Origin: Bifidobacterium actinocoloniiforme DSM 22766
Lineage (GTDB): Bacteria; Actinomycetota; Actinomycetes; Actinomycetales; Bifidobacteriaceae
Length of the DNA stretch: 64,000 nucleotides
Direction of reading: 5' to 3'
NCBI RefSeq assembly: GCF_001263395.1
Contig: NZ_CP011786.1
Coordinates: forward strand, 620,001-684,000
Shown: piece by piece, positions 1-64,000 of the stretch
Layout: each line of letters starts with the position of its first letter
Numbering within the stretch: position 1 is the stretch's first letter
Notes under the pieces: model-generated
The model's input: only the letters and a program-made list of their open reading frames with translations
Told to the model about the DNA's origin: nothing
Databases searched by the model: none
Made by a program: the position numbers and the translations under genes

Positions 1-838
1 CAGCCTTGGCTGCGATTACGTGCATGAGCGGACCGCCCTGCTGACCTGGGAAAACGGCTGAATCCAAGACCTTGCCATAGGCGCTCCGGGCCAGTATGAA
101 GCCGGAGCGCGGCCCTCCCAAAGTCTTGTGGGCCGTGGAGGAGACGACGTCCGCCCAAGGCACCGGCGAGGGGTGGAGGCCAGCGGCCACCAGTCCGGCG
201 AAGTGCGCCATGTCCACCCACAGCTTGGCCCCCACCTGATCGGCCACCTGCCTCAGAGCTTGGAAGTCCTCGATCCTGGGGTAGGCGGACCAACCGGCGA
301 TAATCACGGAGGGATGCGTCTGCAAGGCGCGTTCAAGCACGATCTGCGGGTCGATCAGGTAGGTGTCCGGATTCACCGTGTAGGTCTCGGCCTTGTAGAA
401 ACGGCCGGAGAAGTTCATCCTGGTCCCGTGCGTCAGGTGCCCGCCGTGGTCCAGGGCCAAGCCCAGCACTGTGTCGCCGGGCTTGGCCAGCGCCTGGTAT
501 ACCGCAGCGTTGGCTTGGGCGCCTGAATGAGGCTGAACATTGGCGTACTCAGCCCCGAAGAGCTCACACGCGCGGCTGCGCGCCAGCTCCTCCACCTGAT
601 CCAGGAACTCGCATCCCCCGTAGTAGCGCCTACCGGGATAGCCCTCCGCGTACTTGTTCGTCAGCACGCTGCCCTGGGCCTGCAGCACGGCCTTAGGCAC
701 GAAGTTCTCGGAGGCGATCATCTCGAGCCCCCCGCGCTGCCGCTTCAGTTCAGCCTCCAGCAGAGCGGCTATCTGGGGATCGGCCTGTCCGATCCCCATG
801 GTGAACGCCTCAGTCGCCTGCTCCCTACTGTCTGTCAT
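1..838 (-). CDS. glyA: Serine hydroxymethyltransferase, 3' end outside the window
   Basis: PLP enzyme interconverting serine plus tetrahydrofolate and glycine plus 5,10-methylene-THF in the cytosol, a main source of one-carbon units. The reverse complement reads [12 protein letters not shown], then the family motif [10 protein letters not shown], then [17 protein letters not shown], all typical of the SHMT N-terminal half. The PLP-binding segment [13 protein letters not shown] is present with the Schiff-base lysine near residue 238. About 279 residues are visible; the remaining C-terminal part (family length about 420-430) lies before base 1. The ATG at 838 is preceded by an AAGGAG ribosome site about 8 nt upstream. 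It is divergent from the ABC exporter pair. The call is secure; only the missing end limits it. Confidence 0.95.
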
Positions 839-1111
839 TCCTGCGTCTCCTTACATATCGCTTACGACGCTGGTATCCAGGGCCGAAACCTGGCCCGCGC
901 TGTCTGCCGAATCCATATACTGTTACTTATTGCTTGCATTGATTACGGCGCGAAATTCGCACAGTGATCGAAAGAGCCGTTCTCCAGTCCTTGCGCAGGT
1001 CCTAAGGCTCCTCTGCACCCGAACTGGCTACCGCCCTAGGGGCGTACCCTCGCGCTGGAGGCGTTCGGCTGTGGCGATTGTATACAAAGCGGGAGCAAAA
1101 GAGGAGGGGTT

Positions 1112-2929
1112 GTGAGCGAAGCCACAGAAAAAGGGGCCGTAATCACGGACGTGCAGGAGCGGCCGAAGCATTTGGTGCGCACGTTGCTGCGCTCCCTGCG
1201 TGAGTATCGGAAGGCCAGTTGGCTCGCTCCAGCATACGTCTTCGTCGAGAGCGTCCTGGAAATCGTAATCCCGACGGTCATGGCCGGCCTGATTGACTAC
1301 GGCGTCTCCGCCCGCTCCATGCCGAACATCGCCAAATTCGGGCTTATTCTTGTTTGCTGTTCGCTGGTCTCGCTCTTCTCGGGCTTCATGTCGGGCAAGT
1401 ATGCGGCCATCGCCTCGGCCGGCTTCGCCAAGAACCTGCGCCATGACCTTTTCGACAAGGTGCAGTCCTTCTCATTTACCAACATCGACCGCTTCTCCAC
1501 AGGCTCGATTATCACCCGTCTGACCACGGACGTGACCAACCTGCAATACGCTTACCAGATGATCATCCGCGTCGGGGTGCGTGCGCCGGTCATGGTGATC
1601 GTCGCCTGGTTCTTCTCCTTCCGCATCTCCCACTCGATCTCGATGATCTTCCTGGCTGCCATCCCGATTCTGGGCATCGGGCTCATCGGCCTGTCCGTAT
1701 GGGTCCACCCGATTTTCGAGCGGGTCTTCCATAGGTACGACCGGCTCAACGGCGTGGTCGAGGAGAATCTGCAAGGCATCCGCGTGGTCAAGTCCTACAA
1801 CCGCGAGGACCACGAGGAGCGCAAGTTCAGCCGCATCTCCATGGCCATCTACCGGGCTTACTGCAGGGCCGAGCACATCATGAGCTTCACGGTCCCCCTG
1901 CTCAACTTCTGCATTTACACGGCCCTAATCCTGATCTCATGGCTGGGCGCCCAGCAAATCGTCGCCTCTGGCAACAACGCGGCGCACGGCCTGACCACCG
2001 GCGACCTGACCGCCCTGGTCACCTATACCATGCAGATCCTTATGGCCATGAACATGATCTCGATGATCGTCGTCATGGTCATCATCTCACAGGCTTCCGC
2101 GGAGCGCATCTGCCAGGTCCTCGTGGAGCGCTCCACCGTGGAGAACCCCGCCCACCCGGTGATGGAGGTGCCCAACGGATCGGTGGAATTCGACCATGTG
2201 GGCTTCCGCTACTCCAATTCCTCCGAAAAACCGGTCCTGGACGATGTGAGCCTGTCGATCACGTCCGGACAGACCATCGGCATCGTCGGCGGCACGGGGT
2301 CAGCCAAGTCGAGCTTGGTCCAGCTGATTCCCCGCTTGTACGACGTGACCCAGGGCACGCTCAAAGTGGGCGGACACGACGTGCGCGAATACGACCTGGA
2401 GGCCTTGCGTGACCAAGTGGCGATGGTCCTGCAGAAGAACGTCCTCTTCTCCGGCACAATCGCCGAGAACTTGCGCTGGGGGAACCCGGACGCCAGCGAC
2501 GAGCAGCTGCGGCGGGTCTGCAAACTGGCCCAAGCGGACTCCTTCATCCAGGAATTCCCCGATAAATACGACACGATGCTCGACCAAGGCGGCACGAACG
2601 TCTCGGGCGGCCAGCGCCAGCGCCTGTGCATTGCCAGGGCCCTGCTGAAGAGACCAAAGATCCTGATACTGGACGATTCCACCTCCGCCGTGGACACCAA
2701 GACCGACCAACTCATCAGAACGGCCTTGCGCGAGGAAATCCCTCGAACGACCAAAATCATCATCGCCCAGCGGATCGCCTCGGTTGAGCAATCCGACTTA
2801 ATCGTCGTCTTGGACGGCGGGCGCATCCTGGATAGGGGCACCCACGAGCAGCTGCTCAAGACCTGCTCCGAGTACCGTTCCATCTATGAATCGCAGACCA
2901 GCGAGCCTGGGCAGGAGGTGCGGGCATGA
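1112..2929 (+). CDS. ABC exporter half-transporter with degenerate ATP site
   Basis: 605-residue half-exporter: an N-terminal six-helix ABC membrane domain (about 1-330) fused to a nucleotide-binding domain (about 350-590). The NBD deviates at three catalytic positions. Walker A is GGTGSAKSS with Ala398 where the second glycine is usual. The residue after Walker B Asp521 is Asp522 instead of the catalytic Glu. The H-loop position is Gln553 instead of His. The signature VSGGQRQR is intact. This is the pattern of the non-catalytic subunit of heterodimeric exporters (LmrCD, BmrCD and TM287/288 class), so it should pair with the next gene, which it overlaps by 4 bp (ATGA). The GTG start at 1112 sits 4 nt after AGGAGG. 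Substrate unknown; multidrug or lipid export is the family expectation. Confidence 0.88.
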   Translation: MSEATEKGAVITDVQERPKHLVRTLLRSLREYRKASWLAPAYVFVESVLEIVIPTVMAGLIDYGVSARSMPNIAKFGLILVCCSLVSLFSGFMSGKYAAIASAGFAKNLRHDLFDKVQSFSFTNIDRFSTGSIITRLTTDVTNLQYAYQMIIRVGVRAPVMVIVAWFFSFRISHSISMIFLAAIPILGIGLIGLSVWVHPIFERVFHRYDRLNGVVEENLQGIRVVKSYNREDHEERKFSRISMAIYRAYCRAEHIMSFTVPLLNFCIYTALILISWLGAQQIVASGNNAAHGLTTGDLTALVTYTMQILMAMNMISMIVVMVIISQASAERICQVLVERSTVENPAHPVMEVPNGSVEFDHVGFRYSNSSEKPVLDDVSLSITSGQTIGIVGGTGSAKSSLVQLIPRLYDVTQGTLKVGGHDVREYDLEALRDQVAMVLQKNVLFSGTIAENLRWGNPDASDEQLRRVCKLAQADSFIQEFPDKYDTMLDQGGTNVSGGQRQRLCIARALLKRPKILILDDSTSAVDTKTDQLIRTALREEIPRTTKIIIAQRIASVEQSDLIVVLDGGRILDRGTHEQLLKTCSEYRSIYESQTSEPGQEVRA

Positions 2930-4944
2930 GCCAGCAACAAGCAGATAAGCGCCAGGGGCGTCCGGCCATGCAGAAAGCCGCACCAGGAACCAGCAAGCGC
3001 ATTTTCTCCTACATCCTGCACTACAAGTGGCAGGTGGCCGTCATCGTCGTATGCATCCTGGTCTCGGCGGCTTCCCAGGCCGCCTCGGCCCTCTTCCTCC
3101 AGACGCTGATCGACCATTACATCCTGCCTCTGGTGGGTGCCGATAATCCTAACTGGGCTCCCCTGATCCGTATGCTAACCCTGATGGCGTGCCTGTACGC
3201 GGTCGGCACCTTCTGCTCCTGGCTGTGGTCCTGGCTGATCGTCAAGGTGGAGCAGGGCACTCTCAGGGATATCCGCGATCAGATGTTCGCCCACCAGCAG
3301 CATCTGCCTATTCGCTATTTCGACTCCCATGAGCACGGCGACACGATGAGCCGATACACCAACGACACCGACACCCTGCGCCAGGCGATCTCCCAGTCCT
3401 TCCCGCAGATGTTCTCCTCCGCGATCGCGGCTCTGGCCGCCCTGGCCTCTATGCTCTGGCTCTCAGTGCCCTTCACCCTGTTCACCTTGGCTTTCAGCGT
3501 GCTGCTGATTGTCATCGTACGCGGGATCGTCACCCGATCAGGCCTGTATTTCGTCAAGCAGCAACGGGCGATCGGCCAGGTCAACGCCTTCGTCGAGGAG
3601 GCGGTTAACGGTCAGAAAGTGGTCAAGGTCTTCAACCATGAGCGCACCACCGCCGACGACTTCCAGGCCCGTAACGAAGAGCTGTTCGAGGCGGCCGCCG
3701 AAGCGAACACCTATGGCAACGTGACCATGCCTGTAGTGGGCAACATGGGCTACATGCTCTACGTGATCCTGGCGATCCTAGGCGGCCTGGCCGGTGTGTT
3801 CGGTTGGGGCAATTTCGGCCTGTCTGGGGCGGGCCCCCTAACTTTGGGCACGATCATCTCCCTGCTGACCCTTTCGCGCTCCTTCATCAACCCCATCGGC
3901 CAGGTCTCCATGCAGTTCAACATGGTCATGATGGCCCTGGCCGGCGCCTCCCGGATTTTCTCACTGATGGATGAGCCCGTAGAAACCGACGACGGGAGCG
4001 TGCAGTTGGTCTCGGTGGAGTTGGGCTCTGATGAGCGCACGATGACGGAAGTTGATTACGAGACCGGTCATTGGGCTTGGAAGCGAGCCGACGACGACGA
4101 CGGAACCCGTTCCCTGGCTGCAGCCGCCAAACTCAGAGGCGATGCCCGGCAGGTGGCGATGAAAGCGAAAGAGGTCGCGGTCACCTCCCCCGACGGACGC
4201 TATACCTTGCTCAAGGGAGACGTGCGCTTCACCGATGTGACCTTCGGCTACGATCCAGCCAAGCCGGTCCTGCACGACATCACCTGGTTCGCCAAGCCCG
4301 GCCAAAAGATGGCCCTGGTGGGTGCTACAGGCGCAGGCAAGACCACAATCACCAACCTGATCAACCGCTTCTACGACATTCAGGAAGGGCAGATCCTCTA
4401 TGACGGCATCGACGTCAAGAACATCCGCAAGCCTGACCTGCGCCGTTCCCTCGGCATCGTCCTGCAAGACGTGAACCTCTTCACCGGCACCGTGCTCGAC
4501 AACATCCGCTACGGCCGCTTGGACGCGACGGACGAGGAATGCATCGAGGCCGCCAAGCTGACCAATGCGGACGGGTTCATCCGCATGCTCCCCAAAGGCT
4601 ACCAGACCGTGCTGGAGGGCGATGGCTCCGGCTTGTCCCAAGGCCAACGCCAGCTGATTTCAATCGCCCGCGCCGCCGTGGCTGATCCACCGGCGATGAT
4701 CTTGGACGAGGCGACCTCCTCCATCGATACCCGTACCGAGGAGGTCGTCCAGGAGGGCATGGACGCGCTGATGAAAGGCCGCACCACTTTCGTGATCGCC
4801 CACAGACTCTCTACAGTGCGCAACTCGGATGTGATCATGGTCCTGGACCACGGACGCATCATCGAACGCGGCAACCACGAGGAATTGATCGCGCAGCACG
4901 GCGAGTACTATCAGCTCTACACCGGAGCTTTCGAATTGGAATAA
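2926..4944 (+). CDS. ABC exporter half-transporter with canonical ATP site
   Basis: 672-residue partner of the preceding gene, starting inside its stop codon (ATGA). Membrane domain about residues 25-350, then a charged linker (about 355-425, acidic DDDDG stretch and alanine-rich helix), then the NBD. Catalytic motifs are complete: Walker A GATGAGKTT from residue 466, signature LSQGQRQ, Walker B ILDEATSSID with catalytic Glu595, H-loop His626 in FVIAHRLST. Combined with the degenerate first subunit, the pair should form an asymmetric heterodimer with one consensus and one degenerate ATP site. Location is the cytoplasmic membrane. Substrate cannot be read from the sequence; no regulator of this pair is adjacent. 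Translational coupling implies equimolar synthesis. Confidence 0.9.
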   Translation: MSQQQADKRQGRPAMQKAAPGTSKRIFSYILHYKWQVAVIVVCILVSAASQAASALFLQTLIDHYILPLVGADNPNWAPLIRMLTLMACLYAVGTFCSWLWSWLIVKVEQGTLRDIRDQMFAHQQHLPIRYFDSHEHGDTMSRYTNDTDTLRQAISQSFPQMFSSAIAALAALASMLWLSVPFTLFTLAFSVLLIVIVRGIVTRSGLYFVKQQRAIGQVNAFVEEAVNGQKVVKVFNHERTTADDFQARNEELFEAAAEANTYGNVTMPVVGNMGYMLYVILAILGGLAGVFGWGNFGLSGAGPLTLGTIISLLTLSRSFINPIGQVSMQFNMVMMALAGASRIFSLMDEPVETDDGSVQLVSVELGSDERTMTEVDYETGHWAWKRADDDDGTRSLAAAAKLRGDARQVAMKAKEVAVTSPDGRYTLLKGDVRFTDVTFGYDPAKPVLHDITWFAKPGQKMALVGATGAGKTTITNLINRFYDIQEGQILYDGIDVKNIRKPDLRRSLGIVLQDVNLFTGTVLDNIRYGRLDATDEECIEAAKLTNADGFIRMLPKGYQTVLEGDGSGLSQGQRQLISIARAAVADPPAMILDEATSSIDTRTEEVVQEGMDALMKGRTTFVIAHRLSTVRNSDVIMVLDHGRIIERGNHEELIAQHGEYYQLYTGAFELE

Positions 4945-4959
4945 CCGTTGTGCGGTTAA

Positions 4960-5012
4960 CCGCATATGGTTGTGCCCGCCGGGACCCACCCGGCGGGCAC
5001 AACCATATGCGG
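4960..5012. terminator. 24-bp perfect stem-loop between convergent genes
   Basis: Two 24-nt arms (4960-4983 and 4989-5012) are exact reverse complements around a 5-nt loop. The element lies 15 bp after the ABC exporter stop and upstream of a convergent operon end, so a bidirectional terminator is the simplest reading. There is no T-run on either side. A 14-bp palindrome, TGCGGTTAACCGCA (4951-4964), overlaps the left arm, so two mutually exclusive foldings are possible. A recombination or protein-binding site is an alternative. Confidence 0.5.
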
Positions 5013-5057
5013 AGCCCACCAGCGACACTCCGCGCTGCCGCGCCCGACTTGAATGGG

Positions 5058-5124
5058 ATTTTGGGCAGAAGCGAACAGCTTAAACCTTTCAATCGCCACT
5101 TTCGCGTTCGCTTGTGCCCAAAAT
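5058..5124. repeat. 19-bp inverted repeat, one mismatch
   Basis: Arms at 5058-5076 (ATTTTGGGCAGAAGCGAAC) and 5106-5124 are inverted copies with one mismatch, separated by 29 nt. It follows the 24-bp stem-loop in the same intergenic space between the ABC exporter pair and the convergent GntR operon. Its purpose is not evident; it may be a second terminator or a remnant of a mobile element end. The rest of this gap (5125-5214) shows nothing recognisable. Confidence 0.45.
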
Positions 5125-5214
5125 TGCTCAACGGGTTTTATGGGGGTTGGGTTATCGGCCCTGCTGGTGCGCGTATATCGACGCTTGCTCCGCCCTGTTG
5201 CTATCTAACGGCCC

Positions 5215-5943
5215 TCATAGCTCCTTCTTGCCGTAGATGCGCAGGGAGCAGGCTATCGAGATCAAGACAGCGAGGACAGCCACTAGGACACCGAGAATGA
5301 CCGTACGCAGGACGCTGGTGGTCAGGAAAACGGCGATACGGGCAGCCCAATCCTGCGGGATGCGCGAAATCAGGAAGCCCAAGGCCACTAATCCGATCAG
5401 TGACAGGCTCATGCCCTTTAAGACGCTCATGCTGTTGAACCGATACAGGAGTGGAAGGAAGATGCAGATCAGGAGCAAGACCGTCAATAAGCAGATCCCG
5501 CAGACCGCCAGGACCGGCATATCCAGGGCGGTACCTGTCAGATCGAACACGACCGGCATATCCAGGGCGGTACCTGTGAGATCGAACACGACCGGCACCA
5601 GCAGGATCCCAACCAGGTAGGCCAAGAGGTCGAAGGCTGACATGATGTAGCGTCCCAGCACTTGCCGTGAGCGTGAGATAGGAATCATTCCATCGAAGCG
5701 GATGTCTCCGGATTGTTCGGTTACCAAGAAGGGGTACATGCTGTACAAAGCCGTCACACAGCCTACGCTCCCGCAGATGCCGCCGAACATCCCGTCGACG
5801 GATTCCGTGGTCTTCGCACCCGATAACCCCATCACCAGCGCCATGATGACAGGCAGGGCGATGATCAGCGCAATCCCATACACTTTGCCGTAGGACTCCA
5901 ACCGCCTATTGTCGAGTCGGACTTGCGCGATGATGCCATTCAT
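5215..5943 (-). CDS. ABC-2 type permease of a YtrA-regulated transporter
   Basis: 242-residue polytopic membrane protein with about six hydrophobic segments, resembling the ABC-2 permease family often paired with a BcrA/YtrB-like ATPase. It is the last gene of a GntR-ATPase-permease operon and starts inside the ATPase stop codon (4-bp ATGA overlap), with AGGAGGT upstream. Residues VVFDLTGTALDMP occur twice in direct succession, in the segment between the third and fourth hydrophobic stretches, because of a 39-bp tandem duplication. The extra 13 residues lengthen one loop or helix end without breaking the frame. Likely exports a cell-envelope-active compound or lipid; substrate unknown. The permease assignment rests on hydrophobicity and context more than on motifs. 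Confidence 0.75.
   Translation of the reverse strand: MNGIIAQVRLDNRRLESYGKVYGIALIIALPVIMALVMGLSGAKTTESVDGMFGGICGSVGCVTALYSMYPFLVTEQSGDIRFDGMIPISRSRQVLGRYIMSAFDLLAYLVGILLVPVVFDLTGTALDMPVVFDLTGTALDMPVLAVCGICLLTVLLLICIFLPLLYRFNSMSVLKGMSLSLIGLVALGFLISRIPQDWAARIAVFLTTSVLRTVILGVLVAVLAVLISIACSLRIYGKKEL
5513..5590. repeat. 39-bp in-frame tandem duplication
   Basis: Unit 1 is 5513-5551 and unit 2 is 5552-5590; they differ at one base (tgtCag versus tgtGag). The first few bases of the unit recur after unit 2. The duplication is a multiple of three and lies inside the ABC-2 permease gene, adding 13 residues. Near identity suggests a recent slippage or unequal-crossover event. Confidence 0.95.
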
Positions 5944-6950
5944 AACCGTACCTCCTGTCGCTCGTCTTCAGGTAGTTGCTCACGGATTCCCTTGCTGTTT
6001 CCATCGGACACCCGCTCGCTGGTCAGGCGCATGATGTCATCAAATTCCGGGCGTTCCTGGCTATAGCGGCTTGCATCGGGTCCAGCGACTGCATGGCGAC
6101 CCCCTTCCGCAGTCAGGAAGGCTTGCGCATTTTCCGCCGCCACCAGCGCGTCAAAGCCAGTGGCGAACTCGCGGACACCGACCGCCAACCGCCGCTGGGC
6201 CGTTGTCAGGTCGCCGGGAGCCCCGTGGATCAGGACGAAGGCGTCCTCGAACTCGTCACGCGGACCGGTGTAGCAGAGGGAGCCGCCGTTGATGTAGGTG
6301 ATGAAGTCGGCGACCCGCTCCAGGTCGGAGGTGATGTGGGAGGAGAAGAGGACCGAGTGCTGGCCGTCGGCGATGTAGTCGGCCAGGAGGTCCATCAGCT
6401 CATCCCGGGCCAGCACATCCAGACCGGCTGTAGGCTCGTCCAGGACCAGGAGCCTGGCGTCATGGCTCAAAGCCACGGCCAGCATGAGTTTCATCTGCAT
6501 GCCGCGGGACAAATCCTTGACCTTCTTCTTGGGAGCGAGCCCGAAGCGCTCCAGGTACTGCCGGAAAGCGTCCTCCTGCCAAGTCGGGTACAGGGGCGCC
6601 ATGGCTTTACCACAGGTGTCCACAGTCCACAGGTTCACGAAGTAGGAGGTGTCGAACACCACTCCCAGTTGGGCTTTGACCGATTCCTCATGAGCGATGT
6701 TATCCATGCCCAGGATCTCGATGGTCCCCCGATCCCTCGTGATCATGTTGAGGATGAGTCGGATCAACGTGGACTTTCCGGCTCCATTGGGACCGATGAG
6801 CCCCATGATGTAGCCCATGGGGAGGTCAAAGGTAACATCGTTGAGGCTGAACGAATGCCCCTCAGCCTCATCCTTGGTGCGCCGGTAGTGTTTGCCTACG
6901 TCATTTACGCGGAGGGCGTAGGCGGGTTGGTTTCGCATCCTCTCGTTCAT
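5940..6950 (-). CDS. ABC transporter ATP-binding protein (YtrB/BcrA-like)
   Basis: 336-residue cytoplasmic ATPase that would power the ABC-2 permease encoded next. Walker A is GPNGAGKSTL (about residues 50-59), the signature is the variant LSRGMQMKL common in ABC-2 type ATPases, and Walker B is LLVLDEPTAGLD, followed by an SSHITSDLERV H-loop. The C-terminal 100 residues after the NBD form the variable extension seen in this group. I place the start at the ATG at 6950, preceded by AAAGGA, rather than an upstream in-frame TTG at 6980 that would overlap the regulator gene. Spacing to the regulator is 38 bp. Expression should follow the YtrA-type repressor. Confidence 0.88.
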   Translation of the reverse strand: MNERMRNQPAYALRVNDVGKHYRRTKDEAEGHSFSLNDVTFDLPMGYIMGLIGPNGAGKSTLIRLILNMITRDRGTIEILGMDNIAHEESVKAQLGVVFDTSYFVNLWTVDTCGKAMAPLYPTWQEDAFRQYLERFGLAPKKKVKDLSRGMQMKLMLAVALSHDARLLVLDEPTAGLDVLARDELMDLLADYIADGQHSVLFSSHITSDLERVADFITYINGGSLCYTGPRDEFEDAFVLIHGAPGDLTTAQRRLAVGVREFATGFDALVAAENAQAFLTAEGGRHAVAGPDASRYSQERPEFDDIMRLTSERVSDGNSKGIREQLPEDERQEVRL

Positions 6951-6988
6951 GCTTTGTCCTTTCTGGTGTTCGCTTCCCAAGTTCAGCT

Positions 6989-7369
6989 TCAGGAATCCAA
7001 CTGCGCCATGGCCTGGTCCAGCAAGTCGTGCAAGTCGTCCCCACCGATTCCCGCGGCCCGCGCGGCTTGCGCCGCATTGTCGAGGTCCGAGCGCACCTGC
7101 TTGACCAACCGTTCGTGCATACGTTCATTGCTCCGGTCCAAGACGAACGTGCCCTTGCCCTGGATGTTCTCCAGGATGCCCTCCTGGGCGAGTTCGTTGT
7201 AGGCCCGGGTCACGGTCAGCACCGAGATGCGCAGGTCCTTGGCCAGGGAGCGCAAGGATGGCAGCGACTCCCCCGCCCGCAGGCTGCCGTCCAGGACGGC
7301 AGAGCGAATTTGGTCCTCTATCTGCTGATAGATGGGTTCACCGGACACGGATGAGATGATCAGTTTCAT
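6989..7369 (-). CDS. GntR family repressor, YtrA subfamily
   Basis: 126-residue transcription factor. The N-terminal winged helix is clear: PIYQQIEDQIRSAVLDGSL, SLPSLRSLAKDLRISVLTVTRAYNEL and EGILENIQGKGTFVL are all GntR hallmarks. The short C-terminal tail (about 45 residues) without a large ligand domain is what defines the YtrA subfamily, whose members usually repress an adjacent ABC transporter operon. That matches the two downstream genes. The ATG at 7369 has GGAGGGG upstream. A promoter and overlapping inverted repeat lie 65-120 bp upstream, suggesting autoregulation. The inducing signal is unknown; cell-wall antibiotics induce some relatives. Confidence 0.9.
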   Translation of the reverse strand: MKLIISSVSGEPIYQQIEDQIRSAVLDGSLRAGESLPSLRSLAKDLRISVLTVTRAYNELAQEGILENIQGKGTFVLDRSNERMHERLVKQVRSDLDNAAQAARAAGIGGDDLHDLLDQAMAQLDS

Positions 7370-7434
7370 CCAAGCCCCCCTCCGTTAAAAGTCGGCAGAC
7401 AGCAGACGCCCCTGCGTACCTGGTAAGCGACGTA

Positions 7435-7491
7435 CTACTGTTTTACTGTCATACATAACTCTATAACAGTAGAAGCAACTGTGCAAGTCAA
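7435..7491 (-). promoter_or_regulatory. Promoter and candidate operator of the GntR/ABC operon
   Basis: On the minus strand, -35 TTGACT (7486-7491) and -10 TGTTAT (7463-7468) are 17 bp apart. An inverted repeat, CTACTGTT at 7435-7442 and AACAGTAG at 7465-7472, overlaps the -10 box and the expected transcription start. This is a good position for the YtrA-like repressor. A further ACTG..CAGT pair lies at 7491-7503. Assignment of the repressor to this repeat is inference. Confidence 0.6.
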
Positions 7492-7552
7492 CTGCATAAC
7501 AGTTAGCGGAATCGGCTCCATTTGGCGAGGCGCGACCCCAGTTCCGCACTCC

Positions 7553-8242
7553 TTACAGGCAGGCGGGCGCCTGGGAGAAGTCGCGAATAGCGCCGTCGGC
7601 CACGGCTTGGATGCGCCCCCAGTCAGACGCCGAGGAATCGTCATACACGGCCCACACCTTCATGCCTACGCTCCTCGCGGAACGAAGGGCCAGCAGCAGG
7701 TCCTCGAAAACCGTGCAATCCGTAGGCTCCACCCCCAACTGACGGGCGGCAAGCCGGTAGATATCGGGCTCCGCCTTGCCGACCGAACCCGCGTCATCCA
7801 CGCTGCATGCGCAATCGAAGCAATCGGCCATGCCGGCGTGTTCCAAGGCCACCCACCGCAGGCTGTGAGGCAGGCTGGTAGCCACAGCCAGCCGAGCCCC
7901 AGTGGCCTTGAGAGCACGCAGGTAGCCTACGGCATGAGGCTTAGGCTTCACAGCAGTGGCGTAGAGAATCCGAGCGTCATTTTCCCACTCGTCCACAAGG
8001 GCCTGCGGCCGTTCGTCCAGGCCGAAGCGGTCAATGGTGTACCGAGCGATCGCGTCGGTCTGCATGGAAGCGACCGTCGACGCGTAATCCGCCGGCATGC
8101 CGAGGCCACGGCGCTCGAAGAATCGGCGGTCGATCTCCAGCCATACACCCATCGAATCCAAAAGAGTGCCATCCAAGTCGAAAATGGCGCCCTTGCCCTT
8201 ATTGCAGAGCCCGCATCCGTCAGTCCGCCCAGACTGGCCCAT
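7553..8242 (-). CDS. HAD superfamily hydrolase (phosphatase/phosphoglucomutase-like)
   Basis: Cytosolic haloacid-dehalogenase phosphohydrolase of about 229 residues. Motif I FDLDGTLLDSM carries the nucleophile Asp and general acid Asp; motif II is the VATSLP region; motif III/IV is GKAEPDIYRLA followed by TVFEDLLLALRSA. The alpha-helical cap between motifs I and II fits the beta-phosphoglucomutase/phosphatase group. In motif IV the usual ED(S/T)xxG reads EDLLLA, which is unusual but keeps the acidic pair. The start is uncertain: the ATG at 8242 has GGGGAGG 9 nt upstream, while an earlier ATG at 8281 lies just after recN but adds 13 non-family residues. It is the last gene of a nadK-recN-HAD run. 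Substrate not assignable. Confidence 0.8.
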   Translation of the reverse strand: MGQSGRTDGCGLCNKGKGAIFDLDGTLLDSMGVWLEIDRRFFERRGLGMPADYASTVASMQTDAIARYTIDRFGLDERPQALVDEWENDARILYATAVKPKPHAVGYLRALKATGARLAVATSLPHSLRWVALEHAGMADCFDCACSVDDAGSVGKAEPDIYRLAARQLGVEPTDCTVFEDLLLALRSARSVGMKVWAVYDDSSASDWGRIQAVADGAIRDFSQAPACL

Positions 8243-8287
8243 GCCCACAACCTCCCCGTCAAGCCGAAGTATTCGACTCATAAAAAG

Positions 8288-10018
8288 CTAGAGACGGCTG
8301 GCGGCCAGGAGCTCCCGAGCATGTTGAATCGAAGTGCGGGACTCGCTGCCCGCCAACATGCGGGCGATTTCCTGCTCCCGATCCCCGCCGTCCACCTGCC
8401 GCACCTGGGTCTGAACCCCGGAGTCCCCTTGCCCTTTGGCGACGACAAACTGTCGATCAGCCCATGAGGCCACCTGGGCAAGGTGGGTGACGACAATGAC
8501 TTGGGAACTCGTAGCCAGTCGCGCTAAACGTTTGCCGAGTTCCACGGCCGCCTTGCCTCCCACGCCGGCATCCACTTCATCGAAGATGAACGTCATCCGA
8601 GCGCCGCTCGTTGCATCCTGCGCGGTTTCCTTCCCGCCTTGGACGTTCTTGGCGTCAGCCGCGACCAGCTCCATAGCCAGCATGAGCCGACTGAGCTCGC
8701 CACCCGATGCGGAGGAGCCCATCGGCAACTGCTGGGACCCGGGAAAAGGAGTGAAAAGGAAGGACACTTCGTCCATCCCATGCGCATCCATGCCCCCATC
8801 GGACCGAGGCCGCACACGCACGTCCAAGGCCGCGCCCCCCATAGCCAGAGCGCCGAGCTCCTTACCCACCTTGGATCCCAGGGTGCGACCGGCGGCAGAC
8901 CGCTTAGCGCTCAAATTCCTCCCAGCTTCAGCCGCGGCTTGGAGGGCCGCCTGCCTCTCCTCCCGTAATGCCTGCATCTGCTCAGGCGAAGCGTCCATAT
9001 CCTCTAAATCGAACCGGGCCTTGTCCCGCCAAGCAATCACATCCTCGATTGATGGCCCCCAACGGCCTTTAAGCTCTTCGAGGTCGTGGATGCGGGCGTT
9101 GATTTTATCCAAGTCACCGGCCCCTCCCTCACTGTCGAGCTGCCGGGTCAGGTTGAAGACCAGATCCGATAGGTCCGCGCTAATGGAACGCAAGCGGGCC
9201 AGACTGTCCTCAAAGAGGTCGTTGACCCCTGTGGATTGCAGGGATTGAATGGCTTGCTCCACCAGACTGGCCACACTGGGCGCTTCCACGTCCACATCCA
9301 GCTGGGAGGCATCCAAGGCGCTGAGAGCACCGGTGACCCCCTGGGCGATCTGCGCGCCGTGCTCGATCCTGTCCCGCTGCTCCTTCAGATCTGCGTCCTC
9401 ACCGGGCCGGGGGTCCACCGAGTCGATCCGTTCAATCGACTGGCGCAGGTAGTCGGCTTGCTGAATGACCCCGGCCTGCTGTTCCTGAAGCTTATCCAGC
9501 TTTTTCGTCAAGGTCTGCGCACGTTCCCATGCCGCCCGGTAAGCATCGAGCTGAGGCTGATCTCCCGCGTAAGCGTCCAGAAAGTCACGCTGCCGAGCGG
9601 GCGAAGCCATGCGCATCTGGTCTGACTGTCCATGGATGGTCACCAGGCGCTCGCTCAAATCCGTCAAGAGGGAACGCGGCACGGTACGACCGTTGGCCAA
9701 AGACCTGGAGCGCCCCTGGGCCGGCACCGACCGAGCCAGGTAAAGCAAACCTTCCTCAGGCTCCAGACCCGCCTCTTCCGCGAACCCCAGAGCAGGCGAT
9801 CCGGGGCCTAGGTCGAAGATACCCTGGGCCCAGGCTGTCTCCCGCCCAGGCGTCACCCGGGCGTTCTGGGCCAGCGCACCGGAAATCAGACCTATCGCGT
9901 TCAAGAGCATGGACTTGCCAGCCCCGGTCTCCCCCGTGATGGCGGTCATGCCCGCGGCCGGCGCCAGGCGGGCGTGACGGATGGGCCCCAGGTCGCGCAC
10001 CTCCAACTCGTCCAGCAT
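8288..10018 (-). CDS. recN: DNA repair protein RecN
   Basis: SMC-like ATPase that acts early in recombinational repair of double-strand breaks. The 576-residue product begins MLDELEVRDLGPIRHA, with Walker A GETGAGKS near residue 30, central coiled coils, and at the C-terminus the signature SGGELSRLMLA followed by Walker B FIFDEVDAGVGG. Length fits the family. The start at 10018 shares one base with the nadK stop (TGATG); an upstream GTG/ATG extension would run back into nadK. nadK-recN adjacency is conserved widely in actinobacteria and Firmicutes. No LexA-type box was seen just upstream of the pair. Confidence 0.95.
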   Translation of the reverse strand: MLDELEVRDLGPIRHARLAPAAGMTAITGETGAGKSMLLNAIGLISGALAQNARVTPGRETAWAQGIFDLGPGSPALGFAEEAGLEPEEGLLYLARSVPAQGRSRSLANGRTVPRSLLTDLSERLVTIHGQSDQMRMASPARQRDFLDAYAGDQPQLDAYRAAWERAQTLTKKLDKLQEQQAGVIQQADYLRQSIERIDSVDPRPGEDADLKEQRDRIEHGAQIAQGVTGALSALDASQLDVDVEAPSVASLVEQAIQSLQSTGVNDLFEDSLARLRSISADLSDLVFNLTRQLDSEGGAGDLDKINARIHDLEELKGRWGPSIEDVIAWRDKARFDLEDMDASPEQMQALREERQAALQAAAEAGRNLSAKRSAAGRTLGSKVGKELGALAMGGAALDVRVRPRSDGGMDAHGMDEVSFLFTPFPGSQQLPMGSSASGGELSRLMLAMELVAADAKNVQGGKETAQDATSGARMTFIFDEVDAGVGGKAAVELGKRLARLATSSQVIVVTHLAQVASWADRQFVVAKGQGDSGVQTQVRQVDGGDREQEIARMLAGSESRTSIQHARELLAASRL

Positions 10019-10935
10019 CACAGTCCCTTCCCTGGGCCATTCCCGGTGCTTTGAGCCTTGCGGCTCTGCTCCCGCCACCCAACGACAGGCAAGTCGAACT
10101 TACTCACCAGACGCTGGGTGAACGGCACCCCGGACAGGCGGGCCAAGCGGAGCACATCGCGCGAACGGCGCACCTGCACCCGTGACCCTCGGGGCACCAT
10201 GAGCTGCCGGCGTCCGTCGCAGCATATCCACCCATCCGAAGGCGAGTCCTCCAGTAAATCGATGGAGAATTCGGAGCTCGGGCCGATGATCAGCGACCGG
10301 GCGAAGAGGGCGTGCGCCGCGATTGGCACCATTTGCAAGGATTGCGCATCCGGCCACACCACCGGACCTCCCACAGAGAAGGCGTATGCTGTGGAGCCGG
10401 TCGGAGTAGCGACTATCTCACCATCGCAGCCGTAGGAGGACATCTCCACATCGTCCACCCGCACGCTGACTTCAATCATCTTGCCTCGGTCGTAGCGCTC
10501 TAGGGTCATGTCGTTCAAGGCCCAGTCTTCCAAAGGCTTGTCCGCTCCGGGCAACCACAGGTCCACATGCTCGACCATGCGCTCATCCAGCGAGTAGTCG
10601 TGATCCGCCACACGTTTCATGGCCTCCTCGATCTGAAAACTCTCGAATTCCGCCAGGAAGCCCACATGGCCCAGGTTGACGCCTAAGATCGGCACACCGG
10701 AGGTCTTGACGAGTTCAGCCGCCCTCAGAATCGTGCCGTCCCCGCCCAGGACGATGACGATCTCGGTGTCCTCGTCCACCCGCTGGCAGGGCTGGCCGAA
10801 AGCAGGCGCCTCGCTGTTATCGATGATGGAGACATCGAAGCCCGCCTGGCCCAGCTGCCCTAGGGCCTCGACCACAATGGGGCCGGAACGCACCCGCTGG
10901 TGGGTCACCACAACGGCTTTCCTTCTGCCCATCAT
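10018..10935 (-). CDS. nadK: NAD kinase
   Basis: Phosphorylates NAD+ to NADP+ with ATP (or polyphosphate in actinobacteria). The 305-residue sequence carries the diagnostic GGDGT motif (IVIVLGGDGTILRAAEL), the NLGHVGFLAEF motif and the CDGEIVATPTGSTAY glycine-rich stretch with downstream GGPVV. The start is either of two adjacent ATGs (10935 or 10932) after AAGGAGAGGG. It is translationally coupled to recN. Bifidobacteria often have a TlyA-type methyltransferase gene before nadK; none is present here, since clpX comes next upstream. Confidence 0.95.
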   Translation of the reverse strand: MMGRRKAVVVTHQRVRSGPIVVEALGQLGQAGFDVSIIDNSEAPAFGQPCQRVDEDTEIVIVLGGDGTILRAAELVKTSGVPILGVNLGHVGFLAEFESFQIEEAMKRVADHDYSLDERMVEHVDLWLPGADKPLEDWALNDMTLERYDRGKMIEVSVRVDDVEMSSYGCDGEIVATPTGSTAYAFSVGGPVVWPDAQSLQMVPIAAHALFARSLIIGPSSEFSIDLLEDSPSDGWICCDGRRQLMVPRGSRVQVRRSRDVLRLARLSGVPFTQRLVSKFDLPVVGWREQSRKAQSTGNGPGKGL

Positions 10936-10976
10936 CCCTCTCCTTACTATTCGCTACGCCGCCCAGGCCCAGCCGC

Positions 10977-12362
10977 CTACGCGCCCGAAGCGAGCCGCTG
11001 GTCCCGAAACTCGCCCATCGGGTTCGCCTGCTCCTCCAGCAGATACCGGGGCGGCCGTTGCCCGTCCACCGCCTCAGCATCCACCACCACGCCGGTCACA
11101 CCTTGCAGCTCAGGAATCTCGAACATGGTCCCCTCCAAGGTCCGCTCGATGATCGCGCGCAAACCTCGCGCTCCCACCCCGGCCTGGAAGGCGATTTGGG
11201 CGATGCGTTCCAGAGCACCCTCGGTGAAGGACAAATCCACTCCGTCGTCCAGGAACATGCGCTGGTATTGCTTGACCAACGCATTGTCCGGTTGGGTCAG
11301 CACTTGCCGCAGCTGGTCCTGGTCCAAGCGCCCCAAAGTAGTGACGACAGGCAGTCTCCCGACGAATTCCGGCAGGAGTCCGAAGGCTTCCAAGTCGTCC
11401 GCATTCACTTGCTGAAGAATTTGCTCCCGGTTCAGCTCCTGGTCTCGGCTGGGCGCGGCGAAGCCGGACTCCCGCAAGCCTAAGCGGTCCTGGATGATAT
11501 CCTCCAGACCGACGAATGCACCGCCGCAGATGAAAAGAATCCCACGCGTGTCCAGCTGAACGCTCTCCTGCTCACGCTGCTTTCGGGAACCTTCCAAGGG
11601 CACATTGGCGACCGTTCCCTCGATGATTTTCAAGAGGGCCTGCTGCACCCCTTCGCCTGAGACATCGCGTGTGATGGACGTGTTCTGCCCTGACTTGCGA
11701 GCTATCTTGTCTATCTCGTCGATGTAGATGATGCCCTGCTGAGCGCGCTCCACATCGCCGTCGGCAGCCTGAATCAAACGTTGGAGCACCGTCTCCACGT
11801 CATCGCCCACATAACCGGCCTCGGTCAACGTAGTCGCATCGGTGATGACGAACGGCACATTCATCATCCGCGCCAAGGAACGAGCCAGGTAGGTCTTACC
11901 GACCCCAGTTGGCCCCAGAAGCAGAATATTGGATTTGTCCACCTCCACCTGCTCCAGCGCATTGCTCCGGTCCGCCTTGCTGACGCCGATGTCCCCAGCC
12001 TCCGTTCCGCCTGTTTCAATCGCGGCGGCGGACAAGCTCATACTCGCCAAGGCCCGATCCCGGTCCATCCGTACCCGTTTATAGTGGTTGTAGACCGCCA
12101 CGGACAACGTGCGTTTAGCTGCCTCCTGACCTACCACATAACGGTTCAAGTAGGCGAAAATGCTGGAAGGAACCGGCAACTCGTGCTGCTCGGACCGCTG
12201 GCCTTTGGCCTGATCCTCAGACAGAATCTGCACGCATAGGGCCACGCACTCATCGCAAATGGCGGAGGAAGGCCCCTTGATCAGGCGTCCCACCTGCTTT
12301 TCGCTCTTACCGCAGAAATCGCAGCGGAACAGCCCCTCGTTGTAACTGACGACGCGCCCCAT
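10977..12362 (-). CDS. clpX: ATP-dependent Clp protease ATPase subunit ClpX
   Basis: AAA+ unfoldase feeding substrates to ClpP. The N-terminal C4 zinc finger is visible ([17 protein letters not shown], then CDECVALC), followed by Walker A GPTGVGKT, Walker [13 protein letters not shown], sensor regions and a [11 protein letters not shown]-terminal motif. At 461 residues it is slightly longer than E. coli ClpX (424) because of a serine/alanine insert before the Walker A and an extended C-terminus. The ATG at 12362 has GGAAGGAGA upstream; an upstream GTG-type extension has no support. It lies downstream of clpP1-clpP2 on the same strand but beyond a probable terminator, so it may have its own promoter. 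Confidence 0.95.
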
Positions 12363-12472
12363 AGCTCTCCTTCCTGCCATCCAGCACATCCATACTACGC
12401 GACGTCTCCCACCCACGACCAGGCCTCAGTGCCATGTGGTCGAATGCGCCTGCCTATCCACCGGGGACAAGG

Positions 12473-12510
12473 AAGCCCCCGGACCGGGTCCTTTCCCCGG
12501 CGGGGGGCTT
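12473..12510 (-). terminator. Probable terminator after clpP2
   Basis: Arms AAGCCCCC (12473-12480) and GGGGGCTT (12503-12510) form a stem just downstream of the clpP2 stop on the minus strand, with an inner GGACC/GGTCC pair in the loop. There is only a weak pyrimidine-rich tail, so function is inferred. Confidence 0.45.
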
Positions 12511-12529
12511 GCCAGCCGCTCAACGCGGC

Positions 12530-13201
12530 TTACTTGCGGTGCTCCAGCACCTCGTCAACCATGCCGTATTCCTTGGCTGCCTGAGCAGTCAGAATCGTGT
12601 CGACCTCGATGTCCTTGCGGATCTTCTCGATATCCTGGCCAGTGTGCTTGGCCAGGGTTTCCTCCAGCCATTCACGCATGCGCAGCATCTCACGAGCCTG
12701 AATCTCGATCTCCGTGGCCTTGCCGAAGTCCTGCTCCATCGCAGGCTGGTGGATGAGCACGCGAGCGTTCGGCAGGATCAGCCGCTTGCCCTCGGTCCCC
12801 GCCGCCAGCAGGACCGCTGCCGCTGAGGCAGCCTGCCCTAGGCAAACGGTCTGCACGTCGGGCTTGATGTACTGCATGGTGTCGTAAATGGCGGTCATGG
12901 CCGTCATCGACCCACCAGGCGAATTGACGTAAATAATCACGTCCCTGTTGGGGTCCTGGCTCTCCAGAACCAGGAGCTGGGCCATGATGTCATCAGCCGA
13001 GGTGTCGTCCACCTGCACGCCCATGAAGATGATTCGGTCGTCGAACAGGCGGGTGTAAGGGTCCTGTCGTTTGTACCCGTAGGGGGTCTTCTCCTCGAAC
13101 TGAGGCAGGACATACCGGCTCTGGGGGCTCAGGGCGGCCCTTCCGGAAGGTCCCGCCAAGCGCTGGGCCCGGGCTACGAATCGTGCTTCTTCAGATGCCA
13201 T
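12530..13201 (-). CDS. clpP2: ClpP protease proteolytic subunit 2
   Basis: Serine peptidase of the Clp complex, 223 residues. The active-site serine is in [11 protein letters not shown] (about Ser126) and the histidine in [12 protein letters not shown] (about His151), 25 residues apart as usual, with the Asp in the C-terminal DIEVDTIL segment. The N-terminus carries a propeptide-like extension before [13 protein letters not shown]. It overlaps the end of clpP1 by 11 bp, so the two are co-translated. Actinobacterial ClpP1 and ClpP2 form a mixed two-ring tetradecamer and ClpX docks mainly on ClpP2; clpX is the next gene. Confidence 0.94.
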
Positions 13202-13823
13202 GTCTCACTCCCCCCTTGTCGGACCTCATCGTGCCATGCGTGGTCACGATTTTGTCGACAAAGCCATATTCCAGCGCCTCTTGGGCGTTGAACCAGTGGT
13301 CGTATTCGTTATCGCGGTAAATCTCCTCGACCGTATGCCCGGTCTGGTCGGCGGTCAACTGCGAGAGGGTCTTCTTCATGTCCATGATCAGCTCGGCGTT
13401 AATGCGCACATCGGTGGCCGTGCCGCCCACCCCGCCGGAAGGCTGGTGCATCAGCACGCGAGCGTGGGAGGTGATGAAGCGCTTGCCCTTGGTGCCTGAG
13501 GACAGCAGGAACTGTCCCATCGAAGCGGCCATGCCGACCGCCACAGTGGCCACGTCGGGCTCGATTAGCTGCATGGTGTCGTAAATCGCCATTCCAGCAG
13601 TGATGGAACCGCCTGGGGAGTTGATGTAGAGCCAGATGTCTTTCTTGGGATCCTCGGCCGCAAGCATCAGCATCTGAGCGCAAATCACGTTTGCGTTAGC
13701 GTCCTTGACCTCGTCGCCCAGCCAGATGATGCGGTCTTTCAGCAGGCGGTTGAAAATGGGGTCGGTCGGCGATGGCGCCTCCCCCTCCTCCATGACGGGC
13801 AGAGTTGCAAGAGTATTGCTCAC
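13191..13823 (-). CDS. clpP1: ClpP protease proteolytic subunit 1
   Basis: Partner peptidase of ClpP2, 210 residues. Active-site serine in [10 protein letters not shown] (about Ser101) and histidine in [11 protein letters not shown] (about His126); the C-terminal [11 protein letters not shown] motif supplies the Asp. I prefer the GTG start at 13823 (AAAGGAG 6 nt upstream) over an ATG at 13844, because the ribosome site lies between the two. It sits downstream of tig on the same strand, separated by a readable terminator. Expected to be part of an essential heteromeric protease. Confidence 0.94.
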
Positions 13824-13920
13824 CGTGTCTCCTTTGATGTGCATTCCATGTTTCGAGCCTACCGCCTTGCGGCGACCCGCGCCGGACGTTGCGCTTCTTG
13901 CGCAAAAGCCGCGCCTGGCG

Positions 13921-13941
13921 CAAAACCGAGGCTACCTCGGT
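13921..13941 (-). terminator. Rho-independent terminator of tig
   Basis: On the minus strand ACCGAGG-TAG-CCTCGGT (13925-13941) forms a 7-bp stem with a 3-nt loop, followed directly by TTTTG. It lies 50 bp past the tig stop. A second weaker hairpin, TTGCGC/GCGCAA, lies at about 13890-13906. Confidence 0.7.
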
Positions 13942-13990
13942 CCACGCTAGGCGCGGCCCTCACACACTCACCGTCCGCGAACGGCCAAGC

Positions 13991-15397
13991 TCACTCCTGG
14001 CTATCGCCTTCGTTGGAATCCTCGTGGCTGATCTGGTCGGCCACAGCGGCAGCCGCGGAAGCGGCCTGCACGCTCTCGTCCTCCTCGGCCTCAGCCTGAG
14101 CGGCGTCGTCCTCATCCTCGCCCAGGAAGCGCGACAGGTCCAGGGCCTTGCCGTCGGAATCCTTGAAGGTGACGGCCCTCATACCGGCAAGCATTCCCTT
14201 GGAACGACCGACTTCCTGCACGGCCGAACCCAGCTGCCCGTTCTGTACGATCGCATTGATGAAGGCGGAGGGATCCATGCCGTACTGCTGGGCGATGGAG
14301 GCCAGGAAGTTGGTCACATCCACCTGAGTGACCGAAACCTGAAGCTTTTCAGCCAGCGCATCCAAGACCATCTGGTCGCGCAGCTCCTTCTCCACGTTCT
14401 TCTCGGCTTCGTCCTTCTCCTCCTTGGAGGCGGAATCGGCGCCCTTGCCACCATTCTTGAGCTGATCGGCGACCATGGACTCCTTGATGCCCTTGGGCAC
14501 CGGAATATCCAGACCGTCCTCCAGCTTGGCGATGAAGGCATCACGGGCATCGGTGGCCTGACGGCCTTCGGCATCGGTCTCGCACTGCTTGCGCACGTCC
14601 GCCTTGAGCTCGTCCAGGGTGTCGAACTCGGAGGCTTCCTTGGCGAAGTCATCGTCCAGCTCAGGCAGCTCCTCGGCCTTGACCGAGTTGACCTTGACCT
14701 TGATTTGGGCCTTCTCGCCTTGGTGGTCGCCCGCTTCCAGGGTGCCGTCGAAGGTGGTTTCCTCGCCGGCGGACAGGCCGTCCAAAGCCTCATCCAGACC
14801 GTCCAGCATGGTGTTGGAACCAAGCTCATAGGAGACGCCCTGCTGGGAGTCCACGGACTCGCCGTCGATCACCGCTTCCAGGTCGATCGAAGCGTAGTCG
14901 CCCTTCTGAGCCGGGCGGTCCACCGAGACGAGCGTGCCGAAGCGCTTGCGCAGATTGTCCAGGCGCTTGTCCACGTCTTCATCGGTGACCTCAGGCTTGG
15001 CTACCTCGATCTCCATGCCCTCCAGGTCGGGCAGGTCGAACTGGGGACGAATCTCCACCTCAGCGGTGAACTTGAGCTTGGTGTCGTCCTTGGCGGACTC
15101 AGGCACGTCCTTCACGTCGATTTGCGGCTGGTCCATGGCGTGCATCTGCTTCTCGGACAAGGCCTTGGAGTAAAGCTCGGGCACGCCATGGTTGATGGCC
15201 TCGCCGACGACGGCCGCGAAACCGATCCTCTGGTCGATGATCGGGCCGGGCACATGCCCCTTGCGGAAGCCAGGCACGTTGACCTGCTTGCCGATCTCCT
15301 TGCGGGCCGCGTCCAGGTAAGGATCGAACTCATCCCTGTCGACGGTGATGGTGAGCCTGACCTTGGTAGGCTCAAGATTCCTGACGCTGATTTTCAC
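13991..15397 (-). CDS. tig: Trigger factor (ribosome-associated chaperone and PPIase)
   Basis: Binds at the ribosome exit tunnel and assists folding of nascent chains. The 468-residue product has the ribosome-docking signature GFRKGHVP near residue 45, a central FKBP-type domain (KGDYASIDLEAVIDG region) and the helical C-terminal arms. It ends in a 45-residue acidic, alanine-rich tail (EDEDDAAQAEAEEDE), a feature of bifidobacterial homologues. The start is the GTG at 15397 (VKISVRNLEPTK) with TTGGAG 6 nt upstream; a TTG four codons earlier is possible but less likely. Gene order tig-clpP1-clpP2 is the classic proteostasis cluster. Confidence 0.95.
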   Translation of the reverse strand: MKISVRNLEPTKVRLTITVDRDEFDPYLDAARKEIGKQVNVPGFRKGHVPGPIIDQRIGFAAVVGEAINHGVPELYSKALSEKQMHAMDQPQIDVKDVPESAKDDTKLKFTAEVEIRPQFDLPDLEGMEIEVAKPEVTDEDVDKRLDNLRKRFGTLVSVDRPAQKGDYASIDLEAVIDGESVDSQQGVSYELGSNTMLDGLDEALDGLSAGEETTFDGTLEAGDHQGEKAQIKVKVNSVKAEELPELDDDFAKEASEFDTLDELKADVRKQCETDAEGRQATDARDAFIAKLEDGLDIPVPKGIKESMVADQLKNGGKGADSASKEEKDEAEKNVEKELRDQMVLDALAEKLQVSVTQVDVTNFLASIAQQYGMDPSAFINAIVQNGQLGSAVQEVGRSKGMLAGMRAVTFKDSDGKALDLSRFLGEDEDDAAQAEAEEDESVQAASAAAAVADQISHEDSNEGDSQE

Positions 15398-15478
15398 GCT
15401 GCGCTCCAATTCATCACGTACGTATCACAACCGGTTGATCTGCCGATGTCTGCCAGTTCCCTGCCAATTCAGCAACCG

Positions 15479-16771
15479 TTACATAATAGCGCTACTTACG
15501 GACTCGCTGACCAGACCGACCTGCCAGGGGCGCGCGCCCTCACCGGCCAGAAACGCCGCCACATCCCCGCCGACGAGCTCATCCCTCCAGCATAAATCCC
15601 GCAGGTACTGGGGCTTGATGATCACGTCCGCCGGGGTTCGCACGTCTTGGGCAATGGTCGCTACAGCCTTGCGAGCGGCGCATAGGCGGGCGTAGCGCGC
15701 CGGATGGCGCTGCCAGACCTTCATTGAACGCGGCGCCTTGCCCTCCTCCCCGTTGCCGTGTCGGGGCTTGGGCGGTCGGGGAAGTTCGTCCTCCCCCTCT
15801 TGCAGGGCTTGCAGGATGGCGCGCCTCCAGACCGAGGGCTTTACTGAGCGCTGAATCGGGGCGTATCGTTCAAACATTTTGTCTTGCTCGCCACCGGTGC
15901 GCATGCGCACCCGCTCATTCAAGGATCGAATGGCGCGGAACTGGCGACCATTGCGCGGCTTCATACGCGCGGCCTCGATGATCGCGGCATCCGACAGCAG
16001 CAGGGAGGGCGATATGTCCAATTCTCGCGCCAGCCGGTCACGCTCGGTCCACAGGGCCCTCGCAACGGCCAGTCCGCGGCGATCCTTGCGTAGGACATTG
16101 ATATGGGATATGTGCCGCCAGGGTTGCTCGCCGCGGTCCTTGCGCTTGGCGCCGTCAACCAGGAGCCAGGCGAACTCCTCTTGCGCCCACTCATCCTTGC
16201 CCTGAGCCTTCAACTCACGACTCATGGCCTGGTCCAGCTCTATCAGGAGCTCCACATCCAGGGCGGCGTAGTTACGCCAATCGCGTGGCAACGGCCTGTA
16301 CGACCAGTCGGCGGCGGAGTGCTCTTTGGCCAGGGTGAGGCCCAGGTAATGCTCCGTGACCGCTGCCAGGCTCACATGCTTGAGGCCCAGCATCCGAGCC
16401 GCCAGCTCGGTGTCGAACAGGGCACGAGGAGCCATGCCGATGTCCACGAAACCAGGCAGGTCCTGTCGGCTGTCGTGGATGATCCACTCAGCGTCGCCCA
16501 CGGCCTGATTGAAGTCCTGCCAGGAGCCGCCTGCCTTCTCCACCGCCACAGGGTCGACCAAGGCTATGCCTGCGCCCTCGCGTTTGAATTGGACCAGGTA
16601 ATCCTCCTGGCTGTACCGAAACCCTGAAGCCCGTTCGGCATCAGCCGCCAAAGGGCCCTCAGCCTGCGAGTATTCCTCGCACATCAAGCGGAAGGCGTCC
16701 AAGCCGTCTATGACATCAGGTACACCCTCCCGGGGTTCTGGCAGCAGATGTGATTCTCGCTCTAGGGCCAA
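15479..16771 (-). CDS. rnd: Ribonuclease D family 3'-5' exoribonuclease
   Basis: DEDD-superfamily exonuclease, about 430 residues, probably acting in tRNA or stable RNA 3' processing. Visible catalytic signatures are the DxE motif (AADAERASGF), the HDSRQDLPG motif and the YAALDVELLIEL motif (DEDDy type). An HRDC domain follows in the C-terminal half (PSLLLSDAAIIEAA region). Start is uncertain: the TTG at 16771 gives the longest frame and has only a poor AAGAAG upstream, but no better start occurs before the first catalytic motif. Position between tig and pflA is typical for bifidobacteria. Confidence 0.88.
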   Translation of the reverse strand: MALERESHLLPEPREGVPDVIDGLDAFRLMCEEYSQAEGPLAADAERASGFRYSQEDYLVQFKREGAGIALVDPVAVEKAGGSWQDFNQAVGDAEWIIHDSRQDLPGFVDIGMAPRALFDTELAARMLGLKHVSLAAVTEHYLGLTLAKEHSAADWSYRPLPRDWRNYAALDVELLIELDQAMSRELKAQGKDEWAQEEFAWLLVDGAKRKDRGEQPWRHISHINVLRKDRRGLAVARALWTERDRLARELDISPSLLLSDAAIIEAARMKPRNGRQFRAIRSLNERVRMRTGGEQDKMFERYAPIQRSVKPSVWRRAILQALQEGEDELPRPPKPRHGNGEEGKAPRSMKVWQRHPARYARLCAARKAVATIAQDVRTPADVIIKPQYLRDLCWRDELVGGDVAAFLAGEGARPWQVGLVSESVSSAIM

Positions 16772-16842
16772 CGTCTTCTTACGCCTCTCTGGGGCCTATC
16801 GGTTACGGTGTACACAGCTTAGCGCGAGGCCTGAAAGTGCTT

Positions 16843-17724
16843 TCAGTAGACGACGAAACTGTGGTCCTCCAACTGCTTCCTGACCCTGTCCTGCAAAGCG
16901 TGCGAGGGTCCCTTCTTCTCCTCCAGGGGGTAGGGGATGCGCATCTCGTGCCACTTGGGCCGACCCAGCTGGTGGAAGGGCAGCACGTCGATATGCTCGA
17001 TAGCGCCACGGAATTGCTCGCAGACCTTGGCCACATTCTCAACGTTCTCGACGGAATCCGTCAGACCGGGCACAAGGACGAAGCGGACCCAAATCTTGGA
17101 GCCTGCAGCTTCCAAGCGCTTGCCGAATTCAATCGTGGGCGCCAGGGTGCCTCCGGTGACCTCTTTGTAAGTCTTCTCATCGCCGGACTTGACATCCAGG
17201 AGGCACAGGTCGATGTCCTTGATCATCTCGTCGGTGTAGTTGCGGTTCAGGAAGCCGGAGGTGTCCAAGCAGGTGTGGACGCCCATCTCCTTGGCCGCGC
17301 GAAAGACGCGTGAGACGAAAGCCGCCTGCATCATCGATTCGCCGCCGGAGAAGGTGATGCCACCGCCTGTAGCCTTGAAGAGGTCCTCGTAACGGGCGAC
17401 CTTGTCGATCATCGCTTGCAGGTAGACCGGTTGGCCGTCGCGCATCTTCCAAGTATCGGGGTTCTGGCAGTACTGGCAGCGCAGGGGGCAGCCCGACATG
17501 AAGACGGTCATGCGGGTGCCCGGACCGTCGACTGAAGTGTTGATGTCCCAGGAGTGCACGAAGCCTATGTCACCGGTGCGCAGGGCGTCGATCCTGTCCC
17601 TTCTGTCCAGGCCGATCGGCGATTCAAAGCCCGAGAGACCACCCATTAAGGTTTGGGTTTGGTAGACCTTCGACTCTTTAAGCATGTGCGGCTTCGTCGT
17701 GCGGAATTGCGTGCCTTGAGTCAT
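16843..17724 (-). CDS. pflA: Pyruvate formate-lyase activating enzyme (radical SAM)
   Basis: Installs the glycyl radical on PflB using a [4Fe-4S] cluster and S-adenosylmethionine. The cluster-binding CxxxCxxC motif reads CPLRCQYC, followed by NPDTW and the GGGITFSGGE SAM-binding motif, all diagnostic of PFL activases. The product has 293 residues with an N-terminal extension of about 40 residues before the radical SAM core. The start is the ATG at 17724 with GGGAGG 6 nt upstream, rather than the adjacent TTG. It lies 180 bp downstream of pflB beyond a strong terminator, so it may depend on read-through or on its own promoter. Confidence 0.95.
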   Translation of the reverse strand: MTQGTQFRTTKPHMLKESKVYQTQTLMGGLSGFESPIGLDRRDRIDALRTGDIGFVHSWDINTSVDGPGTRMTVFMSGCPLRCQYCQNPDTWKMRDGQPVYLQAMIDKVARYEDLFKATGGGITFSGGESMMQAAFVSRVFRAAKEMGVHTCLDTSGFLNRNYTDEMIKDIDLCLLDVKSGDEKTYKEVTGGTLAPTIEFGKRLEAAGSKIWVRFVLVPGLTDSVENVENVAKVCEQFRGAIEHIDVLPFHQLGRPKWHEMRIPYPLEEKKGPSHALQDRVRKQLEDHSFVVY

Positions 17725-17810
17725 CAACTGCCTCCCTGCGTCCTTGCGTCCGGCTGCTACCGGGAACCACTATATCAAGATTGGAACCAACGATAGGTCG
17801 GGTACGGCGA

Positions 17811-17843
17811 TAAAAGAGGGGCGGAGCCACGGGCCCCGCCCCT
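17811..17843 (-). terminator. Rho-independent terminator of pflB
   Basis: On the minus strand an 8-bp GC stem, AGGGGCGG (17836-17843) with CCGCCCCT (17817-17824), is followed by CTTTTAT. It is 60 bp past the pflB stop and well before pflA, consistent with pflB being produced in excess over its activase. Confidence 0.8.
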
Positions 17844-17905
17844 TACTGCTTACTTGAGCTTCCTGCTCAATGCCAGCGCCAGGCTAGCTGGCATCAGGCC
17901 GGATG

Positions 17906-20284
17906 TCAGTCGACCACAGCTCCCTGGTGGAAGGTGCGGGAGATGACGTCCAGCTGCTGCTCACGGGTCAGCTTGACGAAGTTGACTGCGTAGCCGGAGA
18001 CGCGCACGGTCAGGTGCGGGTACTTTTCAGGATGCTCCACGGCGTCCTCCAGCTGCTCCTTGCGAAGCACGTTGATGTTCGCGTGGTAGAGGCCGTGACC
18101 GTTACCGGAATCCAGGATGCCGACCAGGTTCTTAATGCGCTCATCCTCGTCGCGGCCCAGGCCGTCAGGGGTGATCGTGTTGGTCAGCGAGATGCCGTCC
18201 AGCGCGTCATCGTAATCAATCTTACCGACCGAGAACATCGAGGGCAGCATGCCGTGGGAATCCATACCGTTCTCAGGGTTCGCGCCGGGTGCGTACGGCG
18301 TGCCCTTCTTGTGCCCGGAGGGGAAGGAGCCGGTGTTGTGGCCATACTCTACGTTGGAGGTAATGGTCAGAATCGACTGAGTGGGGACAGCGCCACGGTA
18401 GACCGGGAGCTTCTTGATCTGGCCCATGACGGTGGCTACCGTCCACTTGGCCAGGTCATCGGCGCGATCATCGTCGTTGCCGTAAATCGGGAACTCGCCG
18501 ACGGTCTTGTAGTTGACGACCAAATCGTCGTCAGCGCCCTCGACGTACTCCGGGGTGCCCTTGGCGTCCTTGTTATAAATCGGGTAGACCTTGGCGTAGC
18601 GGATGGCGGACAGGGAGTCCGCGGCGATCGACAGACCGGACATACCGCAACCGAGGGTGCGGTACACTTCCTTGTCGTGCAGAGCCATCTCGATGGACTC
18701 GTAGGCGTACTTATCGTGCATGTAGTGGATGATGTTGAGGGCCTCGACGTAGGTCTCGGACAGCCACTCAAGAGCCTTCTCGTAGTTGTCCTTGACCTTC
18801 TGGAAGTCCAGAGTCCCGTCGGCTTCGGGCGTGATCGGGTCGATGATGCCCTTGTCGATCACCTGCATGCCGGTCATCTCATCGCGGCCGCCGTTGATTG
18901 CGTAGAGCAAAGCCTTGGCAGAGTTCACACGAGCGCCGAAGAACTGCATTTGCTTGCCGACACGCATCGGTGAGACGCAGCAAGCGATGGCCGCATCGTC
19001 ACCCCAGTGGGCGCGGATGTCCTTGTCGGACTCGTACTGAATGGCCGAGGTATCGATGGAGATACGCGCGCAGAAGCGCTTATAGCCCTCAGGCAGCTTC
19101 GGATCCCAAAAGATCGTGATGTTCGGTTCAGGCCCGGGCCCCAGGTGATCCATGGTCAGTGTTGCGAGCAGACGGAAGGAGGTCTTGGTGACCAGTGGAC
19201 GGCCGTCGTCGGAGAAGCCGGCGTCGGACCAGGTGGCCCAGTAAGGATCACCGGAGAAAATCTGATCGTAATCGCGTGTGCGCAGGAAGCGAACGATGCG
19301 CAGCTTCATCACGATGTTATCGATGATCTCCTGGGCATCGGTCTCGTCGATCAGGCCAGCGGCCAGGTCACGCTCGAAGTAGATGTCGAAGAAGGCGGAA
19401 AGACGACCAATGGACATAGCGGCGCCGTCCTGGCTCTTCACGGAGGCCAGGTAGCCCATGTAGGTCCACTGCACGGCTTCCTTGGCGGTCTGCGCGGGGC
19501 GGGACAGGTCCAGGCCATACTCCTGACCCAGGTTCAGCAGCTGCTTCAGGGCCTTAATCTGCTCGGAGTGCTCCTCGCGGAAGCGAATCCAATGCTCAAT
19601 CTCGTCCTCGGTGAAGTCGTTGCGGTAAGGAATCGAATCCTTGTCGGCCTGCTTGCGGGCAATCAGCTCGTTGACGCCGTAGAGAGCGACGCGGCGGTAA
19701 TCACCGATGATGCGGCCACGGCCGTATGCGTCCGGTAGACCGGTGAGAATCTTGTTGTGGCGAGCTACCTTGATGCGGCGGGTATAGACATCGAACACGC
19801 CATCGTTGTGGGTCTTGCGGTAGCGGGTGAAGATCTTCTTGACCTCAGGGTCAGGCTCCTTACCGGCTTCCTTGATGGCCTGCTCAACCATACGCCAGCC
19901 ACCGTTCGGCATCATGGCGCGCTTGGTCGGTACGTCAGTCTGCAGACCGACGATGACGTTGTCCTGGGTATCCTCGGCGGACTTGCCATCGATGTAGCCG
20001 GCGGGGAAAGCGTCAATGCCGGCCGGAGTGTGAGTGTCCACGTCGTAGACGCGCTGCTTGCGCTCCACGGCGAGGAAGTTGTCGTCCAAGTACTTCCACA
20101 GAGCCTTGGTTTTCTCGGTGGCAGGCTTCAGGAAGGACTCATCGCCGGTGTATGGCGTGTAGTTCTCCTGGATGAAGTCACGGACGTCAATGTCCTTCCG
20201 CCAGTCATCGCCCTTGAAGCCCTTCCAAGCCTTCGCTTGAAGTTCCTCGGGAGAGACGGCCGTCTTCGTATCAACTGCTGTCAT
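17906..20284 (-). CDS. pflB: Pyruvate formate-lyase (formate C-acetyltransferase)
   Basis: Glycyl-radical enzyme splitting pyruvate with CoA to acetyl-CoA and formate in anaerobic fermentation; it sets the formate/acetate/ethanol versus lactate balance of the bifid shunt. The 792-residue product has the catalytic cysteine pair at Cys435-Cys436 ([12 protein letters not shown]) and the glycyl radical site RVSGYAV with Gly764 near the C-terminus, exactly as in the family. The ATG at 20284 has AAGGAG 6 nt upstream. Its activase is the next gene, beyond a terminator. Upstream are a perfect TATAAT and a CRP-type palindrome. Oxygen would be expected to cleave the protein at Gly764, as in other PFLs. 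Confidence 0.97.
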
Positions 20285-20337
20285 TGCAACTCCTTGTTGA
20301 CGTGTCAGCGCGCGTCTTCACGCTGCTGCCTTCAGCT

Positions 20338-20395
20338 CTCATTATATGAGGCGGCGCCTTTGAATGAGGCCCATAATGCCGTGAGGTTTATCACA
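20338..20395 (-). promoter_or_regulatory. pflB promoter with CRP-like palindrome
   Basis: On the minus strand a perfect TATAAT (20341-20346) lies about 55 bp before the pflB start and is nested in the partial palindrome CTCAT-N3-ATGAG (20338-20350). No good -35 box is found 16-18 bp upstream. Further up, TGTGA-N6-TCAC (20380-20395) matches the half-sites of CRP/FNR-superfamily operators. A weak -35 plus an upstream activator-type site suggests regulated expression. Which regulator binds is unknown. Confidence 0.5.
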
Positions 20396-20435
20396 CTAGA
20401 GGGCAAATTCCGTATTTTTTATTGACAACCTCACC

Positions 20436-20654
20436 TTATTGCCCTTTGCTGCCCCGTTCGTCGCTCCAGTCATTTCGCCAGCGCCGGTCCTCCTCCTCCC
20501 AGCGTTCATTGCGCTCTTGCGCTATTTTCCAAGCTTCCAGAGCCGCTTCCCGCGTCGGGTAAGGACCCATCCTCCGCTCCCCCGGTGATACCTTGCCAAG
20601 CTCGGCCTGACCGGTTGCCGTATTGAAAAACCATTCCTTTTGCTCACTCACCAT
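20436..20654 (-). CDS. Small conserved actinobacterial protein
   Basis: 72-residue soluble protein reading VSEQKEWFFNTATGQAELGK, then RMGPYPTREAALEAW, then a charged C-terminal helix rich in Glu, Arg and Trp. The pattern 'W-(F/Y)-F-N-x-x-T-G-x-x-E-x-G ... M-G-P-Y-x-T-x-x-E-A' is one I associate with short actinobacterial proteins, sometimes labelled SPOR-like. It could be a small binding or adaptor domain, but no function is established. The ATG at 20654 follows AAAGGAAG; a GTG two codons earlier is also possible. It sits between nadE and pflB on the same strand. Confidence 0.75.
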   Translation of the reverse strand: MVSEQKEWFFNTATGQAELGKVSPGERRMGPYPTREAALEAWKIAQERNERWEEEDRRWRNDWSDERGSKGQ

Positions 20655-20749
20655 GCGCACTTCCTTTCCCTGGCACTACGCCATTGAGCCCCGGACGAAC
20701 TTCACTTCGCGGCCATCCCCTGACGGGGTCCACGCGCTATCCTCTGGTC

Positions 20750-22441
20750 TCATTCAGCGAAAGCATTGGTGACCGGAAGCCTGCGATCACGGCCGAAGGC
20801 CAGGGCCGTCAGCTTGGGCCCCAGCGGGTACTGGCGACGTTTCCACTCGGCCCGGTCCACCAAACGCATGACAGTGTCGACCGTCTTCGGGTCGAACCCG
20901 TCGGCCAGCAGGTCGGCGCGGCCATGGGCCTTCTCAATGTAGGCCTCCAGCACCTTGTCTAAGAGCCCGTAATCAGGCAAGGAATCAGAGTCCTTTTGAC
21001 CCTCGCGCAGCTCGGCCGAGGGGGCCTTGGTGATCGAAGCGACCGGAATCGGTTCAGGTTCGCCAGCCGCCTTGGCCTGGGCGTTCCGCCAGCGCGACAA
21101 CTGCCAAACCCGCGTCTTCAACAAATCCTTGATGGGCGCGTAACCGCCGACGGCATCTCCATAGATGGTGGAATAGCCGCAGGCCAGCTCGGACTTGTTG
21201 CCGGTGGCAAGCGCCAGCAGCCCCTTCGCGTTGGAGTAGGCCATCACGATGACGCCACGGATGCGTGCCTGAAGGTTCTCGGCCGCTACGCCCGTCAAGT
21301 TCAACTGATCCTGAAACGCGGAGAAGAGGGTTTCTATGGCCTGTACCTCGTAGTGGGCCCCCAGCCGCTCGGCCAAGTCGGCCGCGTCATCCTTGGAGCC
21401 GTCGGAGGAATACCTGCTGGGCATTGAAATGCCCCAAATGTTCGAGCCCCCGCATGCGTCCGCGGCGATGGTGGCCACGAGGGCCGAATCAATCCCGCCT
21501 GACAAGCCCAGGCAAACCCCAGTGAAATGGTTCTTGGCCATATAATCCCTGAGCCCCAGCACACAGGCCCGGTAGACTTCCTCGTCGCCGTCCATGTCGG
21601 GGGTCAGCTGGGAGCCCACTTGCGCGCTCTCCCCCGCCGCGGGTAGGGTCCAGTAGCACAGGTCCTCGCGGAACTGGGGCGAATGCTCCAGCAGCCGGCC
21701 GTCCTGGTCAATCACGAAGGATCCGCCGTCGAAGATAAGATCGTCCTGGCCGCCCACCTGGTTGACGTATGCCACGGGGGCGGCGACCTCCCGGGCCCGG
21801 CGTTCGGCCAGCTCGCGACGTACATGCCCCTTGCCCTCCTCGTAGGGCGAGCCGTTGATGGTGAGCAAGAGGTCAAGGTTTCGGCCCGCGAGAGCCTGAA
21901 TTGGCCCCCCGTCCTGCCAGATGTCCTCGCAGATGGCCACGCCGATCCGTTGCCCGTCTATGGTCAGCACGACCGAGCGCTGGCCAGGCGAGAAGATGCG
22001 AAACTCATCGAAGACCCCGTAATTAGGCAGGAAGTGCTTGTCATAGCCCGCCCAGACCACGCCATCGTGGAGCACCACCATCCGGTTACGCGGTAGATCC
22101 TTCTCGTGGTCCGTGCCCACGGTGCCTACTACGATATAGAGGTCCCCCAGCCCCTGTTCGCTGAGCTGTCCTGCTAGCTCGTTGGCCTTGTCCCAGGCCG
22201 CGCGTCGGAATGTGGCGCGCAGCGCCAGATCCTCGATCGGATACCCGGTCAGCGTCATCTCGGGAAAGACCACAAGCCGCGCCTCATCCCGCGCCGCCCG
22301 CCGTGCGTACTCCAGGACCTTGGCCGCGTTACCGTCCAGGTCACCCACGCACGTATCTATCTGCGCCAAAGCCATCTTCAGGCTCCGCTTGCTTCCGGCG
22401 ACCCCGTATTCCACCCGTTCGAATTCATCCACTCGTGTCAT
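20750..22441 (-). CDS. nadE: Glutamine-dependent NAD+ synthetase
   Basis: Last step of NAD biosynthesis: amidation of nicotinic acid adenine dinucleotide with ammonia drawn from glutamine. The 563-residue fusion has an N-terminal nitrilase-type glutaminase (catalytic Glu in VVFPEMTLTGYP, Cys in IGVAICEDIW, Lys in the KHFLPNYGVFDE region) and a C-terminal synthetase with the P-loop LSGGIDSALVATIAADA. Length fits the two-domain family. The ATG at 22441 has GGGAG nearby; a later ATG at residue 23 (MALAQIDTCVGD), where family similarity begins, cannot be excluded. Cytosolic, monocistronic as far as can be seen. Confidence 0.95.
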   Translation of the reverse strand: MTRVDEFERVEYGVAGSKRSLKMALAQIDTCVGDLDGNAAKVLEYARRAARDEARLVVFPEMTLTGYPIEDLALRATFRRAAWDKANELAGQLSEQGLGDLYIVVGTVGTDHEKDLPRNRMVVLHDGVVWAGYDKHFLPNYGVFDEFRIFSPGQRSVVLTIDGQRIGVAICEDIWQDGGPIQALAGRNLDLLLTINGSPYEEGKGHVRRELAERRAREVAAPVAYVNQVGGQDDLIFDGGSFVIDQDGRLLEHSPQFREDLCYWTLPAAGESAQVGSQLTPDMDGDEEVYRACVLGLRDYMAKNHFTGVCLGLSGGIDSALVATIAADACGGSNIWGISMPSRYSSDGSKDDAADLAERLGAHYEVQAIETLFSAFQDQLNLTGVAAENLQARIRGVIVMAYSNAKGLLALATGNKSELACGYSTIYGDAVGGYAPIKDLLKTRVWQLSRWRNAQAKAAGEPEPIPVASITKAPSAELREGQKDSDSLPDYGLLDKVLEAYIEKAHGRADLLADGFDPKTVDTVMRLVDRAEWKRRQYPLGPKLTALAFGRDRRLPVTNAFAE

Positions 22442-22779
22442 ACTCCCAGCCTACCTTCTGGGCTACCTGTCAAGCCTTCCTCCGGTACCTCTCTGCCGTG
22501 ACGGCCAGGCAGGGAGGATCGCCAGCGGCCCCATGCCGGCAAACCGACACCTCGCTCTACGCTTGCGGCAAGCGGAAGGAATGCGCATGAAACGACGCAT
22601 CGACCAAAACGGGGCTCCCGCATTCTCGTCCTTGCACATTCCCATGGACGGCGGACGCTTGGAGCGGACTTGGAAGGCTTGCCCCGCCCGGCCCTCAGCG
22701 AACTCGGCATTGATGCATTCGTGGGAATAGGGCGTCGCGAAGCGTCGAGAACCTGGTAACGCAGGACGGCGGATGCGAG
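22442..22779. other. Intergenic region with one doubtful small reading frame
   Basis: A 338-bp gap upstream of nadE. On the plus strand a 49-codon frame (22581-22730, starting MRMKRRIDQNG) has GGAAGGA a few bases upstream and is followed by the bidirectional terminator at 22780. It has no recognisable similarity and could be chance. No promoter that I would defend is visible for nadE, though it must lie here. Confidence 0.3.
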
Positions 22780-22822
22780 AAAACCCGACCTCTTGCGCTG
22801 GACGCAAGAGAGGCCGGGTTTT
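22780..22822. terminator. Strong bidirectional terminator
   Basis: A long hairpin with outer arms AAAACCCG (22780-22787) and CGGGTTTT (22815-22822) and inner arms CTCTTGCG/CGCAAGAG, separated by a small internal loop. It has T-runs on both strands (GGGTTTTTC on plus; GGGTTTTC on minus). It lies directly after the stop of the minus-strand drug exporter and terminates it; it would also stop any plus-strand transcript from 22581-22730. Confidence 0.85.
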
Positions 22823-22840
22823 TCGCTGTCAGCCCCAGGT

Positions 22841-24556
22841 TTACTTAGAAGCGGCCTTGGCGGAGTCCACGGCTTCGGCGGCGCGGCGAACCTTGATGGA
22901 GGCCAAGAGACCGACCAGGAGGAGGATGCAGGCGAAGGTCATGGCCAGCTGCCCGCCCTCGATGAACCCTGAGGTCAGGGCGCTGGTGACCTGGGGTCCC
23001 AGGGAGCCCAATTCGCCGTGGGTGCCCTGAGCGCGCATGCCTGAAATCATGTTGCCGGCGGAGGATTTAACAGCGGCGACCAAGCCATCACGGGCGCTGG
23101 AGGGCAGGCCGGGAATGGAGGCGAGCTTGCCTGGGGTGGTGAATCCGACCGCAACCGACAGCGCCGTGCCCGAGACGGCGGCGCCCAGGGCCGTACCCAA
23201 TTGGCGGATAGTGGACTGGGTGGCCGAGCCTTCACCGGATTGGGCGATGGGGACGCCGGAGAGAACCAGACTGGTCAGCTGGGCGGAGGCGAAGCCCAGG
23301 CCTAGCCCGTAGATGACCAGCCCGACCATAAGCAGCCATATGGGGGTGGAGCCGCCCATCGTGGCGATGGCAGCGATGACTCCCACCATCTCCAGGACCA
23401 ACCCGAGCTGGACGGTGCCGCCCGCGCCCAGTTTTGCGGAAACGAAGCGGGCCATGCCGCCGGAGACGATGGAGCCCAGGGCCAGGACCGCGATGATACC
23501 GCCCGTTTGAAGGGTGTTGAGGGAGCGGGCGTTGATCAGGTAGAGCGGCAGGGTGAAGATGACGACGAACTCACCGGCGTTGATGATGGCGGCGGTGAAA
23601 TTGCCCCAACCGAAGGTGGCGATCTTAAAGAGGGTCACATCAAGCATGACCAGGCGGCCACCGCTCTTGCGCCTGAGCTCATGCACGGCGAACCAGGCCA
23701 GGAGCGCGAGACCGAGAACCAGGCAAACAGGGATAATCGAAATCGGCGCGGACTGCGACCAGGTGATCGGGCCGACAGACAGGGACTTGGCCGGCCTGAG
23801 CCAACCGTACGTCTCGCCCTCAATCAGGCCGAAGATCACGAATGCCGAGCCGAACGCGGACAGGAGGATGCCGCCGACATCGGACAGCAGGCCCAGGCTG
23901 GATCCTTCGCCGCGACCCTGTCCCTTGGACTCTGGCACGAAGGGGATGGAGAAGACGAAGACGATAGCGCCCAGGGGCAAGTTGACCAGGAAAATCCAAC
24001 GCCAACCGATGGTCTGGGTGAACAGGCCTCCCATAAGAGGTCCGATGGCGGCTGCTGATGACATGACCGCGCCCCAGACGCCGAAGGCCGTGGCCCGGTA
24101 TTTGCCACGGAAATTGGCTGACACGGAAGACAAGGTGGAAGGCATGACCAGGGCGCCGCCGATGCCTTGGACCACGCGGGCCAGGAGCAGGACGGTGCCG
24201 GTCTGGGAGGAGGCCGCGAGCAGGGAGCCGCCCACGAAGACCACGGTGCCTACCTGCAGGAGACGCTTGCGGCCGTACATATCGCCCAATCGACCCGAAG
24301 GCAGGAGCAGGGCGGCCAGGACGATCGAGTAAAGGGCCGTGATCCACTGGGCATCGGTCAGGTCGATATGGATCGCGGAGATGATGGCGGGGATGGAGAC
24401 GTTCACGATGGACGAATCCAAGACGATCATCGCCAGGCCCAGAGCGAGCACCCACAGGGCTTTCCACGGCGGCTTAGGCTCCCCTTGCCGCACCGACTGA
24501 CTTGCCTGCGCTGGCTTACTGACCTCAGCAGCCGCTTGCATCTGGGCTTGTTCCAT
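22841..24556 (-). CDS. MFS drug exporter, DHA2 (EmrB/QacA) family
   Basis: About 571-residue proton-driven exporter with 14 predicted membrane helices. Hallmarks are LDSSIVNVSIPAI in helix 1 (motif D1), GRLGDMYGRKRLL (motif A) between helices 2 and 3, and RVVQGIGGALVMPS (motif B/C region). The last cytoplasmic tail is rich in alanine. I place the start at the ATG at 24556, nine bases after AAAGGG; the frame extends upstream to 24673 but those residues do not resemble the family and run into the operator region. It is divergent from a TetR gene 240 bp away, the classical arrangement for an inducible multidrug pump. Substrates not predictable. Confidence 0.9.
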   Translation of the reverse strand: MEQAQMQAAAEVSKPAQASQSVRQGEPKPPWKALWVLALGLAMIVLDSSIVNVSIPAIISAIHIDLTDAQWITALYSIVLAALLLPSGRLGDMYGRKRLLQVGTVVFVGGSLLAASSQTGTVLLLARVVQGIGGALVMPSTLSSVSANFRGKYRATAFGVWGAVMSSAAAIGPLMGGLFTQTIGWRWIFLVNLPLGAIVFVFSIPFVPESKGQGRGEGSSLGLLSDVGGILLSAFGSAFVIFGLIEGETYGWLRPAKSLSVGPITWSQSAPISIIPVCLVLGLALLAWFAVHELRRKSGGRLVMLDVTLFKIATFGWGNFTAAIINAGEFVVIFTLPLYLINARSLNTLQTGGIIAVLALGSIVSGGMARFVSAKLGAGGTVQLGLVLEMVGVIAAIATMGGSTPIWLLMVGLVIYGLGLGFASAQLTSLVLSGVPIAQSGEGSATQSTIRQLGTALGAAVSGTALSVAVGFTTPGKLASIPGLPSSARDGLVAAVKSSAGNMISGMRAQGTHGELGSLGPQVTSALTSGFIEGGQLAMTFACILLLVGLLASIKVRRAAEAVDSAKAASK

Positions 24557-24628
24557 TTTGTGCATCCCTTTCGCACCGAGCGCATCTCCCCTGGCCGCAG
24601 CGTGGGACCGTTCGCAGCGAGGGGATGT

Positions 24629-24649
24629 TTTGCGACACATTGTCGCTAA
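24629..24649. promoter_or_regulatory. Candidate TetR operator between exporter and regulator
   Basis: Perfect inverted repeat GCGACA-CAT-TGTCGC at 24632-24646, extended by near-matching flanks (TTTGCGACA versus TTAGCGACA on the other strand). It lies in the divergent gap, about 75 bp upstream of the exporter start and 150 bp upstream of tetR. Position and symmetry suit a TetR-family dimer; the link is inference. Confidence 0.6.
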
Positions 24650-24799
24650 CAGGCTCGACAATACCCCTTCCATCCGCTTCCAGGCAAATCAACGCTCACC
24701 GAACCCGCCGACCCGGGGACGAGGAGCGCCTCCATAGGGGGGTCGTCCTAAAATCGCCTTAGATGCCGCAAGTGGGCCGGACCCGAGGAAGGGAGCGCT

Positions 24800-25648
24800 A
24801 TGCCCAAGATCAAGGAAGCCAGCCTGGGCGAGCACCGCCAACGCCTGCAAGGGCTGATCCTGGATGCAGCTGAGTCCCTCCTCAAGTCCGGCGGACGGCA
24901 GGCCCTGACCATGGGCGCAGTCAGCGAGCGCGCCGGCATAGCCCGCAACTCCCTTTACCGCTACGCCTCCAACGCGGACCAACTGGCCGACATGGTCCTG
25001 GTGCGCCGCCTACCCTCGTGGGCCGAGGCTTTGAACCAGGCCCTGGAGGGGCGGGAGCGCCCGGATGGTGTGATCCTGGCCTGGGCCGAGGCCAACTTGC
25101 GCCAGGCCGTCGCTCACGGGCACAGCTGGCTGATGGACCTGTTCGGTGCAGTGGACGACGAGAGCCTGCGCAGGAGCTTCCTGTACGCTTCCAGCGAACC
25201 GGGGCGAGACGACATCGCCTCCGACACGGAAGCCGGCCGGGACGATCCCCGCCAAGCCATGATCCGTTTTTACCATTTGGTCAACGATCCCCTGGTCGAA
25301 GCCTGGCGCGAGCTCGTGCCGGATCGTGCCCAGACCGGCGTGGAGCTCACGCGAGGCTTGGTGCAATCCGGCATGAGGCTAATTGATGCCCAGGAGAGTG
25401 CGCAGGGCACCCCGCCGAACCGGCCCGCGGACCCTCAGGGCGGGCGGGGCGAAAGCCAGGATAACGGGCGCATAGTGGCCGACGTGTTGGCCTCGGTCAG
25501 CGCGGTCACCAGGACCTTGGCCGATCCTGGCGCTGGAACGAGCGGGAATGCGCCCGGCCTTGAACCTGTTGACCAACTATCAGCGGCCGATGGCCCTGCT
25601 GCGGGTAGGAGCGAAAAGGAAGGCGGGACCGCATCATGCGACTCATAG
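24800..25648 (+). CDS. TetR family transcriptional regulator
   Basis: 282-residue regulator. The N-terminal helix-turn-helix is clear: LILDAAESLLKSGGRQALTMG, SERAGIARNSLYRYASNADQLADMVL. The ligand domain follows to about residue 195. The last 85 residues are Gly/Pro/Glu-rich and probably disordered, making it longer than the usual 190-220. It is divergent from the DHA2 exporter, so a local repressor of that pump is likely. The start follows GAGGAAGGGAG. Its final 13 bases overlap the yccF-like gene, whose ribosome site lies within the tetR tail. Confidence 0.88.
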   Translation: MPKIKEASLGEHRQRLQGLILDAAESLLKSGGRQALTMGAVSERAGIARNSLYRYASNADQLADMVLVRRLPSWAEALNQALEGRERPDGVILAWAEANLRQAVAHGHSWLMDLFGAVDDESLRRSFLYASSEPGRDDIASDTEAGRDDPRQAMIRFYHLVNDPLVEAWRELVPDRAQTGVELTRGLVQSGMRLIDAQESAQGTPPNRPADPQGGRGESQDNGRIVADVLASVSAVTRTLADPGAGTSGNAPGLEPVDQLSAADGPAAGRSEKEGGTASCDS

Positions 25649-26007
25649 GCAATATCATCTGGCTCATACTTGGCGGCCTGGCGCTGGCGGCGGGATGGGC
25701 CCTCGTCGGCGTTCTCCTGTGCCTGACCGTGGTCGGCATCCCGCTGGGTGTCCAGGCCTTCAAGATGGCCAAGCTGACCTTGTCGCCCTTCGGCAAGACC
25801 GTGACCTACGGAGGCGGTCTGGGCTCCATCCTGGCTAACGTCATCTGGGTGCTGCTGGTCGGCTGGTGGATGGCTGTCGGCTACGTGGTCGCCGGCCTTG
25901 CGAATATAGTCACGATCATCGGCATACCTTTTGGCATCCAGTCGATCAAAATGGCCCAATTGGCTCTGATGCCTTTCGGGTCGCGGGTATCCAAGCGCCT
26001 GTACTGA
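25636..26007 (+). CDS. YccF family inner membrane protein
   Basis: 123-residue membrane protein with two copies of the YccF (DUF307) repeat: a hydrophobic segment followed by VGIPLGVQAFKMAKLTLSPFG, and later IGIPFGIQSIKMAQLALMPFG. About four membrane spans. The function of YccF proteins is not established. It overlaps the tetR 3' end by 13 bp with AAGGAAGG upstream, so it is probably co-transcribed with the regulator. Family assignment is firm because of the twin motifs. Confidence 0.88.
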   Translation: MRLIGNIIWLILGGLALAAGWALVGVLLCLTVVGIPLGVQAFKMAKLTLSPFGKTVTYGGGLGSILANVIWVLLVGWWMAVGYVVAGLANIVTIIGIPFGIQSIKMAQLALMPFGSRVSKRLY

Positions 26008-26072
26008 GCGGCCCGTCCTCATCAAACCCAAGCGCTGTCTGCGGGTCGCAAGGCAGTGGGAGAATAAAGACC

Positions 26073-26612
26073 ATGAGCACTATCATCATGCATACATCCG
26101 CAGGCGACATCCGCCTGGACCTCTTCGACGACAAAGCCCCCCAGACCGTGGAGAACTTCCTGGGCCTGGCCTCCGGCTCCAAGGAGTGGAAGGATCCAAT
26201 CACCGGCGAAACCCGGCAGGACCCCTTCTACAACGGCCTGACCTTCCACCGGATCATCAAGGACTTCATGATTCAGGGCGGTTGCCCCTTGGGCACCGGC
26301 ACCGGCGGCCCCGGCTACGAATTCGACGACGAAATCGACCCCTCGCTGAACTTCGCTGAGCCTTATAAGCTGGCTATGGCTAACGCCGGCCTGCGCCGCG
26401 ATCCGCGCACCGGCCGCGCCCACGGCACCAACGGCTCCCAGTTCTTCATCACCAGCGTGCCCACCCCTTGGCTGGACGGCCATCACACGATCTTCGGACA
26501 AGTTGCGGATGAGCCCTCCAAAAAGGTGGTGGATGCCCTGGACCAGACCGCAACGGACGGCTCTGACCGCCCGCTGGAACCGGTCATGATCGAAACGATC
26601 GAAATCCTCTAG
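26073..26612 (+). CDS. Cyclophilin-type peptidyl-prolyl cis-trans isomerase
   Basis: 179-residue cytosolic prolyl isomerase. Core motifs are TFHRIIKDFMIQGGCPLGTGTGGPGY (shown here in parts: FHRIIKDFMIQGG, GTGTGGPGYEF), GTNGSQFFIT and WLDGHHTIFGQV, covering the cyclophilin active site Arg, Phe, Gln and His positions. No signal peptide. The ATG at 26073 follows GGGAG at about 10 nt; an upstream frame exists but is unrelated to the family. It heads a short run with vsr (12-bp gap) and the oxidoreductase gene. Confidence 0.93.
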   Translation: MSTIIMHTSAGDIRLDLFDDKAPQTVENFLGLASGSKEWKDPITGETRQDPFYNGLTFHRIIKDFMIQGGCPLGTGTGGPGYEFDDEIDPSLNFAEPYKLAMANAGLRRDPRTGRAHGTNGSQFFITSVPTPWLDGHHTIFGQVADEPSKKVVDALDQTATDGSDRPLEPVMIETIEIL

Positions 26613-26624
26613 AGACCGCGACGC

Positions 26625-27125
26625 TTGACTACGCTCGGGCGGGGCGGCAGCAAGTTCCCCCGCGGCACCCGTTCCTACACGATGTCCCGCATCCGCGGCA
26701 AGGACACTTCGATTGAGCGCATGGTGCGCTCGTATTTGTTCGCGCAGGGGCTGCGCTTTCGCAAGAACGATAAGCGCTACCCGGGTCACCCGGACGTGGT
26801 CCTTCCCAAATGGCGGGCCATGGTCTTCGTCAATGGTTGCTTCTGGCACCTGTACGAAGGCTGCGAGAATTATTCCTTACCCAAGTCGCGCGTGGAGTAC
26901 TGGGCGGCGAAGCTCCTGCGCAACCGGGAACGTGACCAAGAACAGCGAGCGGCCTTAGCCAAGCAAGGTTGGCGGATTTTCACCATCTGGGAGTGCGAGT
27001 TGAAACCGGACCGGCGCCAAGCCAGCCTGGAGGCTCTCTACAAGGCCATCACCGGGACGGGCCCCGAAGAAGAAGAAGACGGCGGCCCAAAGAAGCCCAC
27101 TCAGACAGACAAGGGGTCAGTATGA
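26625..27125 (+). CDS. vsr: Very short patch repair (Vsr) endonuclease
   Basis: Nicks DNA next to T:G mismatches that arise from deamination of 5-methylcytosine, starting short-patch repair. Matches to the family are RSYTMSRIRGKDTSIE, GHPDVVLPKWRAMVFVNGCFWH (in parts: GHPDVVLPKWRAMVF and NGCFWH), and GWRIFTIWECELK. The catalytic Asp of the PDVVLPK strand and the zinc/active-site Cys and His of GCFWH are present; the His before GCFWH in E. coli is Asn here. The TTG start at 26625 is inferred from the family's N-terminal length; an ATG at 26682 would remove residues that the fold needs. No cytosine-5 methylase gene is in the window. Its stop overlaps the next start (ATGA). Confidence 0.85.
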   Translation: MTTLGRGGSKFPRGTRSYTMSRIRGKDTSIERMVRSYLFAQGLRFRKNDKRYPGHPDVVLPKWRAMVFVNGCFWHLYEGCENYSLPKSRVEYWAAKLLRNRERDQEQRAALAKQGWRIFTIWECELKPDRRQASLEALYKAITGTGPEEEEDGGPKKPTQTDKGSV

Positions 27126-28177
27126 GTGCATTAAATGGCATGGGGACGCAGGCCAGCGAGCGTGGCCTGCGGGTCAAAGTGGCTATTCTGGGGGCCGGAC
27201 GCATCGCCCAACATATGGCTGATACGTTGACGCGAATGGCGCAGGACAAGCGCTATCAAGGGCTGGTGGAGCCGTGGGCTGTAGCCTCACGCTCCGAAGA
27301 GAGGGCCGAGGCCTTCGCCAAAGAGCACGGCATACCCAAGGCCTACGGGTCCTACCAGGGGCTCCTGGACGACCCGGACGTGGATTTGGTCTACATCGCC
27401 ACGCCGCACTCCCTTCACGCCGAACAAGCGCATGCCTGCCTCCAGGCGGGTCAGAACATCCTAGTCGAGAAGTCCTTCACCGCCAACGCGGCGCAAGCCG
27501 GACCCGTATTGGATGAAGCCCGCGAGCTGGGACTGCTGTGCACTGAGGCCATTTGGACGCGCTACATGCCTTCGCGCAAGATCGTGGACAACATCATCGA
27601 ATCGGGCGCGATTGGACAAGTCAAAGCCGCATCGGCCAACCTGTGCTACCCGACCACCCATAAACCCAGGATGACCGACCCGGCCTTGGCAGGGGGCGCC
27701 CTACTGGACGTGGGCGTCTACCCGCTCAACTTCCTGGATATGGTCTTCGGCCCTAAGCCCCTCGACCGCGTGGAGTCAACGGCTCTGATGCATCCCACCG
27801 GGGTAGACGAGCACAACGCCACCACGTTGCTCTACCGCGATGGGACGATGGGGCTGGCGGCCTCCTCCATGACCATGGCCTCCGACCGCTCAGGCGCGAT
27901 CTGGGGCACTGAGGGCTATCTGGTTTGTCGGAACATCAATAACATCGAGGGCATAGACGTATACGACGCAGACCACCAGCTGGTCGCTCACCGGTCCGTG
28001 CCAGCCCAGCTGACCGGCTACGAGTACGAAGTCGCCGCAGCCGCGCGAGCGATTCTGGACGGGGCTAGCGAGTGCCCGCAGATGCCCCATGCCGACACCC
28101 TGCGGATGATGGAGCTCATGGATCGAATCCGTGGAATCTGGGGGATGTCCTTCCCCTTTGAGCGCCCTTCCCGTTGA
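27122..28177 (+). CDS. Gfo/Idh/MocA family NAD(P)-dependent oxidoreductase
   Basis: 351-residue cytosolic sugar or polyol dehydrogenase of the glucose-fructose oxidoreductase family. The N-terminal Rossmann motif reads VKVAILGAGRIAQHMADTL; the catalytic-lysine segment is ILVEKSFTANAAQA followed by LLCTEAIWTRYMP, characteristic of the dihydrodiol dehydrogenase-like branch; the C-terminal alpha/beta domain starts near ALAGGALLDVGVYPLNFL. The start at 27122 overlaps the vsr stop by 4 bp, so the two are translated together although their functions look unrelated. Substrate not assignable. Confidence 0.9.
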   Translation: MSALNGMGTQASERGLRVKVAILGAGRIAQHMADTLTRMAQDKRYQGLVEPWAVASRSEERAEAFAKEHGIPKAYGSYQGLLDDPDVDLVYIATPHSLHAEQAHACLQAGQNILVEKSFTANAAQAGPVLDEARELGLLCTEAIWTRYMPSRKIVDNIIESGAIGQVKAASANLCYPTTHKPRMTDPALAGGALLDVGVYPLNFLDMVFGPKPLDRVESTALMHPTGVDEHNATTLLYRDGTMGLAASSMTMASDRSGAIWGTEGYLVCRNINNIEGIDVYDADHQLVAHRSVPAQLTGYEYEVAAAARAILDGASECPQMPHADTLRMMELMDRIRGIWGMSFPFERPSR

Positions 28178-28208
28178 AGTTGATCCGACACTGACAGTCG
28201 CGCCGGGG

Positions 28209-28237
28209 TTACAGACAGGTACGAGGTAAGGTAAACT
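28209..28237 (+). promoter_or_regulatory. Putative promoter of the MarR gene
   Basis: TTACAG (28209-28214) and TAAACT (28232-28237) are spaced 17 bp apart, about 125 bp before the MarR start, between it and the preceding oxidoreductase. The intervening leader carries no obvious operator. Confidence 0.45.
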
Positions 28238-28361
28238 CGGGGACTCATTCATCGAATGGCACGCACTCGCCGAGGGGAGGCGGTGCTGGAACGGTTCCAG
28301 GAACCACGGTGCCGCTTAGCGCGAGGAACCGGCCACACATCGGGGGAGGACCATCATAGCT

Positions 28362-28802
28362 ATGGCCAAGCAGCAGCAATACCACATGATCAGCGTCTAT
28401 ATCGCCAGCATCTACAGGCAATCCAAGGCTGAATACAAGAAGAAGATCGTCAATCCCAGCTGCACAGGCACCCAGAGCGACCTGCTCATGTTCCTCTATG
28501 ACCACCTCGGCCTCTGCCAGCGGCAAATCGCTGGATTCATGGGCGTGGACCCCTCCCTGCTGGCCCGGGACGTGAAGGCCCTGGAGGAGCAGGGGCTGGT
28601 CTCGTGCCAGGCCAACCCAGCGGACCGCCGCGCCAAAGTGGTGACGCTGACCCGGCAGGGCGTCAAGCAATCCAAAGAGCAAATTCAGGCGATTAACGCC
28701 TGGTGGGCGCGCTTCTTCCAGCAGGAGCCGGGCATGGACCCCCAGTCCCTCTACCAGGGTCTGGCGTCGGTCAGCCAAAGGCTCCTGGCCGAAACCCGTT
28801 AA
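28362..28802 (+). CDS. MarR family transcriptional regulator
   Basis: 146-residue winged-helix regulator. The DNA-binding region reads LCQRQIAGFMGVDPSLLARDVKALEEQGLVSC, then the wing NPADRRAKVVTLTRQGV, which is the MarR signature D-x-R-x-x-x-(V/I)-x-L-T. Flanking helices would form the dimer interface. The start has no close ribosome site (GGAGG is 13 nt away), so its exact position is uncertain. No efflux or catabolic gene is adjacent, so the target cannot be deduced from context. It is convergent with rarA. Confidence 0.85.
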   Translation: MAKQQQYHMISVYIASIYRQSKAEYKKKIVNPSCTGTQSDLLMFLYDHLGLCQRQIAGFMGVDPSLLARDVKALEEQGLVSCQANPADRRAKVVTLTRQGVKQSKEQIQAINAWWARFFQQEPGMDPQSLYQGLASVSQRLLAETR

Positions 28803-28809
28803 TCCTCAG

Positions 28810-28875
28810 CCACCCAAGGTTGGGTGGGTTCCCTCCACGCGAAGTCGGATAGGCCCCGGACGCGAGTGGCCGGGG
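28810..28875. terminator. Two hairpins between convergent marR and rarA
   Basis: CCACCCAA-GG-TTGGGTGG (28810-28827) is a perfect 8-bp stem right after the marR stop. A second stem, CCCCGG (28854-28859) with CCGGGG (28870-28875), lies just before the rarA stop on the opposite strand. Neither has a strong T-run; they probably terminate the two convergent transcripts. Confidence 0.5.
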
Positions 28876-28879
28876 ACGT

Positions 28880-30307
28880 CTAGTCCGACCCCTTAGCGCC
28901 GTCGCTTCCCTGGTGATCCTGGCCGGCGCCCTTGGAGCCCGTGTCAGCGTTGAGGATGGCCCGGATCCGTTCCAGGCGGGGGCCCAGTTCCCGCTCGTAG
29001 CCTCGGTCGTTGGGCTGATAGTAAACGCGACCAGCCAGCTCGTCCGGCATGTATTGCTGGGGGGCCACCGCGCCCGGCCAATCATGGGCGTAGCGATAGC
29101 CCTCCTTGTTGCCCCACTGCTTCATCAGCTTGGTCGGTGCATTACGCAGGTGGAGGGGGACTTGGCCGATACGCCCTGCATCCACGTCCGCTAGCGCCTG
29201 GTCGATGGCCATGTACGAGGCGTTGGACTTAGGGGCCGTGGCTACCGCGATGACCGCTTCGGACAGGATGATCCTGGCCTCGGGCATGCCCACCATCGCC
29301 ACAGCCTGGGCGGCGGCCACGGTGGTCTGGAGAATCTGCGGGGCGGCCATGCCCACTTCCTCGGCGGCGGCGATCATGATCCGCCGTGCGATGAAGCGGG
29401 GGTCCTCCCCCGCCCGAATCATCCTGGCCAGGTAGTGCAGGGCGGCGTCCGGATCCGAGCCTCGCATGGACTTGATGAAAGCCGAAGCAACATCGTAGTG
29501 ATCGTCACCCTGTTTGTCGTACCTGACCGCCGCCACGTCCATCACCGAAGAGACGACGCTCTCGCTGATGACAGGCTTGCGTGCGCCTTTCTTACGCGGT
29601 TTGTCGCCAGTGAGAGCCCCGGCGGCCGCCTCCAGGACCGTCAGTGCCTTGCGTGCGTCGCCGCCAGCCAGGGAGACGATGCGCTCCCGCGCGCCCCGAT
29701 CGACTCTGACTTCGCCTTTAAGGCCGCGCTCGTCTGCGACGGCCCGGTCAATCAGGTCGCCTATGTCGACCGGCTCCAGGGCCTCCAGTTTGACAACGAC
29801 GGAGCGGGAGAGGAGGGGCGAGATAACAGAGAATGAGGGATTTTCGGTGGTGGCGGCCACCAGGGTCACGTCTCGGTTCTCCACGGCAGGCAAGAGGGCG
29901 TCCTGCTGGGACTTGGAGAAGCGATGGACTTCATCCACGAACAGTACCGTCTCCTGGCTGCTGGAAACCAGACGCTCGCGAGCCTCGGTTAACAGGGCCC
30001 GCAGCTCCTTGACACCGGATGTGACCGCGGACAGCTCCCGGAAAGCTCGCCCGGACTGTCGGGCCACGATGTAAGCCAGGGTGGTTTTGCCTACCCCCGG
30101 AGGGCCGAAGAGGATGACCGAAGCCGGCGCGGTCAGGCGCTGCTGGGCGGACGCCCCTGGCCTGGCCAGGCGTTCCAACGGGGTGCCGGGCGCTATGGCC
30201 TTGTCCTGACCTACGACCTCTTCCAGCGTCCGCGGCCGCATCCGCACCGCAAGGGGCAGGGTGTGCTCGTCGGGCGCTTCGGCAGCGCTGAACAAATCGT
30301 CTACCAT
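28880..30307 (-). CDS. rarA: Replication-associated recombination protein A (RarA/MgsA)
   Basis: AAA+ ATPase of the clamp-loader-like family acting at stalled replication forks. The 475-residue product has PLAVRMRPRTLEEVVGQ at the N-terminus, Walker A FGPPGVGKTTLA, Walker B ETVLFVDEVHRFSKSQQDALLP, then TTENPSFSVISPLLSR (sensor and arginine-finger region), and the MgsA C-terminal domain with YAHDWPGAVAPQQYMPD. The start at the ATG at 30307 (MVDDLF) fits the family; the upstream extension does not. It is 86 bp downstream of the Ski2-like helicase on the same strand, probably one transcript. Confidence 0.93.
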   Translation of the reverse strand: MVDDLFSAAEAPDEHTLPLAVRMRPRTLEEVVGQDKAIAPGTPLERLARPGASAQQRLTAPASVILFGPPGVGKTTLAYIVARQSGRAFRELSAVTSGVKELRALLTEARERLVSSSQETVLFVDEVHRFSKSQQDALLPAVENRDVTLVAATTENPSFSVISPLLSRSVVVKLEALEPVDIGDLIDRAVADERGLKGEVRVDRGARERIVSLAGGDARKALTVLEAAAGALTGDKPRKKGARKPVISESVVSSVMDVAAVRYDKQGDDHYDVASAFIKSMRGSDPDAALHYLARMIRAGEDPRFIARRIMIAAAEEVGMAAPQILQTTVAAAQAVAMVGMPEARIILSEAVIAVATAPKSNASYMAIDQALADVDAGRIGQVPLHLRNAPTKLMKQWGNKEGYRYAHDWPGAVAPQQYMPDELAGRVYYQPNDRGYERELGPRLERIRAILNADTGSKGAGQDHQGSDGAKGSD

Positions 30308-30393
30308 GATTATCGCCAGCCTCCCTCCGAGGAACCAACACCAGTCTAAACGCCCCGTACGCCCAGTGCCGGTGCGCACAAGTCGTCAAGCGC

Positions 30394-33030
30394 TCACATC
30401 TCGAGCAAGTCCTCGATGGGACCTACCTGGTAATCGATGAAGACCGCCTGCCCTTCAGCCTGGGTGGCGTCAAGGTCCACTACCCCGGCTATGCCCCAGT
30501 CATGATCGCCCTCCACATCATCGAAGACCTGACGGACCTTCCAGACGTGTTCGGATTGCTCCTTGGACTCTTCCAGGGTGAGGAAATCGGCCGAGCGCGC
30601 CTGCTCGTCGATATTGATTGCCTCGTGCGCCTCGTACAGGTCATCCAAGGCGTCCTGCCAAGCGCGTAAGCCGTAACCCCAATCCGCGTCCAACCGGGCC
30701 AACTCCTGGGGGTGGTCGAAGGCGACGAGCTCGGTCCGGTGGAACATCGCGTTACGCACCAGGACCCGCAGGGCCCGGCGGTCCTGAACCACCTGCCCCT
30801 CCCCCTGGGGCGGCGCCGCGTTCAAGTCGGCGGTTGGCCCAACCGCGCTCTGCCCGGCCGCCTCCCATTCGTCCACCAGGGAGGAGTCGACCGAACGCAC
30901 CACCAGCCCGAGCCAGGCGATCACGTCGTCCAGGCGCTCGTCCAACATCTCGTCGGGCACGGTACGGCTCAGAGCGCGGTATGCATCCGACAAATAGCGC
31001 AGAAGGGTCCCCTCGGAGCGCGAAATGCCGTAGCGGGCTATGTAGGAGTTGAAGTCGGAGGCGGTCTCCAGCATGTCGCGCAAAACTGACTTAGGGCTCA
31101 GTTCGAAGTCGTTGGCCCAGGGCACATCGCGCCGATAGCGGTCGAAGGCCTGCCCTAGCAGCTCTTCCAAGGGTTTGGGGTAGGTGACCTCCTGGAGCTT
31201 GTCCACGCGGTCCTCGTAGTCCATGCCCTCGGCCTTCATCTCCTGCATCGCCGCGTCGCGCGCCTGCCGCTGCTGGGCACGCAGAACCTGGCGGGGGTCC
31301 TCCAGGGTGGCCTCGACCATCGAGATCAGGTCCATGTCGTAGTCAGGCGAATCCGGGTCCAGCAACTCCAGGGCTGCCAAGAGGAAGGGCGAGAGTGGCT
31401 GGTCCAGAGCGAAATCCTCAGGCAGGTCGACGGTCGTGTCGTAGTCGGGCCGCCCATCCCGACCGGTCAGGACCTCGATCACGCCGGAATCCTCCAAAGT
31501 TTGGAAAATCTCATCGGCCCTGGCGCGCAGGTCCTCCTTCTCCCTGGGGGTCTGGAGGGAATCGTCGATTACCTGGTCCACGCGAGCGCGCGCGTCGCCG
31601 CCTTGGGCCACCTCGTTCAGGACCATCGAATGGGTGATCTTCAACCGAGCCTTCAAGGTCTCAGGCTGGGAGGAAATCAGGTGGTCGAAGGTGGTTTCGC
31701 TCCAGGCGACGAAACCCTCCGGCGCTTTCTTGCGCTTGATCTTCTTGAGCTTCTTCGGATCGTCTCCCGCCTTGGCCAGGGCCCGTGCGTTCTCGATCTC
31801 ATACTCGGGCGCCTCGGCCACGACCAAGCCCTGGGTGTCGAAGCCCATCCGTCCGGCCCGCCCGGCTATTTGGTGGAATTCGCGTGAGCGCAGACGGCGC
31901 ATCCGGCTGCCGTCGTACTTGGTCAGGGCGGTCAAAAGCACGGTGTGGATAGGCACGTTGATGCCCACACCTAGGGTGTCGGTGCCGCAGATGACCGGCA
32001 GCAACCCGGCCTGGGCCAACTGCTCGACCAGGCGCCGGTACCGTGGCAGCATTCCCGCATGGTGGACGCCCACCCCGGTGCGCAAGAGGCGGGAGAGGAT
32101 TTTCCCGAAGCCGGTCGTGAATTTGGTGCCGGCTATGGCATCCTTGATCCTCTCACGGTCCTGCTTGCTGGACACCCCGGAGCTGGAGAGGGCTTGCGCG
32201 GTTTCCAGGGCCGCATCCTGGGAGAAGTGAACGATATAAATCGGCGTGTCCCGCTGTGTGATCAGACCGTCGACGGTGGTGGCTGGAGGCGTGTCCACAT
32301 AGCGGTAGGACAGGGGCACGGGCCGGGGCGCATCGGCGATCACGTCCACCTCGGTCCCGGTGCGCTCGCGTAGGGAATCCGCGATCGCGCTCACATCGCC
32401 CAGGGTGGCGGACATGAGCAGGAACTGCGTATCGGGAAGCGTCAGCAGGGGCACCTGCCAAGCCCAGCCCCGCTCTGGGTCGCCGTAAAAGTGGAATTCA
32501 TCCATTGCCACGCAGCCCACGTCCGCCGACCGGCCCTCGCGCAGGGCCTGGTTGGCCAGGATCTCCGCTGTGCAGCATATGACCGGAGCGTCCGCGTTGA
32601 TGCGGCTGTCGCCGGTGATCATGCCGACGTTGTCGCGGCCTAAATCGCGTACCAGGTCGAAGAACTTCTCCGATACCAGGGCTTTGATGGGCGCGGTGTA
32701 ATAGGAACGGCGGCCGGTGCACAGGGCGATGAAGTGCATGGCCAGCGCCACCATCGACTTTCCTGATCCGGTAGGCGTGTTCAGAATGACGTGATCGCCG
32801 GCCAGGAGGTCCATGACCGCCTCCTCCTGATGCGGCCAAGGCTCTATCCCCTTGGCCCGGACCCAGTCGAAGAAGCGCTCGTAGAGGTCGTCCTCGCTCA
32901 GGTTCCTGGCCTCACCTGAGGCAGGGACCAGGGTCGCCAAGGCGCCAGGCGACGTCAAATCCTCTCCCGCTGGACCTGATGGGGGCTGAGAGGGGGAGGC
33001 AGCGGATGGGAAAGACCGGGAAACAGACAT
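30394..33030 (-). CDS. Ski2-like DEAD/DEAH-box helicase (DUF3516 type)
   Basis: 878-residue superfamily 2 helicase. Motif I is NTPTGSGKSMVAL, motif II is the variant AMDEFHFYGD (DEFH box), motif III is LMSATLGD, and motif VI is QIAGRAGRMGFDTQG. The long C-terminal half (from about residue 440) matches the actinobacterial DUF3516-type extension rather than known nucleases. Relatives are described as RNA or DNA helicases of the Ski2 group, but the role in actinobacteria is not settled. The N-terminus is Ser/Pro-rich and likely flexible. The ATG at 33030 has only a poor ribosome site (TTGAGCC). rarA follows, hinting at a genome-maintenance role; this is inference. Confidence 0.88.
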   Translation of the reverse strand: MSVSRSFPSAASPSQPPSGPAGEDLTSPGALATLVPASGEARNLSEDDLYERFFDWVRAKGIEPWPHQEEAVMDLLAGDHVILNTPTGSGKSMVALAMHFIALCTGRRSYYTAPIKALVSEKFFDLVRDLGRDNVGMITGDSRINADAPVICCTAEILANQALREGRSADVGCVAMDEFHFYGDPERGWAWQVPLLTLPDTQFLLMSATLGDVSAIADSLRERTGTEVDVIADAPRPVPLSYRYVDTPPATTVDGLITQRDTPIYIVHFSQDAALETAQALSSSGVSSKQDRERIKDAIAGTKFTTGFGKILSRLLRTGVGVHHAGMLPRYRRLVEQLAQAGLLPVICGTDTLGVGINVPIHTVLLTALTKYDGSRMRRLRSREFHQIAGRAGRMGFDTQGLVVAEAPEYEIENARALAKAGDDPKKLKKIKRKKAPEGFVAWSETTFDHLISSQPETLKARLKITHSMVLNEVAQGGDARARVDQVIDDSLQTPREKEDLRARADEIFQTLEDSGVIEVLTGRDGRPDYDTTVDLPEDFALDQPLSPFLLAALELLDPDSPDYDMDLISMVEATLEDPRQVLRAQQRQARDAAMQEMKAEGMDYEDRVDKLQEVTYPKPLEELLGQAFDRYRRDVPWANDFELSPKSVLRDMLETASDFNSYIARYGISRSEGTLLRYLSDAYRALSRTVPDEMLDERLDDVIAWLGLVVRSVDSSLVDEWEAAGQSAVGPTADLNAAPPQGEGQVVQDRRALRVLVRNAMFHRTELVAFDHPQELARLDADWGYGLRAWQDALDDLYEAHEAINIDEQARSADFLTLEESKEQSEHVWKVRQVFDDVEGDHDWGIAGVVDLDATQAEGQAVFIDYQVGPIEDLLEM

Positions 33031-33066
33031 AGGCTCAAGTCTAGCCAGAGCCCCGGGCAGACCCTG

Positions 33067-33132
33067 CTGGAGCGCGAACGCGCCCAGGAACGCGAGCTTG
33101 AGCGCGAACGTCGCCGCGCCTCGAGGCGTTAA
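33067..33132 (+). pseudogene. Possible C-terminal gene remnant, Arg/Glu-rich
   Basis: In one plus-strand frame this stretch reads LLERERAQERELERERRR followed by ASRR and a TAA. Such alternating Glu/Arg sequence is typical of a charged coiled-coil protein end and is unlikely in random spacer, but the frame upstream is antisense to the helicase gene and no start or domain is present. It may be the tail of a gene whose body was lost when the adjacent defence island inserted, or coincidence. The remaining spacer to 33234 shows nothing. Confidence 0.2.
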
Positions 33133-33234
33133 AAAAACACGTGGTTATGAAAACCGGGGCAGGCGGTTCGACGCCCTCTCCATCAGTGGATATCGTTTCT
33201 TTGATCCTGGACGGCCTAGGTCATCAAGGGCCAT

Positions 33235-36200
33235 CTATTCGTCTTGTCCCAATCCGGAGAATCGTTTGAAGAAGACGCTGAGCTTGTCGATGACATGCTG
33301 TTTCTTCTCTCCAAGGCCTCCCCTGGCGACGAATCGTGAGATGGGCGGAAGGATGGCCGTAATGGACGTGCCGCTTGTCTGCAAGGTGCCGTTACGGAAA
33401 GACTCCTTGATGAACTGCTTCGTCGGTTCAGCCTTGAGGTGCTCTTCATCAATGATGGACTGAAGCTCCTCCTGACGTCTGCGGTTGAGGAAGGTTCGCC
33501 ACTGCTCATCCACCGTCCCATTCATGGATACCGAACCGACAAAGGCGTCGATCAGATCCTTCTTGTTGCGCAGCGAAGGGCTGGCTGAGACGGCCTTGTT
33601 GATCTCGGTTCGTATCTCCTTGTCCTCGCCGTTGCCATGCTTCTGCCGGTATTTGTCCACCAGCATGAGGATGTAGTCGACGTTCACCTCGGTCTGCTTG
33701 ACCAGCTCGATTTCGAAGGTCAGATCATCGTTGATGTTCTCTTTGTCGGCCTTTTCTGCTGACCGGAAAGTCGAGTATAGATCCAGGTAGACGCTCCGGT
33801 AATCCTGGCTCTCCCGTTCGGACAGGATCTCCTGACCCTCGAAGTCATCGAAACTGGTGAGGATGTTCTGCAACCTGAGGATGCTGCCGAAGAGCCCAAC
33901 GAAGTTCTTCTGCTCCTGTTCGCTCCCTATCCGCTGCCCTATCGGATAGGAACCGAGCAGCTCCTGGACCTTTTGTTTGTATTCCTCGTAGTAGTCCTTG
34001 AAGGGCTTGAGCAGCACGATGCCTTGGGCGTCCTTGTTGCCGAAGAGTTCCAAAGCCTCATCGGTTTCCTTCTCAAGGTTTCGGAAAGAGACGATATTGC
34101 CGTATGTCTTTACGGAGTTAAGAATTCGGTTGGTCCTGGAGAAAGCCTGGATCAGTCCGTGCATCTTCAGGTTCTTGTCGACGAAGAGCGTGTTCAAGGT
34201 GGTCGCATCGAAGCCGGTGAGGAACATGTTGACCACGATGACCATGTCGATCTCGCGGTTCTTCAGCCGCATGGAGAGGTCTTTGTAGTAGTTCTGGAAC
34301 TTCTCTGAGCTTGTGTCGTAACTCGTCTGGAACATGTCGTTGTAGTCAGCGATGACGTCTTCGAGGAAGTCACGGTCATCCTTGCTTAGGGCCTGGGCGC
34401 TGCAATCCTCGTCGTCCAGGATGCCGTCCGTTTCCGCCTCGTTGGGTGCATAGGAGTAGATCAGTCCAATCTTGAGCCGTTGGTCCGGGGCAAGATCGGC
34501 CTGCTGATGCTGGAATTCGATGTAGTAGCGTTTGGCGGCTTCAATGGAGGCTGTGGCGAACAAGGCGTTGAACCCATGCACCCGCCGGGACTGTTTGATT
34601 TCCTCAACCTTGCGATGGGAGACAATCACATCCTCGATGTTGGTCACCACTGAATGCTGGTAGCTGTCCATCCGTCTGGTCTTCTGGGCGAAGTGATCGA
34701 GAGTGTATCTGACGATCTGGTAGATTCGTCTGCTGTCGAGCAATGCCCGCTCGGTGTCGATTCCGGCGACCTGGGTATCCGTCACCCTTCCTTCCCCGAT
34801 GCTGTCGACGTAGTCGATGCGGAAGGGAAGGACGTTCTTGTCACGGATCGCATCGACGATGGTGTAGGTGTGAAGCTTGTCGCCAAAGGCCTGTTCGGTC
34901 GTTCTGAGCTTGGGTTTGCCGCCGGTTCCTGAGTTCTTGGCGAAGATGGGTGTGCCAGTGAAACCGAAGAGGTTGTATCGCTTGAAGGCGTGGGTGATCA
35001 TGGTGTGCATGTCGCCGAACTGGGAGCGATGGCACTCGTCGAAGATGATCACGACATGCTGACCGTAGACCGGATGGTCAGGGTTGGCCTTGATGAAGGT
35101 CGACAGCTTCTGAATGGTTGTGATGATGATGCGGGCGTTGGAGTCCTCCAGCTGCTTCTTGAGCACCTTGGTGGAGGTGTTGGAATTCGCGGCCCCCTTC
35201 TCGAAACGGTCATACTCCCGCATGGTCTGGTAGTCGAGGTCCTTTCGATCGACAACGAAGAGAACCTTGTCCACATCGGCCATCTGGGTTGCCAACTGCG
35301 CCGTCTTGAAACTGGTCAGGGTTTTGCCTGATCCCGTCGTATGCCAGACGTAGCCACCTGCTGCTCTGGTGCCCAGCTTGCGGTAATTGGTGGACTGCAC
35401 GATGCGCCGCAGGATGCGCTCCGTGGCGACGATCTGGTAGGGGCGCATGACCAGCAGCAGGTTGTCGGCGGTGAGGACGCAGTACTTGGTCAGGACGTTC
35501 AGAATGGTGTGCTTCGACAGGAAGGTCTTGGTGAAGGAGCGCAGGTCCATGATCGGTTTGTTGGTGGCATCCGCCCACCAACTGGTGAACTCATAGCTGT
35601 TGGAGGTCTGCCTCCGCGTCGACTTGCCCTGTTTTGCAGCCTCACCGATTTGCTGACGCCGTGTGGTGTTGGAGTAGTACTTGGTAAGGGTGCCGTTGCT
35701 GATGATGAAGATCTGCACATACTCGAAGAGGCCGGACCCAGCCCAGAAGGAATCACGCTGGTAGCGGTTGATCTGGTTGAAGGCCTCCCGCAGGTCCACG
35801 CCCCGCCGCTTGAGCTCCACATGGATCAAAGGCAGACCATTGACGAGGATGGTCACATCATACCGGTTCGAGTACTTGGCCTTACCTCCGTCTGCTTGAC
35901 CGGGGACCTCGTATTGGTTGATGACCTGAAGCTTGTTGTTGTGGATGTCCTTCTTGTCGATCAGCATGATGTTCTTGCTGCTGCCGTCGTCTCGGCGGAG
36001 CACCTGAACGCTGTCACGCTGGATGTGCACCGTCTTCTCCGTTATGCCCTCGTTGCTGTCGGTGATGCTGGTCTTGAAGAACCGCTCCCACTCCTCGTCG
36101 GTGAAGACGATATGGTTCAGATCCTCGAGCCGAGCACGGAGGTTGGAGATCAGATCGTCCTCGGTGTGTATGGGCAGATACTCGTATGCCTGCGATTGTA

Positions 36201-36342
36201 GGATTCGGATGAACTCCTTCTCGAGCTCGGCCTCCGACTGGTATTCAGCCTGCTCAGCAGCCGGAGCCTCATATTCGGCAACGACGGTACTCTCCGAAGA
36301 CAAGGCAATCGGATCAATCAGATATGCGGCTGCTTCGTTCAT
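33235..36342 (-). CDS. hsdR: Type I restriction enzyme, HsdR subunit
   Basis: 1035-residue translocating nuclease subunit. The N-terminal PD-(D/E)xK nuclease is visible as YDVTILVNGLPLIHVELKRRG (in parts: Asp of YDVTIL, then Glu176-x-Lys178), followed by QINRYQRDSF. The SF2 motor has Walker A HTTGSGKT (Gly337-Thr341 region), a DECH box (Asp435-His438) in IIFDECHRSQFGD, GFTGTPIF as motif III, and the motif VI region LIQAFSRTNRI. The C-terminal helical domain should dock on the methylase core. It overlaps hsdS by 4 bp (ATGA) and ends the operon. Full length with no frameshift, so it is expected to be active. Confidence 0.95.
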   Translation of the reverse strand: MNEAAAYLIDPIALSSESTVVAEYEAPAAEQAEYQSEAELEKEFIRILQSQAYEYLPIHTEDDLISNLRARLEDLNHIVFTDEEWERFFKTSITDSNEGITEKTVHIQRDSVQVLRRDDGSSKNIMLIDKKDIHNNKLQVINQYEVPGQADGGKAKYSNRYDVTILVNGLPLIHVELKRRGVDLREAFNQINRYQRDSFWAGSGLFEYVQIFIISNGTLTKYYSNTTRRQQIGEAAKQGKSTRRQTSNSYEFTSWWADATNKPIMDLRSFTKTFLSKHTILNVLTKYCVLTADNLLLVMRPYQIVATERILRRIVQSTNYRKLGTRAAGGYVWHTTGSGKTLTSFKTAQLATQMADVDKVLFVVDRKDLDYQTMREYDRFEKGAANSNTSTKVLKKQLEDSNARIIITTIQKLSTFIKANPDHPVYGQHVVIIFDECHRSQFGDMHTMITHAFKRYNLFGFTGTPIFAKNSGTGGKPKLRTTEQAFGDKLHTYTIVDAIRDKNVLPFRIDYVDSIGEGRVTDTQVAGIDTERALLDSRRIYQIVRYTLDHFAQKTRRMDSYQHSVVTNIEDVIVSHRKVEEIKQSRRVHGFNALFATASIEAAKRYYIEFQHQQADLAPDQRLKIGLIYSYAPNEAETDGILDDEDCSAQALSKDDRDFLEDVIADYNDMFQTSYDTSSEKFQNYYKDLSMRLKNREIDMVIVVNMFLTGFDATTLNTLFVDKNLKMHGLIQAFSRTNRILNSVKTYGNIVSFRNLEKETDEALELFGNKDAQGIVLLKPFKDYYEEYKQKVQELLGSYPIGQRIGSEQEQKNFVGLFGSILRLQNILTSFDDFEGQEILSERESQDYRSVYLDLYSTFRSAEKADKENINDDLTFEIELVKQTEVNVDYILMLVDKYRQKHGNGEDKEIRTEINKAVSASPSLRNKKDLIDAFVGSVSMNGTVDEQWRTFLNRRRQEELQSIIDEEHLKAEPTKQFIKESFRNGTLQTSGTSITAILPPISRFVARGGLGEKKQHVIDKLSVFFKRFSGLGQDE

Positions 36343-36929
36343 GCCCCCAACTCCTTAAAAGTCAACAGCTGATCCCGGTAATATTCGTATTGCTTGTGCC
36401 TCATTTCCAGCTCTGCTTCCAGCGAGGTGAATGAGTCAAGAATCCGTACAATCTCCTTCTGCACTTCCAGAGGTGGAACTGGTATGGGCAAATCGTCGGT
36501 GTCTTTTACGCTCAGTTGTGGAATTTTGACAGAAGTTGATTCGGCCAGCTGCTGTAATCGGTTAACCTTGGTGAGTAGAAAGTAGTAAACAAATTTTTGG
36601 TCCACGCATGAATCTTGCAGACTATAGGACCAAAGTTCCGATTTATGGGTAAATGGCTTGTCATAATAGCTAAAACCGATGTGACCACGTGATTTAACGA
36701 TGATGCTTGGTTCATTGATAATATCTTTTTGGGGAACGCAATCTTCTCGGACATCCGCGATCGTCTCGCCTCCGGCGAATATTCGTAAGGGGCCTGGCTG
36801 ATTCGCAAGTTGGCGCATCCTACCTGCAGTAATTTGGGTTCCGTGGTTTCTCCGGCCCAACGAGGCAAGTGGTTTGAATTCAACTCCGTCTGGGCAGAGT
36901 TCTTGAATAAGGTCATTGATTCTGCTCAT
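36339..36929 (-). CDS. hsdS: Type I specificity subunit HsdS, half-length (one TRD)
   Basis: 196 residues, about half of a normal HsdS (roughly 390-420). It has the standard N-terminus (LIQELCPDGVEFKPLASLG), one target-recognition domain (GTQITAGRMRQLAN to about LPIPVPP), and one conserved coiled-coil segment (LEVQKEIVRILDSFTSLEAEL), ending RHKQYEYYRDQLLTFKE, which is a typical true HsdS C-terminus. Both ends are canonical and both overlap their neighbours by 4 bp, so this is a deliberate half-protein, not a frameshift. Two copies would have to dimerise to make a full specificity unit, predicting a symmetric bipartite recognition site. The TRD part is strikingly AT-rich compared with the flanks. 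Confidence 0.85.
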   Translation of the reverse strand: MSRINDLIQELCPDGVEFKPLASLGRRNHGTQITAGRMRQLANQPGPLRIFAGGETIADVREDCVPQKDIINEPSIIVKSRGHIGFSYYDKPFTHKSELWSYSLQDSCVDQKFVYYFLLTKVNRLQQLAESTSVKIPQLSVKDTDDLPIPVPPLEVQKEIVRILDSFTSLEAELEMRHKQYEYYRDQLLTFKELGA

Positions 36930-37852
36930 GCGAAATAGTCCTCATCGATTCGTACAACCTTTACCGTCTCCTTTGTTTCCACTCCAATGCCGTAAGCAAT
37001 CATGAGTTGAGTGAGCCGTTTGCCGTCGATCAGAATGATCCGGCTTGGAACTTCCTGGGCATATTGGACCGCCCCTGAGCTAAAGCTGCTGGTGGTGATG
37101 AACAGGCCTCCGTCAGCCTTACCGCTCAATGCCCCGACAAAACTTTGCACTTCCGGACGGTGCACGGAATTAGTGCTTCCGTATCGTTTGGCCTGGATGT
37201 AGATTTTACTCAACCCAAGGGCATCCTGATCGATGATTCCGTCAATGCCACCATCGTTGGTCAGCCGAGTAACTGTCCCTTTTCCGTGCGTGCCACCATA
37301 TCCCATGGCAATGAGAAGGTCCATAACGACATATTCGAAGAAGGCCGGTTCTCGTGATTGAATCATCGAAAGCAGCTCGGCAGCCACATCGCTATTGATG
37401 CGCTCGACACCTTCCTCGATCATCTCGATTGGGTCTAATGCTGTACAGTCACTCAGACGGTTCGCTTTCGGAACTGCGGTATCTTCAATGATTTCGGTAG
37501 CGCCTTTTCGTACCCACCAATTATCGTCAGGCTTCGCTAAGGCCCTCAAGTCTTTTTCGGTGATGGCTACTGGATACTGCTTAAGTAAGGTGTGGCCGAT
37601 TTCAGTAATTCTGTATTGCCCACGAGATGGCCTCTCAATTGCATCGACACGATTGAGATACGATACGGCCCAGGTTATGCGATTTTCGGCAACTGGCTGA
37701 CCAGAAGAGAGCTTTGCCGTTTTTTGTGAATCACTTAATGCGCAGAGCGTTGTTACTTTATGGCGCAGTTCATGGACTGGAAGAGTCTCTCCAGTAGATA
37801 AAACAGCCAGGACCGGGTGGATGAACTGTTCCCAAGTCGGTAATCCTGTCAT
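36926..37852 (-). CDS. Mrr-like restriction endonuclease embedded in the type I operon
   Basis: 308 residues: an N-terminal Mrr-type winged-helix domain (about 1-95, with ITWAVSYLNRVDAIERPSRGQYRIT) and a C-terminal PD-(D/E)xK nuclease domain of the Mrr_cat family. The catalytic pattern is in NDGGIDGII (Asp204) and IYIQAKRY (Gln220-x-Lys222), the D...QxK variant that defines Mrr. Known Mrr proteins cut DNA carrying foreign methylation (type IV). Here it overlaps hsdM upstream and hsdS downstream by 4 bp each, so it is made together with a methylase. Composition is lower in GC than neighbouring core genes. It could be an accessory nuclease to the type I complex or an independent type IV enzyme. 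Confidence 0.85.
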   Translation of the reverse strand: MTGLPTWEQFIHPVLAVLSTGETLPVHELRHKVTTLCALSDSQKTAKLSSGQPVAENRITWAVSYLNRVDAIERPSRGQYRITEIGHTLLKQYPVAITEKDLRALAKPDDNWWVRKGATEIIEDTAVPKANRLSDCTALDPIEMIEEGVERINSDVAAELLSMIQSREPAFFEYVVMDLLIAMGYGGTHGKGTVTRLTNDGGIDGIIDQDALGLSKIYIQAKRYGSTNSVHRPEVQSFVGALSGKADGGLFITTSSFSSGAVQYAQEVPSRIILIDGKRLTQLMIAYGIGVETKETVKVVRIDEDYFA

Positions 37853-39417
37853 GCCGAGCCCTCCAAATCCGCCACGATTGCGTCTATCTGCGTTCTCAGC
37901 GCCTGCTCGCGTTTGACTATCTCGTCAATGCGCTGGTTGAGTTCATGGATGTCGATGTGCTCGCTGGTGTCCTCTGGCTGCACGTAGCTGGATACGGCGA
38001 TGTTGTATTCGTTCTCGCCGATTTCCGAATTTTGGACCAGCTTGGTGCGGTGTTCCACATCCTTGCGTTGTGTGTACCAATCCAGTATCTGCTGACGATT
38101 ATCGGTTGTGAGCTTGTTCTGGTTGCCTGAGTGCTCGAACTGGTCGGAGGCGTCGATGAACTGTATGCCATTGTCTCTTTTGGACTTCTTGAGCACGATG
38201 ATGCAGGTGGCTATGGTGGTGCCGAAGAAGAGGTTCGACGGCAGCTGAATCACCGTATCCACATAGTTGTTGTCGACCAGGTACTTGCGTATCTTGCGCT
38301 CAGCCCCACCACGGTAGAGCACGCCCGGAAACTCGACAATGGCCGCCGTACCGTCTGTGGACAGCCATGAGAGGATGTGCATGGTAAAGGCCAGGTCGGC
38401 CTTGGAAGGTGGGGCCAGCACCCCTGCGGGCGCGAAGCGTTCGTCGTTGATGAGCAGAGGATTGTTCTTGCCCTCCCAATGGATGGAATAAGGCGGATTC
38501 GACACGATGGCTTCAAAGGGCTCGTCATCCCAATGGGCGGGGTTCGTCAGGGTGTCTCCATGCGCCAGATCGAACTTCTCGTAGTTGATGCCATGGAGGA
38601 ACATGTTGATGCGTGCCAGGTTGTAGGTGGTCAGATTGATTTCCTGACCGAAGAAACCTCGATGGACGTTCCTCTCTCCTAAGACCTTGGCAAACTGGAG
38701 CAGGAGGGAACCGGACCCGCACGCCGGATCATAGACCCCATCCACCTCGGTCTTGCCGACCACGGTGATGCGGGCCAGAAGCTCCGATACCTCCTGCGGA
38801 GTGAAGAACTCCCCACCCGACTTACCGGCCTGGGAGGCGTACATGTTCATCAGATACTCATAGGCGTCACCGAAAGTGTCGATCTGAGTGCCCTCATCGA
38901 CTCCCAACTGCATGTCTCCGATGGCGTTAAGGAGTCGAGCCAGCTTCTTGTTGCAGTCCGCGACGGTGGGACCGAGCTTGTTGCTGTTGACATCAAGATC
39001 GTCAAAAAGGCCCTTGAGGTCATCCTCGCTGGGAGTGCCCACTGCCGAGCCTTCGCTGTTCTTGAAGACCCGCTCGAGCGTCTCGTTAAGATTCTCGTCG
39101 GTCTCGGCCTTGGCTCGCACGTTTGCGAACAGCTCGGAGGGAAGGATGTAGAAGCCCTTCTCCTGTACCGTGTCAGCCCGTCCGAATTCAGCCTCATCGT
39201 CAGTGATCTTGGCGTAGTCGAAATCAGTGTTGCCGGCTTCGCGCTCGCCCTTGTTGAGGTAGACCGTCAGATTCTCCGAGATGAAGCGATAGAACAGCAG
39301 GCCCAGCACATAGGATTTGAAATCCCAGCCGTCCACTGACCCACGCAGCTCATTGGCCATCTTCCAAATCGTCTTATGCAGCTCTGCACGCTCTGCTTCC
39401 TTGGAGCCACGCGCCAT
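37849..39417 (-). CDS. hsdM: Type I DNA methyltransferase, HsdM subunit
   Basis: 522-residue N6-adenine methylase subunit. The N-terminal helical domain (residues 10-160) is followed by the SAM-binding motif DPACGSGSLLLQF (from Asp230) and catalytic motif NPPY (Asn307-Tyr310, in SNPPYSIHWEG). The C-terminal helices (AVSSYVQPEDTSEHIDIHELNQ onward, in parts) contact HsdS. It is the first gene of the four-gene defence operon; the ATG at 39417 has GAAGGA upstream. A weak promoter pair (TTGAAC, TATAAG, spacing 15) lies just before. Early methylase synthesis would protect the host before HsdR is made. Confidence 0.95.
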   Translation of the reverse strand: MARGSKEAERAELHKTIWKMANELRGSVDGWDFKSYVLGLLFYRFISENLTVYLNKGEREAGNTDFDYAKITDDEAEFGRADTVQEKGFYILPSELFANVRAKAETDENLNETLERVFKNSEGSAVGTPSEDDLKGLFDDLDVNSNKLGPTVADCNKKLARLLNAIGDMQLGVDEGTQIDTFGDAYEYLMNMYASQAGKSGGEFFTPQEVSELLARITVVGKTEVDGVYDPACGSGSLLLQFAKVLGERNVHRGFFGQEINLTTYNLARINMFLHGINYEKFDLAHGDTLTNPAHWDDEPFEAIVSNPPYSIHWEGKNNPLLINDERFAPAGVLAPPSKADLAFTMHILSWLSTDGTAAIVEFPGVLYRGGAERKIRKYLVDNNYVDTVIQLPSNLFFGTTIATCIIVLKKSKRDNGIQFIDASDQFEHSGNQNKLTTDNRQQILDWYTQRKDVEHRTKLVQNSEIGENEYNIAVSSYVQPEDTSEHIDIHELNQRIDEIVKREQALRTQIDAIVADLEGSA

Positions 39418-40310
39418 CTAGTCCTTCTTCCCTTATAAGTCGATACCTCATCGTTCAAATGGATTGGAGTAGACCCAACCGAACAACAGAGTTCAGAATA
39501 AGGTCATCTTATGACTTGTTAGCTTTTTACCGTAGTTGGCTCCTCCTTCTCCCAGCCCATACGCGCCGGGAAGGGCGGCGGGGTAGTCAGGCGCCGAGTT
39601 CTTTCCAATATGCTTCGGTGGGTTCTTAGATGGATTGTTCGGCGGACTAGAATAATTGCGAAGCCTGCTCCCTGGGCCCGGCCCCATGAGCCCACGAACT
39701 TTGACTGGATTCCGGCCTGCTCCTTAACGGTCGTCTGACTTCTTGCGGGGCTGGCCAACGCACGCCTGGCGATCGCCGCAAGTCGGCGGCACTTGCTTGC
39801 CTGAGCCTTGTGTCGGCGAAACATTAAGGGGACGCATTCACTCAGCTCGAGTTTCCTCCTCCGTCGGTGAATTGACGGTCTTCGAGCATGGCCGGTGGGG
39901 GTCTGGGAAGGCTCCGCAAGGCAAAGCTGATCCGCCTTGGTTCGCCAGGCTGCAAATATCGTCCGCGGTATTCGAGGGTCGCGCTCTGGCAGCCGCCTGG
40001 ATTACGCATTCCAATCAGGAGTTCCCGGCACTGAAGGAAACCCAGGTGCACCGAGGTCCGGGGGTGTGCCATTAGGGCGCTGAATCACGACTAGCGGTGC
40101 GTGACTGCGCAGCCGCCGAATGCCGCAACTGTCTGCACGGGCCTCCTCCTGCCACCCGCGATGGAGCGCCCTCAGATTCAGCCCGATCACGGTGAAGCGC
40201 TTCCGAGCTCCCGTGGGCATCGACCGGACCTCGTGCTGACAAGACCCCGCGCTGTCCGGCATCACGCCTTCCAGCACAGGGTCACCCGCTAATTCCAAGG
40301 AATCAGCAGC
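39418..40310. other. 893-bp region without a credible gene
   Basis: This stretch separates the defence operon from the glycan locus. Several frames stay open for 60-110 codons on both strands, but none has a recognisable domain, a sound start or consistent codon use. The first 120 bp (to about 39540) are AT-richer and probably hold the hsdM promoter. On the minus strand around 40165-40240 a segment reading ARKRFTVIGLNLRALHRGW is faintly like a transposase C-terminus; I would not call it. Likely decayed DNA at an insertion boundary. Confidence 0.4.
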
Positions 40311-41339
40311 TTATGCTTCCAAGGCGCGCGCACCAAGAAGAGCCTTCTCGGCGGCCATGGGCACCCTGCCGAGGCCGTCAAGCCCGATATTGAGCAGGTA
40401 GTTGATTCCGTACTTATTCAGATGGTTCTTATAGGCGTGGATGGTCTGCGCGCTCTTCCAATTCTGGTCGTGATAGGAGAAGCCCCAGGAATCATTGATG
40501 GTCCCGGCGGTCTCGTACAGGCCCAGCTTGGAAGGTTTGAAACCGACGATGGAATTGTAGTCCACCGAGCCGTCGTCCACGGTCTTGACGCTGGCGTCAT
40601 CGTCGTCAGGGATCTCGTTGTCCCCCAGCGAGACGTAATCGTAACGACCGTTGCCCAGTCGGGAATTGATCAGGCAGTCTGGTTGGAGACGTTTGACCGT
40701 CTCATAGATGGTCTGGCTCTGCTCATCGCTTAGGGTCATGGGGACATCGAACCAGGCAACAGCGATATCGCCGTAGTTGCTCATGATCTCCTCGATCTGC
40801 GGGAGGATCTTGTGGTCGAATGCCCGCTGATAGTCCTTCTCCCCCTGGAAGTCCCAACTGTTGTCCCAAGTCGTGCCGGCCGTCTCGATGTCGTTCGACA
40901 GATAGCCTCCGCCATCAGGATCGTGCCAGTCAAGGTCTTGCGAGTAGTAGAGACCGAAGCGAAGGCCGGCCTTGCGACAAGCCAGGGAGAGCTCCCCTAT
41001 CACGTCCCGATGGAAGGGTGTGGCGTCGTAAACGTTGTAGGGGTCCACCAGTGACCGGTACATGGCGAATCCGTCATGATGCTTGGTCGTGACCACCAGG
41101 TACTGCATTCCGCACCTCTTGGCCAGATCCACGATGGCGTCGGCATCGAAGTAGACTGGATTAAAGGCCCGGGTCAAACGCTCGTAGTCCTTGTTCGGAA
41201 TCTGCAGCTTCGACTGGATCCACTCAGCGTAATTGCTGGATGAACGCCCCTGGTACTCCCCGCCAAGGAGGGAGTACAGGCCCCAATGAATCATCATGCC
41301 GTACTTGGCTTGCTTGAACCACTCAGTGTTATCGATCAT
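40311..41339 (-). CDS. Alpha-L-fucosidase, GH29 family
   Basis: 342-residue glycoside hydrolase cleaving alpha-linked fucose from oligosaccharides. GH29 signatures present are GMMIHWGLYSLLGGEYQG near the N-terminus, YLVVTTKHHDGFAMY, and the nucleophile segment VAWFDVPM with Asp198. There is no signal peptide or anchor, so it is intracellular and must act on imported glycans or glycosides. The ATG at 41339 follows AAAGAGG; an upstream TTG extension is unlikely. It is 53 bp downstream of an MFS transporter gene, presumably its importer, and near a GH20 enzyme and a ROK regulator. Linkage preference (1,2 versus 1,3/1,4) cannot be read. Confidence 0.9.
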   Translation of the reverse strand: MIDNTEWFKQAKYGMMIHWGLYSLLGGEYQGRSSSNYAEWIQSKLQIPNKDYERLTRAFNPVYFDADAIVDLAKRCGMQYLVVTTKHHDGFAMYRSLVDPYNVYDATPFHRDVIGELSLACRKAGLRFGLYYSQDLDWHDPDGGGYLSNDIETAGTTWDNSWDFQGEKDYQRAFDHKILPQIEEIMSNYGDIAVAWFDVPMTLSDEQSQTIYETVKRLQPDCLINSRLGNGRYDYVSLGDNEIPDDDDASVKTVDDGSVDYNSIVGFKPSKLGLYETAGTINDSWGFSYHDQNWKSAQTIHAYKNHLNKYGINYLLNIGLDGLGRVPMAAEKALLGARALEA

Positions 41340-41392
41340 ACTTTGCTTACCTCTTTCCCGAATCGCGGAAACCTGCCTGCCCATACGACCAA

Positions 41393-42592
41393 TCAAATGG
41401 TCAGCTTGTCCTTCCTAACGATGAAGACGTCATAGAAGGCCAACAGGATGTAGCAGACTCCAGCGCACAGAATCATGAATCCGGAATCCCTGTTGCCCAG
41501 GATCAAGCCGAGCGCTTGGAAGAAGTACGGCGCCACCAGCGAACCAATGTTGATGCCGATCAGGATGATGGAGGTGGTCAGATTCATTGACCCCTTCGGC
41601 GAATAGGCCACCATCCTGGCCGTAAGGGCCGGATTGATGATGCCATTGCAGAAGCCCGCCACCAGGACCAGGACCAGCAGGACCGGGATGGAGTTGGCGA
41701 AAGGCATGGCGATCAGCACCACAGCCGTCAGCATCTCGAAGATGAAGACCGTGGCCTTGCCGCACCACTTAGCCAATTGTTCGAAGGCAATGCCCGAAAC
41801 GATCGAGCAGAGAACCAGGAATCCGAAGATCCTGGTGGCGTCAGCCGCGGAACCGATATGGGAATCAACCATGTGGCTGGCCAGTTTCAAGGAAATCGAC
41901 GAGTAGAAGAGGCAGACGAAGAGGAAGACGATGGCCAGTTGAATGACGCCGCCATTGGTGGAAGGCCTGATGTCCGAATCTTCCTCGACCTCCTTGCCTT
42001 CTTCGACGGTGACACGGTCGAGCCGCTTGGGCACGAAGAGGGCGACCAGCACAATCGGCACGATCAGGAAGAGGAACACCAGGTAAGTCGCATGCCAGGA
42101 GACGTTGATCAAAAAGCCCGCGATGAAGAGCATGATCGCATCGCCAATGGCTCCGACGGAATTCCTCCAACCAAGGAGCCTGTTCCTGATCCGCTCAGGG
42201 AAGATGTCGGTGATGTAGGACACGCTCAGGGGCGTGAAGATACCCATGCCTACGCCAAACATGGCCCTGGAGAGGAATATGGCGGGGTAGCTGTAGAAGA
42301 ACGCAGGTATGACGCCGAAGATCAGGGAGACGATCAGCCCCATCAGTACGGTGTACTTCTTGCCCAGTTTATTCGAGATGAGGCCGCTGACCACAGTCCC
42401 CAGAAGGACGCCGCCGGTGGGAATAACCACGAGCAGCTCGACATTCGCCTCTGAGATATTCGAGAAGTACTGTTTCATCAGCGGTATTGTCCCGGACACT
42501 GCATTGGACACCGACATCAGGAAAGATATGGACAAAACGCCCAGCATCAGCAAAGGTGAACTGGTGTTCACCGGTTTGTCGCCCGTTCTCAT
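41393..42592 (-). CDS. MFS transporter, probable glycan or sugar importer
   Basis: 399-residue, 12-helix major facilitator protein. Motif A appears as GLISNKLGKKYTVLMG between helices 2 and 3, and the helix 4-5 region reads FGVGMGIFTPLSVSYITDIFPERIRNRLLGWRN (in parts: YITDIFPERIRN). The central loop is acidic (EEGKEVEEDSD). It precedes the GH29 fucosidase on the same strand, suggesting it brings in a fucosylated oligosaccharide or a related sugar. The ATG at 42592 has GAAAGGA upstream, and a near-consensus promoter lies about 140 bp upstream. Direction of transport is inferred from context only. Confidence 0.85.
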   Translation of the reverse strand: MRTGDKPVNTSSPLLMLGVLSISFLMSVSNAVSGTIPLMKQYFSNISEANVELLVVIPTGGVLLGTVVSGLISNKLGKKYTVLMGLIVSLIFGVIPAFFYSYPAIFLSRAMFGVGMGIFTPLSVSYITDIFPERIRNRLLGWRNSVGAIGDAIMLFIAGFLINVSWHATYLVFLFLIVPIVLVALFVPKRLDRVTVEEGKEVEEDSDIRPSTNGGVIQLAIVFLFVCLFYSSISLKLASHMVDSHIGSAADATRIFGFLVLCSIVSGIAFEQLAKWCGKATVFIFEMLTAVVLIAMPFANSIPVLLVLVLVAGFCNGIINPALTARMVAYSPKGSMNLTTSIILIGINIGSLVAPYFFQALGLILGNRDSGFMILCAGVCYILLAFYDVFIVRKDKLTI

Positions 42593-42730
42593 TTATGTTC
42601 CTTTCAGGTATGACGATCATCGCTTCATCGCATGGATAGCCTTAGCGGAATTGCTTCGCTGCCTTCTTCCAACCATGGTTCCGACCACCGAGTCATCTTT
42701 GCCCTGTAGCCCACTCCAGGAATAGTAAAG

Positions 42731-42759
42731 ATTATATACTTATTGCATATGCCAAGCAA
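42731..42759 (-). promoter_or_regulatory. Promoter of the MFS-fucosidase operon
   Basis: On the minus strand, -35 TTGCTT (42754-42759) and a perfect -10 TATAAT (42731-42736) are 17 bp apart. The spacer contains the palindrome GCATATGC. The box lies in an AT-rich patch in otherwise GC-rich DNA, roughly 140 bp before the transporter start. A ROK-type regulator encoded nearby may control it; no clear operator could be assigned. Confidence 0.65.
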
Positions 42760-43184
42760 AACGACGGCGGCCGCGTAAGCACTGCAGTGACGGACAGCTG
42801 ACGGGCGAACGAGGGGTTGCGGAAACAACCCACGCAGACAGGAGACACCTCCCCCGGACCGGTCCGAAACCCATAGTATTCCCGGCCTTGCCGCACGATG
42901 GCGCCCCGAAGCGGAACAGCTGGCCAAAAGACGCCTTGGGGCGGCTATTCGGTTGAGGCTGGCGCGGCTCCACCCATGCCGGGCGATTTCGGAAGGCTTG
43001 CCGCGAACGAGAGCCCAGCGGAGCGCCCCCCCCCGCGTCGAAGCACGAAAGCTGATTACGCGTTCCTATGAGCGATGACTCAGCCGCCTACTGAGCGGAT
43101 GCCGCCACCTTCCCGGTACGTGTTACGCGGACTCGGTAGAGTAGTCTCATGCGACGAACGCAGGCGGACAGGAGGGCGAGCCCG
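42760..43184. other. Divergent control region of the glycan locus
   Basis: About 425 bp between the MFS-fucosidase promoter and the ROK gene. It contains a small hairpin (GGTTG/CAACC near 42812-42827) and a run of nine C residues at 43026-43034, about 150 bp before the ROK start. No coding frame is convincing. A promoter for the ROK-GH20 pair must lie here; a TAGAGT box at about 43137 is a weak candidate. Confidence 0.4.
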
Positions 43185-44321
43185 ATGAGCGTAAGGACAT
43201 CCACAGGCCACAACGCCGCAAGCGGCAGGCATCGGTTGGCCTCGCTGCCCTCGGATATCCGGCGCAGCAACCGCCGCGCCGTCCTGCGCGCCCTCTACCC
43301 GAACCGATGGCGCTCCCGTGCTGACCTGGCAAAAATCACTGGCCTATCCAAGGTGTCGGTTTCGGATGTGGTGGCCACCCTGATTGATGATGGCCTGCTG
43401 GTCGAGGGCGGCTACAAGCCCTCCTCAAAGCCCGGTAAGCCCGCCCTACTGGTCGGCATCCAAGTCCAGGGCATGAACGTCATTGGACTTGACCTGGCCC
43501 AGGCGGGCACCCTCAAGGGCATTCTGACCGACCTGGAAGGCCACGTGCTGGCCCGCGCCAGCATACCGGCGCCTGATGCCAAGCCCATGCCCTTGAACCC
43601 AATCATGGACTTGTGCAAGCGTTTGCAAGACCAGTCCAAAGCTCCCATCCTCGGCCTCGGCATAGCAAGCCCTGGCACAGTCGACACGGCAGGCAGGGTC
43701 TTGGCCGCCCCCAACCTCGGCTGGGCCGACCTGAGCCTGGCCCAGGCTCTGCGCGAGGGGCTCGGCCTGGAGGTCTGCCTGGCCAATGACGCGGACAGCG
43801 CGGTCTTCGGCGAACGTTGTTTCGGAGGTGGCCCGGCGAACATGATCCTGGTCCAAATCGCCCGCGGCGTGGGGGCAGGCGTCTTAATCGACGACCGAAT
43901 CGTGCACGGGTCGCACTATGTAGCCGGCGAGATCGGGCACGTCGTTATCGACGAGAACGGCATACCCTGCGCCTGCGGCAAACGCGGCTGTCTGGAGACC
44001 ACGACCTCGGTGCCATCACTGACCGCCAGGATAGCCCAAGCGCCCGAACGGCGCGAAGAGATCATAACCCTGGCTGGTCAAGCCCTGGGTTCCGCCCTGT
44101 CAATGCCGGTAGCGTTGACCAATATCGACGACATCGTCGTGGCCGGTCCCGCGTCCATCGCGACCGCGACGATGCTGGAAACGGTCCAGAACACCATCAA
44201 CGACCGGGTGCGTTCACGATTCATCGAAGCGGTGCGCGTCCGCCCTTCAGCCTTGGGTTCGGATGCCGCCGCCTTGGGCGGCGTGGCCGGCGTGCTCCGC
44301 GAGCGCCTAGGCGTCTTTTAG
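43185..44321 (+). CDS. ROK family transcriptional repressor (NagC/XylR type)
   Basis: 378-residue regulator. An N-terminal winged helix (IRRSNRRAVLRALYPNRWRS, SRADLAKITGLSKVSVSDVVATL) precedes a ROK sugar-kinase fold with GLGIASPGTVD, NDADSAVFGE, the AGEIGHVVID motif and the zinc site CACGKRGCLE (Cys262, Cys264, Cys269). The catalytic kinase features are not obviously complete, as expected for a regulator. The ATG at 43185 is preceded by AGGAGG; an earlier ATG at 43149 lacks one. It is 61 bp upstream of the GH20 gene and divergent from the MFS-fucosidase operon, so it likely senses an amino sugar or fucose-containing product and controls both. Confidence 0.88.
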   Translation: MSVRTSTGHNAASGRHRLASLPSDIRRSNRRAVLRALYPNRWRSRADLAKITGLSKVSVSDVVATLIDDGLLVEGGYKPSSKPGKPALLVGIQVQGMNVIGLDLAQAGTLKGILTDLEGHVLARASIPAPDAKPMPLNPIMDLCKRLQDQSKAPILGLGIASPGTVDTAGRVLAAPNLGWADLSLAQALREGLGLEVCLANDADSAVFGERCFGGGPANMILVQIARGVGAGVLIDDRIVHGSHYVAGEIGHVVIDENGIPCACGKRGCLETTTSVPSLTARIAQAPERREEIITLAGQALGSALSMPVALTNIDDIVVAGPASIATATMLETVQNTINDRVRSRFIEAVRVRPSALGSDAAALGGVAGVLRERLGVF

Positions 44322-44382
44322 GACCGACTCGCGCTATGGGGAAAGCGCACAGACCAAGCCCAACGGGAAGAAGGCATGACCC

Positions 44383-46395
44383 ATGACACCTCACAATCCA
44401 GCACCGCCGACAGCCTGCGCACCGGACGCGGGTTTGGCCCTGATTCCCCGCCCGCGATCGCTGACGGCCACCGGTGGGGAGTTCCTCCTCCCCTTCCAGG
44501 GGCGGGTGTGCTACCAAGGGCCTATGGACGCTCAGTCCTGCCAGACAGGGGCCTTGCTCGCCGAGCAACTGACCGACGAAATCGAAGCGGCTTGCAGCTA
44601 CTCCTGGGATCATGCCCAAGGCTGCCTATGGTCAGCGGACCTGACCCTGGGCTTGGACCCTTCACTGAGCAAGCAGGCCTACCGGTTGACAATCGGCGGG
44701 CACCCAGCTGGTGAAGGAGCATCGTCGGCGCCCATCAGCCTTCTGGGCGGCGACCTGGACGGGCTGCGCTATGCGGTCCAAACCTTACGCCAGATACTGC
44801 GGCAGACCGGCGCTCTCCTGCCCTGCCTGACGATTGAGGACTCACCAGTCTTCCCGGTGCGTTCCTACAGCCTGGACGTCACCCGTGGCCGTGTCCCCAC
44901 CATGAACTGCCTCAAAGGGTGGGTCGATGCGCTGGCGCTATGCAAGTACAACCAGCTCCAACTCTACGTGGAGCACGCGTTCGCCTTCGATGGGATGAGC
45001 GAATCCTGGCGAGGCTGCTCCCCCCTGCTCCCGCAGGACATCATCGACCTGGATGCTTACTGCCGTTTGCAGGGAATTGAGCTGGTCCCCTCGTTATCCA
45101 CCTTCGGCCATCACTACGTCAACCTGCGCACCCGCACACTGCGCCGCTTGGGCGAATTCCCCGAAGACGCGGACCGGCCCTTCTCCTTCATCGAACGCCA
45201 GGAGCACCATACGCTTAACGTGGCGGAACCTGATTCCTTCGCATTCTCCACCGCCATCATCGACGCCTACGCCCAGCTCTTCACCAGCCGCCAATTCAAC
45301 ATCGGCGGCGATGAGACTTTCGACCTGGGCCGAGGCCGTTCAAAGCCCTTGGCTGACCAGGTGGGCGTCGATAAGCTTTACGCTGACTACCTGACCCGCC
45401 TGTGCGACCACTTGAGTTCCCAGGGCCGAGAGCCCATGTTCTGGGGCGACATCGCGGTCTCGATGCCCGCGATCCTGCCTCGTCTGCCCAAGAGCTGCCT
45501 CCTGCTCAACTGGCTCTACAGTCCAAGGGTGGATGACAGCAAGGTCAAGCTGGTGGCCGATATGGGTTTGCCTCAGTACGTGTGCTCCGCGGTGCAAGCG
45601 TGGAACGGTTTGCTGCCGCGTGTGTCCGACGCCTGGTCCAATATCTCCCGCCTGTCCGCTTACGGCCAGCGATACGGCGCCGTAGGCTCGATGGTGACCG
45701 ATTGGGGTGACTACGGTCATATCAACGATCCAGTCATGTCCCTGCCTGGCATGGCCTACAGCGCCCAGTGCTCCTGGGACACCCAGGGCCAGGACCAGCG
45801 CTCGTGCGACCGTGCCATCACCAGCTTGTTCTTTGCAGACCGGTCCGGAGCGAGCATGGCGGCCCTGGAGCATGCCAGCACCTGCCAAGCCTTCTCCTGG
45901 AGCGATTTGGTCACTTACTTGGAGTTGGACGACGGCAAGGGTGGCATCAACCAGGATGTGAGCCGGGTTGTGGGCCTGATCAAGGGACAGCAGGCCTGGC
46001 AAGGGGCCGATCAGACCGGTTTAGCCGGCGCCCGCCGCCGCTACTTGGAGATTTCGGCCGACTCCCTTACCGCCGTGCCGCAGACCAATGACCGTTTGAG
46101 TCAGGCGGCGCGCGATCTGGCCTCTTCCTTGAAGAGCCCTGCGGGCCAGCCTCTCCAGCTGGCGATTGAGGGGCAGCGTCTCTTCAATCTGCTGGGCTGG
46201 CAGCTGGCCCGGCGTGAGGGTCTGCTGGCGGATGCGAGCGGAGCTGGTGAGAGCGAGGCGCGGGCTCTGGCGGGAGGCCTGGAGACATGGTTCGAGGCCT
46301 ATCGGTCCCGCTGGCGGAAAGTGAGCCGCGAGGCCGAGCTGAGAAAGGTGGCGACCGTGGTCTGGGCCTTCGCTGACATGCTCCGTCAAGGTTGA
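44383..46395 (+). CDS. Beta-N-acetylhexosaminidase, GH20 family
   Basis: 670-residue exo-hydrolase releasing terminal beta-GlcNAc or GalNAc. Residues 15-160 form the GH20b-type N-terminal domain; the catalytic TIM barrel begins at VRSYSLDVTRGRVPTM and contains the Asp310-Glu311 pair in NIGGDETFDLG, in which Glu is the acid/base and Asp stabilises the acetamido group. Later WGDIAVSMPAILP and TDWGDYGH match barrel strands. There is no signal peptide, so it is cytosolic, fitting import of intact oligosaccharides followed by internal breakdown. It is co-oriented with the ROK gene 61 bp upstream and ends at a perfect stem-loop. Confidence 0.9.
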   Translation: MTPHNPAPPTACAPDAGLALIPRPRSLTATGGEFLLPFQGRVCYQGPMDAQSCQTGALLAEQLTDEIEAACSYSWDHAQGCLWSADLTLGLDPSLSKQAYRLTIGGHPAGEGASSAPISLLGGDLDGLRYAVQTLRQILRQTGALLPCLTIEDSPVFPVRSYSLDVTRGRVPTMNCLKGWVDALALCKYNQLQLYVEHAFAFDGMSESWRGCSPLLPQDIIDLDAYCRLQGIELVPSLSTFGHHYVNLRTRTLRRLGEFPEDADRPFSFIERQEHHTLNVAEPDSFAFSTAIIDAYAQLFTSRQFNIGGDETFDLGRGRSKPLADQVGVDKLYADYLTRLCDHLSSQGREPMFWGDIAVSMPAILPRLPKSCLLLNWLYSPRVDDSKVKLVADMGLPQYVCSAVQAWNGLLPRVSDAWSNISRLSAYGQRYGAVGSMVTDWGDYGHINDPVMSLPGMAYSAQCSWDTQGQDQRSCDRAITSLFFADRSGASMAALEHASTCQAFSWSDLVTYLELDDGKGGINQDVSRVVGLIKGQQAWQGADQTGLAGARRRYLEISADSLTAVPQTNDRLSQAARDLASSLKSPAGQPLQLAIEGQRLFNLLGWQLARREGLLADASGAGESEARALAGGLETWFEAYRSRWRKVSREAELRKVATVVWAFADMLRQG

Positions 46396-46454
46396 ACACC
46401 CATCCCACCTCGCGGCACCAGCCGAAGTCAGGCGTCGGCCTCCTGATGCATGAA

Positions 46455-46511
46455 CGGCGGCTCGGGGTTCATCCAGGAGTTCCTCACTCTCTGGCTAACC
46501 CCGAGCCGCCG
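46455..46511. terminator. 15-bp perfect stem-loop between convergent genes
   Basis: Arms CGGCGGCTCGGGGTT (46455-46469) and its exact complement (46497-46511) enclose a 27-nt loop with a small inner hairpin. It lies between the ends of the GH20 gene (+) and the amino-acid transporter operon (-) and probably terminates both. The T-run is minimal (CTTTCG on plus). Confidence 0.65.
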
Positions 46512-46553
46512 CTTTCGCCATAGGCAATGCCAGCGCTTGAATCTGCCCCGCCG

Positions 46554-47753
46554 TTAACGCTTTCCGCCGTCATCCTGACCGGATGGACCCTCGTCGTCGT
46601 GGTTCTCACCATGCTGGCTTGAATCGCGTTGGCCTGCGCCCTCCTGACGCGACAGCTTGCTGCGTAGGAAATCGGTGATTCCGTGGGCCTTAGCCTCCGC
46701 CTGTGACTCCAGGTGGGTGTCATCATAGCCTTGCATGTACCGCGTCTCCCGCCAGTGACGGATGGAGGCGTTTGTTCCGCGATGATGCACATGGTGCTGG
46801 AGAGGCGCGCCGCCGAAGCGGTCCTGATCCACCTCTTTGGCGACCGCGATCTGGTTGACGTTCGAGGCGTCCATAATGGCCAGGGGCGGAACCGGTTCGA
46901 CATCAACCGGCGCTGCAGGGGCAGCGGTGCGCTTCTGCATGCGCTCTGGCAGGATTCGCGCCAACTTGGACAGGAAGGAGCATGCCACAAAGTAGATGAC
47001 AGCTGCCACGACCAGGGTTTGGAGGATGTTGAAGTGCATCGAACCCAGACGCCGGGACTCCTGAAGGAGGTCGGTGTACATGATGATCGAGCCCAGTGCC
47101 GTGTCCTTCAACACGACGACCAGCTGGGTGACCGCTGCTGGCAGCATGGCGTAGACGGCCTGAGGCACCTCCACCTGCATCAGCGACTGGGTCTGCGTCA
47201 GCCCCAAAGCCAAGCAGGCTTCCCTCTGGCCGCCGGGCAGGTTGCCCACGCCGGAGCGGACCAGCTCGGCCACGACTGAACCGTTGTAGAGAATCAAGGC
47301 GAGCACCACGGCCCAGTAGGAGGCCTCGCTGACGCCGGAGAATGCGAACCAGCGCCAGAAGAAAATCATCAGCATCAGGACAGGCACGGCCCTGCAGAAC
47401 TCCACGACGACCCCCGAGACCGCCCGCACGATCACAGAGGGCAGGAGGCGGCCGATGCCGAAGAGAAAGCCGAAAACGACCGAGCCGATCACCGCCACGA
47501 TCGAGGCTTTGATGGTCAGCCAGAGACCAGGCAGGTAGAAGTCGGTCCAGGCTTCGGTGTCCAAGGCAGGCTTCCACAGGTCCCATGCGAGCTGGTTCTC
47601 GCCATCCGGCGGATTGTGCAGGCGCAAGAGAATCAGAACGACGATCAAGGCGAAAACCACGGCCGCGATCCAGTTGACGATTTTAATCTTGCGCAAGCCC
47701 TTGGGCCCTGGTTGGTCGAACAGGAGGGAGCTTTCATTATTTAACTTGGCCAA
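46554..47753 (-). CDS. gluD: Amino-acid ABC transporter permease, GluD-like, with long tail
   Basis: 399-residue permease of a polar amino-acid importer. The membrane domain spans about residues 25-285, with the EAA-loop region reading EACLALGLTQTQSLMQVEVPQAVYAMLPA, in parts EACLALGLTQTQ. About 100 extra C-terminal residues follow, charged and histidine-containing (LQHHVHHRGT), without membrane segments and absent from typical permeases. The start is TTG at 47753, with AGGAGGTGA 9 nt upstream. It is the last gene of the operon. The name follows the gluABCD order known from Corynebacterium; glutamate as substrate is likely but not proven. Confidence 0.85.
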   Translation of the reverse strand: MAKLNNESSLLFDQPGPKGLRKIKIVNWIAAVVFALIVVLILLRLHNPPDGENQLAWDLWKPALDTEAWTDFYLPGLWLTIKASIVAVIGSVVFGFLFGIGRLLPSVIVRAVSGVVVEFCRAVPVLMLMIFFWRWFAFSGVSEASYWAVVLALILYNGSVVAELVRSGVGNLPGGQREACLALGLTQTQSLMQVEVPQAVYAMLPAAVTQLVVVLKDTALGSIIMYTDLLQESRRLGSMHFNILQTLVVAAVIYFVACSFLSKLARILPERMQKRTAAPAAPVDVEPVPPLAIMDASNVNQIAVAKEVDQDRFGGAPLQHHVHHRGTNASIRHWRETRYMQGYDDTHLESQAEAKAHGITDFLRSKLSRQEGAGQRDSSQHGENHDDEGPSGQDDGGKR

Positions 47754-47759
47754 GGTGAA

Positions 47760-48437
47760 TCACCTCCTGACGGCTAGCTTGTTGGATAAGAAGGTGGTCA
47801 AGGCCCCGACCGGCAGGACCAGGATTACGTATCCCAGGGCGAAAATCAGGAAGATGGCGACGATCGAGTTGGCATGGAATTCAATCATTTCGCTCATCAG
47901 GGAGGAGGATTCAGTGGCCACGGAGGCGGCGGCCGCGACGGTCGAGTTCTTGAGCAGGGCGATGAAAGTGTTGCCCAAGGGCGCCACCGATCCACGGAAA
48001 GCCTGGGGCATGATCACCTGGGTGGCCGACTGGGTGAAACTCAGACCCAAGGCCCGAGCCGCCTCAGCCTGGCCCAAGGGCACCGTGTTGATGCCTGAGC
48101 GCAGGGACTCGCAGACGAAAGCCGCCGTGTACAAGGAAAGGCCAACAACCGCCAGCCAGAAGAAGTTGACCGAGAACTTGTCCGAGAAACTCAGCTTGAG
48201 CTGTGCGAAGGCCCCAAGGACCATGAACACCATGATGATGGTCAGAGGCATGTTCTGGAAGAACTCCACATAGCCCGAAGCCACCTTCCTAAGCGAGGAG
48301 ACCGGGGCTATGCGCATGATGACCAGGATGATGCCTAGGATCAGGGAGAAGAGGGCGGACCACAGGGTCAGCTCGATGTTGACCAGGAAGGCTCCTGGGA
48401 TGTCGTACTCGCTGAAGAGTTGGATGATGGCTCCCAT
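47760..48437 (-). CDS. gluC: Amino-acid ABC transporter permease, GluC-like
   Basis: 225-residue His/Glu/Gln-type permease with about five helices. The typical EAARALGLSFTQSATQVIMPQAF sequence (in parts EAARALGLSFTQS, VIMPQAF) is the cytoplasmic loop that contacts the ATPase. It begins directly at the gluB stop codon (TAAATG) with GGAGGG in the gluB tail, and ends 6 bp before gluD. It should form the membrane heterodimer with GluD, working with the lipoprotein GluB and ATPase GluA. Confidence 0.9.
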   Translation of the reverse strand: MGAIIQLFSEYDIPGAFLVNIELTLWSALFSLILGIILVIMRIAPVSSLRKVASGYVEFFQNMPLTIIMVFMVLGAFAQLKLSFSDKFSVNFFWLAVVGLSLYTAAFVCESLRSGINTVPLGQAEAARALGLSFTQSATQVIMPQAFRGSVAPLGNTFIALLKNSTVAAAASVATESSSLMSEMIEFHANSIVAIFLIFALGYVILVLPVGALTTFLSNKLAVRR

Positions 48438-49289
48438 TTACTCGCCCTCCTTCGGCCTTGGAGGGTTGTATTTAAGGTCCGGCTTGAAGTGCGCGCCCCG
48501 GGTATTCTCCTCCAGGGCACGCTGCCAGGAACCGTTGGCGATCATCTCGCTCAGGGCGGCGTTGATTTTGGTAGCCAAGGCCTTGTCGCCCTTCTTGATG
48601 CCCACCCCGTAATACTCCTGGGTGAAGGGTTTGCCGACCAGCTGCAGACGGCCGCGGGCCGACGATGCCAGGCCCGCCAGGATGATGTCGTCGGTAGTGA
48701 CCGCGTCCACGATGCCGGAGAAGAGGGCGGTGGCGCACTCGGCGTAGCCAGGCTGCTCCATCAGCTGCACCTGGGAGGCGAACCGCTCCTTGACTGTGAC
48801 CGCCGAAGTGGAGCCGGTCACCGAGCACAGGCGCTTACCGTTCAGGTCCTGGGGCCCTTTGATGCCGGTCTCACCGGTGCGCACCATCAGGTCCTGGCCC
48901 GCCACAAAGTAGGGGCCGGCGAAGGAGACGGCCTTCTTGCGCTCGTCAGTGATTGAGTACGTGGCCAGGATCATGTCCACGTCGCCGTTCTGAAGCATGG
49001 CCTCCCTCTGCTTGGAGGGGGCCTCCTTCCAGATGATGTCGTCCTCGCTGTAGCCGAGCTTCTTGGCGATGTACTTGGCCACGTCCACGTCGAAGCCCAC
49101 ATAGGTGCCGGACTTCTTGAAGCCCAGGCCCGGCTGGTCGAACTTGATGCCTATCCGAATCTTGCCCTCCTCCTTGTCCGACCCGCAGGCCGTCAGGGAG
49201 AAGACGCAAGCGAGGGCGCACAAGGCCGCTAGCAGGGCTTTCGCCACCGCCCGCCCGCGCGCGCTGAGCTTCCATACCGTACTGCTCAT
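48438..49289 (-). CDS. gluB: Amino-acid-binding lipoprotein, GluB-like
   Basis: 283-residue extracellular solute-binding protein anchored by lipid. The signal peptide ends in a lipobox (FSLTACGSD; the Cys would be lipidated). The mature part starts KIRIGIKFDQPGLGFKKSG and continues VGFDVDVAKYIAKKLG, typical of glutamate/aspartate-binding family 3 proteins. DMILATYSITDERKK and GSTSAVTVKERF are further family motifs. The start is placed at the ATG at 49289, after AGAGAAG; upstream in-frame starts lack ribosome sites. It lies between the ATPase and permease genes of the same operon. Confidence 0.92.
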   Translation of the reverse strand: MSSTVWKLSARGRAVAKALLAALCALACVFSLTACGSDKEEGKIRIGIKFDQPGLGFKKSGTYVGFDVDVAKYIAKKLGYSEDDIIWKEAPSKQREAMLQNGDVDMILATYSITDERKKAVSFAGPYFVAGQDLMVRTGETGIKGPQDLNGKRLCSVTGSTSAVTVKERFASQVQLMEQPGYAECATALFSGIVDAVTTDDIILAGLASSARGRLQLVGKPFTQEYYGVGIKKGDKALATKINAALSEMIANGSWQRALEENTRGAHFKPDLKYNPPRPKEGE

Positions 49290-49328
49290 CCGTTCGTCTT
49301 CTCTCGTCTCATACATTAGCGCCAAAAC

Positions 49329-50141
49329 TCAGTGGGTCAGGATCTTGGAGAGGAATTCCTGGGCCCGCTCGCTCTGGGGGTGGTCGAAGAATTCGTCAGG
49401 CTTGCCTTCTTCCAGGATGCGCCCATCCGCCATAAAGACGATCCTGTCGGCTGCCTTGCGGGCGAAGCCCATCTCGTGTGTGACGCAAATCATCGTCATG
49501 CCCTCCTGGGCCAGCTCGATCATCACGTCCAGGACCTCGTTGACCATCTCCGGGTCGAGGGCCGAGGTCGGCTCGTCGAAGAGCATGATCTTCGGTTTCA
49601 TGGCCAAGGCGCGAGCGATGGCGACGCGCTGCTGCTGGCCGCCGGAGAGCTGGGAGGGCATCTTGGAAGCCTGGGACTGCACGCCCACGCGAGCCAGAAG
49701 GTCCATGGCATAGTCCTCGGCGTCCTTGCGGGCCATGTGCCGCACCTTGATCGGCGCCAGGGTCACGTTCTCCAGTATGGTCTTATTCGCAAAGAGGTTA
49801 AAGGACTGGAAGACCATGCCCACCTCGGCCCGCAGTCGGGCCAGGTCCTTGCCTTCCTCAGGCAGGAGTTCGCCATCGATCCGGATGACTCCCGAGTCGA
49901 TGGATTCCAGCCTGTTGATTGTGCGGCACATGGTTGATTTGCCGGATCCGGAGGGGCCGACCACGACAAGGACCTCGCCCTGGCAGACCTGCAGGTTGAT
50001 GTCTTTCAGAACATGGAGGCGGCCGTAGTGCTTCTCGACATGGGCCAGCTCCACCAGCGGCCGAGCGCCCTCGGAGTCCGCCTGCACGGCTTGAACGGGC
50101 GCAAGCCCCGCCGCCGTTTGCTGTGTATTGGATTCGCTCAT
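49329..50141 (-). CDS. gluA: Amino-acid ABC transporter ATPase, GluA-like
   Basis: 270-residue ATP-binding subunit, first gene of the importer operon. It has Walker [14 protein letters not shown]-loop MVFQSFNLF, signature LSGGQQQR, Walker [15 protein letters not shown] and H-loop VTHEMGFA, all intact. A 28-residue Ala/Gln-rich N-terminal extension precedes the family start ([12 protein letters not shown]). No ribosome site lies before the ATG at 50141, whereas a TACAAT box lies about 9 bp upstream, so the mRNA may be nearly leaderless. Energises uptake of glutamate or a related polar amino acid. Confidence 0.92.
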
Positions 50142-50225
50142 ATATCAGCATTGTAGCCATAGCAGGTAACAGGCGCGGGGCTTTCGATTACAGGCGCGTA
50201 AACGACCGGCTGCAGGGTTGAAGGA

Positions 50226-52022
50226 CTACTGCTCGGCCTCCGGGTCGTAGTCCACACCGGTCTCAGCCCGCTGCTCAGGCGGAATCGGAGCTGGGGCTCC
50301 GGTCATGGGATCCTGGCCGCCACCGGATTTGGGGAAGGCGATGACGTCGCGAATCGAGCCGACCCCAGCCAGGATTTGCGCCACGCGGTCCCATCCGAAG
50401 GCGATACCGGCGTGGGGCGGCGCACCGTACTTGAAGGCCTCAAGCAGGAAGCCGAACTTCTCCTGCGCCTCTTGTGCACCGATTCCCAGGACCTTCAAGA
50501 CCCGGTCCTGGATGTCGGTGCGATGGATACGCACCGAACCGCCACCGATCTCCTCGCCGTTGCACACGATGTCGTAGGAATCGCTCATCGCATGCTCAGG
50601 GTCCAGGTCGAAACGGTCGATCCAGTCAGCTGAGGGCATAGTGAACGGGTGGTGCATGGAGGTCCACTTCGAGTGGCCCACAGCCACATCATCGTCATCC
50701 GGGTCGTCGGTGGGCTTGAACAGGGGGAAGTCCACCACCCAGGTCAGGGCGAACTCGTCAGGCTTGAGGAGTCCTTGCCTGCGGGCGATCTCCACACGCA
50801 CCGCGCCCAAGAGCAGCTGGGAGGAGGCGCGCGGGCCAGCGGCGAAGAAGACCGCGTCCCCGTCCTTGGCGCCCACCGCCGCTTGCAACCCTTCGCGCTC
50901 GGCGGCTGAAAGGTTCTTGGCCACTGGGCCCTTGAGCTCTCCACCGCCGGAGAACTGCACGTAGGCCAGACCCTTGGCCCCACGCTGGCGGGCCCAATCC
51001 TGCCAGGCGTCGAACTGCCGACGGGGCAGGCTGGCCCCGCCCTCAAAGACGACAGCTCCTACATAGGGAGCCTGGAAGACACGGAACGGTGTGTCCTTGA
51101 AGTAGTCGGTCATCTCGACGATCTGGTTACCGAAGCGCAGGTCGGGCTTGTCCGAGCCGTACTTATCCATAGCGTCTTGCCAGGAGATGCGCCCAATCGG
51201 CAACTTGACCTCGTAGCCCGCGGCCTTCCAAATCGCGGCAATGACCTGCTCGGCCATGGCCATCACGTCATCCTGGGAGGCGAAGGACATCTCGATGTCC
51301 AACTGGGTGAACTCCGGCTGGCGGTCGGCTCGGAAATCCTCGTCACGGTAGCAGCGGGCGATCTGGTAGTAGCGCTCAAAACCGCCAACCATCAGCAGCT
51401 GCTTCAACAGCTGTGGAGACTGGGGCAGGGCGTACCAGGACCCAGGCACCAGGCGGGCCGGGACCAAGAAGTCGCGCGCCCCCTCAGGCGTGGACTTGAT
51501 CAAAGTGGGCGTCTCGATCTCGCAGAAATCCATCTTGTCCAGGGCCGCCCGTGCCGCGGCGCTCATTTTCGAGCGCAGGCGGATGGTCCTTTGCATGGAG
51601 GGGCGACGCAGGTCCAGGTAGCGGTACTTCAGCCGGATGTCCTCACCGGGAAGCTTATTCTCCGCTTCGTTCTCCAGGGCTGTGGACACCTGGAAGGGCA
51701 AGGCGTCGGACTTGGCCAGGACGGTGATGGACTGCGCGACGATCTCGATGTGCCCAGTGGCCAGGTGCTCGTTGTCGTTGCCTTCCGGGCGGGCGCGGAC
51801 TTCGCCGGTCACCTCAATCACATACTCGGAACGCAAGGGCCGCGCCTGCTCCTCGTCGTAGATGACGATTTGGACCAGGCCTGTCCGATCGCGCAGGTCT
51901 ATGAAGGCCACTCCGCCGTGATCCCGGCGCCGATCCACCCATCCAGCGACCGTGACTGCATGCCCGATCTCCTTCTCGGTGACTTCAGTGGCGTAGTGGG
52001 TTCTGTAAGCCGACTGGCTCAT
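50226..52022 (-). CDS. aspS: Aspartyl-tRNA synthetase
   Basis: Class II synthetase charging tRNA-Asp, 598 residues, the bacterial form with an inserted GAD domain. N-terminal OB-fold anticodon-binding domain ([24 protein letters not shown], in parts [11 protein letters not shown]); class II motif 2 as [20 protein letters not shown] ([11 protein letters not shown]); motif 3 as GIAFGWDRV. The start is the ATG at 52022 after GAGGAAG. Bifidobacteria often need a non-discriminating AspRS if AsnRS is absent; that cannot be decided here. It is 42 bp downstream of hisS and probably co-transcribed. Confidence 0.96.
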
Positions 52023-52064
52023 GCTTCCTCGTTCCTCCATCCAGGCTGGGCCCGCCCTCTGCGG

Positions 52065-53465
52065 TCAGTCTGCGTCAGACAGTGATTGCACGCTCTGCTG
52101 GGAAAACAGGCTATCCGGCGTCCACGACACGACTTGCGCGGGCTCCTGACTGCCAGTGACGATGTTCTTGACCTGGTCCCCGTCAGCTTCGTCACCGGGC
52201 TGGGCCGGGAACCAGACGTAGGGGATGCCCAGATGATCGGCGTATTTGATCTGCTTGCCGATCTTGGCGGCGGTAGGGGCCACATCGGCTGCGATCCCCC
52301 GCTGGCGCAGGGCGTCTGCTATGTGATTGCTGCGGGAGCGGTCATCCTCATTCCAGACCGCCACCAGGACCGCCGCCGGGGACACCCGTGACGCATGGGC
52401 CCCGGCTTGGGAGAGCATGTAGGACAGGAGACGGGACAGTCCTATCGACAGGCCTACGCCCGGGTAGACGCGCGAACCTTGGGAGGCCAGGTTGTCGTAG
52501 CGGCCGCCTGAGCAGATGGAGCCCAAGGATTCGGCACCCTCCAGGAAGGTCTCATAGACCGAGCCGGTGTAGTAGTCCAGGCCGCGGGCGATTTTAAGGT
52601 CAGCGACGACGGCCCCGGGGCGGATTCGAGCCGCTTCGTCCACAATCATGGCCAGGGTGTCCAGCCCCTGCCGGGCCAGAGCGTACGACTGGCTGTCCTC
52701 CTCGATGCCGTGGCTGGAGCATAGGCGGTCGAATCCATCCCTGAGCTCCTCGCCGTCGTCGGCGGTCAGCCCGGCCAGCTCCAGGCAAGCGGTAGCCTGG
52801 GCCTGGCTGGCCCCGCACTGGGAGACCAGGAGCTTGCAGACCTCATCAGGGCCGATCTTGTCAAGCTTGTCGATCTCGCGCAGGACGCCCTCGATGTCGG
52901 TCAGGCCCAAGCCTCGGTAGAAGCCTTCTGAGAGCTTGCGATTGTTGGCGTGCACCGTGGCCTTGGGGCAGCCGTAGGGGCGGAGCGCCTCGAGGGCGGA
53001 GACCATCACCAAGGGCAGTTCCACCTCGTAGTGGTCAGGCAGCTCCCCATTGCCGATCACGTCGATGTCGGCCTGGACGAACTCACGGAAACGACCTTCC
53101 TGGGGCCGCTCACCACGCCATACCTTTTGAATCTGCCAGCGCTTGAAGGGGAAGGTCAAATCCCCCGAATGCTCCAGCACGTAGCGAGACAGGGGCACGG
53201 TCAGGTCGAAGTGGAGCCCCAAACGGTCCTCGACCGGCTTACCGTCCTCGTGCCCCACCTCCTGCAAACGGCTCAGCAGATATATCTCCTTGCTGGTATC
53301 GCCTTTTTTGAGCAAGGAGGAGCCGGGTTCGACCGCCCTGGTCTCGATGCCCACGAAGCCGTTGAGCTCGAAGACATGCCGTAGCGTGTCAATCATGGTC
53401 TGCTCCACCACCCGCTGGGAGGGGAGCCACTCGGGAAATCCGGATAATGATGCGCCTTTAGCCAT
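52065..53465 (-). CDS. hisS: Histidyl-tRNA synthetase
   Basis: Class II synthetase, 466 residues. The N-terminus carries FPEWLPSQRVVEQTMIDTLR and the motif 1 region; motif 2 reads WRGERPQEGRFREFVQADIDVIG (in parts RGERPQEGRFREF); the histidine-specific motif is LKIARGLDYYTG; motif 3 is GVGLSIGLSRL. A C-terminal anticodon-binding domain follows. The ATG at 53465 has GGGAG close by, and an AT-rich TATTAT lies about 9 bp further up, so the leader must be very short. It is divergent from the DUF349 gene and leads into aspS. Confidence 0.95.
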   Translation of the reverse strand: MAKGASLSGFPEWLPSQRVVEQTMIDTLRHVFELNGFVGIETRAVEPGSSLLKKGDTSKEIYLLSRLQEVGHEDGKPVEDRLGLHFDLTVPLSRYVLEHSGDLTFPFKRWQIQKVWRGERPQEGRFREFVQADIDVIGNGELPDHYEVELPLVMVSALEALRPYGCPKATVHANNRKLSEGFYRGLGLTDIEGVLREIDKLDKIGPDEVCKLLVSQCGASQAQATACLELAGLTADDGEELRDGFDRLCSSHGIEEDSQSYALARQGLDTLAMIVDEAARIRPGAVVADLKIARGLDYYTGSVYETFLEGAESLGSICSGGRYDNLASQGSRVYPGVGLSIGLSRLLSYMLSQAGAHASRVSPAAVLVAVWNEDDRSRSNHIADALRQRGIAADVAPTAAKIGKQIKYADHLGIPYVWFPAQPGDEADGDQVKNIVTGSQEPAQVVSWTPDSLFSQQSVQSLSDAD

Positions 53466-53556
53466 AGCTCCCTATAATAGGAGGTAGAGGGGAGAAGTGG
53501 CGCTAACGCGCGGTGCTTCCCCCCGTCTCCACCTCACAAGCTTAAAGGAGCTGGCA

Positions 53557-55062
53557 ATGGCCGACGAGACTGTCACCACACCCGAGAACACCCCTGCGAC
53601 CGAAAGGCAGAATCAGCGGCAAGGCGAGCAGACTGTCCCGGCCGCCGCTCAAACACCCCAGCCCGCCCCAAGCGACCAGCAGGAGGAGGCGGCCCCGTCC
53701 CAAGCGGGCGCTCAACCCGCCCAGCCCACTGCGCCAAAGCCTGGAGCCCCCTCCCCCGCGGCCTTCGCCAAGAAGACTCCGCACATCCCCGCAACGCCCA
53801 GCGCGCCCAGTTATAACGCGGATGAGCTCAAGGCCGCGGAAGCCTTCGGCCGGGTGGACGAACAGGGTTCGGTGTTCGTCCGTGAGGGCGAGGCCGAACG
53901 CGAGGTCGGGCAATTCCCGGACGCAGCCAGCCCGGACGAGGCCTTGGAACTCTACGCCCGCCGCTACCTTGACCTCAAAGAGAGGCTGGACTTGTTCGCC
54001 ACCCGGCTCAAGGCCGCCAACATCAAGTCCCGGGAAATCGACGAATCACTGAAGTCCCTCCAGGAGGAGACCAAGGAGCCGGCGGTGGTCGGTGACATCG
54101 CGGCCTTGCGTCAGCAACTGAGCACCCTGGAGGACGAGGGCAAAGCCAAGAAGGCCCAGCTGAGTGAGGAGCGTAAGGCCTCCCTGGACAAGGCCATTCA
54201 GGAGCGTACCGCGCTCGTCGAAGAGGCCGAGGCCATCGTCGCTGGCCTGGGGGACCAGACGAACTGGCGGCAGACGGCGGACAAGTTCCATGACCTCTTT
54301 GAGCGTTGGCAGACCCACCAGCGCACTACGATCCGCATCGATAAGAAACACGCCGATGCCCTCTGGAAGCGTTTCTCTTCCGCTCGCTCCGCCTTCAACC
54401 AGGCCAGGCGCAAGTGGGCCCAGGAACGCGATGCCCACCGGGCCGAGGCCAAGCGGATCAAAGAGGAGATCATCGCCCAGGCCGACGCGATCAAGGACTC
54501 CACGGATTGGGGAGGCACCTCCAGGGAATTCAATGCGATGATGGACCGCTGGAAGGCCGCCGGGCGCGCGGGACGCAACGAAGACGACGCCTTGTGGGCG
54601 CGCTTCCGCCAGTCCGCTGACGTCTTCTTCAACGCCCGTCAAGCCGACCGTGAGAAGACCTCCACCGACGAGCAGGAGAATCTGAAAGCCAAGGAGGCGC
54701 TGTTGACCCGCGCCGAGGCGCTGCTCCCGGTCAAGGACGAATCAGCGGCCAAGCAAGCCCGCCAGGCCCTGGCCAGGATTCAGGAGGAGTGGGACCAGAT
54801 CGGCTACGTGCCACGGGCCGACATGCACCGGATCGAGAGCCGCCTGGACGCGGTGGATCGGCAAATCAAGTCGGTCGAGGACGCCGTCTGGCAACGTTCC
54901 GACCCCGAGGCCGACGCCCGCAAGTCCTCCTTCGAGACCCAGCTGGAGTCCCAGCTCGCTGAGTTGGACCAGCGGATCGCTCAGGAGGCCGACCCGGCCA
55001 AGAAGCAGGCCTTGCAGGCCGAAAAAGCCACCAAGGAGCAGTGGCTCAAGGCCGTCAAGTAG
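53557..55062 (+). CDS. DUF349 domain protein, coiled-coil
   Basis: 501-residue soluble protein. The first 90 residues are low-complexity (Pro, Ala, Gln, Thr); a short globular segment around LKAAEAFGRVDEQGSVFVREGEAEREVG follows (in parts FGRVDEQGSVFV); the rest is helical with repeated DUF349 units, recognisable by W-x-x-x-G and ALWxRF patterns (ADALWKRFSSARSAF, DDALWARFRQSADVFF). DUF349 proteins have no agreed biochemical function; a stress or nucleic-acid-related role has been proposed for relatives. Ribosome site AAAGGAG; a TATAAT lies 79 bp upstream on the plus strand. Ends at a perfect stem-loop. Confidence 0.85.
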   Translation: MADETVTTPENTPATERQNQRQGEQTVPAAAQTPQPAPSDQQEEAAPSQAGAQPAQPTAPKPGAPSPAAFAKKTPHIPATPSAPSYNADELKAAEAFGRVDEQGSVFVREGEAEREVGQFPDAASPDEALELYARRYLDLKERLDLFATRLKAANIKSREIDESLKSLQEETKEPAVVGDIAALRQQLSTLEDEGKAKKAQLSEERKASLDKAIQERTALVEEAEAIVAGLGDQTNWRQTADKFHDLFERWQTHQRTTIRIDKKHADALWKRFSSARSAFNQARRKWAQERDAHRAEAKRIKEEIIAQADAIKDSTDWGGTSREFNAMMDRWKAAGRAGRNEDDALWARFRQSADVFFNARQADREKTSTDEQENLKAKEALLTRAEALLPVKDESAAKQARQALARIQEEWDQIGYVPRADMHRIESRLDAVDRQIKSVEDAVWQRSDPEADARKSSFETQLESQLAELDQRIAQEADPAKKQALQAEKATKEQWLKAVK

Positions 55063-55090
55063 GGTGCGACGCGGTCGGCGCCGTACGCGA

Positions 55091-55132
55091 GATAGGCCCG
55101 GCCCCCACTATCAAGCGGGGGCCGGGCCTATC
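55091..55132. terminator. 16-bp perfect stem-loop between convergent genes
   Basis: Arms GATAGGCCCGGCCCCC (55091-55106) and its exact complement (55117-55132) with a 10-nt loop, between the ends of the DUF349 gene (+) and rel (-). No T-run follows on either strand, yet the position marks it as a bidirectional terminator. Confidence 0.7.
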
Positions 55133-55164
55133 CGTATCTACTGAATCCTCAGCCTGATTAACGG

Positions 55165-57525
55165 TCAGACCTTGCGCATACGCGAGGAGGACGAATCCTT
55201 GGCGCCGGTGATTCGGTAGGCGTCAAAAACGCCATCGATCTTACGCACCGCGGACAGGAGTGTGTTCAAGTGCTGGGGGTCCGCCATCTCGAAGACGAAC
55301 TGGTTGACCGCCACCCGGTCGCGCCCGGTGGTCTGTGAGCCGGACAGGATGTTGACCCCGTGGTCGGCCAGAACCTGGGTGATGTCCGAGAGCAGGTGCG
55401 GCCGGTCCAAAGCCTCCACCTGCACCTTGACCATAAAAGTCCCCTGGTTGCTGGACCAGGCCACGTCCACGATCCGCTCAGGGTGATGCTTCTGCAAGTC
55501 CAGCATGTTCTGGCAGTCGTCCCGGTGGACGGAGACCCCCTGGTTGCGGGTAATGAACCCGACAATGCGGTCACCCGGGACCGGCGTGCAGCAGCGGGCC
55601 AGTTTGACCCACACGTCGTCCACGCCCTTGACTGAGATGCCCTCGGAGGAAGAGACCGCATGAGCCCGGCTCACCTGGCTCAGCGGCAGGGCTTCCTGCT
55701 CCACTTCGTCCTCAACCACGGCTCGGCCCACATCGTGGACCAAGCGTGAGATGACATTCTGTGTGGACACCTGGCCGTCTCCGATGGCCGCGTAGACCGC
55801 TTCCTCACCGGATAGGCTGAGTTCGTCGGCCACGCCGATCATCGACTCGGGCGTGACCAGGGCGGATACCGGGAGGTTGCGCTTGCGCATGGCCCGGGTC
55901 AGCTCGTCCTTGCCTTCCTCGATCGTCTCGGTACGGCGCTCCTTGCTGAACCACTGACGGATCTTATTGCGCGCCCTTGGGGATTTGACGAAGGAGAGCC
56001 AGTCGCGGGAGGGGCCATCGGTATCCGATTTTGACGTCAGGATCTCGACGGTGTCACCGTTTTCCAGCTTGGTATCCAAGGGCACCAGGCGTCCGTTGAC
56101 CCGTGCGCCCATGGTGCGGTGCCCCACTTCCGTGTGGACGGCATAGGCGAAGTCAACCGGCGTGGACTCGGATGGCAGCGAGAGGATCTTCCCCTTGGGC
56201 GTGAAAACGTAGACCTCAGCCGCGCCCAGGTCGTCTTTGAGGGAGCCGAGGAACTCGTTGGAATCCGGCGTCTCGCTGGTCCAGTCGGCCAACTGCTGAA
56301 TCCACTTGAGGTTGTCCGCCTCGCTCAACCCGCCTTGCTCGCTGCGCTCCCGCTTGACGTCGGTCTTGTCAGGGGCTGAGAGCTCTCGTCCCGCCTGCCC
56401 GTTCTCCTTGTACTTCCAGTGGGCGGCGATGCCGAACTCGGCCCTGCGGTGCATGTCCCAGGTGCGGATCTGAATCTCGACCGGCTTGCCCCCCGGACCC
56501 ACCACTGTGGTGTGCAAGGACTGGTACATGTTCATCTTGGGCATGGCGATGTAGTCTTTAAACCGCCCAGGCACAGGGCTCCACCGCGCATGGACCGCGC
56601 CCAGGGCCGCGTAGCAGTCACGAATGGAGTCCACGATGATGCGCACGCCCAACAAGTCGTAGATGTTCTCGAAATCGTGCCCACGCACGATCATCTTCTG
56701 GTAGATGGAGAAGTAATCCTTAGGCCGGCCCGTCACATAGGCCTGGACCCCTTGGGCGTCCAAGTCCTCGTGAATCTCGTCGAGGATCTGCTTCAGGTAG
56801 ACATCGCGCTGACCGGCCCGCCTTGAGACCAAAACCACGATTTCGTTGTATATCTTCGGGTAAAGGGTCTTGAAGCTAAGCTCTTCCAGCTCGGTCTTGA
56901 TGGCGTTCATGCCCAGGCGGTTGGCCAGCGGGGCGTAGACGTCCAAGGTTTCCCGCGCTTTGCGCTGGGCCGACGAAGGTTTGACGTAACGCCAGGTGCG
57001 GGCGTTGTGGACGCGGTCGGCCAGCTTGACCACCAGCACGCGCACATCCCGGCTCATGGCCACTATCATCTTGCGGATGGTTTCGGCCTGGGCCAGGTCA
57101 CCGTAGTCCATCTTGGAAATCTTCGTCACGCCGTCCACCAACCCCGCGACGGTGTCGCCGAACTCCTTGCGGCACTCGTCCAAGGTGTAATCGGTGTCCT
57201 CCACCGTGTCATGCAGGAGCCCGGCCGAGACCACCGTGGGTCCCATGCCTAAATCGGCCAGTATCTGGGAGACGGCGAGGGGGTGGATGATGTAAGGCTC
57301 GCCGGACTTGCGCCGCTGGTTGGCGTGCTGCTTGACCGCACGCTGGTAGGCCTTCGGCAGCATGGACAGGTCCACGCCCGGGTGGTGGCCCCGGCAGGCC
57401 TGGGCAATCGGCTGGAGGGGGTTGAGGGGGTCGCTGGAAATCTCGCAGCCGAGCGCGCGCGAGGAGGAGCCGGAGCCCTCCCTACTGACATCGTTGTCGC
57501 ACACTCTGCCTTCCATAGCGGCCAT
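55165..57525 (-). CDS. rel: Bifunctional (p)ppGpp synthetase/hydrolase Rel
   Basis: 786-residue stringent-response enzyme making and degrading (p)ppGpp. Domains in order: HD hydrolase (AGLLHDTVEDTDYTLDE), synthetase (RGHDFENIYDLLGVRII; GRFKDYIAMPK with the RxKD motif that marks bifunctional Rel enzymes; MYQSLHTTV), TGS (VYVFTPKGKILSLPSES), helical/zinc-finger region (CCTPVPGD) and C-terminal ACT. The long N-terminus of about 45 residues is variable. The start is placed at the ATG at 57525 with GAGGAG 4 nt upstream; 57552 and 57516 are possible. It likely senses stalled ribosomes in amino-acid starvation. Confidence 0.95.
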   Translation of the reverse strand: MAAMEGRVCDNDVSREGSGSSSRALGCEISSDPLNPLQPIAQACRGHHPGVDLSMLPKAYQRAVKQHANQRRKSGEPYIIHPLAVSQILADLGMGPTVVSAGLLHDTVEDTDYTLDECRKEFGDTVAGLVDGVTKISKMDYGDLAQAETIRKMIVAMSRDVRVLVVKLADRVHNARTWRYVKPSSAQRKARETLDVYAPLANRLGMNAIKTELEELSFKTLYPKIYNEIVVLVSRRAGQRDVYLKQILDEIHEDLDAQGVQAYVTGRPKDYFSIYQKMIVRGHDFENIYDLLGVRIIVDSIRDCYAALGAVHARWSPVPGRFKDYIAMPKMNMYQSLHTTVVGPGGKPVEIQIRTWDMHRRAEFGIAAHWKYKENGQAGRELSAPDKTDVKRERSEQGGLSEADNLKWIQQLADWTSETPDSNEFLGSLKDDLGAAEVYVFTPKGKILSLPSESTPVDFAYAVHTEVGHRTMGARVNGRLVPLDTKLENGDTVEILTSKSDTDGPSRDWLSFVKSPRARNKIRQWFSKERRTETIEEGKDELTRAMRKRNLPVSALVTPESMIGVADELSLSGEEAVYAAIGDGQVSTQNVISRLVHDVGRAVVEDEVEQEALPLSQVSRAHAVSSSEGISVKGVDDVWVKLARCCTPVPGDRIVGFITRNQGVSVHRDDCQNMLDLQKHHPERIVDVAWSSNQGTFMVKVQVEALDRPHLLSDITQVLADHGVNILSGSQTTGRDRVAVNQFVFEMADPQHLNTLLSAVRKIDGVFDAYRITGAKDSSSSRMRKV

Positions 57526-57608
57526 GTCACTCCTCTCGCCGATGATGTGCACCTATCCTACACGAGCTAATCGCATACGGGCACCGGTTCCACCATCCTG
57601 CGGACAAG

Positions 57609-58100
57609 TCACAGGCCGGTCGACCCGAAGCCCCGGTCGCCGCGCTCGGAGTCAGGCAGGTGCTCGACCTGATGGAAATCGGCGTGCTCGTACCGTTGGA
57701 TGACCAACTGGGCTATTCGCTCGCCCCTCTGGAAGACCGCTGTACGCTCGGGATCAAGGTTGATCAGGGGCACCTTGATCTCCCCTCGGTAGCCCTCGTC
57801 AATCGTCCCCGGCGCGTTCAGGACCGTGACCCCCTGCTTGACCGCCAGACCCGAACGGGGGTGGACCAGGCCCACATAACCAGCTGGCAGGGCCAGGGCG
57901 ATTCCAGTGGGCACCAAGGCCCGCTGGAAGGGGGCTAAGGTCAACGGCTCCCGGGCGCGCAAGTCGGCGCCGGCATCCCCCTCCAGGGCATAGCTCAGGT
58001 ATGCGCCCAGGTCGTCCTCGCCAGGGCCTGGCCCGGATCCCATTGCTTGAATCAGGACTCTCAGGCCCTGAGGGTTGGCTGCTGCGCCGTCAGTCGTCAT
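57609..58100 (-). CDS. dut: dUTP diphosphatase
   Basis: Hydrolyses dUTP to dUMP, keeping uracil out of DNA. The 163-residue product shows all five trimeric dUTPase motifs: [44 protein letters not shown] and the C-terminal [10 protein letters not shown]. Its ATG shares one base with the stop of the DUF4193 gene (TGATG), so the two are translationally coupled. rel follows downstream. A conserved actinobacterial order. Confidence 0.95.
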
Positions 58101-58393
58101 CAGGCGGCGCACTCCTTGCACACAGGCTGGCCGTCCTTGGTCATGTAGGCCAGCTGGGAGCGGTGCTTGACCAGGAAGCAGACCGAGCAGATGAACTCGT
58201 CTCCCTGCATGGGGATCACAGTCACCGAAGAGTCCTCGTTGCTCAAGTCAGCGCCGGGCAGCTCGTAATCCTCGGCGATGGCGTTCTCATCGTCGTCAAT
58301 GTCGGCGGGCGCCTCCTGGCTCTTCTTGCCGAGCTCCTCGATCGAAGCCTCGTCCTCGTCTTTCTCGCGCGGGGAATCGTAGTCTTGTGCCAT
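58100..58393 (-). CDS. DUF4193 zinc-ribbon-like protein
   Basis: 97-residue acidic protein of a family restricted largely to actinobacteria. The N-terminal half is rich in Asp and Glu ([31 protein letters not shown]); the C-terminal part holds two CxxC pairs ([14 protein letters not shown] and PVCKEC), predicting a small zinc ribbon. Family function is unknown; the combination of an acidic region and zinc ribbon is reminiscent of a transcription accessory factor, but that is speculation. It is coupled to dut. Two 12-bp direct repeats lie upstream. Confidence 0.88.
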
Positions 58394-58466
58394 CGCACGT
58401 CCTTTCAGTCATGAACCATTTCCGCCACGTCCGCCGGCTCGCGCCCGGCAGCCCCTTTTGCCGCTC

Positions 58467-58502
58467 ATAGGATACACGGCCATACTGCGGATAGGATACA
58501 CG
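58467..58502. repeat. 12-bp direct repeat in a divergent promoter region
   Basis: ATAGGATACACG occurs at 58467-58478 and again at 58491-58502, centre-to-centre 24 bp, between the DUF4193-dut operon (-) and sepH (+). On the minus strand each copy includes TATCCT, a possible -10 box. Spacing of just over two helical turns suits a regulator binding on one DNA face. The function is inferred. Confidence 0.6.
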
Positions 58503-58560
58503 AATACGATGCTCGTAAAATACCACCTATAGGGCACAATAGTGGAGGGACGCTCATAGC

Positions 58561-60006
58561 ATGGGAAAAGAAGGTGGCGGCATGCCTCAGGAAGAGATCA
58601 GGACAGCCCGCTTCGATCACGTCAGCGATCAGGGCGATTTAGTGTTCAAGTGCGAGCGCGGCCTGTTCGCTGTCACCGTCGATAACGCCCTGGATCGCGC
58701 CATTCTTGAAGCCAAGCAGGTCCTGGAGGAGGAGCACGGCACGCCGGTCCCACAAGCCTCGGCCGCCCTGCCCATCTCCGCGATCCAAACCGCGATTCGA
58801 GCTGGCACCTCCACCGAGCGCGTAGCCCAGGAGTTCGCTGTGAACGAAGCTCTGGTACGGCGTTTCGCGAGCCCGATCGAGGTCGAGAAAAAGTACGCTA
58901 TCGAGCAGTTCCTCTCCATGTCCTCACCCAAGCGCGGGGCCGGATACTCCAATGAGGAAGCCATCAGCCGGGCCTTGGACGCCGCCAATGTGCCGCTGGG
59001 GGCCGTGTCGTGGACCGCGACACGCCGAAGCCAGGGGCCTTGGAAGATACGCGCGTCCTTCCAGGCGGGAGGGCAAGCCATCCAGGCCGACTGGACCTGG
59101 AATATGAAAGAGAACACGATCACCTGCCTGAACACCCCGGCTCGCCAGCTCTTGGAAGGTTCCGACGCCTTCATGCCGGCCCCGGCGCCCACGCCCGAGG
59201 ACGTCGCCGCGCAGGACGGATACGCGCCCCTGCCACCGGTGCAGGCGCCTCGCGGCCAAGACCCTACCGATGATGGCCCCCTGGCCCAGCGGACGGACCA
59301 TGCCCAGACACAGACCGTAGAAATGAACATAGTGCCCGCCCCTGAAGACCAGGCCGAGCCGGAACCGGCGACTGAGCCCAAGCCGGCATCTGAAACCGAA
59401 CCGGCGCCCGAAACCGAACCCGTGACTGTGGCGCAATCCGAGCCGGCGGCAGGTCGACAGGAGCAGGCGCTTCCCCTCCAACCCGCCGCTCAAGCACCCG
59501 CGTCCCCAAGGGCTCAGGTTCAGACCGGTCAAGGGGTGCAGAAGGACGATGAAGCCGCCGCAGCCCCGGAGGACCAGCGCTACCCCGCGCCTCCCCCAGC
59601 CGAAACCAGCACCGAGGACCGGGAGGAGGAATCCGCCGGGTCGTCGGCCAGCGAGCCCAGCGCCTTGACCGCTTGGATGTACGGGGGAAGCAAGCGGGTG
59701 AAGGCGAAAAAGAAGCCTAAAGTCTCCTCGCGCAACAACCCCAAGGGCGAGGCCCAAGCGCCGGAACCAGCAGTCAGCTCCAGCGCGGCGCTTCCGTCCC
59801 AGGCGACATCAGCCAACTCCAGCCAACCAGATGCAGCGCCCCAGTCCCCTGGGGCGACCAGCCCTCAGGGGACTGAGCAGGCGGTCCAGGAGCCAGGGCA
59901 CGCGCAATCCCGGCGTGTCAGGGAAGAGCCGGAAACCCGTAGCCCCCACAAGAAATCCGGCCGCTCAGCCGTCCCCTCCTGGGACGAAATCCTCTTCGGG
60001 GACTGA
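58561..60006 (+). CDS. sepH: Septation protein SepH (DUF3071)
   Basis: 481-residue actinobacterial cell-division protein thought to bind FtsZ and promote its assembly. The conserved N-terminal DUF3071 domain (about residues 10-200) includes RTARFDHVSDQGDLVF, ISAIQTAIRAGTSTERVAQEF (helix-turn-helix-like) and VEKKYAIEQFLSM. The C-terminal 270 residues are disordered, made of Pro/Glu/Ala repeats (EPEPATEPKPASETEPAPE type) and end in a short conserved tail, VPSWDEILFG, as in other SepH proteins. Start at 58561 or at the ATG at 58582; both have weak ribosome sites. Confidence 0.9.
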   Translation: MGKEGGGMPQEEIRTARFDHVSDQGDLVFKCERGLFAVTVDNALDRAILEAKQVLEEEHGTPVPQASAALPISAIQTAIRAGTSTERVAQEFAVNEALVRRFASPIEVEKKYAIEQFLSMSSPKRGAGYSNEEAISRALDAANVPLGAVSWTATRRSQGPWKIRASFQAGGQAIQADWTWNMKENTITCLNTPARQLLEGSDAFMPAPAPTPEDVAAQDGYAPLPPVQAPRGQDPTDDGPLAQRTDHAQTQTVEMNIVPAPEDQAEPEPATEPKPASETEPAPETEPVTVAQSEPAAGRQEQALPLQPAAQAPASPRAQVQTGQGVQKDDEAAAAPEDQRYPAPPPAETSTEDREEESAGSSASEPSALTAWMYGGSKRVKAKKKPKVSSRNNPKGEAQAPEPAVSSSAALPSQATSANSSQPDAAPQSPGATSPQGTEQAVQEPGHAQSRRVREEPETRSPHKKSGRSAVPSWDEILFGD

Positions 60007-60032
60007 CCCCTGCTGTCCTTGCCCCCCCTCCC

Positions 60033-61256
60033 CTAAACCAAGTCCACCAAGCAGGGGATGTCAGTCTCCAAATAGGTCTGTGAACCATGCACGCCGGGCA
60101 TGTAGGTAGCCTGTTCGCCCTGCGTGCGCGAGTCCACCAAAGTGGTGCCTCCTATGCAGGAAATCAGCAGGTCACCGATAACCGGCTCATTGCGCGCCTC
60201 CACCGGGCCGAACAGACCTGCGGCGAGCGCTTGGGCCTTGGTACGCACTAGCGCCCTACCAGCTAAAGCTTCGCGCCAACGCTGCGCTGCCAGCTCAGGG
60301 TCAACGCCCTCCTCCAAGTAGAGCATGACCTGACGAGGCTCGCCGCCCACCAACCTGACCCCGGCCTGAAGGTCCTCCCGCTCGGCCATATCGAAGCGCA
60401 GGTTCGGGTCGGCTGTGACCATCCCGTGGTCAGCGACGATGACGATTACGGTGCCCGCTGGTACTGACCGGCTCAGGAGGGCAAGGTCGGCGTCGGTCTG
60501 CTCCAGGGCCGCGACCCACTCGTCGCCCTCCCAGCCGTAGGAATGCCCTACCTTATCCACCTCGCGCAAATAGAGGTAGGTCAGGCCAGGTTCCCTGGCG
60601 GCATTAGCGGCCGTATAAACCCGCTGGGTGGAGGTTCGCCCAACAATGTAATCGGTCCCCCGCAGGGCTGCGCGGGTCAGGCCAGAGTCAGCGAACTTGG
60701 GCAGACCTGACGTAGTGACGCGCAGCCCCTGGGCCTTCAGACGCTCGAATATGGTGGGCTGGCGTTGCATGTCCTCGGGCTCCAGGGCGTTGCGGAACTG
60801 AATCAATTGGCTCAACTCGCCGTTGCTCGGGTTGAGCTGGGTGTAACCGGCCATGCCGGTCAGGCCCGGACAGGTGCCAGTGCCGAAGACCCCCATGGCC
60901 GCGGCCGTCGTGGAAGGCAGGCAAGTGGCGATGGGCCTGTCGTTGGCCTCCTGCGACAGCAAGGAACGCAAGTAGGGAGCGTGCCCCAGGCGGCGCTTTA
61001 GGTTCCAATAACCCAGCCCATCCACCAAGACCACAACCGCGGACCGGGCGGACGGCAGGCCTAGGACCTCTTGCAAGGCCGCGGGGTCCGGGTGAACAGG
61101 GGTGGAGACAGGCACGCCCAGGACCGAGGAGAGAGCCGGCAGGACAGAGGAGAGGTGAGCTGCCTGCCCACGGCCGGCTGCGGGGCCGGACCCATCCCCG
61201 TAAGTGATGTCGTCTGCCAAGTCGGTCAGGTCGCCCATGCATGAAAAATCAGCCAT
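60033..61256 (-). CDS. Type I phosphodiesterase / nucleotide pyrophosphatase family protein
   Basis: 407-residue enzyme of the alkaline-phosphatase superfamily. Metal and nucleophile motifs are [33 protein letters not shown] (nucleophile Thr in LPSTTAA), [14 protein letters not shown], and VIVADHGM with a later MPGVHGSQT, giving the usual Asp/His metal ligands. No signal peptide or membrane segment, so cytosolic. Substrate unknown; phosphodiesters or nucleotides are the family norm. The ATG at 61256 is chosen over a TTG four codons earlier. It is convergent with sepH and divergent from parC, an arrangement I recognise from bifidobacteria. Confidence 0.85.
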
Positions 61257-61383
61257 ACCCCCATTCAACCACGAGTTCGCATCAGGCGCAGCTAGAAAAA
61301 GCGGGCGGCGGTCGGACCAGTGCCTTGGGTCTGGCTGCCGCTATTATGGGGCAGCGGACGCACAAGGCAGGAGCTGGCAGTAT

Positions 61384-64000
<2,617 letters not shown>

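Follow-up and report, generated by a model that had tools for sequence, protein, structure and literature searches.

EcoprrI (prrABCD) is a type IC operon of M, S, and R genes with an extra nuclease gene embedded in it (PMC3874165, PMC12707154), and in this respect it resembles the locus described here. However, its extra gene encodes the PrrC anticodon nuclease, for which guard behavior is proven, whereas the half-length S gene belongs to our locus. In Escherichia coli K-12, mrr lies beside the type I genes in the immigration control region mrr-hsdRMS-mcrBC, and Mrr and type I methylation share one cell (PMC2481252, PMC12707154, PMC5379014). There, mrr flanks hsdRMS rather than separating hsdM from hsdS, and EcoKI is a type IA enzyme. 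Immigration control regions of both E. coli and Listeria combine type IV with type I enzymes (PMC12707154, PMC10059834), and such a pairing is documented for McrBC, whose genes are codirectional with type I genes in an operon-like arrangement (PMC11090510). Unlike the single-chain Mrr, McrBC consists of the McrB GTPase and McrC, and it is associated with type I genes without being described as inserted between hsdM and hsdS. Type IV/type I linkage in general is already published, and an mrr gene between hsdM and hsdS is a variant of it; our search of the literature outside REBASE and most subscription journals returned no description of that placement.

The closest solved relatives of the type I subunits at our locus are those of EcoR124I/II, which has a full-length HsdS of 404 aa with two TRDs. 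EcoR124I/II is not known to carry an embedded mrr. One-TRD S proteins are represented by EcoR124I-delta50 and EcoDXXI-deltaC, half-S derivatives of known enzymes that recognize palindromic split sites such as TCA N8 TGA (PMC3874165). The half S described below instead belongs to a natural operon, where any activity it has is putative.

An mrr gene within a type IC operon

The window, meaning the whole 64,000-nucleotide stretch of DNA that was analyzed, spans C1:620001-684000 of a genome consisting of one contig of 1.83 Mb. Four genes lie in tandem on its minus strand, with neighbors overlapping by 4 bp as read from the ORFs and junction sequences:

37849..39417, minus strand: hsdM, 522 aa, type IC m6A methyltransferase subunit with motifs DPACGSG and NPPY present
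37849..37852, minus strand: ATGA overlap of hsdM and mrr
36926..37852, minus strand: mrr, 308 aa, Mrr-family nuclease
36926..36929, minus strand: ATGA overlap of mrr and hsdS
36339..36929, minus strand: hsdS, 196 aa, half-length subunit comprising a single TRD, a conserved helix, and a C-terminal-type tail
36339..36342, minus strand: ATGA overlap of hsdS and hsdR
33235..36342, minus strand: hsdR, 1035 aa, type IC restriction and translocation subunit

ORF calls and domain assignments confirmed the four genes and exact 4-bp overlaps reported in the first-pass annotation, which had also placed the nuclease gene correctly, to the base, at 36926-37852. Pfam recognized N6_Mtase and HsdM_N in HsdM (also confirmed by NCBIfam TIGR00497), Mrr_N and Mrr_cat in Mrr, Methylase_S in HsdS, and HSDR_N, SWI2_SNF2, a T1R_D3-like domain, and EcoR124_C in HsdR. 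PADLOC assigned the mrr gene to mREase_IV (E 8e-73), in agreement with Pfam. Assignment to type IC follows from the EcoR124_C domain and from the solved structures, among which HsdM, HsdS, and HsdR are each closest to EcoR124 (E 1e-184 for HsdM against EcoR124 M and E 1e-234 for HsdR against EcoR124 HsdR).

The overlaps are not special evidence for the inserted gene, and we rejected them as such: relatives of the operon that have no mrr show a 4-bp ATGA/GTGA overlap directly at hsdM/hsdS, and the hsdS start that follows mrr is of the same kind as the hsdS start in mrr-less operons. They therefore indicate cotranslation rather than a unique lock. We likewise rejected a replacement of HsdR by Mrr, since this operon and every complete relative with the same gene order have a full hsdR.

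The operon has a G+C content of 50-57%, with its minimum at hsdS/mrr, compared to 63-66% in the DNA that follows hsdR (28-33 kb). This dip fits horizontal acquisition, although G+C is likewise reduced, to 55-59%, in the genes at the opposite end of the operon. We compared the operon flanks with those of the same-genus operons L079, L138, and L139 and with L163/L164 and found no match, so that no conserved integration site could be demonstrated. Consensus scans for promoters and terminators gave nothing above chance. Just downstream of hsdR, in the higher-G+C DNA, window positions 30394-33030 hold a DEAD-box/Ski2-like helicase gene (878 aa) that looks like core genome.

An apparently intact Mrr and a half-length HsdS

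The Mrr protein has the architecture of a type IV enzyme, with N-terminal Mrr_N and C-terminal Mrr_cat domains over the Pfam cutoff and the residues of a PD-QxK active site located by alignment of relatives:

37580..37834, minus strand: Mrr_N winged-helix domain, residues 7-91 (PF14338, E 2.5e-20; also in the model)
37001..37357, minus strand: Mrr_cat nuclease domain, residues 166-284 (PF04471, E 2.9e-32)
37334-37336, minus strand: E173 of the PD-QxK active site
37241-37243, minus strand: D204 of the PD-QxK active site
37187..37195, minus strand: Q220-A-K222 of the PD-QxK active site

E173, D204, Q220, and K222 are kept in nearly all of 74 relatives and are invariant in 36. An AlphaFold2 model has a mean pLDDT of 86.5, with a poorly ordered linker at residues 118-131. 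A sequence search of Mrr against the PDB gave no match, and we therefore compared folds; the nearest solved folds to the model are those of MspJI and AspBHI, both modification-dependent enzymes. One Mrr from E. coli records is 36.7% identical to the window Mrr over 99% of its length. The domains, kept residues, model, and E. coli alignment point to an ordinary, apparently intact Mrr, for which modification-dependent cleavage is predicted from family membership. Purifying selection acts on mrr genes in this position: their pairwise dN/dS of approximately 0.11-0.15 is similar to that of hsdR and of most hsdM pairs.

The first-pass annotation had not mentioned that hsdS is a half subunit. At 196 aa with a single TRD, it lacks the two TRDs in one chain that are typical of type I, whereas every complete relative fetched whole has a full-length HsdS of about 370-470 aa. 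Its TRD half shares 68% identity with the first half of the L157 S protein. A full hsdS contains two homologous repeats, and recombination between them is the likely origin of the half gene. By analogy with the half-S derivatives of EcoR124I and EcoDXXI, which recognize palindromic split sites (PMC3874165), a functional HsdS homodimer is plausible, and a natural half HsdS would predict a palindromic split methylation site. As a half S can act as a dimer, we describe the locus as an operon derived from type IC that carries a half S. We found no second half-S gene near the operon, and the other S genes of the genome adjoin other hsdM genes elsewhere. With a half HsdS, type I function may be weak or lost.

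The gene order recurs in other genomes

Genome sets from the genus (27), the order (396), and the phylum (396) were searched for Mrr relatives, whose flanks we then inspected. The order hsdM-mrr-hsdS-hsdR was found in eight other genomes: it is complete in six (L079, L083, L084, L085, L086, and L087), runs up to a contig end in L082, and has a decayed hsdS/hsdR in L080. For example, L079 belongs to the same genus and its Mrr is 69% identical to the window Mrr, and L085 has an extra gene between hsdS and hsdR. All eight share the 4-bp overlaps at hsdM/mrr and mrr/hsdS, and recurrence at this scale exceeds chance. An order unique to this strain would have spoken against the first-pass annotation, and the recurrence removes that objection.

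In L080, hsdM and mrr are intact, and in the following ORF (L080:8019-8966) the start of HsdS runs directly into the C-terminal domain of HsdR; this deletion eliminated type I restriction while sparing Mrr. In L094, where the order is M-S-mrr, the Mrr ORF is intact although hsdM is split. Each of these decayed loci is a single case.

Other Mrr branches occur in differently ordered type I operons. The order M-S-mrr is found in L090, L094-L098, and L115 and R-S-mrr in L114 and L136; mrr follows hsdR in L120 and L121 and precedes hsdM in L119, L091, and L130. Pairing of Mrr with type I systems thus probably arose more than once, and many other Mrr relatives are free-standing or within other systems. 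Plasmid records also hold Mrr relatives, and those inspected do not have the order hsdM-mrr-hsdS. One candidate, L081, had suggested a link by its Mrr identity of 53% and was set aside, as its 10-kb contig has no type I genes. At L016, L017, L018, and L020, a dnd-like gene set encoding an SMC-like protein and a class V aminotransferase immediately precedes Mrr, and a UvrD/NERD helicase follows it.

The hsdM/hsdS boundary is an accessory slot

We searched for HsdM relatives in the order, read their operons, and compared 49 related HsdM loci. The hsdM/hsdS gap is empty in 34 and holds mrr in 9, a RhuM-family gene in 3, and an unknown gene encoding 271-276 aa in 2; in the remaining locus, mrr lies immediately ahead of hsdM. 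Given related operons with an empty or differently filled gap, mrr resembles a cassette that occupies an accessory slot. The mrr state requires 7 changes on the HsdM tree, with at least 4 forced by well-supported branches; 57 of 500 label shuffles required as few. Both the HsdM and Mrr trees are quick ones, in which gains are indistinguishable from losses. The nine slot Mrrs fall within one group of ten (SH-aLRT 95), whose tenth member, L088, adjoins an oppositely oriented type I operon, and are essentially one lineage. Divergence is unequal by gene within the same pairs of loci (hsdM dS 0.014 versus mrr 0.31 for L083/L086; hsdR 0.037 versus mrr 0.33 for L083/L087), which points to mosaic exchange. 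Together, these observations describe an Mrr lineage that is dedicated to a single slot of type IC operons and comes and goes there. With mrr in the slot at 9 of 49 HsdM loci and about seven changes on the tree, the earlier description of the nuclease as locked inside the operon is too strong.

A second accessory slot is the hsdS/hsdR gap, occupied in L085, L147, L152, L154, L155, L161, L167, and L172. Scanned genes from this slot have DUF4357 or RAMA domains, with a borderline GIY-YIG match in L085 and no Pfam match in L172; the L152, L155, and L167 genes were assigned from the similarity of their sequences. In L142, the slot holds an AAA_13-like gene, identified by a weak match. Type IC operons hence have at least two accessory slots with exchangeable genes, of which Mrr is one occupant, and one may ask whether type I enzymes commonly carry backup effectors, as in EcoprrI. 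The natural role and substrate of Mrr are poorly defined, and its place in a slot raises the question of whether Mrr usually operates together with a type I system.

The RhuM-family occupants of the hsdM/hsdS slot are in the related type IC operons L151, L159, and L162. The 271-276-aa proteins in that slot (L138:3650-4480 and L149:8570-9385) have CxxC pairs and no Pfam family over the cutoff; a HEPN identity considered for them found no support from Pfam.

Possible roles of the embedded Mrr

The reading that we favor, with little better than even confidence, is that Mrr serves as a second, coexpressed nuclease that is largely autonomous, targets foreign-modified DNA, and ignores the marks of its host. 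The gene is placed at the hsdM/hsdS boundary of an EcoR124-like type IC operon. HsdM together with a pair of half HsdS subunits would place m6A at a palindromic split site, and DNA that does not carry that mark would be cut by HsdR. Translational coupling would lead to Mrr being produced in step with the type I subunits, and Mrr, acting largely alone and tolerating the host's own marks, would cut foreign-modified DNA, including phage DNA modified to evade the type I enzyme. The operon would then impose two complementary checks, with mrr as a swappable module and not a core subunit. Intact Mrr ORFs beside decayed hsdS/hsdR (L080) or a split hsdM (L094) favor autonomy and suggest that the type I complex is dispensable for Mrr.

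A combined type I/type IV defense had been proposed in the first-pass annotation, and with the order recurring it is still the most economical interpretation. The paradox seen there, of a methylation-dependent nuclease made together with a methylase, is weak: E. coli K-12 pairs mrr with hsdRMS, and the present genome has other methyltransferases of the m6A type. Should those be active, Mrr would have to tolerate several host marks, which fits an enzyme whose target range is limited.

The main rival to this layered defense, which we nonetheless regard as unlikely, is a guard: a self-harming Mrr would be silenced by the type I complex and freed when a phage inhibits restriction, then damage the DNA of the infected cell as a DNA-cutting counterpart of PrrC. 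EcoprrI, likewise type IC, has an embedded effector silenced by its complex (PMC3874165, PMC12707154), the RhuM-family genes that share the slot belong to proposed toxins in restriction-modification loci (PMC3710099), and tetramers of EcoKMrr are latent whereas its dimers are genotoxic (PMC12707154). The single dedicated lineage of slot Mrrs also fits a guard. However, although an effector gene embedded in a type IC operon is shared with EcoprrI, only Mrr-type domains exceed the Pfam cutoff here, and the ABC ATPase and HEPN parts of PrrC are absent. The intact Mrrs of L080 and L094 are hard to explain if type I subunits restrain Mrr, and mrr was repeatedly gained or lost on the HsdM tree.

The dedicated lineage could instead mean physical partnership with the type I complex. 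In its strongest form, to which we attach still less weight than to the guard, the slot Mrrs would be dedicated type IC partners that dock on HsdM/HsdS, stay silent while the complex is intact, and are unleashed upon phage inhibition. If true, Mrr would be a DNA-cutting PrrC counterpart, and Mrr, RhuM, and others would be interchangeable effectors of one operon slot.

Ranking just below these is a passenger role, about which we are doubtful, with the hsdM/hsdS boundary as a frequent landing place for defense genes and Mrr tied to the operon only by shared transcription. Several unrelated genes fill the hsdM/hsdS and hsdS/hsdR slots, Mrr is often found outside type I operons, and the clustering of mrr on the HsdM tree is close to that of shuffled labels. 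On the other hand, 9 of the 10 Mrrs of the clade sit in exactly the hsdM/hsdS slot, the 4-bp overlap coupling is kept on both sides of mrr, and other Mrr branches are also within type I operons.

Least probable, in our estimate, is methylation policing, in which Mrr would harm the chromosome after gain of a rival methyltransferase or a switch in hsdS specificity and thereby keep the resident system from being displaced: EcoKMrr induces SOS once a sensitizing methyltransferase is expressed (PMC12707154), McrBC is able to kill cells upon foreign methylation of the genome (PMC2614495), and hsdS varies strongly among close relatives of these operons, but several other methyltransferase loci are already in the genome, the half HsdS hints that this operon has tolerated a change of specificity, and the proposal overlaps the autonomous second nuclease while requiring no special tie to the type I operon.

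Other methylation loci in the genome

We found no m5C methyltransferase (PF00145) in the genome (G000). A second complete hsdM-hsdS-hsdR type I system, without mrr, lies at L184:5612-12050, and an hsdM-hsdS pair with no adjoining hsdR lies at L183:5739-8829. At L185, an N6_N4-type methyltransferase is located amid prophage-looking genes (terminase-like, HNH).
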